A DNA stretch of 64,000 nt from Ideonella oryzae (GTDB taxonomy: Bacteria > Pseudomonadota > Gammaproteobacteria > Burkholderiales > Burkholderiaceae_C). Every line of letters starts with the position of its first letter. Position 1 is the first letter of the stretch. The position numbers were made by a program, and so were the translations under genes. Shown one piece after another: positions 1 through 64,000 of the stretch. The notes under the pieces were generated by a model. That model did not search any database and was not told the DNA's origin. It worked only from the letters and a program-made list of their open reading frames with translations. The stretch spans positions 1-64,000 of the forward strand of contig NZ_JAMXMC010000009.1 of the NCBI RefSeq assembly GCF_024055665.1, written 5' to 3'.

Positions 1-285
1 GCCGGTGATCATGTTCTTCACATAGTCGGCGTGTCCCGGGCAGTCCACGTGGGCGTAGTGGCGGTTGGCGGTCTCGTACTCGACGTGCGCGGTGTTGATC
101 GTGATGCCGCGGGCCTTCTCTTCGGGCGCAGCGTCGATCTGGTCGTAGGCCTTGGCCTCGCCGCCGAACTTGCTCGACAGGATGGTCGTGATCGCCGCCG
201 TCAGCGTCGTCTTGCCATGGTCCACGTGACCAATCGTGCCCACGTTCACGTGCGGCTTGGTCCGTTCAAACTTGCCTTTTGCCAT
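1..285 (-). CDS. tuf: Elongation factor Tu, 5' part (runs off left edge)
   Basis: Encodes the first 95 residues of EF-Tu, the GTPase that carries aminoacyl-tRNA to the ribosome. The start [14 protein letters not shown] and the G1 P-loop GHVDHGKTT (about residues 19-27) are diagnostic, and the switch and G3 segments RGITIN and DCPGHADY follow in order. The ATG at 283-285 is preceded by an AGGAG ribosome binding site eight bases upstream. It lies downstream of three tRNA genes on the same strand, the classic tRNA-tufB operon order. The remaining three quarters of the gene lie outside the window. Confidence 0.97.
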
Positions 286-332
286 CTTGCGCTCCTGCGG
301 CGTTCGAGATCAAAAAAAAGACAGGGAAGGGG

Positions 333-407
<75 letters not shown>

Positions 408-504
408 ATCGACACAGGACTGGAAGCAGCACTTCCGAACTCCCAGACCTGTGTCGACAGATCCTTCTACACACACCCACAACCGAACCGATGGCCCCAG
501 AGCC

Positions 505-578
505 TGGAGCGGGAAACGGGAATCGAACCCGTGTCATTAGCTTGGAAGGCTAAGGTTCTACCATTGAACTACTCCCGC
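505..578 (-). tRNA. tRNA-Gly (anticodon TCC)
   Basis: Minus-strand cloverleaf with acceptor stem GCGGGAG/TTCCCGC, which has one wobble or mismatch near its inner end. The anticodon loop is CTTCCAA with anticodon TCC, the T-loop is GTTCGATTC, and CCA is encoded. It is the middle tRNA of the cluster, about 97 bases from tRNA-Thr and 31 from tRNA-Tyr. Confidence 0.96.
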
Positions 579-609
579 CGGGATTCGTTCTTCGGTTGTC
601 TCTGCGCTT

Positions 610-695
610 TGGTGGAGGAGGCTGGATTCGAACCAGCGTAGGCGTAAGCCAACAGATTTACAGTCTGCCCCCTTTAGCCACTCGGGCACCCCTCC
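610..695 (-). tRNA. tRNA-Tyr (anticodon GTA)
   Basis: An 86-nt class II tRNA on the minus strand. The acceptor stem starts GGAGGGG, the anticodon loop is CTGTAAATC with anticodon GTA, there is a long variable arm, the T-loop is GTTCGAATC, and CCA is encoded. It is the first gene of the tRNA-tuf transcription unit. Confidence 0.97.
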
Positions 696-713
696 GTAGC
701 AGCAGAGCCACGC

Positions 714-719
714 ACTATA
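714..719 (-). promoter_or_regulatory. Candidate -10 box of the tRNA-tuf operon
   Basis: On the minus strand the hexamer TATAGT (5 of 6 to the sigma-70 -10 box) lies 18 bases before the tRNA-Tyr 5' end. It is followed by a GC-rich discriminator (GCGTGGC), as expected for a stringently controlled tRNA promoter. No good -35 hexamer is visible at the usual spacing. Confidence 0.5.
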
Positions 720-740
720 GCACAGCACTTTTGGAGTTGG

Positions 741-1571
741 CTACTGGGTGTGCACGATCTTTTGAATTTCAGGCGCGCCGGCACCATCGAGGCGCCAGTC
801 CAGCCCCGGGACGGCCCTCGCAAGCTCGGAAAAGTGCCCGCAACCGATGAACGGCACCGGCGGACGTCGGGCCGACAGCGGCGAGGGGTGGTTGGCCTGC
901 AACAGCAGATGCCGCCCCGGGGCCCGGGCCTCGATCAGCGCCGCCTTGGCCTGGGCATGCGCGCCCCAGAGCAGGAAGGCGATGCGACGCGGCTGGGTGA
1001 CCACGGCGCCGATCAGGGCATCGGTCAGAGCTTCCCAGCCCCGACGGGCATGGGACGCCGGCTGACCATCCTCGACCGTGAGCACGGTGTTGAGCAGCAG
1101 CACGCCCTGCCCGGCCCAGGCCACCAGGTGGCCGTGCGACGGGATGGGCCAGCCCAGATCCCGCTGTTGCTCGACGAAGATGTTGCGCAGGCTGGGGGGC
1201 GGCTTCACCCCCAGCGGCACCGAAAAGGCCAGCCCCTCGGCCTGTCCGGGCCCGTGGTACGGGTCCTGCCCCAGGATGACCACCTGCACCGCCGCCAGCG
1301 GCGTGAGTGCCAGCGCCCGCAGCGGCCAGGCCGGGTAGACGGTGGCCCCGGCCGCCAGCCGGGCCGCCAGATGCGCCAGCAGGCCCTGGCCCGCCGGGCT
1401 GTCGCGCCAGGCCTGCACCAGCGGCTGCCAGTCGGATGCCGTGGCGTTGAGCCAGACGTCGGCCGGCGCTGTCAGCCGGTTGTCGCCCGCCCCGGGGGCC
1501 TGCGCCAAAGGATCGGCAGGCCACAGGCCGGGCTGACGGTCCGCAGAGGGGACCTTGCGAGGACGGGCCAT
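741..1571 (-). CDS. ung: Uracil-DNA glycosylase, family 1
   Basis: Removes uracil from DNA as the first step of base excision repair. The 276-residue product has the family 1 active-site motif GQDPYHG, with the Asp that activates water, near residue 98. It also has the minor-groove and His motif HPSPLS near residue 226. The first 30 or so residues are a non-conserved, proline-rich extension before the UDG fold. The ATG at 1569-1571 is preferred over an upstream in-frame start because it lies 4 bases past the trpC stop, which suggests translational coupling. It is the last gene of the trpG-ltaE-trpD-trpC-ung run and its stop is 45 bases from tRNA-Tyr. Confidence 0.95.
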   Translation of the reverse strand: MARPRKVPSADRQPGLWPADPLAQAPGAGDNRLTAPADVWLNATASDWQPLVQAWRDSPAGQGLLAHLAARLAAGATVYPAWPLRALALTPLAAVQVVILGQDPYHGPGQAEGLAFSVPLGVKPPPSLRNIFVEQQRDLGWPIPSHGHLVAWAGQGVLLLNTVLTVEDGQPASHARRGWEALTDALIGAVVTQPRRIAFLLWGAHAQAKAALIEARAPGRHLLLQANHPSPLSARRPPVPFIGCGHFSELARAVPGLDWRLDGAGAPEIQKIVHTQ

Positions 1572-1575
1572 GGTC

Positions 1576-2376
1576 TCAGCCGAACAGGGCCTGCAGGGCC
1601 ACGCCGGGGTCCGGCGCGCGCATGAAGGCCTCGCCGACCAGGAAGGCGTGGACATCGGCCGCGCGCATGCGCTGCACGTCGGACGGCGCCAGGATGCCGG
1701 ACTCGGTCACCAGCAGGCGGTCGGACGGCACCTGCGGCAGCAGGGCCAGGGTGTGGTCCAGCGAGACCTCGAAGGTCCGCAGATTGCGGTTGTTGATGCC
1801 CAGCAGCGGCGTCTTCAGGCGCAGAGCGCGCTCGAGCTCCTCGCCGTCATGCACCTCCACCAGCACATCCATGCCCAAGCCCATCGCCGTGGCTTCCAGG
1901 TCGGCCATCTGGGCGTCGTCCAGGCAGGCGGCGATGAGCAGGATGCAGTCGGCGCCGATGGCCCGGGCCTCGATCACCTGGTACTCGTCGACCATGAAGT
2001 CCTTGCGCAGCACCGGCAGCGCACAGGCCGCCCGCGCCTGCTGCAGGTAGGCCACGGCCCCCTGGAAGAAGCGCTCGTCGGTCAGCACGCTCAGGCAGGC
2101 GGCGCCGTGGGCGGCATAGCTGGCCGCGATGGCCGCGGGATCGAAGGGGTCGCGCAGCACGCCCTTGCTGGGGCTGGCCTTCTTGACCTCGGCAATCACT
2201 GCTGCCTGGCCGGCGGCGACCTTGGCGCGCAACGCGGCGGCAAAACCGCGGGTGTCACGCCGGGCCTCGGCCTCGCGGCACACGTCCGCCAGCGGGCGGG
2301 CCAGGCGGGCGACCGCCACCTCCTCGTGCTTGACGGCGACGATGCGCTGCAGGATGTCGGGGGTGCTGCTACTCAT
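1576..2376 (-). CDS. trpC: Indole-3-glycerol-phosphate synthase
   Basis: Catalyses ring closure of CdRP to indole-3-glycerol phosphate in tryptophan synthesis; cytoplasmic. The 266-residue single-domain (alpha/beta)8 barrel has the typical N-terminal segment [14 protein letters not shown]. It also has the phosphate and active-site stretches [19 protein letters not shown] and [11 protein letters not shown], and [10 protein letters not shown] followed by VTESGI. It is not fused to TrpF. The ATG at 2374-2376 overlaps the trpD stop by 4 bases (ATGA), so the two are translationally coupled. Confidence 0.96.
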
Positions 2377-3410
2377 ACGACGTCCTTCAGCTGGTGGCTG
2401 ACCGCCACGAACTGGCTGAGCTTGGCCATGGCCGCGCCCGAGGCCACGGCCTCGCGGGCCCGCCTGACGCCGTCGGCGATGCTCTCGGCCACACCGGCAC
2501 AGTAGAGCGCCGCACCGGCATTGAGCAGCACGATGTCGCGCACCGGGCCATCCTCGTTGGCCAGGGCGCGCTGGATGCACTGCACCGACTCGTCACGGTT
2601 CGCCACCTTCAGCACCCGGCTGTCGTAGACCGGCAGGCCGAAGTCGCTCGGGTGGACGCGGTATTCGCGGATCTCGCCATCCTTGAGCTCGCCGACGAGG
2701 GTCTCGCCCGAGAGCGAAATCTCGTCCATGCCGTTCATGCCGTAGACCACCAGGGCATGCTCGGCGCCCAGGCGCTGCAGCACCCGAACCAGGATGCCCA
2801 CCAGGTCCGGGTGGAACACCCCCAGCAGGGTGTTGGGCGCGCCGGCCGGGTTGGTCAGCGGGCCCAGGATGTTGAAGATGGTGCGCACGCCCAACTCCTT
2901 GCGCACCGGTGCGGCATGCTTCATCGAGGCGTGGTGGTTGGGCGCATACATGAAGGCGATGCCGCACTCCTCCAGGCAGCGGGCGATCTGCGCCGGGCTC
3001 AGCATCAGATTGCCGCCCAGGGCCTCGATGACATCGGCGCTGCCGCTGGTGGAGGACACGCTGCGCCCGCCATGCTTGGCCACGCGGGCGCCGGCTGCCG
3101 CCGCCACGAAGGTGGAGGCGGTCGAGATGTTGAAGGTGTGGGCACCGTCACCGCCAGTGCCCACGATGTCCAGCAGCTGGCGGCGGTCGGCCACCGGCAC
3201 CGGGGTGGCGAACTCGCGCATCACCTGTGCGGCGGCGGCGATCTCGCCCACCGTCTCCTTCTTGACCCGCAGGCCGATGGCCAGCGCGGCAATCATGACC
3301 GGCGACATTTCGCCGGTCATGATGCGCCGCATCAGGGTCAGCATCTCGTCGTGGAAGATCTCGCGGTGCTCGATGACGCGGGTCAGCGCGTCGGTGTTGC
3401 TGATGCTCAT
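2373..3410 (-). CDS. trpD: Anthranilate phosphoribosyltransferase
   Basis: Transfers the phosphoribosyl group of PRPP to anthranilate. The 345-residue protein has the PRPP-binding motif [17 protein letters not shown] near residue 85 and the second motif [16 protein letters not shown] near residue 115. These are the hallmarks of TrpD. It is a stand-alone domain with no TrpG fusion. The start codon at 3408-3410 has no strong Shine-Dalgarno and lies 21 bases past the threonine aldolase stop. It overlaps trpC by 4 bases. Confidence 0.96.
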
Positions 3411-3431
3411 GGTGTCGAAAATAGCGAAAGG

Positions 3432-4526
3432 TCAGTAAGGGGCCGTGGCGGTGGTGGCGCGGGCATGGGCGCCCACCGGCAGCGCGAAGAACTCGCGCAC
3501 CGCTGCCAGCGTGCGGTCGATGCCGGCTGCATCCACGTCCAGGTGGGTGACGAAGCGCAGGCCGATCAGCCCGGTGGCCAGGATGCCGCGCGCGGCCAGA
3601 TGCTCCAGCAGCACGGCCCCGCGGCCCTCGGCCACATCCACGAAGACGATGTTGGTCGAGGCGCTGCGCACGCTCAGGCCCTCGATGCCCGCCAGCCCCT
3701 GGGCCAGGCGCTGGGCCAGGGCGTGGTCATCGGCCAGGCGGGTCACATGGTGGTCCAGCGCGTGCAGGCCGGCCGCGGCCAGCAGCCCCACCTGGCGCAT
3801 GCCGCCGCCCAGCACCTTGCGCCAGCGGTGGGCCCGCTCGATCAACGCCTTGGAGCCGCACAGCACCGAGCCCACCGGCGCGCCCAGGCCCTTGCTGAGG
3901 CAGACCGAGACCGAATCGAACTCGGCCACGATGCGCCGGGCCGCGGCGTACGGGTCTCCGCCCGCCGCAGTGGCCACCGCCGCATTGAACAGGCGCGCCC
4001 CGTCCAGGTGGGTGGCCAGGCCGTGCTGGCGGGCCAGCGACGTGGCGGCGTCCAGGTAGTCCAGCGTCAGCGGCTGGCCGTTCCAGGTGTTCTCCAGGCA
4101 CAGCAGCTTGGTGCGGGCGAAATGCGGGTCGATGGGCTTGATGGCGCCGGCGATGTCGGCCAGCGCCAGCGTGCCGTCGGCCTGCTGCGGCAGGGGCTGC
4201 GGCTGGATGCTGCCCAGGATGGCCGCGCCGCCGCCTTCGTAGCGGTAGCAGTGCGCCATCTGCCCGGCCAGGTACTCGTCGCCGCGCTCGCAGTGGCTGA
4301 TCAGCGCCAGCAGGTTGCTCTGGGTGCCGCTGGAGACGAACAGCGCCGCCTCCTTGCCCAGCAGCGCGGCCAGATGCTCCTGCAGGCGGTTGACCGTGGG
4401 GTCATCGCCGAAGACGTCATCGCCCAGTTCGGCCGCCATCATGGCCTCGCGCATGGCGGCGGTGGGCCGGGTGACGGTGTCGCTGCGCAGGTCGACCGCG
4501 GGCGCCGGGTTGCTCACCGTGCTCAT
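3432..4526 (-). CDS. ltaE: Low-specificity L-threonine aldolase (PLP enzyme)
   Basis: Predicted to cleave L-threonine or allo-threonine to glycine and acetaldehyde. The 364-residue protein begins [12 protein letters not shown], the family signature, with [14 protein letters not shown] soon after. It carries [10 protein letters not shown], whose Asp contacts the PLP pyridine nitrogen, and [12 protein letters not shown], with the Schiff-base Lys near residue 206. The start ATG at 4524-4526 overlaps the trpG stop by 4 bases. The gene therefore sits inside the trp operon between trpG and trpD, which is not the canonical place. No sign of transfer in base composition is evident by eye. The role in the operon is unknown; glycine and serine metabolism feeds the Ser used by tryptophan synthase. 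Confidence 0.92.
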
Positions 4527-5122
4527 GCAGCCTCCTTCACGCGGCCCATGGCCAGGAAGTTGCGCAGCATCGCGTGACCATGCTCGGACAGGATGGACTC
4601 GGGGTGGAACTGCACGCCTTCCATCGGGGCATCGGTGGCGGCCAGCTCGGTGTGGCGCACGCCCATGATCTCGCCGTCCTCGGAGGTGGCGGTGATCTCC
4701 AGTTCGGCCGGCAGGCTGGCCCGCTCGATCACCAGCGAGTGGTAGCGGATCACGGTGAACTTCTCCGGCAGCTCGGCATAGACGCCGCGGCGGTCGGTGG
4801 TGATGACGCTGGTCTTGCCGTGCATCTGGGTGGCGGCGCGCACGATGCGCCCACCCATCGCCGCCCCGATGCTCTGGTGACCCAGGCACACGCCCAGGAT
4901 GGGCAGCTTGCCGACGAAGTGCCGGATGGCCGGCACGCAGATGCCGGCCTCGGCCGGCGAGCAGGGCCCGGGCGAGAGCACCAGGCGGTCGGGCCGCAAG
5001 CCCGCAATGCCTTCCAGGGTGATCTCGTCGTTGCGGACCACCTTCACTTCCTCGCCCAGCTCACTGAAGTACTGGACCAGGTTGAAGGTGAAGGAATCGT
5101 AGTTGTCGATCATCAACAGCAT
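4523..5122 (-). CDS. trpG: Anthranilate synthase component II (glutamine amidotransferase)
   Basis: Supplies ammonia from glutamine to TrpE; may also serve 4-amino-4-deoxychorismate synthesis. The 199-residue class I amidotransferase starts [18 protein letters not shown]. It has the oxyanion segment SPGPCSP, the nucleophile elbow [10 protein letters not shown] with Cys near residue 83, and the catalytic His-Glu in VQFHPESI. I place the start at 5120-5122, with GAGG six bases upstream; the ATG at 5113 is an alternative. TrpE lies 9.3 kb away, so the two subunits are transcribed from separate promoters. Confidence 0.95.
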
Positions 5123-5574
5123 GAGGAACCTCGCGCAGGGGACGGGCACGGACCGCACGCACGCGGCCAGGCACCGGAAACCAGATGGGGATGGAGGTGG
5201 CCAGGCACCTCCAGGGATGGGAGGCCGGCATCGGGCGGCACGGTCAGCACCTGCCCGCGGGTTGGCCGATCAGCCGTGGTGCGGGCGACGCCATCGCCCG
5301 CAGGGACCGGCCACGGCGCAGGCCATGTCGCAACGCCACGACGACGCGACGGCAAGGGTCGCGGAGGTCGGGCGGAGAGAGGCGTTCTCGGACATGGCCA
5401 GCAAGCAGTGTTTGCCGCCCATTATCCACATCCTGGCGCCATTGCAGGCCTGTCGGCCGGGGCCGTGGCATCCGTCACGGATTCGCCCACCCCGGAGACA
5501 ACGGACCTCACCGGACCTCATCGAGCCGCCGCCATCGCCGATAGCAGGTGGGAGAACCCCCACAGGAGACGCCC
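5123..5574. other. 452-base divergent intergenic region between trpG and a secreted-protein gene
   Basis: No gene with convincing coding features was found. On the minus strand GATAAT (5421-5426) is a possible -10 box for the trpG operon, with only a weak -35 (CTGCAA) and a leader near 290 nt. I looked for a Trp-codon leader here and found none. On the plus strand, CAGGAG eight bases before 5575 is the ribosome binding site of the next gene. A small 5-bp hairpin (5548-5563) sits just upstream of that site. Confidence 0.35.
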
Positions 5575-5991
5575 ATGCCCCGCCCCACCCGCTCTCAGGC
5601 CCTGCCCCGTCCCCGCGTCCTGCTGGCCGCCACGCTGCTGCCCCTGCTGGGCCTGTGGCTGGCCCGCCCCGCCCATGCGATGGAGGCCCTGGGCGACGCC
5701 GCCCTGACCGAGGTGCAGGCGGCCGGCTGGTCGGGTCTGCCGCTGTCGGTGGGCGACCTGGCTTCGGTCTCACAGCTTGCCGGTCCAGCCAGTTCCCGCG
5801 ATGGACTGCAGCAGGTCGACCGACAGGCGGCCTCCCTGCAGCAATTCAGCGCCAGCGTCGCGCTGCAAACCCAGCTGGCCGCTGCCCGGCGGGTGACCGC
5901 CCTGCCGATGCTGGCCTACGTCATGCCATCGGTGATCCCGGTGGTGGGGCTGCCGCTGGCCTTCTTCGTGCCGCCCGCCAGCCCACACTGA
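5575..5991 (+). CDS. Small secreted protein with the substrate-type N-terminal motif
   Basis: A 138-residue protein of unknown function. The N-terminus is a Sec signal peptide ending near AHA (residue 35). It is followed immediately by LGDAALTEVQA (residues 39-49), the same pattern seen in four secreted proteins of the opposing operon at 10165-13030. The rest is Ala/Leu/Gln-rich, and a hydrophobic Val/Pro/Leu-rich stretch (about residues 110-134) precedes the C-terminus, which could be a membrane or assembly segment. The ATG has a clear CAGGAG site. It is convergent with the DUF2059 gene, 31 bases away. Probably an orphan substrate of the adjacent export system; function is inference. Confidence 0.7.
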   Translation: MPRPTRSQALPRPRVLLAATLLPLLGLWLARPAHAMEALGDAALTEVQAAGWSGLPLSVGDLASVSQLAGPASSRDGLQQVDRQAASLQQFSASVALQTQLAAARRVTALPMLAYVMPSVIPVVGLPLAFFVPPASPH

Positions 5992-6022
5992 ATCGCCAGG
6001 AAGGCGAGGAGGACGCGCGCCT

Positions 6023-6661
6023 TCAGCGCGTCATCGCCGCGGCCCGCAGCTTGCCCGCCACCTCCTGCTTCATCTTGTCGAGCTGGGGCTGGATGGCCGG
6101 GCCGGCCCGGCGCGCCACATCGGCCCCCACCGCCCCCTCGATGTCCGGCGCGGCCTTCTCGAACTTCTGCCGCACCGGCGATTCGAGCAGCACGATCAGG
6201 GCCTTGAGCTCTTCCTCGCTGAACTGGTCGGCCAGCATCGGCACGGCTGTCGTCCGGACCGCCTGTTTGCCCGCGGCTTCGGCCAGCGGCGTGGCCGCGT
6301 CCACATAGGCCTTGGCGTCCTCGGCGATGCCCTTCATCGTCGACTCCAGCTTCTCGGCGCTGACCCGCCCTTGCAGGGCGATGCGGCTGTGCTGCACCGC
6401 TTCAGCCGCCGGGCGGTTGACCATCATCTGCGCCACCTGCTCCGGGTGCCACAAGGTCAGCAGCTTGTCGATCAAGGCCTGCTTGGCCGCGGAGACGACC
6501 GGGGGGGCCGCCGACGCCGCGCCGGCAGGCGCCCCAGCCGTGGCACTGGCGGGAGCGGCCCAGCCTGCCGGCGCCGCCAGCAGGAACAGGCTGGCCAGCG
6601 CCAGCCCGCGCCCCACACGTCGGGAAGAAGCCAGGGAAGAGGAATACTGCGTCAGAAACAT
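6023..6661 (-). CDS. DUF2059-type secreted protein
   Basis: A 212-residue exported protein of unknown molecular function. Residues 1-35 form a signal peptide (cleavage near GWA-AP), followed by an Ala-rich linker. An all-helical DUF2059-like domain then spans about residues 60-205: KQALIDKLLTLWHPEQVAQMM, then FSEEELKALIVLLESPVRQKFE. The segment around FSEEEL and SPVRQKFE is the best-known DUF2059 feature. It is the last gene of the minus-strand operon, 37 bases after the FadL-like gene. A periplasmic helper role in the export system is a guess from position only. Confidence 0.75.
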   Translation of the reverse strand: MFLTQYSSSLASSRRVGRGLALASLFLLAAPAGWAAPASATAGAPAGAASAAPPVVSAAKQALIDKLLTLWHPEQVAQMMVNRPAAEAVQHSRIALQGRVSAEKLESTMKGIAEDAKAYVDAATPLAEAAGKQAVRTTAVPMLADQFSEEELKALIVLLESPVRQKFEKAAPDIEGAVGADVARRAGPAIQPQLDKMKQEVAGKLRAAAMTR

Positions 6662-6698
6662 GGGTGCACTGCAAAAAAGGCGGCCGCTCCCACCGGGG

Positions 6699-8306
6699 TC
6701 AGAACGGCCGGGTGACGCTCACGCCGAAGTAGCGCAAGCGGGTCTCGCCGGACACATCCAGTCCGGCGTACGGGTTGTAGATGACGTTGAAGAAGTTGGT
6801 GCAGTTGAGGTTGCAGCTGCCGTCGGCAGGCACGTTGTAGCGGCCCTTGGCCAGGCTGGCCGCCACGATCAGCTGCGTGCCGTCCTCGGTGGTCCAGTTC
6901 AGCCCCAGGCTGCGCACCTTCATGTCAGGCAGGGGCGCGATCAGGTCGATCTTGTCCTGCGGAATGGAGCTCTTGCGAGGCTCATAACCCAGGCGCAACT
7001 TCAGTCCTTGCATGACCTCGATCTCGGCGCCGTAGCCGAAGTGCCAATTGCTGCGGTAGCCCCGCGGAATGACAAGCTTGCTCGCATCGGCCTGGCCGAA
7101 GAGCCGGGCCATCTGCAGGAAGCGGACCTGCTGGTCGAACTGGAAGGTCAGCTCCTTCCACTGCCCCCAGTCGGTCCAGTTGGCGTCCACGTTGAACTGC
7201 AGCCGCTCCACCGGTTTGACCTTGACCCCCACCTGAACATGCGGCGGGAAAGGCAGCACCAGCGTCATGTTGCCGGACTGCTCTTCGGGGATGCTGGTCG
7301 GAAAACCCAGCGTGGCCGCCACGATGGGACCCTGCAGCGACGAATACATGCCCTGCACCAGCTTGCGGAACATGGGTTCGGCGTGAAAGTTGTAGCGCCC
7401 GGTCAGCACGGTGCGCGAGCCGCTCTGGTACACCGCGCCCAGGCCGAACCAGTCGGTCGGCTCCCACAGAGCCCCTACGTTGAAGGTGGGGTCGGCCGGG
7501 GCCGTCGCCTCGAAACGCATGGATCCGGCGGTGGTGTAGGGGTTGAGCCGCCCTTCCTTGCCGCCGCCGCAAATGCCGAAACCGAAGACGTCCAGCGGAT
7601 TGCCGTTGTCGCCGCACCAGGCATCCTGCAGCTTGCCGAAGATGCCGATCAGCTTGTTCGGAAAGCGCATGTCGGTGTCCAGCGCAAAGCCCTGGTGGGC
7701 GATGGGCACCGAGAGGCCCACACTGAACTCGTCCGAGAACTTGTAGGCCACCGAGGGCGAGGCATAGACCAGGCGCTGGATCACCACCCGCTTGCCCTGG
7801 AAGCGCCCCGGGTCATCGGGGTTCTTGCTGCGGTCGAAGCCCACGGCCTGCGGCACGTAGACCGCGGTGGCAAAGGTCCAGGGCGAGCCGGGCTGGTTCA
7901 GCGAGATGCCCAGGCCCGCCGCCGCCACGAAGGGCAGGCGCCAGTTGGGCACACCCGCCAGCGGCAGGAACAGGGTCTGGCGGTTGTGGTCCGACACCAT
8001 GCCATCCAGGGGATCCTGGGTGAAGCCGCCAATGTCATAGCCTTCCGGCTGATGGAACTCGCTGCGCATGCGCAGGCTGGCGCCGAAGACCGTGTCCTCG
8101 CGCACCCGCCCCTCCAGCCGGGTCAGGCCCGCCGGGTTGAAGTGCACCGCATCCAGGCCCTGGGGATCGGCCGTCACCGCATTGCCCATGGACATGGCCG
8201 CCGGACTGACCGCCAGGTTCTCGGTCAACGCGGCCCGCGCCCCGGGCAGCAGCGACAGCGTCAGCAGGCCCCAGGCGGCCCGCCGCCACGCACGCACCAT
8301 CCCCAT
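6699..8306 (-). CDS. FadL/OmpP1-family outer-membrane barrel
   Basis: A 535-residue outer-membrane protein. A signal peptide (cleavage near ARA-AL) precedes LAVSPAAMSMGNAVTA and VHFNPAGLTRL. These are the FadL-type N-terminal hatch features (gly-asn and FNPAGL). Alternating amphipathic strands follow, ending in the C-terminal barrel signature VSVTRPF with terminal Phe. Two Cys-rich loops (DAWCGDNGN...ICGGG and CNLNCTN) are probably surface loops. FadL proteins move hydrophobic molecules across the outer membrane. Here the gene is inside a secretion-type operon, as I recall for the Acinetobacter fil cluster, so a role in fibre assembly or substrate uptake are both possible. Confidence 0.85.
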   Translation of the reverse strand: MGMVRAWRRAAWGLLTLSLLPGARAALTENLAVSPAAMSMGNAVTADPQGLDAVHFNPAGLTRLEGRVREDTVFGASLRMRSEFHQPEGYDIGGFTQDPLDGMVSDHNRQTLFLPLAGVPNWRLPFVAAAGLGISLNQPGSPWTFATAVYVPQAVGFDRSKNPDDPGRFQGKRVVIQRLVYASPSVAYKFSDEFSVGLSVPIAHQGFALDTDMRFPNKLIGIFGKLQDAWCGDNGNPLDVFGFGICGGGKEGRLNPYTTAGSMRFEATAPADPTFNVGALWEPTDWFGLGAVYQSGSRTVLTGRYNFHAEPMFRKLVQGMYSSLQGPIVAATLGFPTSIPEEQSGNMTLVLPFPPHVQVGVKVKPVERLQFNVDANWTDWGQWKELTFQFDQQVRFLQMARLFGQADASKLVIPRGYRSNWHFGYGAEIEVMQGLKLRLGYEPRKSSIPQDKIDLIAPLPDMKVRSLGLNWTTEDGTQLIVAASLAKGRYNVPADGSCNLNCTNFFNVIYNPYAGLDVSGETRLRYFGVSVTRPF

Positions 8307-8319
8307 CTCCGTGGCCCGC

Positions 8320-9375
8320 TCAGAAGTTCAGCGGCATGTTCATGCCGAGGCTGAAGTCCGGGGAGTCGGAGGTCAGGCCCACGCCCGCGGTGAAGTTCAG
8401 CGTGGTCTTGGGTGACACCCGCAGGCCCAGACCCAGGTTCAACATGCCCGAGGTCTGCATCGCCGTCTTGGAACTGGTGCCATCGGCAAACTTCAGCGTG
8501 CTGCGGGCCGAGACCGTTTCCTGCAGCGACATGGTGGTGGACACCTTGTAGGACAGCGCATAGGAAAAGCCCATGCCGAAGCCGATGCTCGAGCCCGGCC
8601 GCACCTCGGTCAGGGTCATGCCGTCGCGTTGCTGGCTGAGGTTGCGCGCCGGCAGGTTGCCGGTGAAGTTCAGCGAGCCGAACACCGCCACCGGGTCGTA
8701 GACCTGGGAGGCATTCACCCCCACCGTCAGTGCGGTGTTGCCCGAGCCGGTGGCCAAGTTCTGCCCGACGATGGTGGTGTACGGGCTGCGGCCGGTGGGC
8801 AGGCGCAGTGTGGCCGTGGTGGTGAAGATGGCGCTGTCGCGGCGCTGCTCGAAGGGCTGGTAACGCACCCCCAGCGCAATGTCCCCCAGGCCATTGGACA
8901 GGCCGCTGAAGTTGTTGCTCTGCGAATAGCGGCTGATCAGCGGCAGGGAGGCGGTGGCTGTCAGGTTGTCCAGCACCCCATAGTCCACCGCGAAGGTGTT
9001 GGTGATGGTGTGGGCCCGCGTGTTCTGGATGTCGAACAGGGTCAGGGTGCTGTCGGTGAACTTGACGTTGATCGTCTCGCTGCCGATGTAGCTGTAGTTC
9101 AGGTCGTAGGTGAGCGCCGTCTGCCCCGTCTTGAGCAGCGAGTAGGCCTTCTCGGCGGACGTCAGCGTCTCCTTGAGCAACTGGTCCTGGCTGACATCGC
9201 CCTCCTTGGTCTTGAGGGCATCGCGGGCCGCGTCAGCGCCAGAGGCCGGCGTGGCCGGGGGCGGCGGTTCGGACTGCGCCACAGCAGAAGCGGCCAGGCC
9301 GGCCAGCATCAGGCCCAGCAGGGCGGAGGACGACACGCGGGCGGTGCGGCGGGCGGGGGGGACTGCAGTGTTCAT
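8320..9375 (-). CDS. FapF-like outer-membrane barrel with N-terminal helical plug
   Basis: A 351-residue predicted outer-membrane channel. A signal peptide ends near AVAQ (residue 34). A Pro/Ala linker and a charged helical segment (about residues 45-80, KTKEGDVSQDQLLKETLTSA) come next. A beta-barrel then begins at TALTYDLNYSYIGSE, rich in alternating strands, and ends in MPLNF with terminal Phe. A helical plug before a 12-strand-type barrel is the FapF architecture of Pseudomonas functional-amyloid export; FapF is longer (about 430 residues). The barrel also resembles the broad phenol-degradation 'MetA' transporter family. It overlaps the C39 peptidase gene by 4 bases, matching the FapD/FapF pairing. 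Confidence 0.65.
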   Translation of the reverse strand: MNTAVPPARRTARVSSSALLGLMLAGLAASAVAQSEPPPPATPASGADAARDALKTKEGDVSQDQLLKETLTSAEKAYSLLKTGQTALTYDLNYSYIGSETINVKFTDSTLTLFDIQNTRAHTITNTFAVDYGVLDNLTATASLPLISRYSQSNNFSGLSNGLGDIALGVRYQPFEQRRDSAIFTTTATLRLPTGRSPYTTIVGQNLATGSGNTALTVGVNASQVYDPVAVFGSLNFTGNLPARNLSQQRDGMTLTEVRPGSSIGFGMGFSYALSYKVSTTMSLQETVSARSTLKFADGTSSKTAMQTSGMLNLGLGLRVSPKTTLNFTAGVGLTSDSPDFSLGMNMPLNF

Positions 9376-10136
9376 GGACGGCGGAGGAAGAGAGAGCCCA
9401 AGCCCTGTTGCACGGCGCGCTCCAGGGCTTCCTTGTTGGGCGAGGGACCGAGTCGCACGGACTCGCGGATCTGGTCGTCGGCGACGACCCCCATCTCGGT
9501 GTCGGTCAGTGCCAGCTTGCGGGGCACCGGCGCGTCACCGGGCGGGTAGATGAGGAACAGGGTGTTGCGGTCCCACAGCGAGGCGAACTCCTCCTGTGAC
9601 AGCACCAGATGTCCCATGGCGGGGTCGGCCAGGAAGACGCGCCCGTCGCGCAGACCGCGAAAGACCACGAAGTGCTTGAAGCCCGCATAGTCGATCGGCA
9701 CGATGGCCGGGTCCTTCAGCGCCGCCAGGTCCGAGAGCTCGCCTCGAAAGCCGGCGCTCTTGCTGCCCAGCGTGGCGACATAGCGCTTCATGTCCAGCAG
9801 CGAAAAGCCGCGCCGGGCCACGATCTTGTCGCTCTCGCCATAGGTCAGCATGCCTTCCATGGCCTGCTGCTCGGTCACCTCGTAGCCCAGGTGGTAGCGC
9901 AGCACCGTGGTCAGCGCGGCCGAACCGCAGCTGTAGTCGTAGGCCTGGTGAACGATGTTGTCGAACTTGAATTCGCTCTGCGGCCGCAGCGCCACCTGCT
10001 CAGGCGCCACGCCGCCGCCCACCGCGTTCATCGGCAGGGTCACCTGCTCTTTGGGCTGGTCCTGGGGTTCGATGCGGGACAGCAGCCCGCTGCCCGCGAT
10101 GGCGGAGGCCAGCACCCCCAACAGAATCATCCACAT
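9372..10136 (-). CDS. C39-family cysteine peptidase (FapD/FilB-like)
   Basis: A 254-residue protein with a hydrophobic N-terminus (residues 1-20), which would place the enzyme in the periplasm or anchor it there. The C39 papain-like core is intact: Gln64 as oxyanion residue, Cys70 in YDYSCGSAAL, His155 in GFKHFVVFRG and Asp171 in LADPAMG. C39 domains remove double-glycine leaders from bacteriocins. Stand-alone secreted versions occur as FapD in functional-amyloid operons and FilB in the Acinetobacter fil cluster. A C-terminal extension (about residues 205-254) is not part of the peptidase core. It lies between the substrate-like genes and the FapF-like channel, so it probably processes or chaperones the fibre proteins. 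Confidence 0.85.
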   Translation of the reverse strand: MWMILLGVLASAIAGSGLLSRIEPQDQPKEQVTLPMNAVGGGVAPEQVALRPQSEFKFDNIVHQAYDYSCGSAALTTVLRYHLGYEVTEQQAMEGMLTYGESDKIVARRGFSLLDMKRYVATLGSKSAGFRGELSDLAALKDPAIVPIDYAGFKHFVVFRGLRDGRVFLADPAMGHLVLSQEEFASLWDRNTLFLIYPPGDAPVPRKLALTDTEMGVVADDQIRESVRLGPSPNKEALERAVQQGLGSLFLRRP

Positions 10137-10164
10137 CGTTCGCTCGTCTCTTCCGTCTTGAGGA

Positions 10165-10650
10165 TCACCGGGCCCACAGCAGCACCCGACCGGTCATTGC
10201 GCCGCTGCCATTGAGCGTGATGCCGCCCAGGCTGGCGGCCGTGTTGAGCGGGGCGGTCGGGTCGGACTGGACCGAGATGGCCCGCACACCGAAGTCGTCG
10301 AAGCCCACGAAGCTGGGCAGGCCCAGCGCCAGCTGGCTCGTGCCATCCGATGCGGTGACGGCGTTGAGCGTGACGGCGTACAGATCCATGATCCCGCCCA
10401 CGCCGTACATCACCAGGTAGCTGGGTTGGGCCGCGTCGCCGAAGGCGGCGGCCAGGTTGGGCATGGGGGTGGCCCCCTGGAGCAGGCTGCTGTTGAGCTC
10501 GAGGTGCACGCCCACGCCAAAGCCGGCCCCGCGCACTTCCGACAGGGCGGCATCGTCCAGTGCCAGCGGCGCGGCCCGGCTGACGCCGACCAGGGTCAGC
10601 AGCAGGGCCGTCGACAGGCCGTTGCGCAACAGCAGCGGGGTGCGGCCCAT
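10165..10650 (-). CDS. Secreted fibre-subunit-like protein (DUF6160-type N-terminus)
   Basis: A 161-residue exported protein with no recognised enzymatic motif. A signal peptide ends near SRA (residue 26) and is followed by LDDAALSEVRG (residues 31-41), the motif shared by all putative substrates here. The rest is beta-rich and low in Lys. The C-terminus VLLWAR resembles the last residues FWLWAH of the major subunit-like protein at 12473, suggesting a shared C-terminal signal. The ATG at 10648-10650 is chosen because it lies 1 base past the upstream stop. It lies 28 bases upstream of the C39 gene. Confidence 0.75.
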   Translation of the reverse strand: MGRTPLLLRNGLSTALLLTLVGVSRAAPLALDDAALSEVRGAGFGVGVHLELNSSLLQGATPMPNLAAAFGDAAQPSYLVMYGVGGIMDLYAVTLNAVTASDGTSQLALGLPSFVGFDDFGVRAISVQSDPTAPLNTAASLGGITLNGSGAMTGRVLLWAR

Positions 10651-10651
10651 G

Positions 10652-11530
10652 TCAGTTCCCCGGCCGCAGCCGCATGTCCAGGTAGTTGATCTGGAAGCTG
10701 CTGATGCGGCTGCTGCCCAGGTCCATCGCACCGTTGACGTTGCTGTCGAAGCGCACGTTGTCGATCAGCAGACCGGCCTTGGCGGCTCCGGCCTCGGCGC
10801 TGCTCCAGTCCACCTTCAGCTGCAGCACCTGACCGCCCTGCCCGTCCCCGATGACCTGCAGCACGGCCGGCTGGCTGGTGACATCGGCCAGGGCCCAGGG
10901 CTGCTGGGTGAAGTTGCCGTTGTCGTCCACGGCACCCAGATGGATGCCGCTGAGCGTCAGCGCTTCGCTGCCATCGTCCCGCCCGCGGGCCCGCCAGGAG
11001 AGCGCACCCAGGTCGGCCCGCAAGGCCACGCCCAGCAACACGCCGGAGCCGCTGCCGCTGCCCGGTTCGGTGCTCATCTGCACGCCCCCGCCGTACAGCG
11101 CCAGGTCCTGCACCACCAGCGCCCCCAGCGCCTGCGTGTTGCCCCCGGCGGGCGTCACCGACAGATCGGCCGCCGCCTGCCAACGCTGCAGCCCTGCCGC
11201 GTTCTGCGGCAAGTCGAGATGCAGCACGTCGGCCAGGCCATTGCCCCGCCGCTGGATCCACAGGGCATACGGATCGTCCAGCAGATGGTCGGGATCGTCC
11301 GAGCGCGACAGGGCCAGATCGCCCAGCTTCAGGGTCGAGCCGTCCGGCGAGCGGTAGGTCAGGCTCAGCTGGCCGGAGAGGGAGAAGTTCTGCAGATTGA
11401 AGTAGAAGCCGTCGCGCCCCTGCACGGCGGCCAGGTCGCGCTCGCTGAGCGCCTCCATGGCCAAGGCAGGGGCCTGGCCGCACAGGGCCAGGAACATCCC
11501 CAGCAGGGCAAACGGCAAGCGCGACAGCAT
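10652..11530 (-). CDS. Secreted protein with substrate-type N-terminus (DUF6160-like)
   Basis: A 292-residue exported protein. A signal peptide ends near ALA (residue 24). The motif LSERDLAAVQG then spans residues 28-38, followed by RDGFYFNLQNFSLSG. The body is predicted beta-rich with repeated short strands (LSLTYR, LKLGDLALS, LQVIGDGQ, FQINYLDMRL). The start is ATG 11528-11530, or an overlapping GTG one codon upstream; either overlaps the previous stop (GTGATG arrangement), indicating translational coupling. Function unknown; likely a fibre or accessory component. Its C-terminus lacks the LWA[HR] ending found in two of its neighbours. Confidence 0.75.
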   Translation of the reverse strand: MLSRLPFALLGMFLALCGQAPALAMEALSERDLAAVQGRDGFYFNLQNFSLSGQLSLTYRSPDGSTLKLGDLALSRSDDPDHLLDDPYALWIQRRGNGLADVLHLDLPQNAAGLQRWQAAADLSVTPAGGNTQALGALVVQDLALYGGGVQMSTEPGSGSGSGVLLGVALRADLGALSWRARGRDDGSEALTLSGIHLGAVDDNGNFTQQPWALADVTSQPAVLQVIGDGQGGQVLQLKVDWSSAEAGAAKAGLLIDNVRFDSNVNGAMDLGSSRISSFQINYLDMRLRPGN

Positions 11531-12339
11531 CACGGCCCCTTGCCGGTGTTGGGCGGCACGGTGCCGGTCGTGTTCAACGCGCTCAGGCGGTCGCGCCAGT
11601 TGAGCCAGACGCCGGCCTGTGCGGTGTCCGGCGCCGCCAGGCCCGCCACCAGGCTGGGGTAGTTGACGGCCTGGTTCTGGATGGCCAGGAAGAAGTCGCG
11701 GCTGGCTCCATCGGCCGTGCCGGCATGCAGGCCACCGATCTGCGACAGGGCCAGGGTGCAGCTGGCGCTGCTGACGCAGGTGGTGCCGTCCCAGCGCTTG
11801 CCGCCCAGCGTGTCGTTGCGCGAGTCGACAGTGCCGGCCGCACCGGCATCGATCAGCAGGCTGCCGCTGACCACGTTCATCGTGGTGCCCACATCGCCGC
11901 TGATGCCGCCAAAACCGAAGCGCATGCCCACCACCTGCTGGCTGCTGCCACTGCCGGAGGTGACGAACTCGAAGTACGGGTCGGTGATGCTGACCGTGCG
12001 CTGCGCGGCCGTGCCGTCGCTGCGGCCAAAGCGCAGGGTGCCGATGTCGATGTCAGCCCCCGTGGCGTTGCGCGGAGACCTGGCGTACTCGCCCAGACGC
12101 AGGCCGTTGAAATTGGCCGACAGGGAGATGTCTGCCCCCAGCGTGAGCCGGGTGAAGTCCATGCCCTGGTAGTTGGTGGTGGCGAGGCTCAGCAGGGCCT
12201 GGCCCCAGGTGTCCGACAAGGCGGCATCGTCCAGGGGCTCGGCGGCCAGCGCCGGCCCGCAGACCAGCACGCCCAGCATCAGCCCGGCCACCACATGCCG
12301 CCCGACACACGCTGTTGCATTGAGGAGACAACTCGACAT
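11530..12339 (-). CDS. Secreted protein with substrate-type N-terminus (DUF6160-like)
   Basis: A 269-residue exported protein. The signal peptide ends near ALA (residues 30-32). It is followed by LDDAALSDTWG (residues 36-46), a variant of the shared motif with Thr-Trp in place of Val-x. The body has Asn- and Gly-rich strands (DISLSANFNGLRLGEY, MRFGFGGISGDVGTT) and one Cys pair (CVSSASC). The start is ATG 12337-12339 with a GAGG site eight bases away; a GTG one codon upstream is possible. It is the first gene after a pair of strong hairpins, so its expression is probably set lower than that of the gene at 12473. Confidence 0.75.
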   Translation of the reverse strand: MSSCLLNATACVGRHVVAGLMLGVLVCGPALAAEPLDDAALSDTWGQALLSLATTNYQGMDFTRLTLGADISLSANFNGLRLGEYARSPRNATGADIDIGTLRFGRSDGTAAQRTVSITDPYFEFVTSGSGSSQQVVGMRFGFGGISGDVGTTMNVVSGSLLIDAGAAGTVDSRNDTLGGKRWDGTTCVSSASCTLALSQIGGLHAGTADGASRDFFLAIQNQAVNYPSLVAGLAAPDTAQAGVWLNWRDRLSALNTTGTVPPNTGKGP

Positions 12340-12367
12340 CACAAACGCCTCGCCCCATGTAAAACAC

Positions 12368-12393
12368 GCCCGCACAGCGCTCACCGTGCGGGC
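12368..12393 (-). terminator. Hairpin with short T run inside the fibre operon
   Basis: The 8-bp perfect stem GCCCGCAC/GTGCGGGC has a 10-nt loop. In the minus-strand direction it is followed by GTGTTTTAC, a weak U-tract. It looks like a leaky intrinsic terminator downstream of the abundant first gene. Confidence 0.5.
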
Positions 12394-12396
12394 CTG

Positions 12397-12437
12397 GCAC
12401 CGCCGACACCGGGCGAGTGGCCCGGTGTCGGCGGTGC
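12397..12437 (-). promoter_or_regulatory. Perfect 17-bp stem-loop between first and second fibre genes
   Basis: Positions 12397-12413 and 12421-12437 form a perfect 17-bp GC-rich stem with a 7-nt loop (CGAGTGG). It lies 35 bases past the stop of the 12473-13030 gene. It has no T run of its own, but a second hairpin with a short T run follows at once. Such structures in pilin-type operons protect the 3' end of the major-subunit mRNA and reduce read-through; that role here is inference. Confidence 0.65.
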
Positions 12438-12472
12438 AACTGGAGACTGGATTCAGCCGATCAGAAGACCGA

Positions 12473-13030
12473 TCAGTGGGCCCAGAGCCAGAACTTGCTG
12501 CCTTGCATGTCGATGTTGTTGATGGCCACCGAGCCGAAGGACTTGTTGCCCACGCTGTTGCCCATCGTGATCGAGCCAACGGTCACGCTCGGCGCCAGCT
12601 TGCTGTCCAGGTTGGCGTTCGGGAAGGCGAACTGAACGACGTCGGAAGCACCGTCGTACACGCCGTTGGTCACCAGGTTGGTCAGGTTGGTGCCGACATC
12701 GGCCGGCGCGATGTACTTGGCCATCGAGGTGGCGACGGCGTTGACGAAGGTGCCAGCGGTGCCGGCATCGCCCGCCTTCAGGATGTCGATGGTCATGACG
12801 AACATGCCCTTCACACCGATGTTGTTGAAGGACACGGAACCGCCGGTCGTGTCGGTGTCGGTGTACTGGAAGCTGCCGATGTTGATGTTCAGGTCACCAG
12901 CGATGGACACGCCGTCCTGGCCGCTGACGGTGGACAGGGCGTCGTCTTCGATGGCGGTCATGGCCGAAGCGGACAGGGCCAGGGCCGACAGGGTGGTGGC
13001 CAGGGCGGCCGCGCGCAGTGCGAATTTCAT
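12473..13030 (-). CDS. Likely major secreted subunit (FilA/DUF6160-like)
   Basis: A 185-residue exported protein and first gene of the operon. The signal peptide is 23 residues (cleavage near ASA-MT), followed by [11 protein letters not shown] (residues 27-37) and QDGVSI. The mature part is beta-rich, with Asn, Gly, Thr and Ser abundant. It has repeated strand-turn units ([36 protein letters not shown]), and the C-terminus is FWLWAH. There is a strong AGGAGA site six bases before the ATG. Strong translation signals and hairpins just downstream suggest it is the most abundant product. It resembles FilA of the Acinetobacter fil cluster; whether it forms amyloid or another fibre cannot be decided from sequence. 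Confidence 0.75.
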
Positions 13031-13079
13031 GCTTGTCTCCTAAATATGCGTTGTGGGATCAGGTCGCCAATCTCGCCAG

Positions 13080-13115
13080 AACTCCGGGGTGTTGGCCTGT
13101 CGAAATCGCGGAGTT
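13080..13115. promoter_or_regulatory. Inverted repeat upstream of the fibre operon
   Basis: The arms AACTCCG (13080-13086) and CGGAGTT (13109-13115) form a 7-bp dyad with a 22-base spacer. It is centred about 67 bases upstream of the first fibre gene and between that gene and the AraC-type gene. It is a candidate operator. Confidence 0.35.
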
Positions 13116-13226
13116 GATCTTCGGCGCGCAGCCCCTGCGCTGCACTGGCCGCAGCGGCCAAGCTCATGGCTTCAACGACCCATTGGGAAAGGTCCCGAGA
13201 GGGTTGCTACCAAGGAGCGCGCACCC

Positions 13227-14228
13227 TCAGGGCGCGCAGCGGAACTCGCTGGGCGAGCAGCCGAACCAGCGCTTGCAAGCGCGGTAGAAGGTGCTGGGAT
13301 CGGCAAAGCCCAGCGCGAAGCTGACCTCGGTGGGCGTGGCGCCACCGGCCTCCAGCAGACGGCGTGCGGTCTCGCGCCGGGTCTCGTCCACCAGGTCCTG
13401 GAAAGAGGTGCCCTGGTCGCTCAGATGGCGCTGCAGCGTGCGCTCGCTCATCCGCAGCTCGGCGGCCACCTGCTCGCGCCGCGGATCACCGCGCGAAAGC
13501 TGTCGGGCAATGACCTCGCGCACACGCGCCACCAGGCTGCCGCCCTGCTGCGCGATCAGCCGCTCGGCCAACTGCTCGCTGAGGTCGGCAATCATCGGGT
13601 CGGCCGTGGGCACCGGCATGTCCAGCAGGCGGCGCGGAAAGTCCATGGCATAGACCGCCGCGCCAAACTGCACCGGCGCGCCGTAGGCCTTCTCCCAGGG
13701 ACCGGTGTCGGCGGGAGCGGGAAAGGGGCAACTGACCTGCTCGGGCAGCATCTGCTGGCCCAGCAGCCACCAGATGCCCTGCAGCACGGTGTAGGCCATG
13801 AAGTCATAGCGCTGCGAGGCTGCCGGCCGCGCACCGGGCGAGACCTCCACGCCCACCCGCACCTGGTGCTCGGTGAGCTGCACGCTCATCGCGGTGGTGG
13901 GCGAGATGACGCCGGTGAAGCGCTCGAGCCGCTGCAGTGCAGTGCGGATGTCCGGTGCAGCCATCACCAGGTGCGCCATGCCGCCCAGCCCGATCATGGG
14001 CTGGCGGGGTGTCATGCGCAGGCCGATGGCCGGGTCCTGGGTGCGGGCCACCGCGTGTCGCCAGGCGGCGTCGAACAGATCGGCCAGGGTCTCGGCCGGC
14101 AGCACCGCGTCCAGCGAGCCCATGCCGCCCTCTCCGAGCAGAAAGGCGTCCAGATCCAGACCACAGCGGGAGAAGCCATCATGCATGGCGCGATAAGCGC
14201 ACAGCTGCCGCAATGGAAGGGTGTTCAT
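13227..14228 (-). CDS. AraC-family transcriptional regulator (OruR/VirS-like)
   Basis: A 333-residue DNA-binding regulator. Residues 20-200 resemble the arabinose-binding-like domain of the OruR/VirS group (LGGMAHLVMAAPDIRTALQRL, FMAYTVLQGIWWLLG). Residues 235-333 are the double helix-turn-helix: LRMSERTLQRHLSDQGTSFQ and then VSFALGFADPSTFYRACKRWFG. The ATG at 14226-14228 has a GGAG site. It lies 196 bases upstream of the first fibre gene on the same strand, so it is the best local candidate to control the operon. That link is inference. Confidence 0.88.
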   Translation of the reverse strand: MNTLPLRQLCAYRAMHDGFSRCGLDLDAFLLGEGGMGSLDAVLPAETLADLFDAAWRHAVARTQDPAIGLRMTPRQPMIGLGGMAHLVMAAPDIRTALQRLERFTGVISPTTAMSVQLTEHQVRVGVEVSPGARPAASQRYDFMAYTVLQGIWWLLGQQMLPEQVSCPFPAPADTGPWEKAYGAPVQFGAAVYAMDFPRRLLDMPVPTADPMIADLSEQLAERLIAQQGGSLVARVREVIARQLSRGDPRREQVAAELRMSERTLQRHLSDQGTSFQDLVDETRRETARRLLEAGGATPTEVSFALGFADPSTFYRACKRWFGCSPSEFRCAP

Positions 14229-14273
14229 GCCGACTCCGGAAGACGCCACCCGCCGCCAACATCACGGCGGGCC

Positions 14274-14298
14274 AAAAAAAGCACGGGCGTGCTTTTTT
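14274..14298. terminator. Bidirectional intrinsic terminator downstream of trpE
   Basis: A GC stem (GCAC/GTGC with GGGC loop) is flanked by seven A on the left and six T on the right. It works as an intrinsic terminator in both directions. Read leftward it ends trpE transcription 90 bases past its stop, separating trpE from the AraC gene and fibre operon. Confidence 0.85.
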
Positions 14299-14387
14299 CA
14301 GTCCTCTACAGTAACAAAGCGGCAACAGGCCGGCCACCCAGGGTTACCCCGGGGCGGCCCGCCGCATCCCACGAACAAAGGAAGAGG

Positions 14388-15863
14388 TCAGAAGCCTTCT
14401 TCGACCAACTCGGCCGCGCGGATCAAGGCGCGCGCCTTGACCTCGGTCTCGCGCCATTCCATCTCGGGCACCGAGTCGGCCACGACGCCGGCAGCCGCCT
14501 GCACGTACAGCGTCTGGTTCTTGACGATGCCGGTGCGGATGACGATGGCGACGTCCATGTCGCCGGCAAAGCTCAGGTAGCCGCAGGCACCGCCGTAGAT
14601 GCCGCGCTGCACGGGCTCCAGCTCGTCAATGATCTCCATCGCGCGGATCTTGGGCGCGCCGCTGAGCGTGCCCGCCGGGAAGGAGGCCTTGAGCACGTCC
14701 AGGTTGCTCATGCCGTCCTTGAGAAGCCCCTCGACGTTGCTGACGATGTGCATCACGTGCGAGTAACGCTCGATCGCGAAGGCCTCGGTCACCTTGACCG
14801 AACCGGTCTTGGCGATGCGGCCCACATCGTTGCGCGCCAGGTCGATCAGCATCACGTGCTCGGCACGCTCCTTGGGGTCGGCCAGCAGTTCGGCCTCCAG
14901 GGCCTTGTCGGCCTCGGGCGTGGCACCGCGCGGCCGGGTGCCGGCGATCGGGCGGATGATGACCTTCTCGCCCTCGGGCGTGTGCTCGTGACGCACCAGG
15001 ATCTCCGGCGAGGAGCCGACGATCTGGAAGTCCCCCATGTCGTAGAAATACATGTAGGGGCTGGGGTTGAGCGAACGCAGCGCGCGGTACAGGCTCAGCG
15101 GACTCTCGGTGTAGCGCTTCTGCAGACGCTGGCCGACGACAATCTGCATGCAGTCGCCCGCGGCGATGTAGTCCTTGGCCTTCTGCACCGCGGCCTCGAA
15201 ATCCGCCTTGGCGAACTCGCGCTCCTCCGCGTAGCTGGGGCCACGCTTCACGGCCGGCGCGGTCACGCTGTAGCGCAGCTTGTCGGTCAGGTCGGCCAGG
15301 CGACGCTTGGCGTTGAAGAAGGCCTCCGGGCGCGACGGATCGGCCCAGACGATCAGGTAGAGCCGGCCCGACAGGTTGTCGATGACGGCCAGTTCCTCGG
15401 TCTGCAGCAGCAGCAGGTCGGGTGTGCCGATGCCGCCGGGCTTGGTGGTGTGCGCCAGCTTCTTCTCGATGAAGCGCACCGTGTCGTAGCCGAAGTAGCC
15501 CGCCAGCCCGCCGCAGAAGCGCGGCAGCCCCGGCGGCAGCGCCGGCTTGAAGCGGGCCTGGTACTCGGCAATGAAGTCCAGCGGGTTGCCTTCGTGCACC
15601 TCCACCACCTGGCCGTCGGTGACGACCTCGGTGCGCGGGCCGGTGGCGCGCAGCAACGTGCGCGCGGGCAGGCCGATGAAGGAATAGCGGCCGAAGCGCT
15701 CGCCGCCGACGACCGACTCCAGCAGGAAGCTGTGCGGCTGGCCACCGGCCAGCTTCAGGTACAGCGACAGCGGGGTTTCCAGGTCGGCAAAGGCCTCGGT
15801 GATCAGGGGGATGCGGTTGTAGCCCTGAGCGGCCTGGCTCTTGAATTCGAGTTCGGTGATCAC
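14388..15863 (-). CDS. trpE: Anthranilate synthase component I
   Basis: Converts chorismate and ammonia to anthranilate. The 491-residue protein has the N-terminal tryptophan-binding element [18 protein letters not shown], with LLES being the feedback-inhibition segment. The chorismate-binding core contains [40 protein letters not shown] and [18 protein letters not shown]. The start is a GTG (15861-15863) with AGGAGA seven bases upstream. A Trp-rich leader peptide lies 109 bases upstream. It is followed by its own terminator, so it is a single-gene unit separated from trpG by 9.3 kb. Confidence 0.96.
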
Positions 15864-15895
15864 AGTCGTTCTCCTCGTCCCGCGCCTGAGAGGGT

Positions 15896-15913
15896 CAGGC
15901 CCCGTGGGGCCTG
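15896..15913 (-). promoter_or_regulatory. Hairpin in the trpE leader (possible attenuator 3:4 stem)
   Basis: CAGGCCC-CACG-GGGCCTG forms a 7-bp perfect stem (8 bp if a 2-nt loop is allowed) between the leader peptide and trpE. An upstream alternative pairing is GCGCCGC (15984-15990, inside the Trp codons) with GCGGCGC (15952-15958). The latter can also pair as GCGGCG with CGCCGC at 15915-15920. This is the logic of an attenuator. No U-tract follows the last stem, so a classical terminator is not certain. Confidence 0.45.
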
Positions 15914-15971
15914 GGCGGCGGGCATGTTCTCGGGGGTCACGGCACGCAACAGCGCCGCGACGGAATCTGAT

Positions 15972-16046
15972 TCAGGCGAACCAGCGGCGCCAGGGCCAGG
16001 CTCCCCGGTCGTGCGTGAACGACAGCCGTTTGCGCGAGGTGAACAT
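15972..16046 (-). CDS. trpL: trp leader peptide, 24 residues
   Basis: A minus-strand reading frame upstream of trpE encodes 24 residues and ends with a Trp-Pro-Trp-Arg-Arg-Trp run (codons 17-22) followed by Phe-Ala-stop. Three Trp codons in six, just before the stop and just before competing hairpins, is the signature of a ribosome-mediated trp attenuator. No strong Shine-Dalgarno precedes the ATG. A -10-like TACACT lies 10 bases upstream, so the message may be nearly leaderless. Not in usual gene calls because of its size. Predicted to sense charged tRNA-Trp and control trpE. Confidence 0.75.
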   Translation of the reverse strand: MFTSRKRLSFTHDRGAWPWRRWFA

Positions 16047-16209
16047 ATGCCAAAGAGTGTAGCAGCGCCTCGACGGCATCCCCCCGGATTGAAGTCGTCG
16101 AAGGGCGCCCAGGCCATGGACAAGCGGTCACTCTGTCGTCACACTCGCCGCTTCAGTGGTTGCCCATCAGGCAACGGGTTGACATCACACGACAACAGGG
16201 GCCATCGCC

Positions 16210-17172
16210 ATGGGGCGTCGTTGGGTGAGGCAGGCCGATGCCATCGCGCTCGGCCTGGGGGGGAAGGCTGCGCCTGCGGTGCGGCCGTTGCAGCGGCAAC
16301 TGGTCCGCACGATCCTGCTCTGGCCGCTGTGCGCAGCCAGCTGGGCGCAGTCCGCCCCACCGGCCCCGGTGCCGGTGCCGGACACGCAGGGCATCGAGAT
16401 CAGCGACCGGGTGAAGCGGGACGCGGAGCGTCCGATGTACTGGATTCGGCGTCTGGGCGAGCAGACCGCCGGACAGGACAAGGCCACCCAGGAACGGAGC
16501 GCGACCGAGCGGCAGAACGCCGCTGAGAAGCTGGCCAGCGAGAAGGCCGCTGCCGAGCGGGCGGCCCGCGCGGCCCGCACCGAGAAGCCCGAGAAGCAGG
16601 CACCTGCGCCACGCCCGGCCCCCCCGGAGCCCACGACGCCAGCCCCCGCACTGGCCACCCGGGACACCGCGCGGCCCAGCCCAACCAGTGCCTCGGATGC
16701 GGCACCGTCTCGTCCAGCGCCAGCGCCAGCACCAGCGCTGGCCAGCGCCGAGCCCGCCACCACGGGCGCATCCGCAGCCGACGTGCCCGTGGCCCACGCC
16801 GCCAGCCCGTCCACGGAGTCGGACGCGCCAGCACCCGACCGCGCCAGTGCCACCGATGTGGCCATGACCACGCCAGAACACCATCCCGAGCCAGCGGCTC
16901 CGCCGCCCTCGCCCGTGGCCGAGACGCTGGTGCTCCGCCCGGGCGAATCCCTGGCCCTGCCCGACAGCCTGATGCGCCGCATGCGCCGCGGCTCGGTCGA
17001 AGTGAGGGTGCAGGTGGCTCCCGATGGCAGCGTGATGGACGCCACCATCGTGCAGAGCAGCCACCCGAGGCTGGATCAGGCGGCGCTGGACGCCATCAAG
17101 GCCGCCCACTTTCAGCCGGTGTCGCGCCCCACCTCGGCGGTCATCCAGTTCGGGTTCGATCTGGACAGCTGA
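16210..17172 (+). CDS. TonB-family C-terminal domain protein
   Basis: A 320-residue protein. A hydrophobic segment (about residues 32-46, LVRTILLWPLCAASWAQ) is a signal peptide or anchor. It is followed by a helical charged stretch (about 60-125) and a long Pro/Ala/Thr linker (about 130-235) suited to spanning the periplasm. The C-terminal TonB-like domain is about residues 255-320 (SVEVRVQVAPDGSVMDATIV, LDQAALDAIKAAHFQP). It lacks an obvious ExbB-binding SHLS-type N-terminal helix. The first residues before the hydrophobic segment are unusually long, so the true start may be later. It may energise receptors or act as a TonB-like adaptor. It lies between trpL and gph on the opposite strand, one of three breaks in the old operon. 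Confidence 0.8.
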   Translation: MGRRWVRQADAIALGLGGKAAPAVRPLQRQLVRTILLWPLCAASWAQSAPPAPVPVPDTQGIEISDRVKRDAERPMYWIRRLGEQTAGQDKATQERSATERQNAAEKLASEKAAAERAARAARTEKPEKQAPAPRPAPPEPTTPAPALATRDTARPSPTSASDAAPSRPAPAPAPALASAEPATTGASAADVPVAHAASPSTESDAPAPDRASATDVAMTTPEHHPEPAAPPPSPVAETLVLRPGESLALPDSLMRRMRRGSVEVRVQVAPDGSVMDATIVQSSHPRLDQAALDAIKAAHFQPVSRPTSAVIQFGFDLDS

Positions 17173-17187
17173 ACGCCGGCGCCCCGC

Positions 17188-17889
17188 TCAGCCGCCGCGG
17201 GGCCGCAAGGCGCCCAGTTCCAGCGCATCCAGCCGCGCCAGCACGGCATCGGGTTGGGCCGACTCGGGTGGCTCGCCGTGGTTGTAGCCATAGGCCACCA
17301 GCACCACCGGACAGCCGGCGGCGCGCGCAGCACGTGCATCGTTGCTGGAGTCGCCCACCATCAGCGTGACAGCGGGTGCACTGCCCAGAGCCTCACAGGT
17401 CTTGAGCAACGGCAACGGGTCCGGCTTGGTCCGCGCAAAGGCGTCGCCACCAAAGACGTGGGTGAAGAAGCCGTCCAGTCCCTTGGCCTGCAACAGCGGC
17501 CGGGCAAAGGCGGTGGGCTTGTTGGTCAGGCAGGCCAGGCGCAGCCCCGCTTCGCGCAGGCGGGTCAGGCCCTCCACCACCCCGGGGTACACCACCGAGG
17601 CCTGCCCGTTGATCGCCAGGTAGTGGCGCTGGTAGGCCGCCCACAGCGCGTCGTAGTGCGCCGCATCGGCCTGCACATGGGCCAGCGTGCTGCGCAGCAG
17701 GTGGGCCGAGCCCTTGCCCACGGTGTGCTCGATGAAGGCCCGGTCCACCCCCGGCAGGCCCAGTTCGGCCAGGCTGCGGTTGAGCGCCAGTTCGAAATCG
17801 CCAAGGGTGTCGACCATGGTGCCGTCGAGGTCGACGATGGCGGCTTGCCAGGGGTGCGGTGGGGCCGCGAGGACGGTGTCAAGGGACAT
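17188..17889 (-). CDS. gph: Phosphoglycolate phosphatase (HAD family)
   Basis: Hydrolyses 2-phosphoglycolate. The 233-residue HAD phosphatase has motif I DLDGTMVDT with nucleophile Asp, motif II in CLTNKP, the Lys in KPDP, and motif IV VGDSSNDA. Start ATG is 17887-17889. In many beta- and gammaproteobacteria the order is rpe-gph-trpE. Here the three genes keep strand and order but gph is separated from trpE by 1.3 kb and from rpe by 4.7 kb. Confidence 0.92.
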   Translation of the reverse strand: MSLDTVLAAPPHPWQAAIVDLDGTMVDTLGDFELALNRSLAELGLPGVDRAFIEHTVGKGSAHLLRSTLAHVQADAAHYDALWAAYQRHYLAINGQASVVYPGVVEGLTRLREAGLRLACLTNKPTAFARPLLQAKGLDGFFTHVFGGDAFARTKPDPLPLLKTCEALGSAPAVTLMVGDSSNDARAARAAGCPVVLVAYGYNHGEPPESAQPDAVLARLDALELGALRPRGG

Positions 17890-17966
17890 GGTGAGACTCG
17901 TCTGGGTGGGGAACAACGTGGCAGGACATTGTCGCCGCGCCCACCGCAACACCACGGCCCAAGGGC

Positions 17967-18611
17967 TCAGACGTCAGGCCCCGATGGTGGCGCCTGCGCC
18001 GCTGCAGCCGCCTGAACAGCATCCTGTGCGCCGGCCTCGGGCGGCGCGCCCCCCGCCTGGGGCCGGGCCGCGGCCATCTGCTGGAGCCAGGCCATCACCA
18101 GCAGCTGGACGGCAGGATCACGGGCCTGCCGCCACACCCAGGCGCCCAGGCTGCCCCGCCAGGCACCGGCCCGACGACCGGCCCAGGACCACAGCCAGCG
18201 CCTGGATGCGACCAGGGCGCCTCCCAGCAGGGCGGCGCCGGCCAGCGCGACCACGGGATGGCGCCGCACCACGGGCAGCACCGTTGCGCGCAGCTCCGCC
18301 GCCCCCAGCTCTGCCGCCGTGGACAGGGGTTGGCGCTGCCACCAGCGCTCGATCCAGGACAGCGCCGCCAGACCGACCGGCGTCTGCCCCAGTTCGCGCC
18401 TCAGAAAGCGCCACCAGATGCGCAGCCCCAGGCCGTCTGAAGCGTCGCCCGCCCTGCCGGCATGCCTCGCAGGCACCACCTGCGCCCGCAGGCGCGAGCG
18501 GGAGGCGGTCAGCCGCGCCAGGGCCTGCTGCCTGGCCGTCACCGCGGCCCCGCCGTTCGCGCCAGATTCGGGAGTGGCCACCGGCGCGGGACTCTGCTGC
18601 GCGGGGCTCAT
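17967..18611 (-). CDS. YqjK-like/unknown protein of a YqjD-YqjE-type operon
   Basis: A 214-residue protein not clearly recognised. It has a disordered Ala/Pro start and a basic helix (about 36-60, RQQALARLTASRSRLRAQVV). One predicted membrane helix (about 128-145, VVALAGAALLGGALVAS) precedes a basic patch RRWLWSWAGRRAGAWR, and the tail is Ala/Pro-rich. The start overlaps the stop of the holin-like gene by 4 bases, so the two are coupled. Position and topology match YqjK, the third gene of the E. coli yqjDEK cluster, but the sequence match is weak. Confidence 0.55.
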   Translation of the reverse strand: MSPAQQSPAPVATPESGANGGAAVTARQQALARLTASRSRLRAQVVPARHAGRAGDASDGLGLRIWWRFLRRELGQTPVGLAALSWIERWWQRQPLSTAAELGAAELRATVLPVVRRHPVVALAGAALLGGALVASRRWLWSWAGRRAGAWRGSLGAWVWRQARDPAVQLLVMAWLQQMAAARPQAGGAPPEAGAQDAVQAAAAAQAPPSGPDV

Positions 18612-19003
18612 GACCCCGACGCCTCTTGCCAAAGTGCCTGGTCCTGCGCCCATTGCTCACGCCAGAGCGCTGCATCGAACACCGTCTGGCCACGGCCGCT
18701 GCGCAGCTGCCACAGCAACAGCCCCAGGGCCAGCGTGGCCAGGGTGGCCGGCAGCGCCGCCAGCACCCAGGCCGCGGGCATCTGCGCCACCGGCAGGGCG
18801 GCCACCAGCAGCAGGGCCACCCCAGCCAGCCCCAGGGCCAGCAGCGCCAGCACCGCGGCCACGGTCATCCACAACAGGCGCTGACGCCAGCGCCGCGCCG
18901 CTTCCCCCAGTTCGGCCTGGGCCAGGGCGGCGTAAGCCCCGGCGTGGTCGGCCAGCAGATCCGGCCGGCTGGCCAGGGTGCGGAAGAAGGGGTGGATGAG
19001 CAT
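18608..19003 (-). CDS. YqjE/phage-holin-like membrane protein
   Basis: A 131-residue integral membrane protein. Two hydrophobic helices (about residues 44-68 and 77-98) are flanked by charged helices, the layout of the holin_3_6/YqjE family. N-terminal ASRPDLLADHAGAYAALAQAEL is a typical amphipathic helix. It sits between the DUF883 gene (22 bases upstream) and the gene at 17967 (4-base overlap). The family is commonly stress-linked and of unknown molecular function; no phage genes are nearby. Confidence 0.75.
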   Translation of the reverse strand: MLIHPFFRTLASRPDLLADHAGAYAALAQAELGEAARRWRQRLLWMTVAAVLALLALGLAGVALLLVAALPVAQMPAAWVLAALPATLATLALGLLLWQLRSGRGQTVFDAALWREQWAQDQALWQEASGS

Positions 19004-19025
19004 GGCGGGGCCGATCGACAGAGGG

Positions 19026-19403
19026 TCAGGTCTGGCGGCGCGAGCGGGCCAGCCAGCCGATCAGGCCCGCCAGGGCCGCACCAGCCGCCGCCGCGATCAA
19101 CACCGACTTTACCGGCTCGTCACGGATGTAGGCCCGGGTCTGGTCACCGGCCTCCTCAAGGCGCTCGCGCGCCCGGTGGCTGGCATCGCGGGCTTGGTCG
19201 CGGGTGCGGGCAGCCAGGGCCTCCACCTTGCCGACGGCACGCGACAGCGAGAAGGCGGCTTCGTCGCGGGCGTCCTCCACCTCGGCTTCGATCTGGTCCA
19301 GGGCGCGTCCGGCAGCGCGTCGGGTGCCTTCGATGGCGCGCTCGGCCAGGTCGGCGGCACGGTCCACCTGTTGATCCAGGGCAGCGGCAGTCTTTGCGGT
19401 CAT
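19026..19403 (-). CDS. DUF883 family (ElaB/YqjD-like) membrane-tail protein
   Basis: A 125-residue protein with a long amphipathic helical region (residues 5-90, rich in Ala/Arg/Asp/Glu). It ends in a single C-terminal membrane helix (SVLIAAAAGAALAGLIGWLA) and basic end RSRRQT. This is the tail-anchored YqjD/ElaB architecture, linked in E. coli to ribosome binding at the membrane in stationary phase. The ATG has a strong AGGAG site. It is the first gene of a three-gene run with the holin-like gene and the gene at 17967. Confidence 0.82.
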   Translation of the reverse strand: MTAKTAAALDQQVDRAADLAERAIEGTRRAAGRALDQIEAEVEDARDEAAFSLSRAVGKVEALAARTRDQARDASHRARERLEEAGDQTRAYIRDEPVKSVLIAAAAGAALAGLIGWLARSRRQT

Positions 19404-19648
19404 GGGCAATCTCCTGTGCAAATGAAGACGTGATGTCGATCAAGTTCGTCCACCCAGTGTGGGATGTGCGGGCCCAGGGTTCCACCAGCCGGAGCCCCGT
19501 CCGCCTGTCGGCCACCCGGCGCTGACGGTGTAGGCATCGGCCGACCTACGCCATGCGGACGGCCTTGGGAAGAAGGGGCAAGTTCCTACACACAGCCCCT
19601 GGACTTGCAGACAGCATGCAGGCCTGTTGAGAAGTCTTTTGAGTTGCG

Positions 19649-20056
19649 ATGAGCCCGACCCTGCAGCATCCCCCCGCGCATGAGCCCCACCATGCCGAGG
19701 CCTGGAATGCCCCCCCGCCGCTTCCAGCCCCCGCCGCGCTGGCCATCGATGCCATCCCCTTCGGTCCGGACGCCACCGTGGCAGGCGAGCTGGACATTGC
19801 CTTCAGCACGCACAAATCCATCGTCTTGCGGGCGCAGGTGGACTTTGCCGGCGACACGCCCCCGATGGAGGTGTCCCTGGTCATCCCGCGCGTGCACTGC
19901 CGGGACGATCAGCCGCTGCTGTCGGCACTGAAGGATGCGGCACTGGCCGCGATCGACCGCAACACCCACAGCTGGGAGAGCACCGGCGCCACCCCGCGCC
20001 GCCTGTCCATCCAGGTGAACCAGCGCTGGTACGCCCTGTACGGCTTCGCCGGCTGA
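19649..20056 (+). CDS. Hypothetical protein
   Basis: A 135-residue soluble protein with no recognised domain. A Pro/Ala-rich start (about residues 1-32) is followed by a compact alpha/beta region. Features include IPFGPDATVAGELDIAF, SIVLRAQVDFAG, EVSLVIPRVHCRDD and WYALYGFAG at the end. No signal peptide or membrane segment. It stands alone between the DUF883 operon and yfiR, and its start lacks a clear ribosome binding site. Probably real, as the frame shows conserved-looking strand patterns; function unknown. Confidence 0.55.
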   Translation: MSPTLQHPPAHEPHHAEAWNAPPPLPAPAALAIDAIPFGPDATVAGELDIAFSTHKSIVLRAQVDFAGDTPPMEVSLVIPRVHCRDDQPLLSALKDAALAAIDRNTHSWESTGATPRRLSIQVNQRWYALYGFAG

Positions 20057-20201
20057 CCCGCCCGCTGCGGCAAATTCCCCACAGTCACCGTCACGAGCGC
20101 ACGGTTGCGCGGTCTGGCACGACCGTCACCGCCCGGCGCAGCCTCAAGGCCGGCGCACGGCCTCACAGAATCGGCCACAGGGGTCCGTCCCCGCCGTTGC
20201 T

Positions 20202-20780
20202 GTGCCCATGCGCCCTCCGCTCCCCACCCTCCTGCCGTCCGCCCTGCCCTGCTGGCGCTGGATGACCCTGGGGGCCGCCCTGCTCGGAGCGGCCCGTCTG
20301 GCCCAGGCGGGTTCCCCCCTGGCGGCGGCCGAGTCGGAGTTCGCCCCGGTCGAGGTGGTGAGCCGCATCCTGGCCTACACGCGCTGGCCCGGTGAGCCAC
20401 GGCCCCTGCTGGCCTGCATCAGCCGCCAGGCAGACGACACGGCCGCCCTGCTCGCGCGCCTGCAGACCCCCGAATCCACGCGCCCGGTACTGGCGCGAGA
20501 CATCGCACCGGACGCCCCCGTGCCAGCCGGCTGCGACCTGGTGTTCTTTGCCGGCTGGACCTTGGCGCGCCAGCAGGCCGCCCTGCAGGCACTGGCCAGC
20601 CGCCCCGTGCTGACCATCGGCCGGGGAGCCGAGTTCTGCAGCGACGGCGGCATGTTCTGCCTGGAGACCCGCGGCGACGGCACACGCTTCGAGGTCAACC
20701 TGGATGCCGTGGCCCGCAGCGGCCTGCGCATCCACCCCCAGGTGCTCCGGCTGGCCCGACCCGGGGGGAGATCCGGATGA
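20202..20780 (+). CDS. yfiR: YfiR-like periplasmic regulator (DUF4154)
   Basis: A 192-residue periplasmic protein predicted to bind and hold back the diguanylate cyclase YfiN. A signal peptide ends near AQA-GS (residue 36). The four conserved cysteines lie at residues 72, 111, 146 and 153, each within one residue of the positions I recall for Pseudomonas YfiR (71/110 and 145/152). The 146-153 pair is in the segment EFCSDGGMFC. Conserved family segments include YTRWP and VLTIGRG. It overlaps yfiN by 4 bases and is followed by yfiB, giving the full YfiBNR set. The disulfide pairing in YfiR responds to periplasmic redox state in Pseudomonas. Confidence 0.88.
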   Translation: MPMRPPLPTLLPSALPCWRWMTLGAALLGAARLAQAGSPLAAAESEFAPVEVVSRILAYTRWPGEPRPLLACISRQADDTAALLARLQTPESTRPVLARDIAPDAPVPAGCDLVFFAGWTLARQQAALQALASRPVLTIGRGAEFCSDGGMFCLETRGDGTRFEVNLDAVARSGLRIHPQVLRLARPGGRSG

Positions 20781-22006
20781 CCACCACCGCCCCCGAGCCG
20801 CTGCGGCGTGTTCTGCACCGGGCGCAGCTGCGGGTGGCCGCCATCGCCACGGGGGTGGTTGGCGGCCTGCTGATGCTGGCCTCGGCCCTGCTGCTGCGGA
20901 CCAGCGCGCAACACCATCTGGACCTGGTCGCACGCTCGCTGGCCTACACGGTGGACGCCGCAGTGGTGTTCCGCGACGCCCAGGCGGCCAGGGAGATCCT
21001 GGCCGAGGTGGGCCGCGCAGAGCATCTGGCCCGAGCCGAGCTCGTGCTGCGCGACGGACGGGCGCTGGCCCGCTACCAGGCCCCGCCCCCGGCGGGGCTG
21101 GCCGACCGGGTGGCCAGTCTGCTGCCGGCCTTCGAGGTGGCGCTGCCGGTGGTGGCCGATGGCCAGCCCCAGGGCACGCTGCGGGTGCGTGCACAGGCCT
21201 GGCTGCTGGTGCAGGCTGCCGGTTGGGGCCTGCTGGGGCTGCTGGCCGGCGCGGCAGCCATCCTGTGGGCGGTGCGCCGCGCGGCCCACGGGCTGGCCGA
21301 GCAGGTCGAAGCCCCGCTGCTGGCATTGGCCGCGCAAACCCGGGCCATCCGGGAAGCCCAGGACTTCTCCCGCCGGGTGCCCTCGGCCACCGTGACCGAG
21401 ATCGACGCCCTGGCCCGCGACTTCAATGCGCTGCTGGCGCAGGTCCAGGCACAGCGGCAGGAGCTGACGCAGCGCCATGTCGCGCTGCAGAGCGCACACG
21501 ACCAGCTCGCGCACCAGAGCCGGCTCGACCCGCTCACCGGCATCGCCAACCGAGCCTGGTTCGAGCACTGCCTGGCCGTGGCCATGAGCCGCCCCCGGCC
21601 ACTGGACGAGCGCATGGCGGTGCTGTTCATCGACGTCAACGACTTCAAGCGCATCAACGATGTTCACGGCCACGAGGCCGGTGACCGGGTGCTGGCCGCC
21701 GTGGCCGGCCGCCTGCGCGGCTGCGTGCGCGAAAGCGACCTGGTGGCCCGCCTGGGCGGGGACGAGTTCGTCGTGCTGATCGACCCGCTGCGTCAGCGGG
21801 AAGACCTGGCCACGCTGGTGCACAAGCTCATCAGCGCCCTGGCCCAGCCCGCGGATCTGGACTTGCCGGAGCGCCGGCTGCCCAGCGTCAGCATCGGCAC
21901 GGCGGTCTTTCCCGACGATGGCAACAGCCCCGAAGCCCTGCTGCGGGAAGCCGACCGCCAGATGTACCGGCGCAAGCCGGGAGCGGACGCACGCGAACGG
22001 CGCTGA
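20777..22006 (+). CDS. yfiN: YfiN/TpbB-like diguanylate cyclase
   Basis: A 409-residue inner-membrane c-di-GMP synthase. A TM helix (about 18-42) and a periplasmic CHASE8/PAS-like part (about 43-135) come first. A second TM helix (about 136-160) and a HAMP linker (about 165-215) follow. The C-terminal GGDEF domain (about 250-400) has the intact signature RLGGDEFVVLI. An RESD inhibitory site lies five residues before GGDEF, so product feedback is expected. Start ATG overlaps the yfiR stop. YfiR should repress it in the periplasm and YfiB relieve this, controlling biofilm and attachment. Confidence 0.9.
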   Translation: MTTTAPEPLRRVLHRAQLRVAAIATGVVGGLLMLASALLLRTSAQHHLDLVARSLAYTVDAAVVFRDAQAAREILAEVGRAEHLARAELVLRDGRALARYQAPPPAGLADRVASLLPAFEVALPVVADGQPQGTLRVRAQAWLLVQAAGWGLLGLLAGAAAILWAVRRAAHGLAEQVEAPLLALAAQTRAIREAQDFSRRVPSATVTEIDALARDFNALLAQVQAQRQELTQRHVALQSAHDQLAHQSRLDPLTGIANRAWFEHCLAVAMSRPRPLDERMAVLFIDVNDFKRINDVHGHEAGDRVLAAVAGRLRGCVRESDLVARLGGDEFVVLIDPLRQREDLATLVHKLISALAQPADLDLPERRLPSVSIGTAVFPDDGNSPEALLREADRQMYRRKPGADARERR

Positions 22007-22026
22007 ACACCCCAAGGAGATCTCCC

Positions 22027-22539
22027 ATGCCCTCGCTGTCGCCCCGGCGCCACGCCGTGATCCTGGCCCTCGCCTGGCTGTCCGCGACATCCGCCTTGCT
22101 GCTGTCCGGCTGCCAGACTCCGGCAACTCCCGCACCAGCCCCCGACCGGGAAGCCCGGCTGCAGGCCCTGGGCTTCGCCCCGGCGGACGATGGCTGGACC
22201 CTGAACCTGTCAAGCAAGCTGCTGTTTGCCTTCGATTCCGATGCGCTGGACGCCACACAGCGCCAGCACCTGCTGGATCTGGGCAACTCGTTGGCCGGGC
22301 TCGGCATCGGCCAGCTGCGCATCGAGGGCCACACCGACCTCAAGGGCGGCAGCGGCTACAACCTGCAGCTCTCGCAGCGGCGGGCCGAGGCCGTGGCCCA
22401 GGTGCTGCACGACAGCGCACTCTCGGGTGCCCAGCTCACGGTGCGCAGCCGGGGCAAGGAGCGCCCGGTGTGCACCGAGGACACCGACGCCTGCCAGTCG
22501 CAGAACCGGCGGGTCGTGCTGATCGTCCCGGCGCTCTGA
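22027..22539 (+). CDS. yfiB: YfiB-like OmpA-family lipoprotein
   Basis: A 170-residue outer-membrane lipoprotein with lipobox LLSGC (Cys near residue 31). The OmpA/MotB peptidoglycan-binding domain (about 60-165) contains FAFDSDALDATQ, IEGHTDLKGG and NLQLSQRRAEAVAQ, with the Asp and Arg that contact diaminopimelate. YfiB sequesters YfiR at the outer membrane and so activates YfiN. It is 20 bases downstream of yfiN. A 7-bp GC hairpin at 22562-22580, at the end of the convergent rpe, has no T run. Confidence 0.88.
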   Translation: MPSLSPRRHAVILALAWLSATSALLLSGCQTPATPAPAPDREARLQALGFAPADDGWTLNLSSKLLFAFDSDALDATQRQHLLDLGNSLAGLGIGQLRIEGHTDLKGGSGYNLQLSQRRAEAVAQVLHDSALSGAQLTVRSRGKERPVCTEDTDACQSQNRRVVLIVPAL

Positions 22540-22558
22540 GGGCGCCGGGCCGGGTGGT

Positions 22559-23242
22559 TCAGCGCGCCAGTTCGGCGCGCATGGCGTCGATCACGCCCTT
22601 GTAATCGGACTTGCCGAAGATGGCGCTGCCGGCCACGAAGGTGTCGGCGCCCGCATCGGCGATGCGGCGGATGTTGTCCACCTTGACGCCGCCGTCCACC
22701 TCCAGGCGGATGTCGCGTCCGCTGGCGTCGATGATCTTGCGGGCCTTCTCCAGCTTGCGCAGGGCCGCGTCGATGAAGCTCTGCCCGCCGAAGCCGGGGT
22801 TCACGCTCATGATCAGCACCAGGTCGACCTTGTCGATCACCCACTCCAGCACGTCCAGCGGCTCGGCCGGGTTGAACACCAGGCCGGCCTGCTTGCCCTC
22901 GGCCTTGATCAGCTGCAGCGTGCGGTCGACGTGGGCCGAGGCATCGGGGTGGAAGCTCACCAGGTCGGCACCGGCCTGGCAGAAGGCCTGGGCCAGCGCA
23001 TCCACCGGCTGCACCATCAGGTGCACGTCGATCGGCGCGGGCGTGCCATCGGGCTGGACGGCGTGCGAGCGCAGGGCCTGGCAGACCATCGGGCCGAAGG
23101 TCAGGTTGGGCACGTAATGGTTGTCCATCACGTCGAAGTGGATCCAGTCGGCGCCAGCGGCCAGCACGTGGCGGACCTCCTCGCCCAGGCGGGCAAAGTC
23201 GGCGGACAGGATGCTCGGGGCGATGCGGTAGGTCGGTGCCAT
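22559..23242 (-). CDS. rpe: Ribulose-phosphate 3-epimerase
   Basis: Interconverts ribulose 5-phosphate and xylulose 5-phosphate. The 227-residue TIM barrel has [17 protein letters not shown] with metal or catalytic Asp partners. It also has [16 protein letters not shown] with catalytic Asp and metal His, [12 protein letters not shown], and LEVDGGV with the second catalytic Asp. The ATG at 23240-23242 is used; an upstream in-frame TTG is possible. It is divergent from apaG. It is the first of the old rpe-gph-trpE run, now separated from gph by yfiRNB and the YqjD-type genes. Confidence 0.94.
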
Positions 23243-23315
23243 GGAACTGGTGCCCGCCAAAGGGGCCTAAGCCGTGAAAACCCCGGATTTTAAGGAGCCT
23301 TGCTAGGATCACCGC

Positions 23316-23690
23316 ATGACGCCAGCCCAGTTCACCTGTACCGTCGTGACGCAGTACCTGCCCGAGCAGTCCTCGGCCAGCGAGGGCCGCTACGCGTTTG
23401 CCTACACGATCACCATCCGCAACACCGGGCCGGTGAGTGCGCAGCTGGTGGGCCGCCACTGGCGCATCACCGACGGCCACGACCACACCCAGGAGGTGCG
23501 GGGCCTGGCCGTGGTCGGCCACCAGCCCTTGCTCAAGCCGGGCGAGACCTTCGAGTACAGCAGCTGGGCCCAGATCGCCACGCCGCAGGGCCGCATGGCC
23601 GGCACCTTCTTCTGCATCAGCGAGGACGCCCACTGGTTCGAGACCCCGGTCGGCCCCTTCGACCTGGTCCAGGCGAGGGCCCTGCACTGA
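23316..23690 (+). CDS. apaG: ApaG protein (DUF525)
   Basis: A 124-residue fibronectin-III-like beta protein. ApaG features are visible: FAYTITIRNTG, GRHWRITDG, GVxxVVGxQPLLxPGExFEYSS (here with GLAVVGHQPLL) and GRMAGTFFC. Its exact function is not known; it often neighbours rpe or ksgA/apaH. The next gene begins on the last base of its stop codon (TGATG). Confidence 0.93.
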   Translation: MTPAQFTCTVVTQYLPEQSSASEGRYAFAYTITIRNTGPVSAQLVGRHWRITDGHDHTQEVRGLAVVGHQPLLKPGETFEYSSWAQIATPQGRMAGTFFCISEDAHWFETPVGPFDLVQARALH

Positions 23691-25684
23691 TGGCCGGTAT
23701 CCGCTGGGATCTGACCGCTCTGCTCAACGCCGCCCAGGCCCCGGGCAGCCGGGTGGAGCGGCACCTGTGGCTGGTGCATCTGCTGGAGTGGCTGCGGCAT
23801 GACAGCGGCGAAACCCCGGAGGGCGAGCCCGGTGCCGCCGGCACCCCCTGGCCGGTGCGCCGCCTGCGCCACCTGCTCAATGTGCTGGACCGCCACCCCG
23901 AGCACCAGGCGCGCGTGTCGGCGCTGCTGCGCGGCACGCTGTCCGAGCTGGACGCCCCGGGACTGCTGGCCGACTTCGGTTTCGCCCCCCGGCACGGCTT
24001 CTTCAGCGAGCTGGCCGACCGGCTGCGCCTGAACTTCCTGCCCGGCACGCCGGAGACCGGCGACCTGGGTGAGCTCTTCCTGCTGATCTTCGACGACGAA
24101 CGCGACCCGGAATGGATCGCCGCCATCGACGACCGCACGATGCGCCGCCTGCTGGCCCTGTGCGCCGAGGACCCGGCGCGCCTGCCCTGGCAACACGCGT
24201 TGATCGACTCCATCGAGCTGCTGGCCAGCCAGATCCGCGCCAGCGCCCTCTCCTCGGCCCTGCGCCAACGCATGGACCCGGCCGGCCTGGGGGACCGCCC
24301 TTTCCACCAGGTGGTCGAGGCCGCCACCGCGCTGCGGCATGATCTGGCCGACGGGGCGAGCATGGCGCAGCTGCAGCAGCGCGCCCAGTACCTGCGCGCG
24401 GTGCTGGACGCCTGCCTGAAGGCTGCCGCCAGCGTGCGCGGCCACCTGGACGAGTACGGCATCTCGGTGGACCTGGTGTTCCAGCTGGACCAGTTGCGGG
24501 CCCGGGCCGAGCGGGTCGAGAACCTGCTGGCCTGCCTGATCAGCCCCGAACCCCTGCCCGATCTGCGCCACCTGCTGCTGGAACTGGCCCGCGCCAGTGC
24601 CGAGCGGCGCAGCGTGCGGGCGCTGTTCATCCAGCACTACGCCCTGCTGGCCCGCAAGGTGACCGAGCGCAGCGCCGAGACGGGTGAGCACTACATCACC
24701 CGCGACCGCGACGAGTACCGCCACATGCTGGGCATGGCGCTGGGGGGTGGCGGCATCATCGGCTTCACCACGCTGATCAAGTTCGCCATCACCGCGCTGG
24801 CCCTGCCGGTGTTCTGGAACGGCCTGGGCGCCGGCCTGAACTACGCGCTGAGCTTCGTCATCGTGCAGCTGCTGCACTGGACGGTGGCCACCAAGCAGCC
24901 GGCCATGACCGCGCCGAGCATGGCGCGCAAGCTCGAAGGCATCGCCAGCGATGTGGCCCTGGGCCGCTTCGTCGACGAGGTGGCCCACCTGCTGCGCTCG
25001 CAGATGGCCGGCATCATCGGCAACCTGGTGGCGGTGGCCCCGGTGGTGCTGGCGCTGCAGGGCCTGTCCTGGTGGCTGGCGGGCAAGCCGCTGATCGGCC
25101 AGGCCCAGGCCGACTACGTGCTGCACAGCACCACCCTGCTGGGGCCCACCGCGCTGTTCGCGGCCTTCACCGGGGTGCTGCTGTTCGCCTCCAGCCTGAT
25201 CGCCGGCTGGGTCGAGAACTGGTTCGTCTTCCACCGGCTGGACAGCGCCATCGCCTGGAACCCGCGCTCCATCGCCTGGCTGGGCGAGACCCGGGCCCAG
25301 CGCTGGGCCCGCTGGTGGCGCGACAACATCTCGGGCCTGGCGGCCAACGTCTCGCTGGGCCTGATGCTGGGTCTGGTGCCGGCCCTGGCCTCGGTCTTCG
25401 GCCTGCCGCTGGAAGTGCGCCACGTCACCCTGTCCACCGGCCAGATCGCCGCGGCCCTGGGCACGCTGGGCCTGCCCCTGCTGCACGAGCCGGCCTTCTG
25501 GTGGTGCGTGGCGGCCATTCCCGTCACGGCCATGCTCAACCTGGGGGTGAGCTTCGCGCTGGCCTTCCGGTTGGCCATGGTGTCCCAAGGGCTGAAACTG
25601 CAGGACCGCGGCCGCATCTACCAGGCGCTGCGCCAGCGCTGGCGCACGGCGCCCGGCAGCTTCTTCTTCCCGCCGCGGGGGTGA
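23690..25684 (+). CDS. Gcr/'site-specific recombinase' family membrane protein (PF10136-type)
   Basis: A 664-residue protein. Residues 1-340 are helical and soluble (LDRHPEHQARVSALLRGTL, LFIQHYALLARKVTERSAETGEHYI). Residues 345-640 hold about six to seven hydrophobic helices. These match the Neisseria Gcr/SpecificRecomb family, commonly labelled a site-specific recombinase. I see no Tyr or Ser recombinase catalytic set, so the label is doubtful and a membrane role is more likely. Start ATG overlaps the apaG stop by 1 base, implying translational coupling. Confidence 0.75.
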   Translation: MAGIRWDLTALLNAAQAPGSRVERHLWLVHLLEWLRHDSGETPEGEPGAAGTPWPVRRLRHLLNVLDRHPEHQARVSALLRGTLSELDAPGLLADFGFAPRHGFFSELADRLRLNFLPGTPETGDLGELFLLIFDDERDPEWIAAIDDRTMRRLLALCAEDPARLPWQHALIDSIELLASQIRASALSSALRQRMDPAGLGDRPFHQVVEAATALRHDLADGASMAQLQQRAQYLRAVLDACLKAAASVRGHLDEYGISVDLVFQLDQLRARAERVENLLACLISPEPLPDLRHLLLELARASAERRSVRALFIQHYALLARKVTERSAETGEHYITRDRDEYRHMLGMALGGGGIIGFTTLIKFAITALALPVFWNGLGAGLNYALSFVIVQLLHWTVATKQPAMTAPSMARKLEGIASDVALGRFVDEVAHLLRSQMAGIIGNLVAVAPVVLALQGLSWWLAGKPLIGQAQADYVLHSTTLLGPTALFAAFTGVLLFASSLIAGWVENWFVFHRLDSAIAWNPRSIAWLGETRAQRWARWWRDNISGLAANVSLGLMLGLVPALASVFGLPLEVRHVTLSTGQIAAALGTLGLPLLHEPAFWWCVAAIPVTAMLNLGVSFALAFRLAMVSQGLKLQDRGRIYQALRQRWRTAPGSFFFPPRG

Positions 25685-25699
25685 CAATTCGCAGCGCGT

Positions 25700-25837
25700 T
25701 CACCCCGCTCCCGGCGGGCCCGGGGGCTCGTCATCGCTGCGGTGCTCGTCGCGCCGCCGCCCCGAGAACATCGTCCACCACACCATGAAGAGCAGAACCC
25801 CGGCAGCCACCAGGGCCTCGAACACAAACCATCCCAT
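25700..25837 (-). CDS. Small single-pass membrane protein (45 residues)
   Basis: A short frame starting MGWFVFEALVAAGVLLFMVWWTM, a clear membrane helix, then basic RRR and an acidic DDEPPG tail. The GGGA upstream gives a plausible ribosome binding site. Its start codon shares CATG with the mltA start on the other strand (25835-25838). I think it is a real small membrane protein because of the strong hydrophobic profile and charge pattern. Function unknown. Confidence 0.5.
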   Translation of the reverse strand: MGWFVFEALVAAGVLLFMVWWTMFSGRRRDEHRSDDEPPGPPGAG

Positions 25838-27029
25838 GTCGTTTCCCATCCGCCGCGGTGCGGGCGTCTTCCCATTCTGGTCCCCGGTGTCACGCCTCGC
25901 ATCGGGGCTGACCGCGATGGCCACGGCCGTGCTGCTGGCCAGCTGCAGCAGCGTCTCGCTGGAGCCTTCGGCCCCCGCGCCCACGCCGACCCCCGCTCAC
26001 CCTGCCCCGGTCCCGGCACCGCCGGGCACGCTGGAACGCAGCCATGCCCGCTGGGTGCCATCCAGCTTTGCCGAGCTGCCGGGCTGGGGCCAGGACCGTG
26101 CCCTGGAGGTCTGGCCGGCCCTGCGCCTGGGCTGCCAGACGCCGCCTGCCCCGTGGACCCGGCTGTGTGCCCAAGCGCACCTGGCCAATCCGGCCAGCGA
26201 CAGCGAGGCCCGTGCCTGGCTGGAACAGAACCTCAAGGTCTACCGGGTGGAGTCGCCCGAGGGCGAGGCCAACGGCCTGGTGACCGGCTACTTCGAGCCG
26301 CTGGTGGCGGCCAGCCGCAAGCCCACGGCCATCCGCCGCGTGCCGCTGTACACCGCCCCGCCCGATCTGGGCCAGCGCAAGCCCTACTGGACCCGCCAGC
26401 AGCTCGACACCCTGCCGGCCGCCCAGGCCGCGCTCAAGGGCCGTGAGATCGCCTGGGTGGAGGACCCGCTGGACGCGCTGATCCTGCAGATCCAGGGCTC
26501 CGGCCGCCTGCAGATCACCGAGCCCGACGGCCGCCAGCGCCTGGTGCGGCTGGCCTTCGCCGGCCACAACGAACAGCCCTACAAATCGGTGGGCCGCTGG
26601 CTGATCGACCAGGGCGAGCTCAAGCCCGGCGAGGCCTCCTGGCCGGGCATCAAGGACTGGGCGCGGCGCAACCCCAAGCGCCTGCAGGAAATGCTGTGGC
26701 AGAACCCGCGCTACGTCTTCTTCCGCGAAGAGCCTCTGCCCGATCCCAGCCTGGGGCCCAAGGGCGCGCAGGCCGTGCCCCTGACGCCGGGGCGCTCGGT
26801 GGCGGTGGACCCGGCCGCCGTGCCCTATGGCGCCCCGCTCTGGCTGGACACCACCGAACCGCTGTCGGACCGACCGTTGCAGCGCCTGGTGATGGCGCAG
26901 GACACCGGCAGCGCCATCGTGGGCGCCGTGCGGGTGGACTATTTCTGGGGCTGGGGCGACGACGCCGAGGCCCAGGCCGGGCGGATGAAGCAGCCGCTGC
27001 GCCTGTGGGTGCTGTGGCCGCGCCTGTGA
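25836..27029 (+). CDS. mltA: Membrane-bound lytic murein transglycosylase A
   Basis: Cleaves the glycan strand of peptidoglycan to 1,6-anhydro products. The 397-residue lipoprotein has lipobox LLASC (Cys near residue 37). The MltA core contains GYFEPLVAAS, ILQIQGSGRLQ and YKSVGRWLIDQGEL. The C-terminal 3D-type domain has DTGSAIVGAVRVDYFWGWGDDA with the catalytic Asp. The start ATG 25836 gives a normal lipoprotein signal; an earlier ATG at 25785 would add 17 residues over the antisense small gene. Confidence 0.92.
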   Translation: MSFPIRRGAGVFPFWSPVSRLASGLTAMATAVLLASCSSVSLEPSAPAPTPTPAHPAPVPAPPGTLERSHARWVPSSFAELPGWGQDRALEVWPALRLGCQTPPAPWTRLCAQAHLANPASDSEARAWLEQNLKVYRVESPEGEANGLVTGYFEPLVAASRKPTAIRRVPLYTAPPDLGQRKPYWTRQQLDTLPAAQAALKGREIAWVEDPLDALILQIQGSGRLQITEPDGRQRLVRLAFAGHNEQPYKSVGRWLIDQGELKPGEASWPGIKDWARRNPKRLQEMLWQNPRYVFFREEPLPDPSLGPKGAQAVPLTPGRSVAVDPAAVPYGAPLWLDTTEPLSDRPLQRLVMAQDTGSAIVGAVRVDYFWGWGDDAEAQAGRMKQPLRLWVLWPRL

Positions 27030-27066
27030 GGCGCCGCGGCAGGCGCGCGCCAGCGCTCAGGGGCAC

Positions 27067-27828
27067 TCAGGGCTGGGTGACGCGCACTTCCAGCCACCGT
27101 CCCCCGCTCTCCGCGGTCGACTCCGCATCGCGGGTGCTGTAGGTCACATCGCCGCGTCGTCCGGTGGCGACCGAGGGTGCCCACTGGCCCAGCGGGGTCC
27201 AGCGGCCCAGCGGCAGCAGCAGTTCACCGGCGCCCTCCATCACCGCAGCAGGCCCCTCGGCCGTCGCGCCGCCCGTCACCTGCGGCAGGCTCAGGCTGTA
27301 GCGCAGACTGACCGGCTGGCGACCACCGGGCCAGGAGGGCTGCAGGGACAGGCTGGCCGTGTCGGCCTGCCAGCCGCCCTGTCCACGCAGCTCCGCCTGC
27401 CCGCGGCCCTGGGCGCCCGAGGCCGCCACAGCGGCAGGCGTGGTCACGTCGCTGCGCCAGCGCCACTCGGTGTCGGACTGCGGCCGCCAGTGGGTCAGGG
27501 CCACCCGCACGGCCGCGCCATTGCGCACGGTCAGCAGGGGCAGGCGGCCGCCGGGGGACAGGTCCTCGCCCGGTGACGGCGCGGTCCGCCAGACCTGGCC
27601 GGGCCCCCGCGGATCGACGCGGCTGCCGTCGCTGCGGACGATCACGGTGCCGGGCGGCCCCTCGGCCACGGGCTCCTGACGCCAGCGCAGCTCGATGCGC
27701 AGGTTGACGGCCGGCGGCGCGGCCTGCACGGCCGTGGCCAATCCCAAGCCGGCAACGCAGCTCCAGGCCCAGGCCCGAGCCTGCCGAACGCCTGCGGCGC
27801 GCCAGGGTCCTCCGTTCCACACGTTCAC
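27067..27828 (-). CDS. Hypothetical secreted protein coupled to a GGDEF gene
   Basis: A 253-residue exported protein with a signal peptide (cleavage near VQA-AP, about residue 36). The mature part is beta-rich and Gly/Arg/Pro-rich (NLRIELRWRQEPVAEG, GGRLPLLTVRNGAAVRV, QPVSLRYSLSLPQ). No catalytic motif seen. Start is GTG 27826-27828 overlapping the stop of the diguanylate cyclase gene by 4 bases, so expression is coupled. Periplasmic location next to a cyclase hints at a signalling partner; function unknown. Confidence 0.6.
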   Translation of the reverse strand: MNVWNGGPWRAAGVRQARAWAWSCVAGLGLATAVQAAPPAVNLRIELRWRQEPVAEGPPGTVIVRSDGSRVDPRGPGQVWRTAPSPGEDLSPGGRLPLLTVRNGAAVRVALTHWRPQSDTEWRWRSDVTTPAAVAASGAQGRGQAELRGQGGWQADTASLSLQPSWPGGRQPVSLRYSLSLPQVTGGATAEGPAAVMEGAGELLLPLGRWTPLGQWAPSVATGRRGDVTYSTRDAESTAESGGRWLEVRVTQP

Positions 27829-28994
27829 GCTGCTGCCCCCTGCCCGACCTCGGTCAGCCCCGGGCCGGCCACCAGTTCGGTGCGGTTGCGGCCGGTGGCC
27901 TTGGCCAGGTACATCGCGCGGTCGGCCGCCTCGATGGCTGCGTCCAGCTGATCCATGCGCCGGCAGGAGGACACGCCGGCCGAGAAAGTGAGCGGCATGC
28001 CGGCCTGCCCCCCCTCCAGCTTGAGGGCGGCCAGGCGGGCCCGGATGCGCTCGGCGCAGCGCCAGGCCTCCTCCAGCCCGGTGCGCGGCAGCATCAGCAG
28101 AAACTCCTCGCCACCCCAGCGGGCCAGCACGTCCCCGGCACGGATCTCGGCCAGCGCCACCTCGCCGAAGCGCTGCAGCACCCGGTCGCCCGCGGCATGG
28201 CCGCGACTGTCGTTGATCTGCTTGAAGTGGTCCAGGTCGAACAGCACCAGCGCCAGCGGCTGGCCGTGACGCTCGATCTCGCGGGCGGCGATGGCCATCT
28301 GCTCCAGCATGGCGCGGCGGTTGGTCAGGCCGGTCAGCACGTCGCGCGTGGCCAGCTCCTGGTTGCGCGCCAGCGCCAGCTTGAGCTCGGCCGCCTGGTG
28401 GCGCAGCCGTTCGCGGATCTGCCCCAGGCGCACCGAGATGATGGCCACCCCGGTGAACACGATGCCGGCGTACATCAGATAGACCAGGTCCAGCCGTGTT
28501 TCGGCCGGGTCCGCCAGGGTCCAGGACCGCCAGGCGATGACGGCCGCCAGCATCAGAAAGCCCATGCCGGCCATGCGGCGCCCTTCCCGCGGGGGCAGGC
28601 CGAAGAGACCGAACATCAGGATGACCTGCATCAGCACGACAGTGGCGCCGCGCGGCGGGCCGCTGACGGCAAAGGCCCAGGCCACGGCGACCATGCTGTA
28701 GAACATCTGCGGACGCGTGAGCGAGGGCTCACTCAGCCGCAGATTGAGTCCGCTTCGGATGGTGCTGTAGAAGCCGATGCAACCCATCAGGCCGAACAGG
28801 GTGAGCGGCAGACTCAGACGCTCAGAGGTCAGCCCCAGATGCACCTCGACCTGCAGCACCAGGGCAAAGCCCAGGTACAGGGCCAGCACCAGCAGGGACT
28901 GCGATACCCGCACCCGCTGCGGCCCGGGCGGGCCCAGCAGGACGTGTGTGAGGGGAGCGAAACGCACCATCATGGTGTCTTCAGCATCGGCCAT
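27825..28994 (-). CDS. Membrane diguanylate cyclase (GGDEF)
   Basis: A 389-residue c-di-GMP synthase. About six hydrophobic helices in residues 28-200 form a sensor of the MASE type; the ligand is unknown. A short coiled region (about 200-222) leads to the GGDEF domain (about 225-375) with VLFDLDHFKQINDSRGH and RWGGEEFLLML. RAGD five residues before GGEEF is an intact inhibitory site. No EAL domain. It overlaps the next gene (27067) by 4 bases. Confidence 0.88.
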   Translation of the reverse strand: MADAEDTMMVRFAPLTHVLLGPPGPQRVRVSQSLLVLALYLGFALVLQVEVHLGLTSERLSLPLTLFGLMGCIGFYSTIRSGLNLRLSEPSLTRPQMFYSMVAVAWAFAVSGPPRGATVVLMQVILMFGLFGLPPREGRRMAGMGFLMLAAVIAWRSWTLADPAETRLDLVYLMYAGIVFTGVAIISVRLGQIRERLRHQAAELKLALARNQELATRDVLTGLTNRRAMLEQMAIAAREIERHGQPLALVLFDLDHFKQINDSRGHAAGDRVLQRFGEVALAEIRAGDVLARWGGEEFLLMLPRTGLEEAWRCAERIRARLAALKLEGGQAGMPLTFSAGVSSCRRMDQLDAAIEAADRAMYLAKATGRNRTELVAGPGLTEVGQGAAA

Positions 28995-29069
28995 TGCGAC
29001 CCCGGGCTCAAGCCAACGCGGGTGCGCAAGCTGTGCATTCCTCCGCAAGGGCCGGGCTCTTGTCCTGCA

Positions 29070-29597
29070 TCAACGCACCACCGGCTGCAGGTGGTCCAGC
29101 GGCAGGGCCGCCCCGGCCTTGACCTCGCCCAGCGAAAAGCTGGTGTGCAGGTCCTTCACATTGGGCAGGCCGAACAGGGTGTCGCGGGTCCAGCGGGAAT
29201 AGGCGTCCAGGTCGGTCACCAGCACCTGCAGCTCGAAGGTGCCGGCGCCGCTGATGTAGTGGCAAGCGATCACCTCGGGCAGGCCGCGGATCGCGTCCTC
29301 CAGGGCATGGATGGCCTCGCCGTTGTCGCGCTCGGTGTCCACCCGCACGAAGGCCAGCACGCCCAGGCCGATCTTGCGGCGGTCGATCTCGGCGCGGTAG
29401 CCGGTGATGACCCCCAGCTCCTCCAGCCGGCGCACCCGGCGCCAGGTGGGCGCCGGTGACAGGCCGATGCGGGCGGCCAGCTCCGCGTTGGACTGCCGGG
29501 CATCGCGCTGCAGGGCCTCCAGGATGGCCACGTCGTAGCGGTCCAGGCTGGGTGCGCCGGCGCTGCGGGTTATCCCGAATTCTTCGTTTTCCGGCAA
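29070..29597 (-). CDS. Lrp/AsnC-family transcriptional regulator
   Basis: A 175-residue regulator. The N-terminal HTH (about residues 18-78) has DVAILEALQRDARQSNAELAARIGLSPAPTWRRVRRLEELGVITGY, the standard Lrp pattern (shown here in part). The C-terminal RAM ligand domain follows with IHALEDAIRGLPEVIACHYISGAGTF. The start appears to be TTG (29595-29597) with AAGGTGA just upstream. It is divergent from the indolepyruvate oxidoreductase gene, which it probably controls in response to an amino acid. Confidence 0.88.
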   Translation of the reverse strand: MPENEEFGITRSAGAPSLDRYDVAILEALQRDARQSNAELAARIGLSPAPTWRRVRRLEELGVITGYRAEIDRRKIGLGVLAFVRVDTERDNGEAIHALEDAIRGLPEVIACHYISGAGTFELQVLVTDLDAYSRWTRDTLFGLPNVKDLHTSFSLGEVKAGAALPLDHLQPVVR

Positions 29598-29796
29598 GAC
29601 ATCACCTTGTGTTTAGGATTTCAAGAAAGGATATTGCCGCCGGGGTTCCATTTCCGCAAGCGAAAGCAAGCACCTGTCGGGCCGAACTTCCTACACTGAT
29701 TCCATCCCCGCCGTGCGCACGGCCCCGGCGCGGCCACAAGCCGCCCCGGGTGCCGCACGGCCTTTCCCAACGGCCCTCGGGCCCAGGAGCCGCACC

Positions 29797-32700
29797 ATGA
29801 ATGCCCCGCTGACCGACGCCGTCCGTCAGGCCCTCGAGAAGGTCTCGCTGGACGACAAGTACGCCCTGCCCACCGGGCGGGCCTTCATGAGCGGGGTACA
29901 GGCCCTGGTGCGTCTGCCCATGCTGCAGCGCACCCGCGACGCGATGGCCGGGCTGAACACCGCCGGCTTCATCAGCGGCTACCGCGGCTCGCCGCTGGGC
30001 GGCTATGACCAGGCCCTGTGGCAGGCCAAGAAGCACCTGCAGGCCCAGCACGTGGTCTTCCAGCCCGGCGTGAATGAGGAGCTCGGCGCCACCGCGGTCT
30101 GGGGCACCCAGCAGCTCGACCTGTTCCCCGAGAAGGCCAAGTACGACGGCGTGTTCGGCCTGTGGTACGGCAAGGGCCCGGGCGTGGACCGCTGCATCGA
30201 CGTCTTCAAGCACGCCAACATGGCCGGCACCAGCCGCTTCGGCGGGGTCATCGCCATCGCCGGTGACGACCACGTGAGCAAGAGCTCCACCGCGCCGCAC
30301 CAGAGCGACCACGTCTTCAAGGCCTGCGGCTTCCCGACCTTCTTCCCCTCCAGCGTGCAGGACATCCTGGACATGGGCCTGCACGCCTGGGCGCTGTCGC
30401 GCTTCTCGGGCGTGTGGACCGGCATGAAGACCATCCAGGAGGTGGTGGAGTCGGCCACCACGGTGGACGTCTCGCCCGACCGGGTCAAGATCGTCCTGCC
30501 CGAGGACTTCCCCATGCCCCCGGGCGGCCTGCACATCCGCTGGCCGGACCCGCCGCTGGAGCAGGAAGCCCGGCTGATGGACCACAAGTGGTACGCCGCG
30601 CTGGCCTATGTGCGGGCCAACAAGCTCAACTACAACGTCATCGAAGGCCCGCACGACCGCTTCGGCATCATTTCCAGTGGCAAGGCCTTCAACGACACCC
30701 GCCAGGCCCTGGCCGATCTGGGTCTGGACGAGGCCACCTGCCACCGCCTGGGCATCCGGCTGCACAAGGTCAACGTGGTGTGGCCGCTGGAGGCCCACAT
30801 CACCCGCGAGTTCGCGCTGGGTCTGCAGGAGATCCTGGTCGTCGAGGAGAAGCGCCAGATCATCGAGTACCAGCTCAAGGAGGAGCTGTACAACTGGCGC
30901 GCCGATGTGCGGCCCAACGTGATCGGCAAGTTCGAGGAAGGCGATGACGCCGACCTCTCCGGCGGCGAATGGAGCCGCCCGAACCCCAGCGAGAACTGGC
31001 TGCTGCGCGCCAAGGCCGACCTGACGCCGGCCATCATCGCCAAGGCCATCGCCAAGCGGCTGAAGAAGCTGGGCGTGCCCGAGGACATCGCCCGCCGCAT
31101 GGACCAGCGCGTCTCGGTCATCGAGGCCAAGGAACGCGAGCTGGCCGCCCTGGCCAGCGCGGGTGCGGCCAGTGGCACCACCGGCGACCGGGTACCCTGG
31201 TTCTGCTCGGGCTGCCCCCACAACACCAGCACCCGCGTGCCCGAGGGCTCGCGCGCGGTGGCCGGCATCGGCTGCCACTACATGGTCAGCTGGATGCCCA
31301 CCCGAAACACCGCCACCTTCACTCAGATGGGTGGCGAGGGCGTGCCCTGGGTGGGCCAGGCGCCGTTCACCAACGAACAGCACATCTTCACCAACCTGGG
31401 CGACGGCACCTACTTCCACTCCGGCCTGCTGGCCATCCGCCAGAGCATCGCCGCCGGGGTGAACATCACCTACAAGATCCTCTACAACGACGCGGTGGCC
31501 ATGACCGGCGGCCAGCGCGTGGGCGAGCGGCCCGAGGGCCACTCGGTGCTGCAGATCATGAACAGCCTGCTCTCCGAAGGCGTGGCCAAGCTGGTGATCG
31601 TCAGCGACACGCCGGACAAGTACGCCCGGGTGGACCTCCCCACTGGCGTGACGGTGCACCACCGCGACGAGCTGGACCGCATCCAGCGCGAATTCCGTGA
31701 GCTCACCGGCACCACCATCATCATCTACGACCAGACCTGCGCCACCGAGAAGCGCCGCCGTCGCAAGCGCGGCACCCTGGCCGGCGCCGACACCCGGGTG
31801 GTGATCAACCCCCTGGTCTGCGAGGGCTGCGGCGACTGTTCGGAAAAGAGCAACTGCGTCTCGGTGGAGCCGCTGGAAACCCCGTTCGGCCGCAAGCGCC
31901 AGATCAACCAGAGCAGCTGCAACCAGGACCTGTCCTGCGTGAAGGGCTTCTGCCCCAGCTTCGTCACCGTCACCGGCGGCACGCTGAAGAAGCCCGCCCC
32001 GGTGGCCGGCCAGGCCGCCACCCTGCCCCCGGTGCCCGAGCCGGTGCTGCCAGAAGCCCAGAGCGCCTGGGGCATCGTGGTGGCCGGCGTGGGCGGCACC
32101 GGCGTCATCACCATCGGCCAGCTGCTGGGCATGGCGGCCCACATGGAGGGCAAGGGCGTGATCACCCAGGACGCCGCGGGCCTGGCCCAGAAGGGCGGCG
32201 CCACCTGGAGCCATGTGCAGATCGCCGACAGCATCGAGGCCATCCACACCACCAAGGTGGACACCGCCAAGGCCGACCTGGTGATCGGCTGCGAGGCCAT
32301 CGTCACCGCCGGCAAGACCACGCTGTCGGTGATGCACCCCGAGCGCACCTACGTCGCCCTCAACACCCACCGCACCCCCACCGCGGCTTTCGTCACCGAC
32401 CCGGACTGGGTCTTCCCCAACGAGGCCTGCGAAGCGGCCATCGGCCGCGCGGTGGGCAGCGGGCACCTGGGCGCCTTCGACGCCGAGGCCCTGGCCGTCA
32501 AGCTGCTGGGTGACTCGATCTACACCAACCCGATGATGCTGGGCTACGCCTGGCAGAAGGGCCGCATCCCGCTGACGCGCGAATCGCTGATGCGGGCCAT
32601 GGAGCTCAACGGCGTGCAGATCGACAAGAACAAGGCTGCCTTCGAATGGGGCCGCCGCTGCGCCCATGACCTGGCCGCCGTGCAGGCCCTGACGCAGACC

Positions 32701-33429
32701 GCCCAGGTGATCCAGCTGCTCAAGCGCCCCGCGCTGGACGCGCTGGTCGGCAGCCGCGTGGAGTTCCTCACCGCCTACCAGAACGCCGGCTACGCCGCCC
32801 AGTACCGCGCCTTCGTCGACAAGGTGCGCGCCGCCGAGGCCGCGGTGGCCCCGGCCGGCAGCACCCGGCTGACCGAGGCCGTGGCGCGCTACCTGTTCAA
32901 GCTGATGGCCTACAAGGACGAGTACGAGGTGGCCCGCCTGCACACCGACCCGGCCTTCACCGCCCAGATCGCCGCCACCTTCGACGGTCCGGTCAAGCTG
33001 CAGCACCACCTGGCGCCGCCGCTGTTCGCCCGCCGCGGGGACGATGGTCAGCCGCGCAAGACCGCCTTCGGCGCCTGGGTGCGGCCGGTGATGGGCGTGC
33101 TGGCGAAGTTCAAGGGCCTGCGCGGCCGCTGGCTGGACCCCTTCGGCCACACCGAGGAGCGGCGCACCGAGCGGGCCCTGATCGCCGAGTACCGCGCCGG
33201 CATCGAGACCCTGCTGAAGGACCTGAGCGCCGAGCGCCTGCCGCTGGCCCTGGAGATCGCCCGCCTGCCGGAGGAGATCCGCGGCTACGGCCATGTGAAG
33301 GCCCGCCACCTGGCCACCGTGCGGCCCAAGTGGGCGGCGCTGATGCAGCGCTGGTCCCAGGGGCCGAGCGCTGAGCCCGCGGGCGAGGCTCAGCCGGCCG
33401 GGGTCGGTGCCGCCGCGCTGCTGAGGTAA
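29797..33429 (+). CDS. Indolepyruvate ferredoxin oxidoreductase, fused alpha-beta form
   Basis: A 1210-residue fused enzyme that oxidatively decarboxylates aryl pyruvates to acyl-CoA with ferredoxin as acceptor. Domains in order: a TPP pyrimidine-binding (alpha N-terminal) part about 15-220 with FISGYRGSPLGGYD and GPGVDRCIDV; a TPP-binding core about 450-640 with ICYNDAVAMTGGQ-like KILYNDAVAMTGGQ. The Fe-S binding part (about 673-715) has CEGCGDCSEKSNC and CVKGFCPS. The gamma (C-terminal) domain is about 755-950 with VVAGVGGTGVITIGQLLG and QKGGATWSH. The start has AGGAG eight bases upstream. Probably controlled by the divergent Lrp gene and used in aromatic amino acid breakdown. The last 40 bases overlap the convergent LysR gene. 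Confidence 0.9.
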   Translation: MNAPLTDAVRQALEKVSLDDKYALPTGRAFMSGVQALVRLPMLQRTRDAMAGLNTAGFISGYRGSPLGGYDQALWQAKKHLQAQHVVFQPGVNEELGATAVWGTQQLDLFPEKAKYDGVFGLWYGKGPGVDRCIDVFKHANMAGTSRFGGVIAIAGDDHVSKSSTAPHQSDHVFKACGFPTFFPSSVQDILDMGLHAWALSRFSGVWTGMKTIQEVVESATTVDVSPDRVKIVLPEDFPMPPGGLHIRWPDPPLEQEARLMDHKWYAALAYVRANKLNYNVIEGPHDRFGIISSGKAFNDTRQALADLGLDEATCHRLGIRLHKVNVVWPLEAHITREFALGLQEILVVEEKRQIIEYQLKEELYNWRADVRPNVIGKFEEGDDADLSGGEWSRPNPSENWLLRAKADLTPAIIAKAIAKRLKKLGVPEDIARRMDQRVSVIEAKERELAALASAGAASGTTGDRVPWFCSGCPHNTSTRVPEGSRAVAGIGCHYMVSWMPTRNTATFTQMGGEGVPWVGQAPFTNEQHIFTNLGDGTYFHSGLLAIRQSIAAGVNITYKILYNDAVAMTGGQRVGERPEGHSVLQIMNSLLSEGVAKLVIVSDTPDKYARVDLPTGVTVHHRDELDRIQREFRELTGTTIIIYDQTCATEKRRRRKRGTLAGADTRVVINPLVCEGCGDCSEKSNCVSVEPLETPFGRKRQINQSSCNQDLSCVKGFCPSFVTVTGGTLKKPAPVAGQAATLPPVPEPVLPEAQSAWGIVVAGVGGTGVITIGQLLGMAAHMEGKGVITQDAAGLAQKGGATWSHVQIADSIEAIHTTKVDTAKADLVIGCEAIVTAGKTTLSVMHPERTYVALNTHRTPTAAFVTDPDWVFPNEACEAAIGRAVGSGHLGAFDAEALAVKLLGDSIYTNPMMLGYAWQKGRIPLTRESLMRAMELNGVQIDKNKAAFEWGRRCAHDLAAVQALTQTAQVIQLLKRPALDALVGSRVEFLTAYQNAGYAAQYRAFVDKVRAAEAAVAPAGSTRLTEAVARYLFKLMAYKDEYEVARLHTDPAFTAQIAATFDGPVKLQHHLAPPLFARRGDDGQPRKTAFGAWVRPVMGVLAKFKGLRGRWLDPFGHTEERRTERALIAEYRAGIETLLKDLSAERLPLALEIARLPEEIRGYGHVKARHLATVRPKWAALMQRWSQGPSAEPAGEAQPAGVGAAALLR

Positions 33430-34304
33430 TCCAGCAGGCCCTGGACCAGGGCCTCGAAGGTGACCTGGCAGCGGGGGCTGTGGCGCAGGTCCTCGTGCAT
33501 GGTCACCCAGGTGTCCAGCGGCAGGGCGAACTGCGCCGGCAGCACCCGCACCAGGGCCGAGCTGCGCCGGGCCAGGCCGACCTGGCACAGGCCGATGCCG
33601 GCCCCCGCGCGGATCAGGGCCAGCTGGGCCACGTCGCTGTCGGTGCGCAGCGCAAAGCGCTCGCGCCGCAGGGCCGGCCAAGCCGCACCCGCCCGGCGGA
33701 TGTAGGCGGTCACCGCGTCAAAGCCGATCAGGCTGTGCCCCGCCAGATCGGCCCAGTCCTGCGGCGTGCCATGCCGGGCCAGGTAGTCCGGATGGGCATG
33801 CATGCCCACGTCGATGGCCCCGACCCGCCGGGCCAGCAGCGCCCCCTGCTGCGGTGCCTGCATGCGCACCGCGATGTCGGCCTCGCGCTGCAGCAGGTCC
33901 TGCAGCCGGTTGGACAGGGCCAGCTCCACGGTCAGCCCCGGGTGACGGGCCCGCAGCGCCGCCAGGATGGGCGGCAGCACCTCCACCCCGACCACCTCGC
34001 TGGCCGTCACCCGCACCACCCCTTGCACACCCGCCCCCTGGCTGGCGGCCGTGCGCTCCAGCGCCCGGGCCGCGTGCTGCACGGCCTGGGCCGGTGCCCG
34101 CAGGGCCAGCGCCGCCTCGGTGGGCTGCACGCCGGTGGGGGAGCGGGTGAACAGGGTCAGCCCCAGGGCCTGTTCCAGCGCGGCCAGCTGACGCCCGACC
34201 GTCGGCTGGGTCAGGTCCAGGGCCCGGGCCGCGGCCGAGAGCGAACCATGCTCCAGCACCCCCAGAAAGGTCCGGTAGAGCTCCCAGCTGATCGATGAAG
34301 TCAT
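33390..34304 (-). CDS. LysR-family transcriptional regulator
   Basis: A 304-residue LysR regulator. The N-terminal winged HTH (residues 5-62) has FLGVLEHGSLSAAARALDLTQPTVGRQLAALEQALG. The effector domain is about 92-295 (VTASEVVGVEVLPPILAALRARHPGL). The stop overlaps the 3' end of the oxidoreductase gene by 40 bases on the opposite strand. It is divergent from the epimerase gene at 34403, and TGCAT-N13-ATGCA (34304-34326) lies across its start. Probably controls the epimerase and itself. Confidence 0.9.
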   Translation of the reverse strand: MTSSISWELYRTFLGVLEHGSLSAAARALDLTQPTVGRQLAALEQALGLTLFTRSPTGVQPTEAALALRAPAQAVQHAARALERTAASQGAGVQGVVRVTASEVVGVEVLPPILAALRARHPGLTVELALSNRLQDLLQREADIAVRMQAPQQGALLARRVGAIDVGMHAHPDYLARHGTPQDWADLAGHSLIGFDAVTAYIRRAGAAWPALRRERFALRTDSDVAQLALIRAGAGIGLCQVGLARRSSALVRVLPAQFALPLDTWVTMHEDLRHSPRCQVTFEALVQGLLDYLSSAAAPTPAG

Positions 34305-34326
34305 GCATGAATGTATAGCTGATGCA
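34304..34326. promoter_or_regulatory. Dyad at the LysR/epimerase divergent promoter
   Basis: TGCAT (34304-34308) and ATGCA (34322-34326) form an inverted repeat with a 13-base spacer. This fits the T-N11-A LysR operator form. It overlaps the LysR start codon. Confidence 0.35.
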
Positions 34327-34402
34327 CAAAGATCGCCAATTCTGTTTCACTGACCCGTTACCCAGAATCGCCACCTGTCCACACTCTTTCCAGGAAGACA
34401 CC

Positions 34403-35392
34403 ATGGAACATGAACACAGCACGCTGGTGCTGGGCGCCACCGGCGGCATTGGCGGCGAAGTGGCCCGGCAGCTGCGCGATGCCGGCTGGCCGGTGCGGGC
34501 CCTGAGCCGTGGCAGGCCGCCGGCCGAGGCCGGCCTGTCCTGGGTGCGGGGCGACGCCCTGAACGCCACCGACGTGATGGCCGCCGCCCAGGGCTGCCGG
34601 GTGATCGTGCACGCCGTGAACCCGCCGGGCTACCGGCACTGGGGCGACTGGGTGCTGCCCATGCTGGAAAACACGCTGGCCGCGGCCCGAGCCCAGCGGG
34701 CGCTGGTCGTGCTGCCCGGCACGCTCTACAACCACGGCCCCGATGCCGGTGCGCTGCTGGGCGAAGCTGCCCCCCAGCACCCGCTCACGCGCAAAGGCGC
34801 CATCCGGGTGGCGATGGAGCAACGGCTGCAGGACTTCGCGGCCGCCGGCGGGCGGGTGCTGATCGTGCGCGCCGGCGACTTCTTCGGCCCGCGCTGCGGC
34901 AACAGCTGGTTCGCCCAGGGCCTGGTGCAGCCGGGTCGGCCGGTCACCCAGGTGCGGCAGCCCGGCCGGGCAGGCGTGGGCCACCAGTGGGCCTACCTGC
35001 CGGATGTGGCCCGCAGCATCGTGGCCCTGCTGGCCCGGCGCCACACGCTGGAACCCTTCGCCCGCTTTCACCTGGGAGGCCACTGGGATGCCGACGGCAC
35101 GCAGATGGTCCAGAGCATCGTGCACGTGGTCGGCCGGCATGGTGGCAGGCTGCCACGGGTGCGGGCCTTTCCCTGGTGGCAGGTGCGGCTGGCCGCCCCC
35201 TTCGTGCCCACCCTGCGCGAGCTGCTGGAAATGCGCTACCTGTGGGAGCGCCCCGTGCAACTGGACAACCAGGCCCTGCGCACCCTGCTGGGCACCGAGC
35301 CGCACACGCCATGGGACGCGGCGGTGGAAGCCACGCTGGAAGGCCTGGGCTGCCTGCCGGCACCGGCCGTCGTGCCCCCGCTGGCGGCTTGA
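34403..35392 (+). CDS. NAD-dependent epimerase/dehydratase-like protein (extended SDR)
   Basis: A 329-residue Rossmann protein. The N-terminal nucleotide-binding motif is LVLGATGGIGGEVARQL, close to TGxxGxxG. Next come DALNATDVMAAAQGCRVIVHAVN, and an LPGTLYNHGPDAGALLGE segment in place of the usual YxxxK active site. The active-site Tyr is therefore not clear and it may be an NmrA-like or degenerate oxidoreductase. Start ATG 34403 has CAGGAA upstream. Divergent from a LysR gene; its stop abuts the convergent aruG stop (TGATCA). Substrate unknown. Confidence 0.8.
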   Translation: MEHEHSTLVLGATGGIGGEVARQLRDAGWPVRALSRGRPPAEAGLSWVRGDALNATDVMAAAQGCRVIVHAVNPPGYRHWGDWVLPMLENTLAAARAQRALVVLPGTLYNHGPDAGALLGEAAPQHPLTRKGAIRVAMEQRLQDFAAAGGRVLIVRAGDFFGPRCGNSWFAQGLVQPGRPVTQVRQPGRAGVGHQWAYLPDVARSIVALLARRHTLEPFARFHLGGHWDADGTQMVQSIVHVVGRHGGRLPRVRAFPWWQVRLAAPFVPTLRELLEMRYLWERPVQLDNQALRTLLGTEPHTPWDAAVEATLEGLGCLPAPAVVPPLAA

Positions 35393-36391
35393 TCAGACCG
35401 CCAGCGGCAGGGTCCAGCGCGGCCCGCTCAGCCCGGCAGCCGTCCAGTCGGCCGGAACGGCCAGCGTCTGCGGCGAGGTGCCGCGTGCCCGCAGGGCCAG
35501 CACCTCGTCGCCTTCGTCGGCCGCCACCAGCCAGGTGGTCGAGGCCCATTCGCCGCGCGGCCGGGCCTCGACCAGGTTGCGCCGGCGCACCTGCAGCACC
35601 GCCGGCAGGGTGTCCAGCCGGGCCTCGAAAACCGGGCCGCCCTCGTCGATGGTGATGTGGTGGCCGTAGCGCAGGCCTTCGGCCGCCAGCACGCCCAGCA
35701 ACGGGTGGCAGGCCAGCGGCACCTGGGCGATGGCGGCCTGGGCCGGCCCCGGCAGGAAGGACACATAGACCGGCTGGCGCGGCAGCAGCGCGGCCACGTG
35801 GCTGCGCCAGGCCGGACCGAAACGGTGCAGGGCCTCCTGCGGCTCTCCGGCATAGAAGTGGCGCCCCAGCCCCTCCCAGAAGGGCGAACGGCCGGCCTCG
35901 TCGCGCAGACCGGGCAATTCGACGATGAGCTGGGCGCCCAGTTGCGCACGGTCGCGGGCCAGCAGCAGCAGGGCCGCGCGCAGCAGGTGCTGCAGGGCGG
36001 CGGCCTGCTCCGGCAGATCCAGGTCCGGGTCCCAGGCCAGGTCGGCCAGCTCGGCCGCGCCGGTGTGGTCGTTGCCCAGCAGCAGGGTGTTCTGCTGGTG
36101 GAACAGGCTCAAGGATGGCGCGGCATGCACCACGCAACCCACGTGGTACCAGTGGCGCAGGCGGTCGCGGCCGATCACCGGTCGCAACCGCACGCAGGCC
36201 CGCGGGCCCTCCGGCGTCTCCAGCAGCCACCAGCGCTCGGCGGCGTGGGGGGCCGGCAGACGGCGGTCGGCCGTCGTCGGCAGCCACAGGCTCAGCCGGG
36301 GCAGGTCGTGGTCGGTCACCGGGCGCAGGCGCCAGGCCCCGCCCGGGCCGGGCAGCCCCCCCACCGGGGCCTCTCGTGAGGATGGGTTCAT
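35393..36391 (-). CDS. aruG: Arginine N-succinyltransferase, AruG-like subunit
   Basis: A 332-residue AstA-type protein, second subunit of arginine succinyltransferase. The core AGRSPFWEGLGRHFY, VYVSFLPGPAQAAIAQV and EGLRYGHHITIDEGGPVFEAR match the conserved C-terminal half of the AstA family. The N-terminal GNAT-like half is divergent: the usual LSLANDLTG-type motif is only recalled by LLGNDHTG. It overlaps aruF by 4 bases. The family name is secure, the subunit assignment (beta) rests on position after aruF and on divergence. Confidence 0.8.
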   Translation of the reverse strand: MNPSSREAPVGGLPGPGGAWRLRPVTDHDLPRLSLWLPTTADRRLPAPHAAERWWLLETPEGPRACVRLRPVIGRDRLRHWYHVGCVVHAAPSLSLFHQQNTLLLGNDHTGAAELADLAWDPDLDLPEQAAALQHLLRAALLLLARDRAQLGAQLIVELPGLRDEAGRSPFWEGLGRHFYAGEPQEALHRFGPAWRSHVAALLPRQPVYVSFLPGPAQAAIAQVPLACHPLLGVLAAEGLRYGHHITIDEGGPVFEARLDTLPAVLQVRRRNLVEARPRGEWASTTWLVAADEGDEVLALRARGTSPQTLAVPADWTAAGLSGPRWTLPLAV

Positions 36392-37479
36392 CGCGTCGCT
36401 CCTCCCAGGCTGGCCGGCAGGGGGACGGCGGCCAGCGGATCGCCATCGGCGGCCAGCAGGGCCAGGTCATCCGGCTGCAGCGGCCCGGCGCACACGCTGG
36501 CGCGGAAGTCCTGCACCTGCGCATTGGCCACCAGCCAGGTCCCCTGGCGCAGGCCCCGCCCGGCTTCCTGGGCGTCTGCAAAGACCCGGCGGCCGGCCAC
36601 GCTGCGCAGCAAGGGCAGCCGGCCCTCCATCGTCGGACCACCGTCGAACAGGTTGAGGTAGGTGTCGGCGTCCAGGCCCTCGTCCAGCAGGATCTGGAAG
36701 GGCAGCTCGGCCACCGGGTGCAGTTGGCCCAGCGACCACTGCGCCTCCTCGGGCAGCAGCGGCACGTAGATGGGCGACTGCGGCAGCAGCTCGGCGATCA
36801 GCGTGCGCTGCGGGCCGCTGGCCAGCTGCTCGGCGGCGGGATAGTCCATGTGGAAGAAGCGCCGCCCCACCGCGTCCCAGAAGGGGCAGCGGCCGCTGTC
36901 GTCGGCCAGGCCGGGATGCTCGGAGGCGATGCGGTCGGAGAAGCGGTCGGGAAACTGGGCGATGAAGAGCAGGCGCCCGCGCGAGAGCAGCTGCGGCGCC
37001 ACGCCCGCGGCATGGGCCGGGTCGATGTGGAAGCCGGTCAGCAGGGTCACGCCCGTCAGGTCGTGGCACAGGTGCAGGGTGTGGATGCGGTTGCGTGCCT
37101 CCAGCTCGGGGCTGACCTGCACCACGTACTCGTTGCGGTAGCTGTAGAAGCGGTCGTGGAAGCCGGCGCTGGCGGCAATGCCGCTGGTGCCCACCAGGGC
37201 ACCGCCCTGGGCCCGGTCCTCCAGCACGAAGAGGTAATGCTCCTCGCCGCTCACGTCGTCGTCGGCGGCAAAGGACTTGAGCGAGCGCTCCAGCTTGTCG
37301 CGCAGCAGGGCGCGGTCCGGCACCAGGGAGCTGATGCCGATGGCGCTGGCCTGGGCCAGTCGCTCCAGCGCCGGCAGATCGGCCAGGGCGGCCGGCCGCA
37401 GCAGGTAGCGGCCCGACTCACCCGGGACGGTCGCCGGCGGGGCCGCGTCAGCGGCCGGGGATTTCACGATTCTGCTCAT
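36388..37479 (-). CDS. aruF: Arginine N-succinyltransferase, AruF-like subunit
   Basis: A 363-residue AstA-family enzyme, first step of the AST pathway: arginine plus succinyl-CoA gives N2-succinylarginine. N-terminal YLLRPAALADLPALERLA is the GNAT start. Family features FYSYRNEYVVQVS, TLHLCHDLTGVTLLTGF, SRGRLLFIAQFP, CPFWDAVGRRFFHMDY, IYVPLLPEEAQ and NLFDGGPTMEGR are all present. The start is ATG 37477-37479, which overlaps the argR stop by 32 bases; a later start is possible. Coupled to aruG. Confidence 0.88.
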   Translation of the reverse strand: MSRIVKSPAADAAPPATVPGESGRYLLRPAALADLPALERLAQASAIGISSLVPDRALLRDKLERSLKSFAADDDVSGEEHYLFVLEDRAQGGALVGTSGIAASAGFHDRFYSYRNEYVVQVSPELEARNRIHTLHLCHDLTGVTLLTGFHIDPAHAAGVAPQLLSRGRLLFIAQFPDRFSDRIASEHPGLADDSGRCPFWDAVGRRFFHMDYPAAEQLASGPQRTLIAELLPQSPIYVPLLPEEAQWSLGQLHPVAELPFQILLDEGLDADTYLNLFDGGPTMEGRLPLLRSVAGRRVFADAQEAGRGLRQGTWLVANAQVQDFRASVCAGPLQPDDLALLAADGDPLAAVPLPASLGGATR

Positions 37480-38539
37480 CGGGACTCCCGACAGGGACAT
37501 CAGGGACATCAAGGACGGAGGCCTGCCCGGGCGCGGCCGGCGCCAGCGACACCCCGGCCTGGGCCGCCCGCCAGGCCACGGCCTGCGGGCTGCGCTCCTC
37601 GCGCGGGGTGTGGCCGTAGCGGGCCCGGTAGGCGTTGGAGAAGTGCGGACCGGAGGCGAAGCCGCAGGACAGCGCGATCTGCAGGATGGACTGGTGGGTC
37701 TGGCGAAGCATGTCGCGGGCCCGGTCCAGGCGCAGCTCCAGGTACCAGCGCGAGGGCAGCGCGTCCAGGTGCTGCTTGAACAGGCGCTCGAGCTGCCGGC
37801 GCGAAACGCCCACCAGGCGGGAGATCTCCTCGGTGGGCAGGGGCTCGCCGAGGTTGGCCTCCATCAGCGCCACGGCCTCGGCCAGCTTGGCCGAACCGCC
37901 GCCCAGGGGCGTGACCAGGGGCAGGCGCTGGCGCTCCTCGCGCGGGCGCTGGCGCTCGCGGCCCAGCGCGGACAGCAGCGACGGGCCCAGGCGCTCGCCA
38001 TGGCGCTGGATCAGCCAGGCGATCAGCAGGTCCTGGCTGGCCTGGTGGCTGGCGCAGCTCATGCGCTGCTCGTCGAGTTCGTAGATCTGCTGCGAGACCA
38101 CCAGCTCCGGATGGCGCTCGGCCAGCACCGCGCCGTGCGGCCATTGCGCGGTGGCCCGGTGGCCGCGCAGCAGGCCAGCCTCGGCCAGCCAGGCCGCTCC
38201 GGTGCCCACCCCGCCCATCAGGCAGCCCTGGGCCGCGCGCTGGCGCAGCCACAGCAGCTGCGGTGCCACCAGATCAGGCTCGCCATGCCAGGGGCCTTCG
38301 GCGTGCACCAGCACCGCGTCCAGCCAGCCGGCCTGGCTCATGGCATGGGCCAGCACCGGCACGCCCTCGGCCGAACTCACCGGGCCGGCGCCGCGCGCCA
38401 GCAGCACGGTGTCATAGAGCGGCTGTTCGAGCAGGCGGTTGGCGGCCTGCAACGTCTCCAGCACGCCGGCCAGGCCCATCAGGCCGAAGCCCGGCTGCAG
38501 CACCAGGCCGAAGCGCCAGGATGCGCGGCCGCCGTCCAC
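37448..38539 (-). CDS. argR: ArgR-like AraC/GlxA-family regulator
   Basis: A 363-residue regulator of the GlxA/ArgR type. A DJ-1/PfpI-like N-terminal domain (about residues 8-195; [19 protein letters not shown]) precedes the AraC double HTH (about 218-325). The HTH has [24 protein letters not shown] and [25 protein letters not shown]. Start is GTG 38537-38539, 12 bases past the aotP stop. In Pseudomonas ArgR follows aotJQMOP in the same way and activates arginine uptake and catabolism genes, so the same role is likely. Confidence 0.87.
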
Positions 38540-38551
38540 CGGACCCGGCCC

Positions 38552-39328
<777 letters not shown>

Positions 39329-39338
39329 CGCGTGCCCC

Positions 39339-40469
39339 TCAGGCCGACAGCAGCGCGCCGGCCCGGGTGGCCTCGCGCCCGGCCACCTTGCCCAGGGACA
39401 TGCCGGCCACCGCAAAGCGGCGCAGGTCGCGGGCGAAGAACAGGCCATCGACCGGTGCGCCCAGCGTGGTCACCTGGCCGGTCAGCGGGTCGATCAAATC
39501 CACCAGCGGCTGGCCGGCCACCACCGCGGTGCCGGGCACCTGCAGGAAGACCACCATGCCGCCGGTGGGCGCCACCACCGGGATGGAACCGGCCAGCGGC
39601 GTGGCCTCGCGCTTGAGTGGTGGCAGCGCCGGCAGGATGCCGCCCTCGGGGGCCACCACGCCGCGCTGAATCAGAAAGTCGACGATGCCCTGGGCATCGG
39701 CCGCCGCCAGGTCGTGCCGCACATCGGCCTCGCCGCGCAGCTCGATGGTGGCGGCCATGCAGGCCGGTGGCAGCGGCTTGGCCGGGCCCAGGCGCTCGGC
39801 CAGCTGGGGCCAGAGCATGGAGCAGGCCTCGTCGAAGGGCTCGCCCCCGGAGCGCTCGGCCAGCAGGGCCAGCTCGGCACCGACGCAGCGGGCCAGCAGC
39901 TGGCCATCGCCCGGCCAGGTCTGCGGCGTGGTGTAGAGGTGCAGCAGGGCCTCGCCGTCGCAGTGCAGGTCCAGCACCACGTCGGCGTCGATGGCCAGGC
40001 CCAGCAGGGTCTTGCGCAGGCTCTCCAGCGGAGACGTGGCCACCAGGGCGGCCACCGCCTCGCGCAGCGCGCCGCGCACCAGACACACGTTCTCGGCAGC
40101 GTCCGCGCCCAGCCGGTCCATCACGCGGTCGAGCACCGCGCCGGTGAGGTCGGTGAAATGGCGGTTGAAGTTCTCGCCACTGTGCAGCTCGAAGCGGCCC
40201 TGGAAGCCGCGCAGCACCCACTGGCCCACACCCAATGGGTTGGCCATGGGGACCAGCACGACCTCGCCGGTCAGGCGGCCAGCCGCCTCCAAGGCATCCA
40301 GGTGGTTGCGCAGGTGGTGGGCCACCAGCATGCCGGGCACTTCGTCGGCATGCAGTGAGCCCTGGATGGTCACCTTGGGGCCCTGGCCGGGCGTGCCGTA
40401 GTGCAGGCTGACCAGCTCATGGGTGGTGCCCGGGGTGGCGGAGGCGAGGGGGTGTCGGACGATGTGCAT
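39339..40469 (-). CDS. aotO: AotO-like M14 deacylase (succinylglutamate desuccinylase/aspartoacylase family)
   Basis: A 376-residue metallopeptidase-like protein. [10 protein letters not shown] supplies His and Glu zinc ligands (about residues 40 and 43), and [10 protein letters not shown] gives the second His. GENFNRHF is the substrate-binding Asn-Arg. The C-terminal barrel-sandwich domain has [18 protein letters not shown]. This family removes acyl groups from acylated amino acids or peptides. In the Pseudomonas aot cluster a similar gene sits between aotM and aotP; its role there is not settled. Here it may act on N-acylated or isopeptide-linked arginine, which is inference. Confidence 0.82.
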
Positions 40470-40488
40470 GAAAGCAGGTGAACAGCGG

Positions 40489-41178
40489 TCAGTGCCGGCC
40501 TTGCAGCGGCGCGACCCAGCGGCGCTCGGCCGCGCGGAACAGGCCCACCAGCACCACGGTGATGGCCAGGTAGAACACGGCCGCGGTGAGGAAGGCCTCG
40601 AAAGGCAGGTAGTAGGTGGAGTTCATCTCGCGGGCGGCCCCGGTCAGGTCCGCCAGCGTGACGACGCTGGCCAGCGAGGTGCCGTGCAGCATCAGCACCA
40701 CCTCGTTGCCGTAGGCCGGCAGGGCCCGCCGCAAGGCCGAGGGGATGACGATGCGCCGGAAGGTGACCCAGCGCGACATGCCCATGGCCTTGGCCGCCTC
40801 GATTTCGCCGGCCGGCAGGGCCTTGATGGCGCCGTGCAGGATCTCGGTGGTGTAGGCGCAGGTGTTGATGGCGAAGGCCGCGATGGCGCAGAACCAGGCC
40901 GAGCTGAGCCAGGGCCAGGCCGGGCTGTTGCGCACGGCCTCGAACTGGGCCAGGCCGTAGTAAAGCAGATAGAGCTGCACCAGCATCGGCGTGCCGCGGA
41001 TGACATAGGTGAACCCCCACACCGGCCGCGACAGCCAGGCGATGGGCAGGCTGCGCAGCATGGCCAGCGGCAGCGCGCACAGCCCGCCAGCCAGCAGGGC
41101 GGCCAGCAGCAGCTCCAGGGTCACCCCCAGACCGTGGACGTACTGCGGCAGGCTGTCGTGGATGGCTTGGAAATCCAT
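40489..41178 (-). CDS. aotM: Arginine ABC transporter permease
   Basis: A 229-residue HisM-type permease with about five hydrophobic helices. The EAA loop is EIEAAKAMGMSRWVTFRRIVIPSALRRALP, the conserved site where the ATPase docks. RGTPMLVQLYLLYYGLAQ is the family N-terminal signature. ATG 41176-41178 is 13 bases after the aotQ stop. Pairs with the AotQ-like permease. Confidence 0.92.
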   Translation of the reverse strand: MDFQAIHDSLPQYVHGLGVTLELLLAALLAGGLCALPLAMLRSLPIAWLSRPVWGFTYVIRGTPMLVQLYLLYYGLAQFEAVRNSPAWPWLSSAWFCAIAAFAINTCAYTTEILHGAIKALPAGEIEAAKAMGMSRWVTFRRIVIPSALRRALPAYGNEVVLMLHGTSLASVVTLADLTGAAREMNSTYYLPFEAFLTAAVFYLAITVVLVGLFRAAERRWVAPLQGRH

Positions 41179-41191
41179 GGCCGCCGCCTCG

Positions 41192-41878
41192 TCAGAGCGC
41201 CACCTGGCGCACGCCCATGGACAGGCGGCGCGCCAGCCAGGCAAAGCCCAGCTCGGACAGGGTGGTGAAGGCCAGGTAGATCAGCCCAGCGACGACATAG
41301 AACAGGAACGGCTCCCGCGTGGCGCCAGCAGCTTGACCGGCCCGGCTCAGGAGCTCCGGCAACCCCACGACTGACACGATGGCTGTGCTCTTGATCATCA
41401 CCAGCCAGTTGTTGGACAGGGCCGGCAGGGCGTGGCGCAGCATCTGCGGGCCGACCACGCGGGTGAGCACCTGGCGGCGGTTCATGCCGTAGGCCAGGGC
41501 CGCCTCGCGCTGGCCGGGCGGCACAGCCAGGAAGGCGCCACGCAGCACCTCGGTCAGGTAGGCGCCGAAGACGAAGCCGATGGTCAGCACCCCGGCGATG
41601 AAGGGGTCGATGTCAACGTAGCCCCAGCCTTGCGCATCCGCGATGGCGTTGACTGCCATCTGTCCGCCGTAGAAGACCAGCAGCATCATGACCAGATCTG
41701 GCACGGATCGAATCAGCGTGGTGTAGACAGTGGCCGGCCACTGCAGCAGGCGCCAGCGCGAGAGCTTGGCCAGCGCCCCGGCCAGCCCCAACACCAGGGC
41801 AATGACCAGTGAGCCAAGGGCCACCCCCAAGGTCAGCAGCGTCCCCTGCAGCAGGCTGGCACCGTAGCCGTGCAGCAT
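41192..41878 (-). CDS. aotQ: Arginine ABC transporter permease
   Basis: A 228-residue HisQ-type permease. It has IRSVPDLVMMLLVFYGGQ (family N-terminal signature) and the EAA loop QREAALAYGMNRRQVLTRVVGPQMLRHALP. Further residues include NNWLVMIKSTAIVSVVGLPEL. Five membrane helices are visible. It follows aotJ by 27 bases. Confidence 0.92.
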   Translation of the reverse strand: MLHGYGASLLQGTLLTLGVALGSLVIALVLGLAGALAKLSRWRLLQWPATVYTTLIRSVPDLVMMLLVFYGGQMAVNAIADAQGWGYVDIDPFIAGVLTIGFVFGAYLTEVLRGAFLAVPPGQREAALAYGMNRRQVLTRVVGPQMLRHALPALSNNWLVMIKSTAIVSVVGLPELLSRAGQAAGATREPFLFYVVAGLIYLAFTTLSELGFAWLARRLSMGVRQVAL

Positions 41879-41905
41879 CGTCCGTCCCCTCCCTGGCCGC
41901 GGCGC

Positions 41906-42685
41906 TTACTTGCCGTAGATGTCGAAGTCGAAGTACTTGGACTCGACTTTCTTGTAGGTGCCGTTGGCGCGGATGGCCTGGATCGCGGCATTGAACTTCT
42001 GCTGCAGCGCGGCGTCGTTCTTGCGCACCGCGATGCCGGCCCCGGCCCCGAAGAAGGCCGGATCGTCCGGCGGCGTGCCCAGCACCGCGAAGCCCTTGCC
42101 GGCCGGGGTCTTCAGAAAGCCCAGGTTGGCGGCCACGGAGTCGCACACGGTGGCGTCGATGCGGCCGGCAGCCAGGTCCAGGAAGACCTCGTCCTGCTTG
42201 CTGTAGCGGACGATCTCGCTGTCCTTGTAGGTGGCGGTGGCCCAGCGGTCGTGGATGGAGGTGCGCTGCACGCCGATCTTCTTGCCCTTCATCGCGGCCG
42301 GCGAGATGTCATGCGGCAGGCCGCCCTTGCCGATCATCCAGGGCGGGGTGTTCTGATATTTCTCGCTGAAGAGCACCGACTTCTTGCGCTCCTCGGTGAT
42401 GGCCATCGAGGCGATGATGGCGTCGAACTTGCGCGCCTGCAGGGCCGGGATCATGCCGTCCCACTCCTGCTGCACCAGGGTGCACTCGGCCTTCATCTCG
42501 GCGCACAGGGCCAGCGCGATGTCGATGTCAAAGCCCTTGAGCTTGCCATCGGTGCCCACCTCGGAGAACGGGGGGTAGGCCCCCTCCACCCCGATGCGGA
42601 TCTTCTTCCAGTCCGGGGCCTGGGCCGAGGCGGCCAAGCTGGCGGCGGCCAGCATCAGTGCAGTGAGGAGGTGACGGCGTTGCAT
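41906..42685 (-). CDS. aotJ: Arginine/basic amino-acid periplasmic binding protein
   Basis: A 259-residue solute-binding protein with a 22-residue signal peptide (cleavage near ASA-QA). Mature IRIGVEGAYPPFSEVGTDGKLKGFDIDIA and EWDGMIPALQARKFDAIIASMAITEERKK are the SBP_bac_3 family marks. A Cys pair (CAEMKAEC) fits basic amino-acid binders. AGGAGA precedes the ATG. It follows the cyanophycinase gene by 45 bases, so both may share a promoter. Confidence 0.92.
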   Translation of the reverse strand: MQRRHLLTALMLAAASLAASAQAPDWKKIRIGVEGAYPPFSEVGTDGKLKGFDIDIALALCAEMKAECTLVQQEWDGMIPALQARKFDAIIASMAITEERKKSVLFSEKYQNTPPWMIGKGGLPHDISPAAMKGKKIGVQRTSIHDRWATATYKDSEIVRYSKQDEVFLDLAAGRIDATVCDSVAANLGFLKTPAGKGFAVLGTPPDDPAFFGAGAGIAVRKNDAALQQKFNAAIQAIRANGTYKKVESKYFDFDIYGK

Positions 42686-42730
42686 GGTGAAAGACTTCTC
42701 CTGGAGGGCGGGAACGGGCCGAGGCGAGGG

Positions 42731-44020
42731 TCAGTGCGGCGCCCAGGGCGTCGTGAACGGACGCGCCATGCGCACCGGGATGATGTCCAGGTACAGGTTG
42801 GACACGCTGTAGTCGTCGCCACCGAGCTCGTCAGAGTACCAGCCCACCGTATCTGGCCCCTTGTAGAGGCGGAACTGGAAGGCCAGGTCGGCCCGCTTGT
42901 CCGAGGACGGCGCCAACGGGTCGAAGGTCAGGCCGCGCACTTCCTGCTGGGTGCTGTCGATCAGGTAGCCCATGGCATTGACCAGGGCGGTGTCGCCCAG
43001 CATGTCGGTGTAGTACAGCGGCGTGGCGTACTCCGGCTTGTAGCCCTTGGCGTGGGGATCCAGCTGGGTGCCGCGCTGCTTCCATTCAGAAGGCGTGACG
43101 CGCCGGCTGCCGACGTTGTAGCTGTCCCCCCGGTCCAGGTAGGTCAGGCGGGCACCGGTCACGTTCAGGGCATCGATCTTGTCGTTGGTCTGCACATCGT
43201 TGAGGTCCACCAGCAGCGCGCCCTTGGCGCCGATGACCTCAATGTCGTCACCGTGCACGATGGCCGCGCTGTTCTCGTCCACGCCCAGGCCCAGCTTGTA
43301 GCCCTTGGCCAGCATCAGCGGGATCATGCGGCCGAAGCGGCCACGCTTGAGGAAGTGCTGGTCGACGAAGAGGTTGGAGCCGACGAAGCCCAGCCCGCGG
43401 TCGACTTCCTTGCCGTCACGCAGCTGCCCCTTCATCACCCCGATCACGCTGGGCGCGTCGCGGAACATCACGGCACTCATGATGGCCGCCCCTGCCGAGG
43501 TGCCAGCCACCACGCCGCCACGGCGGTAGACGTCCCAGATGGCTTCCAGCATCGGGGTGGACTGGCCGCCTGGCGCGAAGGTGTCGACGATGCGCTCCTG
43601 GGCGCCCCCCGAGAAGAAGATGCCGTCGGCGCTGTTGACCATGTCCAGCAGGGACTTGTCACGCACCGCCCGGTTCAGGTCCACCCACTTCAGTGCAGGG
43701 GCCACCGGCAGCACATCGGCATTGGCGCCATGGTGTTCCAGCAACTCGGACAGGCGGCGGCCGGTCTTGTCGGGCGATTCGGACGCCGTGGCAAAAACGA
43801 TCCAGTGCGAGCCCTTGCCGCCGGACAAGGCCACCATGCGGCTCCAGACCTCGTCGTTGTCAGCCTTGAGGGCCCCGCCAATGACCACCGCATAGCCCTG
43901 AGCCGGCGTGACGGGTTTGGAAACCGGCGCGGCCTGGGCCAACCAGGTGGCGCAGGTCAGGGTCAGCGCGGCCAGGGCTTGCCGGCGGGAAAGGCGTTCG
44001 ATCAGGGAAGAAGGGCGCAT
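42731..44020 (-). CDS. Secreted cyanophycinase (S51-like)
   Basis: Predicted to hydrolyse cyanophycin (multi-L-arginyl-poly-L-aspartate) to beta-Asp-Arg dipeptides outside the cytoplasm. The 429-residue protein has a signal peptide (cleavage near AQA-AP). The core has ADGIFFSGGAQERIV, GTSAGAAIMS with nucleophile Ser, and FVDQHFLKRGRFGRM. The S51 triad partners lie in GVDENSAAIV (Glu) and QHF (His). At over 400 residues it is longer than intracellular CphB (about 270) and matches the extracellular CphE type, with an extra C-terminal domain. It heads the arginine uptake array, supporting cyanophycin as an arginine source. Confidence 0.85.
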   Translation of the reverse strand: MRPSSLIERLSRRQALAALTLTCATWLAQAAPVSKPVTPAQGYAVVIGGALKADNDEVWSRMVALSGGKGSHWIVFATASESPDKTGRRLSELLEHHGANADVLPVAPALKWVDLNRAVRDKSLLDMVNSADGIFFSGGAQERIVDTFAPGGQSTPMLEAIWDVYRRGGVVAGTSAGAAIMSAVMFRDAPSVIGVMKGQLRDGKEVDRGLGFVGSNLFVDQHFLKRGRFGRMIPLMLAKGYKLGLGVDENSAAIVHGDDIEVIGAKGALLVDLNDVQTNDKIDALNVTGARLTYLDRGDSYNVGSRRVTPSEWKQRGTQLDPHAKGYKPEYATPLYYTDMLGDTALVNAMGYLIDSTQQEVRGLTFDPLAPSSDKRADLAFQFRLYKGPDTVGWYSDELGGDDYSVSNLYLDIIPVRMARPFTTPWAPH

Positions 44021-44351
44021 GGATGGATGGGCTGTCACCGGAAGGAGCCTGGATGCATCTTGGCACCGCCTGCGGAGCCCGGCCACCCCGAATCGGGCAA
44101 AGCGGTGCGATTGCAAAAAAGAATGTCGCTTGCCTGCAAACCCTCGCCCCAGGCGATCCATCCCCAGGGGCTAGGCGACCGGGCCGGGGTCTGTCTGCCA
44201 CACGCAGTTGTCACAGCGCGACGCCAAGTTGCGCTTTCGCGACGGCTTGATGAAGGTCCTGTGGCATCCCTGTCCATGCTTCCTAGACTCGCAGCAACCC
44301 ACAGCCACATCCACAGCAATACCGGCTTCACACAGCCTCCGGAGGGATTCC
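44021..44351. other. 331-base divergent region between cyanophycinase and TonB-receptor genes
   Basis: No coding gene was supported. It must carry promoters for both the minus-strand arginine/cyanophycin array and the plus-strand receptor. GGAGGGATTCC precedes the receptor ATG. No clear -10/-35 pair or perfect dyad stood out by eye. Confidence 0.4.
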
Positions 44352-47153
44352 ATGGCCCGATACGTGTCGGCAGACCGCCGCCAACGCTCCCCTGCCCTGC
44401 GCCCGCGCGCTGGCGTTCTGGCCGTCCAGGCCGCCCTGCTGACGCTGGCGGCCATGCCGCTGACCGGTCAGGCCCAGACCAGCCCCGACACGCCGCAGCG
44501 CATCGAAATCACCGGCTCGGCGATCAAGCGCATCGACGGCGAGACGGCCCTGCCGGTGCAGGTCATCACCCGGGACCAGATCGACAAGGCGGGGCTGACC
44601 ACGGCGGCTGAAATCGTGGCACGGCTGAGCGCGTCGGCGGCCAACCTGACCGATGGCGGGAGCATCGGCACGGGCGGCTTTCACGACCAGACAGGCCTGA
44701 ATGCCGCCAATCTGCGCGGCATGGGTGCCTCGTCCACCCTGGTGCTGCTCAACGGCCGGCGGATGGCCAACTTCGCCTCGCCCGGCGATGCCGCGGGCGT
44801 GGACCTCAACACCATCCCGGCCGCCGCCATCCAGCGGGTGGAGGTGTTGCTGGACGGCGCATCCTCCCTCTATGGCAGCGACGCGATCGGCGGGGTGATC
44901 AACTTCATCACCCGGCGCGACTATCAGGGGGCCGAGGTCAATGTCAGCGCTGGCGACACCACCGAGGGCGGCGCCGGCAAGCGCACCGCCTCGCTGGCCG
45001 GCGGCTTCGGCGACTACGGTCGTGACGGTTTCAACGTCTTTGCCGTGCTGGATGTGCAGCAGACCGACAGCCTGAACGCCAACCAGCGCCAGTTCATCAC
45101 CGACCTGAACATCCCCGGTCGGCTGCCCTACCTGCTGTCCAGCGCCACCTTCCCCGCCAACCTGCGGCTGTCCACAGACCAGCGCGATCTGCTGAGCGCT
45201 AGCGGCTTCAGCACGAACGGCAAGGATCCGATCAGCACCCGCACGATCAACCCGTCTGCCGCCACCGGCTGCAACCCGCCGGCCTCGCTCTACCTGCCGT
45301 CCGGCATCGGCGGCGTCGATGGCTGCACCTACGACTACATGCGGGACATCGAGCTGTACCCCAAGTCGGACAAGACCAGCCTGTTCACCCGCGGCGTGCT
45401 GGACCTGGGCAGCGGCCACCAGTTCTTTGCCGAGGCCTCGCTGGCCCGCGCCACCACTTTTTACACCGGCACCGCCAACCGTGATGACGTGGAGGTGGAC
45501 GTCTCGAAGATCCCGGCGCTGGCGGGATCCGTGCTCGCCGGCCTGCCCTCCAACGACGAGAACCGGATGGTCACGGTGCGCGTGCGCCTGACCGAAGCCG
45601 GCAACCGGACCAGCCAGCTGGTGTCCAACGGCCAGCGCTATGTGATGGGCCTGACCGGCGTGGTCTCGGATTGGGACTACGAGGTGGCCCTCAACCACAG
45701 CAGCAGCACCGTCTCCGACCGGGACTACCAGGGCTATCTGAACGAGCCGATGGTGGCCGATGCGATCGCCAACGGCGTGGTCAACGCCTTCGGCCCATCC
45801 GATGCCGCCGGGCTGGCCGTGCTGTCGGCCGCGCAAATCCGCGGCGAGGTCCGCCGGGCCGTCGGCTTCATGGACAGCATCGATGGCAAGGTCAGCCGCG
45901 GCCTGATGAAGCTCGACGGAGGCGACCTGGCCCTGGCGCTGGGCGGCGAGTTTCGGCGCGAACGCCAGAACTACCACCAGTCCCAGGCCCTGGTCGACGA
46001 CATCATCATGGGAGAGACCTCCCAGGGACCGGACGCCGACTTCGGCCACAGCCGCAAGGTCGCGGCCGTGTTCGCTGAACTGGACGCCCCGGTGACCAAG
46101 CAGCTCGACCTGAGCCTGGCGGCGCGTTACGAGTACTACCAGGCCACTGGCGGCGCCACCAGCCCCAAGGTCGGGCTGAAGTACATGGCTACGCCCGATC
46201 TGCTGTTCCGCGCCTCGGCTGGCACCGGCTTCCGCGCTCCCACCCTCTCGGACCTGTACCGTCCCGTGACCGAGAACGAGTCAGCCACGCTGGCCGACCC
46301 GGTCTGCATGGCGGCGAACGACAACGACCTGACCTACTGCGCCTGGAACTGGACCACCCGCAGCTATTCAAACGCCAAGCTCAAGCCGGAGCGTTCCCGC
46401 CAGTTCTCGCTGGGCGCGGTGATGGCCCCGACGCGCAACACCAACATCAGCCTCGACTACTGGAGCATCCAGAAGAAGAACCTGATCAGCAACATCGGTG
46501 CCGACGTCATCCTGAACAACCTGGACAAGTACGAGAACCTGGTCCACCGCTACGGCGAAAACGAAGGCCTGTGCGAATACGACCCCGGCAGCATCGACAT
46601 CTGCTACATCGAGCTGCGCAAGGAGAATCGGGGCCGCCAGCTGATGTCGGGCCTGGATCTGGGGCTGAGCGTCTCCGACATCCAGACCGGCATCGGCACC
46701 TTCGCCGCGCGGCTCAACGGCACCTGGACCCTGAAATCCAAGCAGCAGACCGCCAACGACACGCCCTACTACAGCAACCTGGGCCAGTTCGTGAACGACG
46801 GTGTGGTGCAACGCTGGCGCCACACGCTGAGCCTGGACTGGACGATCGGCGAAGTGACCACCACGCTGACCAACTCCTACCTGTCGGCCTACACCGATCA
46901 GAACAGCGCAATCGACACGGACACCGGCGCCGTGGTCGACAAGAACCGGGTCAAGGCCTATTCGCTGTGGGACCTGACCGGCAGCTGGAGCCTGTCGCCG
47001 GAACTCACGGTGCGCGGCGGCGTGAAGAACCTGTTCGACACCTCGCCGCCCTTCTCCAACCAGGCCTATTTCTTCATCTCGGGCTACGACCCGAGCTACA
47101 CCGATCCCCGTGGCCGCTTTGTCTACGTGGGCATGCAGTACAAGTTCCAGTGA
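44352..47153 (+). CDS. TonB-dependent outer-membrane receptor
   Basis: A 933-residue receptor. Signal peptide ends near GQA-QT (about residue 38). The plug domain (about 50-175) has ITGSAIKRIDGETALPVQVITRDQID and VLLNGRRMAN and LDGASSLYGSDAIGGVINFITRR. The barrel ends in YVGMQYKF-Q, with Phe one before the last residue. Loop Cys residues (GCNPPAS...GGVDGC; CMAANDNDLTYC; CEYDPGSIDIC) suggest disulfides. It resembles the large oligomer-uptake receptor group rather than siderophore receptors. Its divergence from the cyanophycinase gene suggests uptake of Asp-Arg dipeptides or cyanophycin fragments; that is inference. Confidence 0.9.
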   Translation: MARYVSADRRQRSPALRPRAGVLAVQAALLTLAAMPLTGQAQTSPDTPQRIEITGSAIKRIDGETALPVQVITRDQIDKAGLTTAAEIVARLSASAANLTDGGSIGTGGFHDQTGLNAANLRGMGASSTLVLLNGRRMANFASPGDAAGVDLNTIPAAAIQRVEVLLDGASSLYGSDAIGGVINFITRRDYQGAEVNVSAGDTTEGGAGKRTASLAGGFGDYGRDGFNVFAVLDVQQTDSLNANQRQFITDLNIPGRLPYLLSSATFPANLRLSTDQRDLLSASGFSTNGKDPISTRTINPSAATGCNPPASLYLPSGIGGVDGCTYDYMRDIELYPKSDKTSLFTRGVLDLGSGHQFFAEASLARATTFYTGTANRDDVEVDVSKIPALAGSVLAGLPSNDENRMVTVRVRLTEAGNRTSQLVSNGQRYVMGLTGVVSDWDYEVALNHSSSTVSDRDYQGYLNEPMVADAIANGVVNAFGPSDAAGLAVLSAAQIRGEVRRAVGFMDSIDGKVSRGLMKLDGGDLALALGGEFRRERQNYHQSQALVDDIIMGETSQGPDADFGHSRKVAAVFAELDAPVTKQLDLSLAARYEYYQATGGATSPKVGLKYMATPDLLFRASAGTGFRAPTLSDLYRPVTENESATLADPVCMAANDNDLTYCAWNWTTRSYSNAKLKPERSRQFSLGAVMAPTRNTNISLDYWSIQKKNLISNIGADVILNNLDKYENLVHRYGENEGLCEYDPGSIDICYIELRKENRGRQLMSGLDLGLSVSDIQTGIGTFAARLNGTWTLKSKQQTANDTPYYSNLGQFVNDGVVQRWRHTLSLDWTIGEVTTTLTNSYLSAYTDQNSAIDTDTGAVVDKNRVKAYSLWDLTGSWSLSPELTVRGGVKNLFDTSPPFSNQAYFFISGYDPSYTDPRGRFVYVGMQYKFQ

Positions 47154-47190
47154 GCTGTCGCGGGGCACCGCTGCCTTCGCCCCTCGCCCC

Positions 47191-47221
47191 GGCCCCGCAT
47201 GCCCTGCGGGGCCTTTCTTTT
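47191..47221 (+). terminator. Intrinsic terminator after the TonB receptor gene
   Basis: The 9-bp stem GGCCCCGCA/TGCGGGGCC has a 5-nt loop and is followed by TTTCTTTT. It lies 38 bases past the receptor stop. It separates the receptor from the paired secreted-protein genes. Confidence 0.85.
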
Positions 47222-47320
47222 GGGGCCCGGAAACGGGGGCTGGGCTCCTTTCGCGCCTCCCGCCCACCTCCGCAGAATTGAGTATTCGCATAGGGCAGCT
47301 CCCTGCCGCACGATGCTGCC

Positions 47321-47343
47321 GCGTCTGGAGCAGTTGCAGGCGA
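47321..47343 (+). repeat. Upstream element, copy 1
   Basis: A 23-base sequence matches positions 48810-48832 at 22 of 23 bases. Each copy lies about 106 bases before the start of one of the two paralogous secreted-protein genes. It is a candidate shared promoter or operator element. Confidence 0.6.
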
Positions 47344-47449
47344 TTCCCGAGACAGTGCGCCGGACCTCCGGGGATCGGCCTTGCCGCGCCTGTCATGACA
47401 CGCACGCCCGGCGGGCCCCGCACCGGGATGCCCTCCCGGATCTGAACGC

Positions 47450-48724
47450 ATGAAAACCCCCTTCCTGCCGCTGCGCCGCCGCGGCCTGTTCACCCCTTGG
47501 CTGCTGGCCGGCGCCCTGGGCCTGTCCCTTCATGTCCCCCTGGCCCACGCCAGCGGGCCGGAGGTGCAGGTCACCCCGTCCTTCGTCATCGACTTCGAGT
47601 TCGACTGGGGGCGCGATGGCGTTTATTGCGCCAGCTGCAACCAGGGCGCCGGCAATGCACGGCTGGCGTTCAGTGATGGCCGCCAGAGGCTGTGGGTGGC
47701 CAATGTGGACCCGGACAGCGGTGCCTTCCTGCCCGCCGATGGCCAGGGCGTGCTGGTGGACAAGAACGCCGCCGCGGCCACCACCTTCGGCAACGGCCCG
47801 GAATGGGCCATCTCGGCACAAGGCTCCCAGCTGGTCTACTCCAAGTACCTCGCCGACCAAGCCCCGACCAAGAGCAGTGTCGGACTGGGTCTGGCCAGCA
47901 TGGCGGGAGGCCAGTGGACCACCGAACTGCTGAGCGGAAGCCTGCAGCGCGTGTCCCCCATCGCCACCATGGACCTCGATTCACCCGCGCCCCGGGTCCA
48001 GTACCAGGACACCGGACGGGTCAACACTTACTGGCGCCCGCTGGCCGACGGGTCGGAGGAACACCCGATCACCGTGCCGGGCTACTCGGCAGGCGCGCGG
48101 CGCTGGGTGCCGGGCACCCACCAGATCATCATCACGGGCAACGATGCGGCCGGCTTCAGCCAGGTCTTCCTCTATGACACCGACACCGGCTCCGTCCAGC
48201 AGCTGACCCAGGAGAGGGGCAGCGTGAGCGGCGCCATGATGTGGCGTGCCCCGGAGTACGACAACACGTGCATCTTCTTCGCCGTGGTGAATGCCAAGAC
48301 GCTGGTGGTCTACCGCCAGTTGCCAGACGCCCATGGCCTGCTGAACTGGCAGGCCATCCAGCGCACGGCCTTGCCTACGGGCTACCCCTATGTCTGGTCA
48401 CCAGAGTACTTCGTCCACAACGGGCGCTCCTACATCTTCTTCCAGATGAACCAGAACCCGGTGGCCTGGACGCTCAACAGCCCGTCCCAGATCGGCATGG
48501 TGGGTGTGCTCCCGGAGAACAGCACCCTGCAGAACCTCACCCCCGATGCCGACGTGGTGCGGATGCGAATGGACCCCGAGTACTACATCACCGCGCAGGG
48601 CCCGTTCATCTACTACAACCGCTTTCAGGCACAGGGGCCGGCGTCCCCCGGCAACTCCGAAGGGGTGTGGCGGGTGGACACCGGCCTGGGCCCGGCGCTC
48701 AGTCCCTTCAAACGGGGACAGTGA
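47450..48724 (+). CDS. Secreted protein of unknown family, paralogue 1
   Basis: A 424-residue exported protein. A signal peptide (cleavage near AHA-SG, about residue 35) is followed by DFEFDWGRDG and a CASCNQGAGNARLA motif. Repeated Trp/Tyr/Gly strand patterns of WD40-like or TolB-type propeller follow (LVYSKYLADQ, VQYQDTG, GYSAGARRWVPGTHQIIITG, YVWSPEYFVHNGRSYIFF). The Cys-x-x-Cys could bind metal or haem-like groups; there is no His after it, so not a c-type haem site. About 60% of residues look shared with the next gene by eye. I do not recognise the family. Beside a TonB receptor and cyanophycinase gene, a role in substrate capture at the surface is a guess. Confidence 0.75.
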   Translation: MKTPFLPLRRRGLFTPWLLAGALGLSLHVPLAHASGPEVQVTPSFVIDFEFDWGRDGVYCASCNQGAGNARLAFSDGRQRLWVANVDPDSGAFLPADGQGVLVDKNAAAATTFGNGPEWAISAQGSQLVYSKYLADQAPTKSSVGLGLASMAGGQWTTELLSGSLQRVSPIATMDLDSPAPRVQYQDTGRVNTYWRPLADGSEEHPITVPGYSAGARRWVPGTHQIIITGNDAAGFSQVFLYDTDTGSVQQLTQERGSVSGAMMWRAPEYDNTCIFFAVVNAKTLVVYRQLPDAHGLLNWQAIQRTALPTGYPYVWSPEYFVHNGRSYIFFQMNQNPVAWTLNSPSQIGMVGVLPENSTLQNLTPDADVVRMRMDPEYYITAQGPFIYYNRFQAQGPASPGNSEGVWRVDTGLGPALSPFKRGQ

Positions 48725-48809
48725 GAACGCCGCCTCATCCTCAGCCGGCGGGACAGATGAGTAAGTTGATGTATTTGAGGTAAGCAAATACCTCCCTCAG
48801 GATACCGGG

Positions 48810-48832
48810 GCGTCTGGAGCATTTGCAGGCGA
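48810..48832 (+). repeat. Upstream element, copy 2
   Basis: Second copy of the 23-base element at 47321-47343. It lies 106 bases before the start at 48938. The flanking sequence is also partly similar, so the whole upstream region seems to have been duplicated with the gene. Confidence 0.6.
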
Positions 48833-48937
48833 GTCGTCTGGCTGTGCCTGGGGCTGCGGGAAGCAGTGCTCGGCGGCAGCCAGGCCACCGTATCGCCCAC
48901 CGTTGCTGGGGCGACCACTGTTGACCTGGAGCCTTCC

Positions 48938-50203
48938 ATGACCCTCCGCCCGGCCGGATCCTCCCTCCGGCAATGCCTGCAGCGGCTTGCTGCCCTCTGT
49001 CTGCTGCCTCTGGGCCTGTCCGCCCAGGCCCAGGGTGTTGAGACCCTGGTGACCAATGCGGCCATCGTCGACTTCGAGTTCGACTGGGGCCGCGATGGCC
49101 TGAACTGCCCCACCTGCAACCAGGGCGCCGGCAACGCCCGGCTGGCCTGGACCGATGGCCGGCTCAACCTCTGGGTGGCCAATGTGGATTACGCCACCGG
49201 CGCCTTCGTGCCCGCCAGCGGACGCGGGGTGAAGGTGGACACCAACACCGCCCTGGTCACCACCTACGGCAACGGCCCGGAATGGGCCTTCTCGGCCCTG
49301 GGCTCTCAGCTCGTCTACACCAAGTACCTGCCCGATCAGCCCCCGAGCGATGCCACGGCCGGCATCGGCGTGGCCACCCTGGTGAACGGGCTCTGGACCC
49401 CCGAGATGCTCGACGACAGCCTGCAGCGCATCTCGCCGATCGCCACGCTGGACCAGAGCAACCCCGCAGCAATGGTCCAGTACCAGGACGTCACCAAGAC
49501 CCAGACCTTCTGGCGCCTGATGGCCGATGGCACGGTGGAACATCCGATCGCCGTCCAGGGCTACTCGGCCGGCGCACGCCGCTGGGTGCCCGGCACCGGC
49601 AAGGTCATCCTGACCGGCAAGGCGCCCTCGGGCTACAACCAGGTCTTCCTGTTCGACACCGACTCCGGCCAGGCACAGCAGCTGACCAATGAGAACGGCA
49701 ACGTGAGCGGCGCCATGATGTGGCAGGCCCCGGAGTACAACAACGAGTACGTCTTCTTCGCTGTGCTCAACGGCAAGATGCTGGTGGTCTACCGTCAACT
49801 GCCGGATGCCAGCGGGCTGCCCGCCTGGCAGGTGATTCAGCGCAGCACGCTGCCGACGGGCTTCCCCTACGTCTGGTCGCCTGAGTACTTCGTGCACAAC
49901 GGGCGCTCGTACATCTTCTTCCAGATGAACAAGACCAGCATCGCCTCCAACATGAGCAAACCCTCCCAGATCGGGATGGTGGGCATCCTGCCGGACAACA
50001 GCACCCTGGTGAACCTCACGCCCGACACCACGACCTCGCGGGTGCGGATGGACCCCGAGTACTACATCACCGCCCAGGGTCCGTTCATCTACTACAACCG
50101 CTACCAGCTGGCGACCAGCGACACGGGCCCCGTGCCCGACGGGGTGTGGCGGGTGGACACCCAGCTGGGGCCGCCGGTCATCGGCAGCTCGCTCAGTCGC
50201 TGA
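48938..50203 (+). CDS. Secreted protein of unknown family, paralogue 2
   Basis: A 421-residue exported protein closely related to the gene at 47450. Signal peptide ends near AQA-QG (about residue 31). Then VDFEFDWGRDG and CPTCNQGAGNARLA, and the same series of propeller-like segments ending RVDTQLGP. The start ATG 48938 has CTGGAG upstream; an upstream GTG at 48866 is less likely. Tandem arrangement and the shared upstream element indicate recent duplication. It is followed by a strong UUCG hairpin. Confidence 0.75.
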   Translation: MTLRPAGSSLRQCLQRLAALCLLPLGLSAQAQGVETLVTNAAIVDFEFDWGRDGLNCPTCNQGAGNARLAWTDGRLNLWVANVDYATGAFVPASGRGVKVDTNTALVTTYGNGPEWAFSALGSQLVYTKYLPDQPPSDATAGIGVATLVNGLWTPEMLDDSLQRISPIATLDQSNPAAMVQYQDVTKTQTFWRLMADGTVEHPIAVQGYSAGARRWVPGTGKVILTGKAPSGYNQVFLFDTDSGQAQQLTNENGNVSGAMMWQAPEYNNEYVFFAVLNGKMLVVYRQLPDASGLPAWQVIQRSTLPTGFPYVWSPEYFVHNGRSYIFFQMNKTSIASNMSKPSQIGMVGILPDNSTLVNLTPDTTTSRVRMDPEYYITAQGPFIYYNRYQLATSDTGPVPDGVWRVDTQLGPPVIGSSLSR

Positions 50204-50243
50204 GCCAGCTGCTGCCGAGCCGGCCGACCACGGCGAAGCGCGA

Positions 50244-50271
50244 CCTCAGGGGGCCTTCGGGCTCCCTGAGG
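50244..50271. terminator. UUCG-loop hairpin between convergent genes
   Basis: CCTCAGGG/CCCTGAGG (8 bp) with an inner GCC-TTCG-GGC tip forms a very stable hairpin. It overlaps the stop of the gene at 50246 and lies 41 bases past the stop at 50203. Only a weak T-rich tract follows. It may end both convergent transcripts. Confidence 0.5.
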
Positions 50272-51307
50272 GCTTCTGCAGCAGGCGCTTCTTCTCGTCC
50301 AACCCCAGGCCGTGGTTGACGAACTGGAAGGTGGCCACCTTGGACAGGTCCACCTCGCCGGGCTGATAGAGACCGGCGCGGACCATCTTGTCGTAGAAGT
50401 CGCGGATGCGCTCGGGCTTCATCGCACCAATGCCCCGGGTGAGGCTGTCGCCGCTGTCCACGATGCCCAGCGACTTCATCAGCGCCACCGACTGATCGAT
50501 GGTGGCCGGGTCCATCTCGGGGTTGTCCTTGAGGATCAGCGCGTCGGCGGCCCGGCGGTCGCCGTACAGATAGTGCACCCAGCCCAGGATGGAGGCCTCG
50601 ACGAAGCGCTTGACCAGGTCGGGCTTCTTCTGCACCGTCTCGACGCGGGTCTCGATCGTGGTGCTGTAGGTGCTGTAGCCATGGTCGGCCAGCAGGAAGG
50701 TCAGCGGCGTGAAGCCGCCCTGCTTCTGGATGCTGATGGGCTCCTCCACCGCATAGCCCTGCTGGATGCTCTTGGCGTTCGCCAGGAAGGGGCCGAGGTT
50801 GTAGTTGTAGGGCCGCAGCTGCTCATCCTTGAAACCCTGCTCGGCCTTGAGCCAGGCCCACCAGGAGAACTGCGCGTCCTTGGCGATGTAGGCCACCGGC
50901 GCCTTCTTCAGGTCGGCAAAGGTCTTGTAGCCCTGGCCGGGATGGGCCATCAGGGCCTGCGGGTCCTTCTGGAACAGGCTGGCCACCGTGATGACCGGCA
51001 CGCCGTTCTTCACGTTGTCGAAGCTGTGCAGCAGGTTGCCGGTCATCAGGAAGTCGATCTTGCCGGCCGGCAGCAGCGGCCGGTTGTTGACCTGCGGCCC
51101 GCCCTGGCGGATCTCCACCGCCAGGCCGTAGCGGGCGTAGGTGCCGTCCGCCAGGGCCTGGTAGAAGCCACCGTGCGCGGCCTGGGCCTTCCAGTTGGTG
51201 GCAAACACCACCTTGTCCTGCGCCGCCACCGGGCCGGCCGCCAGGCCGCCGGCCAGGGCCGTGGCCAGCAGCAGAACGGTGTGGGCACGCCTTCGCGTCA
51301 TCGTCAT
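50246..51307 (-). CDS. NitT/TauT-family ABC transporter substrate-binding protein
   Basis: A 353-residue periplasmic binding protein. Signal peptide cleavage is near VAAQ (about residue 30). Mature VVFATNWKAQAAHGGFYQALADGTYARYGL and QVNNRPLLPAGKIDFLM match the NMT1/THI5-like SsuA/TauA group. The start is one of two nearby ATGs (51307 or 51301). The substrate could be a sulfonate, a thiamine precursor or another small molecule; sequence does not decide. Its permease and ATPase are at 52368 and 53152, separated from it by an SDR gene. Confidence 0.85.
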   Translation of the reverse strand: MTMTRRRAHTVLLLATALAGGLAAGPVAAQDKVVFATNWKAQAAHGGFYQALADGTYARYGLAVEIRQGGPQVNNRPLLPAGKIDFLMTGNLLHSFDNVKNGVPVITVASLFQKDPQALMAHPGQGYKTFADLKKAPVAYIAKDAQFSWWAWLKAEQGFKDEQLRPYNYNLGPFLANAKSIQQGYAVEEPISIQKQGGFTPLTFLLADHGYSTYSTTIETRVETVQKKPDLVKRFVEASILGWVHYLYGDRRAADALILKDNPEMDPATIDQSVALMKSLGIVDSGDSLTRGIGAMKPERIRDFYDKMVRAGLYQPGEVDLSKVATFQFVNHGLGLDEKKRLLQKPSGSPKAP

Positions 51308-51403
51308 CGCGGCATCCTTCAGAGGGTCCTGATGGCGCCGCATGGTAGCGGCAGCCGCAGGCCAGCGCCGGGGCAGGGCCTTGCCCGCGGCCTGGCCGCG
51401 ATC

Positions 51404-52264
51404 TCAGTGCGTCCAGTCCTCGCTGTGCTGCCACAGCGTGCGGGCCAGGGCCTCGTCCCGACCGGCCGGACTGGGTTGGGCGGGCGCGCCATCGCTCCAG
51501 TACAGGCCGCTCTGCCCCGCCAGGGCCGGCGCGGTGGCGCACAGCAAAGGCGTGCGGGCGCCCTCCTCCACCGTGACCATGCGGCGCAGCCAGTGGAACA
51601 GCGGGCGCAGCGGCGCAGGCAGGGTGCGCCAGATGTCCGAAGCCACCACCCCCGGGTGGACGGCATAGGTGCTGATGCCCGTGCCGACCAGCCGCCGCGC
51701 CAGCTCGGCGCTGAACAGCAGATTGGCCAGCTTGGACACACCGTACTCCGCAATGCCGGTGGCCGTGCGCGTGGGCTGGCGCAGCTGCGCAAACGGGATG
51801 CCGTCCACCCGCCGGTGCGCGCGGCTGGACAGGGTGACGATGCGGGCCGGCCCGCCGAGCTGCAGTGCCGGCAACAGGCGCTGGGTCAACAGGAAGTGCC
51901 CCATGTGGTTCACGCCGAAAGCCATCTCGAAGCCCGAACGGGTGAGCCCCCGCGCGCCGGCCAGGCCGGCGTTGTTGACCAGCAGGTGCAGTGGCAGACC
52001 CAGGTCCAGAAAGCGCTGCGCGCAGTCGCCCACCGAGGCGAAGTCCCCCAGCTCCAGCGGCAGCCAGGTGGCGGACCGGGCCCCCGGCAAGGCATCGATC
52101 TCGGCCTGCACCTCGGCCGTGCGCTCGGCGCTGCGGCAGGCCAGGAAGACGCGGGCGCCCTGGCGGGCCAGCTCGCGGGCGATCACCCGGCCGATGCCGG
52201 TGTTGGCGCCGGTGACCAGGGCCACCTGGCCAGCCAGGGGAAGGGAGTCGGGCATGGTGTTCAT
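51404..52264 (-). CDS. Short-chain dehydrogenase/reductase
   Basis: A 286-residue Rossmann oxidoreductase. NAD(P)-binding TGxxxGIG is VTGANTGIGRVIA; NNAGL and the active-site Tyr-Lys pair YGVSKLANLL are present. It resembles the retinol dehydrogenase/WW-domain oxidoreductase group. The start could be 52264 or 52255. It is embedded between the binding protein and permease genes of an ABC transporter. The substrate may be linked to the transported compound, but this is inference. Confidence 0.88.
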   Translation of the reverse strand: MNTMPDSLPLAGQVALVTGANTGIGRVIARELARQGARVFLACRSAERTAEVQAEIDALPGARSATWLPLELGDFASVGDCAQRFLDLGLPLHLLVNNAGLAGARGLTRSGFEMAFGVNHMGHFLLTQRLLPALQLGGPARIVTLSSRAHRRVDGIPFAQLRQPTRTATGIAEYGVSKLANLLFSAELARRLVGTGISTYAVHPGVVASDIWRTLPAPLRPLFHWLRRMVTVEEGARTPLLCATAPALAGQSGLYWSDGAPAQPSPAGRDEALARTLWQHSEDWTH

Positions 52265-52367
52265 CGTGGCCCGCAGGCTAGCCCGGCCAGATGACAGCTC
52301 ATCCGGGTTCAGACCGCTGTCGGGTTTCGCCGGAGTCACCGTGGGTATCGCGCCGTGTCCGGCGGGC

Positions 52368-53159
52368 TCAGCCCCGCTCGCTGTCGTGCCAGCGCCGCAG
52401 CAGCAGGCGCCCCAGCGCCTCGAAGCCCAGGTGGATCAGCACACCGGTGGCGGCCACCAGCACCAGGGCCGCGAACATCTTTGGGATCTCGGTGCGGAAG
52501 GCTGCCTCCAGGATGCGCGAGGCCAGACCGGTGTTGCGACCGGCCGCACCGGCGGTGAACTCGGCCGCCACCGCGCCGATCAGGCTCAGACCACCGGCGA
52601 TCTTCAGCCCGGTGAGAAAGTACGGCAGTGCCGAGGGGATGAGCAGGAAGCGCAGGGTCTGCCAGCGGCTGGCGCCATACAGACGGAACAGCTCGCGCAG
52701 GCCCGCATCGGCGCTGCGCAGGCCGGCCAGGGTGTTGGCCAGCAGCGGGAAGAAAGCCACGATCCAGGCGCAGACCAGCACGGTGGCCTCGGCGCTGTCG
52801 GTGAGGATCATGATCAGCGGGGCCACCGCGATCACCGGCGTGACCTGCAGCACCACCGCGAAGGGCGTGAGGCTCCATTCCAGCCAGCGCGAGAGCGAGA
52901 ACAGCGTGGCCAGGCCCACACCGCCCACACAGGCCAGGGCCAGCGCGGTGGCGGTGATGCGCACCGTCACCCACCAGCTGGCCATCAGCGAGCCGAAGTC
53001 CTGGTGCAGGGCCTGCAGCACCCGCCAGGGGCCGGGCAGCAGATAGGGCGGAATGTCCCAGAACCACACCGCGCCTTGCCAGGCCGCCAGCGCCAGCAGC
53101 ACGGCCAGTGTGGGCGCCAGCCAGCGCCCCGGTCCACGCGGTGGCGTGGCCTCAGCCAA
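52368..53159 (-). CDS. ABC transporter permease (NitT/TauT family)
   Basis: A 263-residue permease with about six hydrophobic helices. The binding-protein-dependent transport segment (EAA-like loop) is ELFRLYGASRWQTLRFLLIPSALPYFLTGLKIAGG. It overlaps the upstream ATPase stop by 8 bases, so translation is coupled. Works with the ATPase at 53152 and probably the binding protein at 50246. Confidence 0.88.
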   Translation of the reverse strand: MAEATPPRGPGRWLAPTLAVLLALAAWQGAVWFWDIPPYLLPGPWRVLQALHQDFGSLMASWWVTVRITATALALACVGGVGLATLFSLSRWLEWSLTPFAVVLQVTPVIAVAPLIMILTDSAEATVLVCAWIVAFFPLLANTLAGLRSADAGLRELFRLYGASRWQTLRFLLIPSALPYFLTGLKIAGGLSLIGAVAAEFTAGAAGRNTGLASRILEAAFRTEIPKMFAALVLVAATGVLIHLGFEALGRLLLRRWHDSERG

Positions 53160-53943
53160 GCGCCGGCTCGCCGGCGGCGCGGGCCAGCGACTCGCTCAGG
53201 CGGGCGCAGGCCGCAGTGAAGGACTCGCTCTGGCGGAAGGCCGCGGTGCGGTGCGCGGGGCCCTCGACGAGCACCTCGTCGACGATGCGCCCCGGGCGGG
53301 CGCTCATCACCAGCACCCGCTGGCTCAGGAACACCGCCTCGTAGACGCTGTGGGTGACGAACACGGCGGTGAAGGCCGGCCGGGCCGCGCCCTCGGGCCG
53401 CCACAGGTCCAGCAGCGCCTGGTTCAGGGCAAAGCGGTGGATCTCGTCCAGCGCGGCAAAGGGCTCGTCCAGCAGCAGCAGCGCCGGCTGGGTGACCAGG
53501 GCACGGGCGATGGAGGCCCGCATCTTCATGCCGCCCGAGAGTTCGCGCGGCATGGACTGCGCGAAGTCCTGCAGGCCCACCCGGGCCAGCGCGGCCCGCG
53601 CCGCCTCGGCCCGCGGCTCGGCGGCCACGCCCTGCAGGCGCAGCGGCAGCTCGACATTGCTCTGCACATCGGCCCAGGGCATCAGCGTGGGTTCCTGGAA
53701 CACGAAGCCCGTGTCGCGGACCGGCCCGCGCGTGGGCTCGCCGGCGCGCAGCACCTGGCCCGCGCTGATCGGGTCCAACCCGGCCAGCACCCGCAGCAGG
53801 GAGCTCTTGCCACAGCCCGAAGGCCCCAGCAGGCTCACGAATTCACCCGGCGCGATCCGCAGGTCCACGCCCTGCAAGGCCTGCAGGCCGGTTTCGTAGC
53901 GGCGGTCAACCGCCTTCAGTTCGATCAAGGGAGAAACAGACAT
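53152..53943 (-). CDS. ABC transporter ATPase (NitT/TauT family)
   Basis: A 263-residue ATPase. Walker A GPSGCGKSS is near residue 40. The Q-loop is FVFQEPTLMPW, the signature LSGGMKMRASIARAL, and Walker B LLLLDEPFAALDE, followed by VTHSVYEA. Start 53943; the longer frame has no support. Divergent from an AraC-type gene 41 bases away. Confidence 0.9.
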   Translation of the reverse strand: MSVSPLIELKAVDRRYETGLQALQGVDLRIAPGEFVSLLGPSGCGKSSLLRVLAGLDPISAGQVLRAGEPTRGPVRDTGFVFQEPTLMPWADVQSNVELPLRLQGVAAEPRAEAARAALARVGLQDFAQSMPRELSGGMKMRASIARALVTQPALLLLDEPFAALDEIHRFALNQALLDLWRPEGAARPAFTAVFVTHSVYEAVFLSQRVLVMSARPGRIVDEVLVEGPAHRTAAFRQSESFTAACARLSESLARAAGEPALG

Positions 53944-53983
53944 CACGGGCGAGACTGTACGCGACATGGGAAGATGGCCGCCG

Positions 53984-54838
53984 ATGCCCACCCTGGAGGT
54001 CGTGCCCGACCACTTCCCCCACGCGAGCGATCGCGCCAGCTTTCGCCGCCCGGCCGCGCTGCCCGGCGTGGAGTTGTACCGCGCGCGCATCGTGCGCCAC
54101 TGCTTCGACCCGCATGCCCATGAGGGCTATGGCCTGGGCGTGATTGAGGCCGGCGCCGAGCGCTTCCGCTACCGGGGCCGCGAACACGAGGCTCCGGCCG
54201 GGGCCCTGGTGCTGATGCAGCCCGGCGAGCTGCACACTGGCGCGCCGGCCTGCGCGCAGGGCTGGACCTACCGCATGCTCTACCTCGACGAGGCCGTGCT
54301 GCGCCAGCACCTGGGCGAGGACGCGCCGCTGTGGCACTTCCGCACCGCCGTGCACGGGGACGCCGCGCGGGCCCGGCACTTCGGCCGCGGGCTGGGCGCG
54401 CTGTGGGCCGCCCAGGAGGAAGGCGATCACCCCGCCCAGGAGGCCGCCCTGGCGCATTGCCTGAGCCTGCTGGCTCCGCTGACCCAGGCCGCGCCGCCGC
54501 CCGTCGAACGCGGCGGCTTCGCGCGCCTGCAGGCCCGCCTGCGCGAAGCGCTGGCCCACCCCTGGCGCCTGGCGGAGATGGCGGCCCTGGCCGGCATGAG
54601 CCCCAGCCACTTCCAGCGCAGCTTCAGCGCCTGCCACCAGGTCAGCCCCCACCAGTGGCTGATGGCCCAGCGCCTGGCCGAGGCCAAGCGCCTGCTGGCC
54701 CAGGGCGAGCCCGCAGCCACCGTGGCGGCGGCCGTCGGCCTGACCGACCAGGCCCATCTGACGCGGCGCTTTGCCGCCATGTACGGCACCACGCCGGCGC
54801 GTTACCAGCGCGAGATCGGCCGGCGACCGCTGGCCTGA
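53984..54838 (+). CDS. AraC-family regulator with cupin N-terminus
   Basis: A 284-residue regulator. The cupin-like sensor (about residues 20-150) has CFDPHAHEGYGLGVIEAGAERFRYRG. The C-terminal double HTH has WRLAEMAALAGMSPSHFQRSF and TVAAAVGLTDQAHLTRRFAAMYG. The start may be 53966 or 53984; I chose the latter since the cupin core begins soon after. It is divergent from the ABC ATPase and so may control that transporter. Confidence 0.85.
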   Translation: MPTLEVVPDHFPHASDRASFRRPAALPGVELYRARIVRHCFDPHAHEGYGLGVIEAGAERFRYRGREHEAPAGALVLMQPGELHTGAPACAQGWTYRMLYLDEAVLRQHLGEDAPLWHFRTAVHGDAARARHFGRGLGALWAAQEEGDHPAQEAALAHCLSLLAPLTQAAPPPVERGGFARLQARLREALAHPWRLAEMAALAGMSPSHFQRSFSACHQVSPHQWLMAQRLAEAKRLLAQGEPAATVAAAVGLTDQAHLTRRFAAMYGTTPARYQREIGRRPLA

Positions 54839-54880
54839 GGCGCGTGCCGCCGGTTCAGCGCACCGGCTCGGCGCACCGGA

Positions 54881-55798
54881 TCAGCGCACCGGATCAGCGC
54901 TGGGCGGCAGCACCGCCGCCGCGGCCTCGCACACCGCGCGGGTCAGCACCGGGGCCACCGGCAGGCCCTGCCGGCATTGCCAGTACAGCGGCACGCCCAG
55001 GGCCTGGCCCGGCAGCAGCTCCACCAGATGCCCGGAGTCCAGCCAGGGGCGTACCAGCGGCTCGGGGTTCATGCCCCAGCCCAGGCCGGCCAGACTGGCA
55101 TCCACAAAGGCCTGGGTGGACGGCAGCCAATGCGTGGCCAGCGCCGGCACCGCGGCCTCGTCGCCCAGCACCCGGGCCACCCATTGCTGCTGGAGCCGGT
55201 CCTGGCGGTTGAAGGTCAGGCTGGGCGTCCGGGCCAGGGCCTGGGCATCCACCCCGGCCGGGAACCAGCGCGCCACGAAAGCCGGGCTGGCGGTGGCCCG
55301 GTAGACCAGGGTGCCCAGCGGCACGCTGCGGCAGCCCGGCACGGGCTTGTCCAGCGCGGTCACCGCGGCCACCACCTCGCCGCGGCGCAGGCGCTCGGCG
55401 GTGTGCTCCTGGTCCTCCAGGCTGATGTCCAGCAGCAGCGCGGCCTCGTCGGCCATGCGGGCGGCCGCGGCCACGAACCAGGTGGCCAGGCTGTCGGCAT
55501 TGACCGCCACCGGCAGGGTCACCCGGGCCCCGGGTGCAGGGCCCTGGCCGGGCAGGTCGGCGGCCAGCGCACGCTCCAGCAAGGCCACCTGCTCCAGGTG
55601 GCGGCACAGGCGGGCGCCGGCCTCGGTGGCACGGGCCGGGGTGTCGCGCACCACCAGCACCTGGCCGGCCCGCTCCTCCAGCAGGCGCACCCGCTGAGAC
55701 ACGGCCGAGGGGGTCAGGTGCAGGGCCCGCGCGGCGCGCTCGAAACTGCCCTCGCGCAGCACGGCGGCCAGGGCTTCGAGCAAGGTGTAGTCGTACAT
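54881..55798 (-). CDS. ArgP/LysG-like LysR-family regulator
   Basis: A 305-residue LysR regulator. HTH in residues 4-62 (LLEALAAVLREGSFERAARALHLTPSAVSQRVRLLEERAG); effector domain about 90-295 with LPVAVNADSLATWF, the ArgP/LysG pattern. It is divergent from a LysE-type exporter gene, the classic LysG-LysE/ArgP-ArgO pairing controlled by lysine or arginine. A dyad lies between them. Confidence 0.88.
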   Translation of the reverse strand: MYDYTLLEALAAVLREGSFERAARALHLTPSAVSQRVRLLEERAGQVLVVRDTPARATEAGARLCRHLEQVALLERALAADLPGQGPAPGARVTLPVAVNADSLATWFVAAAARMADEAALLLDISLEDQEHTAERLRRGEVVAAVTALDKPVPGCRSVPLGTLVYRATASPAFVARWFPAGVDAQALARTPSLTFNRQDRLQQQWVARVLGDEAAVPALATHWLPSTQAFVDASLAGLGWGMNPEPLVRPWLDSGHLVELLPGQALGVPLYWQCRQGLPVAPVLTRAVCEAAAAVLPPSADPVR

Positions 55799-55835
55799 GG
55801 TGATGGACCTGGATCAGGGTCCGTGGTGAAGGCGC

Positions 55836-55861
55836 CTTCAGCCCCGCTTCATCGGCTGAAG
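55836..55861. promoter_or_regulatory. Dyad between argP-like and lysE-like genes
   Basis: CTTCAGCC (55836-55843) and GGCTGAAG (55854-55861) form a perfect 8-bp inverted repeat with a 10-base spacer. It lies midway between the divergent genes. Candidate binding site of the LysR-type protein. Confidence 0.5.
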
Positions 55862-55907
55862 CAAGTCTAACTGGCACCCGGTGCGTCCCCCGGGCATGCT
55901 GCGCCCC

Positions 55908-56585
55908 ATGCTGTCGAACGCCCTCTCATCCACCCTCGCCCCGGCCCTGCCCCCGACCTCGCTGGGCGCCGCCGCCCTGAACGGACTGGCCCTGTCGCTG
56001 GGCCTGATCGTCGCCATCGGCGCCCAGAACGCCTTCGTGCTGCGCCAGGGCCTGCAGCGGGCCCATGTGGGCCCCGTGGTGCTGGCCTGCGTGGCGGCCG
56101 ATGCCCTGCTGATGGCCGCCGGCGTGGCCGGCCTGGCCGGCCTGATCGGCGAGCACCCCGGGCTGGCCCGCGCCCTGGCCGCCGCCGGCATGGTCTTTCT
56201 GCTGGTCTACGGGCTGCGGGCCCTGTGGGCGGCGCGGCGTCCCGGCGCCCTGCAGGCGGGCCAGACCGCGTCGCTGAGCCGGCGCCAGGCCCTGCTGCAG
56301 TTGGCCGGCTTCACCCTGCTGAACCCGCATGTCTACCTGGACACCGTGCTGCTGGTGGGGTCGGTGGGGGCCCAGCAGCCCGGCTGGGCCGCGCGCGGCG
56401 CCTTCGTGGCCGGAGCGGCCGGCGCCAGCGCGCTGTGGTTCACCACCCTGGGCTACGGTGCCCGCTGGCTGGCCCCGGTCTTCGCCCGCCCGCGCGCCTG
56501 GCAGGCCCTGGACGCCCTGATCGGCGTGGTGATGCTGGCCCTGGCCTGGCAGCTCTGGCCGCTGGCCCTGCCGCCGCAGGCCTGA
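55908..56585 (+). CDS. LysE/ArgO-family basic amino-acid exporter
   Basis: A 225-residue membrane protein with about five to six helices. The family signature LALSLGLIVAIGAQNAFVLRQGL is near residue 30. LLQLAGFTLLNPHVYLDTVLLVGSVGAQ is also characteristic of LysE/ArgO. Two upstream in-frame starts exist (55881 GTG, 55896 ATG). Probably exports arginine or lysine when the pool is high, under the divergent ArgP-like protein, balancing the aot importer. Confidence 0.9.
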   Translation: MLSNALSSTLAPALPPTSLGAAALNGLALSLGLIVAIGAQNAFVLRQGLQRAHVGPVVLACVAADALLMAAGVAGLAGLIGEHPGLARALAAAGMVFLLVYGLRALWAARRPGALQAGQTASLSRRQALLQLAGFTLLNPHVYLDTVLLVGSVGAQQPGWAARGAFVAGAAGASALWFTTLGYGARWLAPVFARPRAWQALDALIGVVMLALAWQLWPLALPPQA

Positions 56586-56637
56586 GCAAGACGGTACAAG
56601 ACCGGCCCGCACAGCCTGCGTAGACTGCGCGCCCATC

Positions 56638-57594
56638 ATGTGGATCGGAACCTTGTTCGCGCTGGCCGCCGGCCTGATGTGGGGCCTGGTGTTCGTGGGG
56701 CCGCTGTGGCTGCACGACTACCCGGCCGTGCTGCTGTCCTTCGGCCGCTACCTGGCCTTCGGCCTGATCGCCCTGCCCCTGGCCTGGCTCGACCGCGCCG
56801 AGCTGCGGCGGCTGCGGCGCGCCGACTGGCTGGAGGCCGCCAAGCTCTCGCTGGTGGGCAACATCGTCTACTACCTCTTCCTGGCCTCGGCGCTGCAGCG
56901 TGCGGGCGGCCCCCTGCCGACCATGATCATCGGCACCCTGCCGGTGGTCATCGCGGTGGTGTCCAACCGCCGCAATGCGCAGCGTGATGGCCTGCTGCCC
57001 TGGCGCCGGCTGGCGCCGTCGCTGGTGCTGATCGGCGCCGGCCTGTTGCTGGTCAACCAAGCCGAACTGGCCCGCTTCCAGGCCGACCCGGCGGCCGACC
57101 TGGGCCGCTATGCCCTGGGGGCCGCACTGGCCCTGGGTGCCGTGGCGGCCTGGACCTGGTACCCGGTGCGCAACGCCGACTGGCTGCGCGCCCATGCGGA
57201 CCGCAGCCCGCGCGCCTGGGCCACCGCCCAAGGCCTGGCCACCCTGCCGCTGGCGGCGCTGGGCTATGCCCTGACCTGGGTGTGGTTCGGCCTCAGCCAG
57301 CCGGACTGGCCGATGCCACTGGGCCCCCGGCCCCTGCCCTTCGTCGGCGCCATGCTGGCCATCGGCCTGCTGGCCTCCTGGCTGGGCACGCTGTGCTGGA
57401 ACGAGGCCAGCCAGCGCCTGCCCACCGCCCTGGCCGGCCAGCTGATCGTCTTCGAAACCCTCTCGGCCCTGGCCTACGCCTATGCGCTGCGCCAACAGTT
57501 CCCGCCAACCGCCACGCTGGCCGGCGTGGGCTTGCTGGTGGCCGGCGTGGTGTGGGCGCTGCGGGTGCGGCCCGTGCCGGTGCCCGCCCATTGA
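56638..57594 (+). CDS. DMT/EamA-family transporter
   Basis: A 318-residue inner-membrane protein with about ten hydrophobic helices in two EamA repeats (about 3-140 and 160-315). GLMWGLVFVGPLWL and LSFGRYLAFGLIALPLA are typical. Substrate unknown; metabolite or amino-acid export is common for the family. It lies 52 bases after the LysE-type gene, possibly cotranscribed. Confidence 0.87.
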   Translation: MWIGTLFALAAGLMWGLVFVGPLWLHDYPAVLLSFGRYLAFGLIALPLAWLDRAELRRLRRADWLEAAKLSLVGNIVYYLFLASALQRAGGPLPTMIIGTLPVVIAVVSNRRNAQRDGLLPWRRLAPSLVLIGAGLLLVNQAELARFQADPAADLGRYALGAALALGAVAAWTWYPVRNADWLRAHADRSPRAWATAQGLATLPLAALGYALTWVWFGLSQPDWPMPLGPRPLPFVGAMLAIGLLASWLGTLCWNEASQRLPTALAGQLIVFETLSALAYAYALRQQFPPTATLAGVGLLVAGVVWALRVRPVPVPAH

Positions 57595-57716
57595 TCGAAG
57601 CGATTGACCCAGGTCATCGAGCACGCGCGGCGAGCAGGACCGCGCTCAAGTGAACGAACGTGCCGGCCGATAACGGGGCGTAGCGGGTGTTGGGCCCGCG
57701 CCAACCCTGTTGTGCC

Positions 57717-58754
57717 ATGCCTGCTGTCGCTGACATCCGTCTGAAGGTTCTGCTGGTGGATGACCAGTTGTCCCACCGCGCTGCCCTGGGGGCCGAACTG
57801 CAGGCCATGGGGCACGATGTGGTGGAGGCCGGCAACGCCGAGGACGCGGTGGCCCTGTTCACCAGCCTGCGCCCGGACGCGGTGCTGATGGATGTCGAGA
57901 TGCCCGGCCACAACGGCCACTGGGCCGCCCAGCAGATCCGCCGTGCCGAACCCGATGGCTGGACACCCATCCTCTTCCTGTCGGGCCGGGTGTCCGATAC
58001 CGATCTGGCGGCCGGCATCGAATGCGGTGGCGACGACTACCTGTTCAAGCCGGTCTCACCGGTGGTCCTGGGTGCCAAGCTGCGCGCCATGCAGCGCCTG
58101 TGCAGCCTGCACCGGCAGCTGACCACCCTGACCGACCGGCTCAAGGCCAGCAATGCCGACCTGCAGATCCAGTCCCTGCACGACCCGCTGACCAGCCTGA
58201 CCAACCGCCGCGGTCTGGACATCCGCCTGGACGAGGAGTTGCGCCTGGCCCGGCGCGATCGCCAACCGCTGACGCTGATCCTCTGCGACGTGGACAACTT
58301 CAAGTCCTACAACGACACCGCCGGCCACCTGCAGGGCGACCAGTGCCTGGTGCGCATCGCCCAGCTGCTGGGCGAGACCTGCCGGCGCCCACGCGATCTG
58401 GCCGCCCGCTTTGGCGGCGAGGAATTCGTGATCCTGATGCCCGGCACCTCGCACTCGGGCGCCATGTTCTATGCCAAGGGCCTGCAGCGCATGGTGCACC
58501 AGCTGGCCTTGCCGCATCCAGCTTCCGACGGCAAGACCTGCGTCACCCTCTCCGGCGGCATCACCACCTGCGTGCCCGATGGGACGACCACCATCGAGTC
58601 GCTGCTTTCGCGCGCCGACGCGGCGCTCTACACCGCCAAGTCGCTGGGCCGCGACCGCTTCTTCTGCTTCGAGACCCAGGCCGACTCCGCCACCGGCCAG
58701 ACCGAGTTGGTGAACTACGACCGAGAGAAGGGCAGCACCGCGACGCTGTTCTGA
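57717..58754 (+). CDS. PleD-like response regulator with GGDEF output
   Basis: A 345-residue cytoplasmic protein. REC domain (about residues 8-125) with acidic pair DDQ, phospho-acceptor Asp in VLMDVEMPG and Lys in LFKPVS. A coiled linker (about 125-155) leads to the GGDEF domain (about 160-330) with LCDVDNFKSYND and RFGGEEFVILM. RPRD five residues before GGEEF is an intact inhibitory site. No EAL. No histidine kinase gene is adjacent. It should make c-di-GMP on phosphorylation. It is convergent with the pilE gene 5 bases away. Confidence 0.92.
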   Translation: MPAVADIRLKVLLVDDQLSHRAALGAELQAMGHDVVEAGNAEDAVALFTSLRPDAVLMDVEMPGHNGHWAAQQIRRAEPDGWTPILFLSGRVSDTDLAAGIECGGDDYLFKPVSPVVLGAKLRAMQRLCSLHRQLTTLTDRLKASNADLQIQSLHDPLTSLTNRRGLDIRLDEELRLARRDRQPLTLILCDVDNFKSYNDTAGHLQGDQCLVRIAQLLGETCRRPRDLAARFGGEEFVILMPGTSHSGAMFYAKGLQRMVHQLALPHPASDGKTCVTLSGGITTCVPDGTTTIESLLSRADAALYTAKSLGRDRFFCFETQADSATGQTELVNYDREKGSTATLF

Positions 58755-58759
58755 TCCGC

Positions 58760-59182
58760 TCAGCGCCAGCAGTAGGCCACGTCCTTGCTCCCGGTTTCAC
58801 CCTTGGTCCCGGCCTGGTCGATCGACAGCGTCGCGCAATCACTGTCATTGGCCTGACTGCCCTTGGGTGCGGCATTGATCTTGAAGGTGGACCCGGTGGG
58901 CTCCCCCGCTGCAAAGGCATAGCCATAGGTACTGGCCGTGTCGGTGGCACAGGCCAGCGCGGGCAGCGCCGCATCCGTGTAGGACATCTTCGTGGCGCTG
59001 TAGCGCTCCATCTGCTGCGCCATCTCAAGCAGACAACCGGCCCCCGCCGCACGCTGGGTGCGGATGATGTGGCTCATGTAGCTGGGGTAGGCCACGGCGG
59101 CCAGGATGGCCACCACGGCCACGACGATCATCAGTTCGATCAGGGTGAAACCCCGGCCCGCGCTGCGGCGATTGCATTGCAT
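58760..59182 (-). CDS. pilE: Type IV minor pilin (PilE-like)
   Basis: A 140-residue prepilin. It has the PilD cleavage motif GFTLIELMIVVAVVAILAAVAYPS-type N-terminus, with Gly near residue 11, Glu at +5 and the hydrophobic helix. The globular part has a C-terminal Cys pair (CAT...DSDCA and YCWR). It lies 5 bases past the pilY1 stop. Part of the minor-pilin set that primes type IV pilus assembly with PilY1 and PilX. Confidence 0.9.
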   Translation of the reverse strand: MQCNRRSAGRGFTLIELMIVVAVVAILAAVAYPSYMSHIIRTQRAAGAGCLLEMAQQMERYSATKMSYTDAALPALACATDTASTYGYAFAAGEPTGSTFKINAAPKGSQANDSDCATLSIDQAGTKGETGSKDVAYCWR

Positions 59183-59187
59183 GGTCT

Positions 59188-62100
59188 TCAATCTCCCACG
59201 ATCTCACGCCAGGAGATGCGCCCCTTGAGCGGCGTCACACCCAGGTTCACATCCACCGAGCCAATCTTGCTGTCCGGGTTTTCATTGTCACCCGAGCCGC
59301 CCACCACCATGAGATTGCCGATCAGGGTGGCTTTGCCTGGCATGCCGATGCCCAGATTGATCGAACCGATGTAGGCCCCGTCCAGCGTGTCATCGGTGTA
59401 GGAGCCGTTGCCATTCACGTTGAGCACACCCACGCTGGTCGCGGCACCATTGAATGCGCCCACCACGTTGAGATAGCCCGTGCCTCCACCCGCACAGGAA
59501 TCGGTCGAGTTGACGGGGATGATGGAGCTGGCGAACACCACGGGCACCGCCAGGGCATAGTAGGCCGACTCCGTGACAAAGCGCTCACCGGGCTGGGTGG
59601 TGCTGTTGAAGTCGATGTACCAGCCCGACTTGCCCGTCATGTCTCCCGAAGTGGCCGCACTGAACGTACGAACGCTCTCACCGCTGAACGTCCCCGTCTC
59701 GGAAATGCTTCTCGCCCGCAGGGCCGAGCGATCAGTGATCCGGGTCTCGTCGACCAGCCCATACCAACTCTGCACCGCCTGGCTGGCAGGATCACCCGAC
59801 TGGAAGTAGGAGCCCGTTCCGAAGAAGACAAACACCTTGCCGTAGTTGGGATCATCCGCCACGGTGTCCTTGGCAACAGCCATGGGCGCCGTGATCGGCT
59901 GAAGGTTGTTCGCGCTGTCCTTGGCCACGAACAGCGGATTGCCCGAGTAGGCCACCCCCCAGGCGGTGTCGCTGCTGCTGGAGACGTCGAACTTCCAGAC
60001 ATTGCCCTTCAGGTCACCGGCATAGATGGCATCGACCGTTCCGTTGCCATCGGTGTCGAAGACGGTTGGCGCGGAGAGCCCGTTGTCGCCGCTGGCGCCT
60101 GTATCGATCTTCTTGATGCTGCTGAGACTCCCGTCCGCGTCGATGAAGAAGAGATACAGCACCGAGTGCCCGTTGGCGCTGTTGTAGCCGTTGCCGACCA
60201 GCAGCGCACTCTTGCCATTGTTCATCTTCACGAACAAGGGGCGACCGATCATGTAGCCCAGGTCGCTGTCACCGGCTGCCGCGGTCTGCCCTGTGGGCGT
60301 GTATTCCCAGAGGCTGCTGGCTGTGGAGAAGTTTGCGGGATCGGTCACGTCCAGCGCGAACAGCCCCTTGCCGCCACGGCCCAGCAGTGCAAAGAGGTAG
60401 TTGTGGTTGGTGGTCGCCGCACTGCGGCCTGAGACGGTGATGTCTCCATCCACGTAGTAGCGGTGCGCATAACCCACATCTGACAGCGTCTTCAGGTTGG
60501 GCATCGCCTCTGCCGGCACGAATGCGAACTGCTCTACCCCAGAGCTGCCGTTGACGGCATGCAACATTCCGTCGTTGCCCCCCACGAACACCGCGTCCAG
60601 TTCCTTCACATAGAAGGGGGAGGAATTGACGATGTCACCCACAGGGTAGGTGCCACGGTTTCGCAGCTTGCCGCCGTTGAGCACCTCCTGGCTGCGGTCC
60701 CCTCGGACATAGCTGAGCAAGGGCTGGCTGTTACTGAAGTAGCCCTTCTCTGTCGTGTCGAACTGATCCCAGGTAAAGCCGCGGCCACTGCCGTTGTCCG
60801 GACTGACCGCTCGCCGCCGATAGAAGATCTTCCGGCTGGCCTGTGACGGCAGCATGGCCCCCTCGTTCCAGGCCGGATGGGCACTGACCCCGCTGCTCGT
60901 CACTGGATAGGCGATCAAGTCGCCCGACCAGATGGCCGCGTTGTAGACCCCTTGATAGACCATGGAGCCCGAGTTGATGCTCGTGCTGTTGGTGGTGACA
61001 TTGCTGGCACTGCTGTTGCGACTGATCAGGTCGGCAAAGGCCTTCTTGAGGGATTCCGCCAGCTTCGCCGGGTTCTGCGCATAGAAGTAGGTATCCGGCA
61101 CGCCATCACCATCCGCATCCCATTCTTGCTTCAAGCCAGGCTTGCCGTCGCCATCGCTGTCACTGAATCCTCCCCACTTGGCGGCGTACCAGAGCGGATC
61201 CTTCAGCAGGGTGGCCGCGGCGGTGGTGCTGGCCGAGAAGGCACGGACACTCGACTTGTTGCTGCCCACGTAGGGCAGCGACTTGCAGGCGTCCGGCGGA
61301 CTGCTGACATCGCAATCGCCGATGTTCAGGTTGTCGGGCACATTCAGGAAGTACGAGGTCGAATCCGACTCGTCCTCCACCACCAGATAGGGGCCATCCT
61401 TGGTGGAGCCGGAAACCACATAGCCCACTGACTGCTTGATGCTGCCGGCCTGGTAGGTGGGGGTGAGCGTGACCTTCAGCGTGTTGTCGGCCTGGGCCGC
61501 CACCTCGTACTCGACGATGACGTCCATGTCGTGGTCGGCGCCTTGCTCGGAATCTTCGAAGTTGATGTTGAACTTCGCGTAATAGCGCCCCCCGTTGACC
61601 GCGCTGTTGGCATCGGCAGTGCCGGAGTTGGCGATCTGCTCGACGTAGAAGTCGACGATCTGGTTGGTCGGCTGGTAATTGCCCTTGGTGTGCGTGATGC
61701 CTGAGCCGTCCACCGACTTGGCAAACGGCACCAGCGTGATCACGCTGCCGTTGGGCAACTTGGCGTCGATGCGTGGCAGGGGCGAGGCCAGCGCCAGCAC
61801 GAAGGTGTTGGTGGACTGTGTGCCCGTGAGCGACGTGCGCAGATCGGTGTGCTTGCCGAAGTACGCGACGGCCGCCGAGTAGTAGCTGCCTTGCTTGGTC
61901 GGCTCCTCGGGCGCCAACCCGCGGATGGAGGACAGGGAGGCCACCGTCTTGGCCGTGGGCACGTTGTCCGAGGTCGAACCCGATTGCCCGATGAAATGCT
62001 TGCCCGCAACGTCGGGCTCGTTGGCCGAGATCGTGTTGGCTTCGGTGCTGACGTCCAGACCAGCGAGATCCCCGGAGAAAGAGCCAAACCCGCTGTAGAC

Positions 62101-63525
62101 GCCAGGCAGCTGGTCCGAGTCGAAGGAAACGTTCGTGTCCGACAGGGTCAGGATGTTCGGCTTGGAACACCAGGGCGACTTGGCGGCACTGTTGGTGGCG
62201 TCATACGGATCGTCCCACGTCGCGCTGGACAGGCCGACCTCGGCATCCTTGGTGGTGGTGGTGGCGTATGCCGACGTCGCGCTCTTCTTGCCCGAGTAGT
62301 AGCGCAGCGCCTCGTACATCATCTCACCGATCGGGTTGCCCCAATCCGGGAACTGCGCCTCGGTCATGGGCCCGCTCTCGTACCATCCGCCCTTGTAGGC
62401 TTGATCTGTCCGTCCGTTGTTGAAGTCCCGGATGCGGATGTTGTCGAAGCTGGCCACGATGGGATGAGACGTCTTGAACTCCCCCGTGGTTTTATCAACC
62501 TCGTTGCCAATCGCTTTGTCCTTGCCGAAGGAGGACACCACTTTGCGCAGGCGCCCGCCCGACATGTTCTTGTCGTAGCTGCCGGTGATCAGCCCGAACA
62601 GGATGGCATCGTTCTCGCCGTACTCGTGCAGGATGCCGATCGGTTTGTAGTGCCCGTTGTCATACTGCTTGCAGCCCGAGCCATGGTAGGTGTCGGAGCA
62701 CACCGCCACGCGCACGGTGTAGTCGGTCATCGACTTGCCGCCATGGGTGCTGGAGTCCAGCACCGGACGTTCCGTGGAGGCCCAGCCCCAGACCCGCTTG
62801 GTCGAGTTCAGCACCACCGAGAGAAGCGGCGGGAGATCGTAGCTGCAGGCGCTCAGGGTGGCGCAGTCGGTGGACTTGTTGCGGGTGAGGTTGCCGAAGA
62901 AATGTCGCCGGACCGTGGTCGCTGAATCCTTCTTATCCTTCACTGGCACCGTCAGAGGCGTGTAGTCCGCGATGTCGTAGCCATCGTTGAGCACGCTGGT
63001 GTATTCCTTGGCCCAGGAATGTGCATCCTGCGGCACATAGGCACGGCGCAGAATCGTCGAGTTGTCACTGCCGTTTCCGTCCCGGTAGCCGCCGTACAGC
63101 ACCTTGCGCACCGCGTCCATGCGGCTGGTGGTGGCCCAGTTCAACCAGTTGCCCGACCACTTCCCGGGACACTTGCCCGCGCTGTTCATCGTGCTGGCGG
63201 GCGTGAACAGATCGCTGTTGGCGAAGCCGCCGCTGTGGGTGTAGCAGAGCGTCGAATCGAACAGCCCGTAGTAGGTGAAGGTCGGCTTGAAGTGGATGTC
63301 CAGTGCGCCGTCACCATCGAGGTCGCTGGCGTCGTTATAGGCCTCGTAGAAGAATCGGTGATCCCGCCCGGCCACCAGCATCACCATGGGCGGCACGGAG
63401 GTCTGGACCCCCAGGGGCGTGTCGGGGATCACCACGGCGTGACCGGTCTGCATCAGCCCCAAAAGCGCGACGCTGCAGGTGAGAAGGCGGAAGGTCATCA
63501 GTCGACCGGATCGGAGGATGGACAT
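59188..63525 (-). CDS. pilY1: PilY1-type tip adhesin/biogenesis factor
   Basis: A 1445-residue exported protein with a signal peptide (cleavage near GHA-VV, about residue 31). The C-terminal half (about 860-1400) is the PilY1 beta-propeller with VGGNDGMLHAVNG, LGRGGKGLFALDVTDP and APTVFDTDGNGTVDAIYAGDLKGNVWKFD, the last containing the Asp-rich calcium site. Other Asp-rich runs: DASDLDGDGALDIHF (N-terminal) and DSDGDGKPG with DADGDGVPDTYF (middle). No clear von Willebrand A MIDAS motif (DxSxS) was seen in the N-terminal part. It lies between pilX and pilE. PilY1 primes pilus assembly, binds calcium and affects adhesion and twitching. Confidence 0.93.
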   Translation of the reverse strand: MSILRSGRLMTFRLLTCSVALLGLMQTGHAVVIPDTPLGVQTSVPPMVMLVAGRDHRFFYEAYNDASDLDGDGALDIHFKPTFTYYGLFDSTLCYTHSGGFANSDLFTPASTMNSAGKCPGKWSGNWLNWATTSRMDAVRKVLYGGYRDGNGSDNSTILRRAYVPQDAHSWAKEYTSVLNDGYDIADYTPLTVPVKDKKDSATTVRRHFFGNLTRNKSTDCATLSACSYDLPPLLSVVLNSTKRVWGWASTERPVLDSSTHGGKSMTDYTVRVAVCSDTYHGSGCKQYDNGHYKPIGILHEYGENDAILFGLITGSYDKNMSGGRLRKVVSSFGKDKAIGNEVDKTTGEFKTSHPIVASFDNIRIRDFNNGRTDQAYKGGWYESGPMTEAQFPDWGNPIGEMMYEALRYYSGKKSATSAYATTTTKDAEVGLSSATWDDPYDATNSAAKSPWCSKPNILTLSDTNVSFDSDQLPGVYSGFGSFSGDLAGLDVSTEANTISANEPDVAGKHFIGQSGSTSDNVPTAKTVASLSSIRGLAPEEPTKQGSYYSAAVAYFGKHTDLRTSLTGTQSTNTFVLALASPLPRIDAKLPNGSVITLVPFAKSVDGSGITHTKGNYQPTNQIVDFYVEQIANSGTADANSAVNGGRYYAKFNINFEDSEQGADHDMDVIVEYEVAAQADNTLKVTLTPTYQAGSIKQSVGYVVSGSTKDGPYLVVEDESDSTSYFLNVPDNLNIGDCDVSSPPDACKSLPYVGSNKSSVRAFSASTTAAATLLKDPLWYAAKWGGFSDSDGDGKPGLKQEWDADGDGVPDTYFYAQNPAKLAESLKKAFADLISRNSSASNVTTNSTSINSGSMVYQGVYNAAIWSGDLIAYPVTSSGVSAHPAWNEGAMLPSQASRKIFYRRRAVSPDNGSGRGFTWDQFDTTEKGYFSNSQPLLSYVRGDRSQEVLNGGKLRNRGTYPVGDIVNSSPFYVKELDAVFVGGNDGMLHAVNGSSGVEQFAFVPAEAMPNLKTLSDVGYAHRYYVDGDITVSGRSAATTNHNYLFALLGRGGKGLFALDVTDPANFSTASSLWEYTPTGQTAAAGDSDLGYMIGRPLFVKMNNGKSALLVGNGYNSANGHSVLYLFFIDADGSLSSIKKIDTGASGDNGLSAPTVFDTDGNGTVDAIYAGDLKGNVWKFDVSSSSDTAWGVAYSGNPLFVAKDSANNLQPITAPMAVAKDTVADDPNYGKVFVFFGTGSYFQSGDPASQAVQSWYGLVDETRITDRSALRARSISETGTFSGESVRTFSAATSGDMTGKSGWYIDFNSTTQPGERFVTESAYYALAVPVVFASSIIPVNSTDSCAGGGTGYLNVVGAFNGAATSVGVLNVNGNGSYTDDTLDGAYIGSINLGIGMPGKATLIGNLMVVGGSGDNENPDSKIGSVDVNLGVTPLKGRISWREIVGD

Positions 63526-63547
63526 GTTCTGCTCCCGAAGAGGGGGC

Positions 63548-64000
63548 TCAGTCGGTGGCGTAGACCGACTGCAGCATGATGCTGGCGCGGGTGTCACCCC
63601 CCACCACGCGCGCAGTGACCCGGTAGCGCTTGCAGCTCATCGGGTCGGAGGCATTCCCGGGTCGGCACGGAAAGCTCGACCCCAGGTATTCCACGAAGTA
63701 GGAGGGAGTGATAGCCACGTCGCCGGTGCCCACGGTCGGTGCATCGGCCCAGGAGGCGAAGGTGCTGTCCTCCCAGCGCGGCGTGTTCGTCGCCACGGGG
63801 GGGCTGCACACCATCACCTGGCTGGACACACTCGGCACGGTGTAATTCGCGCACCCGGACGTGGGCATTGGCTTGGCCGCCTCCACCCAGCCCTCGGCTT
63901 GCCGCAGGGTGGCCTCAGCCGCCTGAAAGGCCAGACTGCGGTCATAGGTCTGGGTGGACATGCGTTCTTCCTGGGTCACCGTGCGGATGGCCGACAGGCC
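63548..64000 (-). CDS. pilX: PilX-like minor pilin, C-terminal part (runs off right edge)
   Basis: The last 150 residues of a PilX-type protein. The visible start, SAIRTVTQEERMSTQTYDRSL, followed by AFQAAEATLRQAE, is the PilX-family helix region, so the prepilin signal lies outside the window. Cys residues in SGCANY, VCSPP, PCRPG and SCKRY suggest disulfides. It lies 22 bases upstream of pilY1 in the usual pilX-pilY1-pilE order. Confidence 0.85.
   Translation of the reverse strand, partial: GLSAIRTVTQEERMSTQTYDRSLAFQAAEATLRQAEGWVEAAKPMPTSGCANYTVPSVSSQVMVCSPPVATNTPRWEDSTFASWADAPTVGTGDVAITPSYFVEYLGSSFPCRPGNASDPMSCKRYRVTARVVGGDTRASIMLQSVYATD

Follow-up and report, generated by a model that had tools for sequence, protein, structure and literature searches.

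A Fil-type pilus operon in Ideonella oryzae whose secreted subunits carry a putative second, C39-type leader

Judged by its sequence, the operon lying between trpE and trpG of Ideonella oryzae belongs to the putative pilus system Fil, in a betaproteobacterial form. In its secreted subunits the signal peptide is followed by a 12-residue segment spaced like a double-glycine (C39) leader, and the chain of a deposited pilus structure begins exactly at position +1 of this leader. We propose, as the probable reading of these data, that the C39 peptidase FilB trims a post-Sec leader, that FilC exports the subunits with the participation of FilD, and that the subunit S4 polymerises. Two such successive N-terminal tags suggest an answer to the long-open question of fibre maturation, and a pilus structure of environmental origin, until now an orphan, is linked to its operon.

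Gene order and setting in the trp region

Coordinates refer to the window, the whole stretch of 64,000 nucleotides analysed (positions 1-64,000 of the forward strand of contig NZ_JAMXMC010000009.1, assembly GCF_024055665.1). Its relevant features are:

4523..5158, minus strand: trpG, downstream border of the operon
5575..5991, plus strand: S5, fifth secreted subunit-like protein; leader-like LGDAALTEVQAA at 5689-5724
6023..6661, minus strand: DUF2059 protein with a signal peptide (by eye); PF09832 E 6e-6
6699..8306, minus strand: FilD, FadL/OmpP1-like outer-membrane protein; NF050080 E 8.5e-131, PF03349 E 6.7e-45
8320..9375, minus strand: FilC, FapF-fold outer-membrane channel; NF050079 E 1.1e-79
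9372..10136, minus strand: FilB, C39 cysteine peptidase; NF050078 E 9.9e-72, PF03412 E 2e-18
10165..10650, minus strand: S1, secreted subunit; leader LDDAALSEVRGA at 10525-10560
10652..11530, minus strand: S2, secreted subunit; leader LSERDLAAVQGR at 11414-11449
11530..about 12339, minus strand: S3, secreted subunit, start chosen by eye; leader LDDAALSDTWGQ at 12199-12234
12473..13030, minus strand: S4, major pilus subunit candidate (DUF6160, FilA-like); PF19657 E 2.5e-21, 9xfv_A E 1.5e-45
12917..12952, minus strand: S4 C39-type leader, positions -12 to -1 (residues 27-38)
13227..14249, minus strand: AraC-type regulator, QhpR-like; QhpR model 203 bits (cut-off 250), PF12625, PF12833
14388..15863, minus strand: trpE, upstream border of the operon

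The initial annotation had described a minus-strand series of secretion genes inserted in the trp region, and both parts of that description hold. The genes run in the order S4-S3-S2-S1-FilB-FilC-FilD-DUF2059 with the AraC-type gene upstream, and the three to four secreted subunit-like genes claimed are four on the minus strand (S1-S4) plus the plus-strand S5, whose N-terminus is of the same kind and which has a homologue at the same place in Ideonella genome G001. The overlaps of 1-4 bases said to join many of these genes occur at only two of the seven junctions (S3/S2 by 1 base, FilB/FilC by 4 bases); S2 and S1 are separated by a 1-base gap, and the remaining junctions are gaps of at least 13 bases. 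The profile E-values listed for FilD, FilC, FilB and S4 (8.5e-131, 1.1e-79, 9.9e-72 and 2.5e-21) place these matches beyond chance.

Comparison of 16 Ideonella genomes showed a trpE-trpG distance of 8.7-9.6 kb in four fil-positive genomes (G000, G001, G005, G013), and of at most 90 bases in six fil-negative ones (G002, G003, G004, G011, G012, G015). The remaining six comprise two fil-positive genomes, split over contigs or with no trpG match, and four fil-negative genomes with trpE and trpG at other spacings or on separate contigs. Of the 46 loci L184-L229, 44 have three or more of the four subunits alongside fil genes; a DUF2059-protein match was likewise present in 44 of the 46 and an AraC-type match in 40, the latter gene being probably the regulator of the operon. 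FilB, FilC and FilD are all present in 78 of 80 named loci, and the range of Fil-type operons is broad but patchy. A promoter scan found none, and terminator-like sites numbered seven against a shuffle mean of 3.7.

The pilus subunit and its putative second leader

Sequence comparison makes the 12473-13030 product, S4, a pilus subunit in the family of a solved pilus-like filament. S4 comprises a signal peptide at residues 1-23 (by eye), the leader and a mature part from Asp39; its N-terminus scores 76.2 bits against DUF6160 (PF19657, cut-off 27), the Pfam model of such N-termini, and 26.5 bits against the FilA model, below the cut-off of 220. PDB entry 9xfv is described as a "bacteria pilus (like)" from a karst cave sample, with 25 chains of one sequence. 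In the sequence alignment, residue 1 of chain 9xfv_A falls on Asp39 of S4; the two also match by fold (E 5.7e-14, TM 0.44-0.46), the S4 model being a modest one (mean pLDDT 70.1). Moreover, 9xfv_A and the S4 orthologue of Ideonella genome G005 agree at every position (173 of 173 residues). The genes of the G005 locus are ordered as in the window, and the residues of its S4 that precede chain residue 1 read ...STLSTVSGQ. A search with 9xfv_A over all collected loci gave 112 matches; setting aside 12 whose alignment started past chain residue 3 leaves 100, which represent 82 distinct proteins. The two residues preceding chain residue 1 are GQ in 71 of these and GR in 11; in all 82, position -12 is hydrophobic, -10 is Asp and -7 is either Leu or Met. 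A FilA-like protein of Pseudomonas guguanensis also matches 9xfv (E 3.7e-5). Surface-fibre secretion, as first proposed for this locus, is thus supported by the place of S4 in the 9xfv filament family together with the FapF fold of the 8320-9375 barrel. We found no paper on 9xfv or its pilus in the openly licensed part of the PMC literature; others may exist.

Of the remaining minus-strand subunits, S2 has weak matches to FilA (E 0.024) and DUF6160 (E 0.0059) and none in the PDB; S3, scanned as a longer frame, gave no significant family match and no PDB match, and S1, also scanned as a longer frame, gave no family match. The segment common to S1-S5 has hydrophobic residues at -12 and -7 and usually at -4, Gly or Ala at -2, and mostly Gln or Arg at -1. 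All five fit at -12, -7 and -2, and four of the five at -4 (Thr in S3); position -1 is Gln or Arg in S2, S3 and S4, and Ala in S1 and S5. With a pattern that sets no condition on -1, Gln or Arg stands there in 81% of 151 distinct motifs, and Asp(-10), Gly(-2) and Gly(+2) are invariant in 31 aligned S4-family sequences. Known C39 enzymes favour Gly, Ala or Ser at -1, a preference from which Gln or Arg departs and which speaks against cleavage. In PMC6959990, the C39 leader consensus is L(-12)xxxE(-8)L(-7)xxxxG(-2)G(-1), with -4 giving specificity, and the narrow cleft of these enzymes is noted.

The motif patterns were drawn up after the first hits had been seen, and the calls of signal peptides rest on a simple script and visual inspection rather than on a trained predictor. 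In 17 Fil loci, 35 of 183 Sec-like ORFs have the strict motif (shuffle mean 0.49), of which four look false; in 20 control regions, none of 178 Sec-like ORFs has it (shuffle mean 0.55). A looser pattern gave 16 matches in the control regions, a density of 0.67 per 10 kb, compared with 1.88 per 10 kb in Fil loci. The strict scan returned no motif ORF in eight of the 80 named loci, one of which, L253, has two by eye. Motif-bearing proteins share little sequence outside the motif, and many are located away from filB; a search of the PDB with the N-terminal profile A1 gave nothing useful. The openly licensed portion of the PMC literature on DUF6160, periplasmic C39 leaders, FapD/FapE and Fil yielded no description of this leader or pilus; others may exist.

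The distribution of these N-termini follows that of close FilB homologues. DUF6160 occurs in six of 369 genomes of the class, and those six are also the genomes with a FilB match at E < 1e-60, the best match elsewhere being 9.8e-40; within one order, both occur in the same six of nine genomes (FilB E 7.8e-58 or lower). Among 200 Burkholderiales genomes there is one exception, G565 (680 contigs), which has DUF6160 matches with no FilB match and so counts against the co-occurrence. In a sample of 60 relatives, motif-profile matches at E <=1e-4 fell in the six genomes with FilB below 1e-60, profile A1 having itself drawn on sequences of G000, G005 and G009, three of the six positive Ideonella genomes; at E <=0.01 it also matched weakly in ten other genomes of the 60. 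Among the 39 DUF6160 matches listed for the 369-genome set, 33 are not on the contig of filB or are separated from it by over 15 kb. Thirty of these 33 distant proteins were extracted, taking the ORF near the match with the best motif score (L024 is in a wrong frame, L025 is a neighbouring ORF and L026 is weak), and their mature parts form 25 clusters.

FilB, FilC and the proposed maturation route

The Cys-His-Asp triad noted earlier for the C39 peptidase is intact (Cys70, His155, Asp171). Together with Gln64, which takes the oxyanion position in the C39 alignment, it is invariant among ten aligned sequences, window FilB included. FilB begins with a signal peptide or anchor (by eye), and matches the LahT C39 domain 6mpz at E 6.8e-7. 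The hydrophobic-knot residues A55 and I59 of PCAT1 correspond to Leu and Lys in FilB in a MAFFT alignment, which HMMER gapped differently; the lysine at I59 speaks against cleavage.

The plug-and-barrel architecture attributed to FilC stands for the barrel, while the plug is a low-confidence helix. The model matches FapF chains by fold (TM 0.81-0.87 by target length), and residues 162-350 match them by sequence (E about 2e-18). The helix, predicted at residues 63-74 with a pLDDT of about 58, precedes the first strand; residues 30-61 are of low model confidence, and a long periplasmic coiled coil is not evident in FilC. The barrel did not group with unrelated phenol transporters: assignment as a phenol-type transporter was rejected, with PF13557 barely at its cut-off, FapF the closest fold and the COG4313 channel 4rl8 the second closest.

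We infer that FilB is the enzyme that cuts the leader, that export runs through FilC, and that FilD, the DUF2059 protein, S1-S3 and S5 have roles in this route. S1-S5 would reach the periplasm by Sec, where signal peptidase would expose the 12-residue segment that mimics a double-glycine leader. Periplasmic FilB would bind this segment in the way that cytosolic C39 domains recognise the leaders of bacteriocins, and would cut it off after position -1. The shortened subunits would then exit through the FapF-fold FilC, FilD helping, and S4 would polymerise into the pilus.

A different role for the leader, which we consider unlikely, is that of a recognition tag that FilB binds and leaves uncut, in the manner of inactive C39-like domains, or that FilC or FilD reads; the tag would stay on the subunit, disordered in the fibre. 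The Gln or Arg at -1 does not suit known C39 specificity, and 9xfv_A may start at Asp merely as the first ordered residue of its cryo-EM structure behind a disordered leader, which also bears against cleavage. This explanation has to contend with the catalytic residues kept in all ten aligned FilB sequences, with a chain start that hits the exact C39 register when about 15 positions were possible from the signal-peptide site, placed by eye, to Asp39, and with the need for the FapD Cys in FapC secretion (PMC5557850).

There is only a slim chance that the leader is a pro-segment which a different protease or the subunit itself removes, the target of FilB lying elsewhere, e.g. in the FilC N-terminal linker. 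The type V pili of Bacteroidota, which are protease-activated, are a model for such a segment. Cleavage of the FapF linker by FapD has been raised as a possibility (PMC5557850), and the low model confidence of FilC residues 30-61 would suit it, but neither the genome-by-genome co-occurrence of DUF6160 and close FilB, with many motif proteins away from filB, nor the C39-leader spacing of the segment would be explained.

Relation to Fil, Fap and C39 exporters

The initial annotation was right that the C39-barrel pair recalls FapD-FapF, FilB matching the FapD model (E 3.7e-36) and FilC having the FapF fold, but a true Fap functional amyloid or the "hybrid or intermediate" system it suggested is highly improbable and is rejected, since the Fil models outscore those of FapD and FapF for FilB and FilC and the Fil gene set recurs; moreover, the FilD model is matched, models of FapB, FapC and FapE gave no match among the ten scanned proteins, subunits included, and an S4 relative was deposited as a pilus-like structure.

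The Acinetobacter filA-F system (NCBIfam NF050077-NF050080) shares with the window the adjacent homologues of FilB, FilC and FilD, their order unchanged, and an N-terminus of the FilA/DUF6160 kind, borne by S4. For FilA, PMC11784438 refers to an earlier report of it as a fibre protein on the cell surface of Acinetobacter sp. Tol 5. The window differs in that its matches fall below the curated cut-offs of these models, which are typed "exception" (FilB 241.6 bits against 475, FilC 268.5 against 630, FilD 436.9 against 970), the FilB cut-off being passed by no genome among the 369, 200, 60 or 9 searched. It also has the additional S1-S3, S5, DUF2059 and AraC-type genes, and FilE and FilF models found no match among the ten scanned proteins.

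In Pseudomonas FapA-F, a periplasmic C39 peptidase likewise adjoins a FapF-fold channel, and FapE has the same leader spacing (L264); the window operon differs in its lack of a FapB, FapC or FapE match, in the long periplasmic coiled coil that is not evident in FilC, and in its extra FadL-like protein. FapE was found in one of ten named genomes in which it was sought. A loose-motif ORF lies on the same strand within 300 bases in 27 of 43 more distant C39 loci, compared with a loose motif in 12 of 403 large ORFs of control regions. By mass spectrometry, FapA-D are unprocessed, an observation that weighs against cleavage, and only FapE shows complete N-terminal processing (PMC5557850). The substrate of FapD is stated as unknown, and Fap proteins are said to lack canonical C39 sequences, in PMC5557850 and PMC6173800; the leader register common to Fil subunits, FapE and related proteins gives a concrete test site.

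We give about even chances to a general Gram-negative route, in which Sec export is followed by the reading of a double-glycine-type leader by a free-standing periplasmic C39 peptidase of the FilB/FapD kind and by handover to a FapF-fold channel. One peptidase would serve many unrelated, genome-scattered proteins, and in Fil loci it would mature a distinct pilus class. If so, FapE-type proteins would, via the same leader, be the missing FapD substrates. The leader offers a sequence tag for listing candidate substrates of such systems from genomes.

The 9xfv entry shares with this system the 173 residues identical to the G005 S4 orthologue. The bacteriocin exporters PCAT1 and LahT share the leader spacing at -12, -7, -4 and -2 and the peptidase catalytic residues with the oxyanion Gln; their substrates are reported to be cut less well when -7 or -12 is altered. 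FilB would differ from them in acting after Sec, in the periplasm and unfused to an ABC transporter, on leaders with mostly Gln or Arg at -1 and on cargo consisting of whole pilus subunits.

Layout and family of the fil operon

The fil genes of the window form a block bordered by trpE and trpG:

4523-5158, trpG, border of the fil block
5575-5991, opposite strand to the operon, S5, a fifth secreted protein
between trpE and trpG, minus strand, in order: S4 (pilus subunit candidate), S3, S2 and S1 (secreted subunit-like proteins), FilB (C39 peptidase), FilC (FapF-fold channel), FilD (FadL-like) and a DUF2059 protein
trpE end of the block, AraC-type gene
14388-15863, trpE, border of the fil block

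Six Ideonella genomes that lack fil have no more than 90 bases between trpE and trpG. From conserved neighbourhood only, FilD, the DUF2059 protein and the AraC-type gene appear to belong to the system. A TrpE-like gene, perhaps pabB or the gene of some other chorismate enzyme, also lies near the fil genes on the opposite strand in 29 of 34 further loci (L230-L263).

The NCBIfam Fil models match FilB (E 9.9e-72), FilC (1.1e-79) and FilD (8.5e-131), all with scores under the curated cut-offs, and the Fap models match more weakly (FapD against FilB, E 3.7e-36; FapF against FilC, E 5.4e-23). Named genomes were scanned with a FilB alignment, which confirmed 576 stretches, and the best 80 of these were taken further. 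They span Ideonella, Roseateles, Massilia, Duganella, Rugamonas and Pseudoduganella, as well as Pseudomonas, Marinobacter, Moraxellaceae and others, and 78 of them have FilB, FilC and FilD together. Within the subset L184-L229 (46 loci), 44 also carry three or more of S1-S4 near these genes; of the other two, L188 has none of S1-S4 and L201 has S4 only. Close FilB homologs occur in 6 of 369 class genomes, 4 of 200 order genomes and, within the relatives sample, 6 of 16 Ideonella genomes; the range of the operon is broad but patchy. The Fil scores, the recurring gene set and this distribution therefore identify the operon as a recurrent Fil form, not the hybrid or intermediate Fap/Fil system of the initial annotation; the neighbourhood search proposed there does recover the same set elsewhere, and speaks against the hybrid. 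The fapD-fapF-type gene pair itself is not new, since co-located homologs in further phyla are already published (PMC6173800).

The accompanying surface-fibre reading is supported by a solved S4 relative, PDB chain 9xfv_A ("bacteria pilus (like)"; 25 chains, single sequence). It is identical across all 173 residues to the S4 ortholog of Ideonella genome G005, whose locus runs trpE, AraC, S4, S3, S2, S1, FilB, FilC, FilD, DUF2059, trpG; the product of at least one fil locus of Ideonella is therefore known in filament form. The suggested likeness of the FilC barrel to FapF also holds in its AlphaFold model (39 sequences; mean pLDDT 76.7): 18 FapF chains rank first by Foldseek (TM 0.81-0.87 by target length), followed by the COG4313 channel 4rl8. 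FapF is described with a periplasmic coiled coil (PMC6173800), but none is evident in the FilC model, where residues 30-61 have low confidence and a helix at residues 63-74 (pLDDT about 58) precedes the first strand. Distant FilC relatives in two loci (L076, L078) carry N-terminal extensions that by eye are OmpA-type peptidoglycan-binding-like.

A probable second leader behind the signal peptide

In each of S1-S5, a signal peptide was recognized by script and by eye, and a 12-residue segment starts within a few residues of its end (S3, LDDAALSDTWGQ; S2, LSERDLAAVQGR; S1, LDDAALSEVRGA; S5, LGDAALTEVQAA). The segments agree in spacing with the C39 double-glycine leader, printed as L(-12)xxxE(-8)L(-7)xxxxG(-2)G(-1) and described as docking on the peptidase through a helix at -10 to -4 (PMC6959990), but the residue at -1 mostly does not agree. 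Three residues, Asp(-10), Gly(-2) and Gly(+2), never vary across 31 aligned S4-family proteins, with Leu(-7), Val(-4) and Asp(+1) almost as constant. The deposited chain 9xfv_A begins at position +1, directly after the segment. Of 82 distinct S4 homologs in the collected loci, 71 have GQ and 11 have GR as the two residues preceding that start (from 100 of 112 matches; 12 whose alignment starts past chain residue 3 were left out).

A -1 residue of Gln or Arg is atypical for C39 enzymes, Lys mostly replaces an aliphatic residue at one of the two FilB knot positions in the C39 alignment, and the start of the fibre chain could reflect disorder; leader recognition by FilB is therefore likelier than cutting of any particular bond. 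The window's genome holds a second C39 domain (G000:C3:106401-106787) within an open frame of 734 residues that probably encodes an ABC exporter.

Distribution of the leader

A script that selects Sec-like ORFs and then requires a strict leader found 35 among 183 in 17 Fil loci (three being FilD and one another chance match), 25 among 509 in 43 more distant C39 loci and none among 178 in 20 control regions, against means of 0.49, 1.25 and 0.55 for shuffled mature N-termini. A looser pattern gave 41, 59 and 16 matches, respectively (1.88, 1.16 and 0.67 per 10 kb). These counts are not independent because many Fil loci are related, and the patterns were designed after the first matches had been seen.

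The Pfam DUF6160 model, built by others, provides an independent test. It matches six of the 369 class genomes, the same six with FilB below 1e-60; 50 others have weaker FilB-model matches (best 9.8e-40) and no DUF6160. DUF6160 and FilB (E 7.8e-58 or lower) occur in the same 6 of 9 genomes from the order of G197. Five of 200 Burkholderiales genomes have DUF6160, four with a close FilB; the fifth, G565 (680 contigs), gave no FilB match. A motif profile at E up to 1e-4 likewise matches 6 of 60 relatives, the same six with FilB below 1e-60, three of which (G001, G008, G013) contributed no row to it; ten further relatives match weakly (E 4e-4 to 0.01).

Among the 39 listed DUF6160 matches in the class genomes, 33 lie on a different contig from filB or more than 15 kb off. 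Part of this separation may be an assembly effect, because some contigs are short, and filB of G310 and G069 is near a contig end; in G197 and G310, however, the matches are scattered across many contigs. Thirty of the 39 proteins were extracted, 29 with the segment behind a signal peptide, and the 30 mature parts form 25 clusters (blastp E 1e-3), one being the misread L024. Ideonella benzenivorans has a further segment-bearing protein on another contig (L180). The leader segment thus looks more like a sorting signal than like a domain.

Relation to Fap and other C39 loci

In the distant C39 loci, the ORF adjoining the peptidase often has the same leader register, some with a true double glycine (e.g. 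VSHEELDQMRGG in L100); FapE-like neighbors carry RGR or RGK. In 27 of these 43 loci, a same-strand ORF with the loose pattern lies within 300 bases of the peptidase (the L094 match is doubtful), against 12 of 403 large ORFs in control regions.

Small secreted neighbors of C39 peptidases in 14 loci (L093, L096, L098, L099, L100, L102, L105, L107, L109, L110, L113, L114, L132, L133) have a double-glycine segment ending in RGG, mostly then Phe, behind the signal peptide; they are perhaps FapE-like and good test substrates. A further C39 peptidase branch (L127, L129) has small secreted neighbors with LSDQEMKNTEGA or LSHDEMQKTEGE, and the stretches fetched for these two loci gave no FilC match. In the C39 alignment, Cys-Gly tends to be followed by Ala in peptidases whose neighbors are FapE proteins with RGR/RGK (exception L122), and by Ser in Fil and where the neighbors are RGG proteins, a difference that could reflect specificity, or ancestry only.

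In the Fap system, the FapD cysteine is reported as required for FapC secretion, with the FapD target described as unclear (PMC5557850). A similar segment occurs in two FapB-like proteins (L108, L117), which need not be cut, since FapA-D are reported unprocessed (PMC5557850). The L097 protein matches the FapE model at E 9.4e-35, under its cut-off, and Pseudomonas panipatensis FapE, above it, has LSDQEMSQLRGR a few residues past the signal peptide. FapE alone is reported with complete N-terminal processing (PMC5557850), which fits the leader register seen in FapE proteins.
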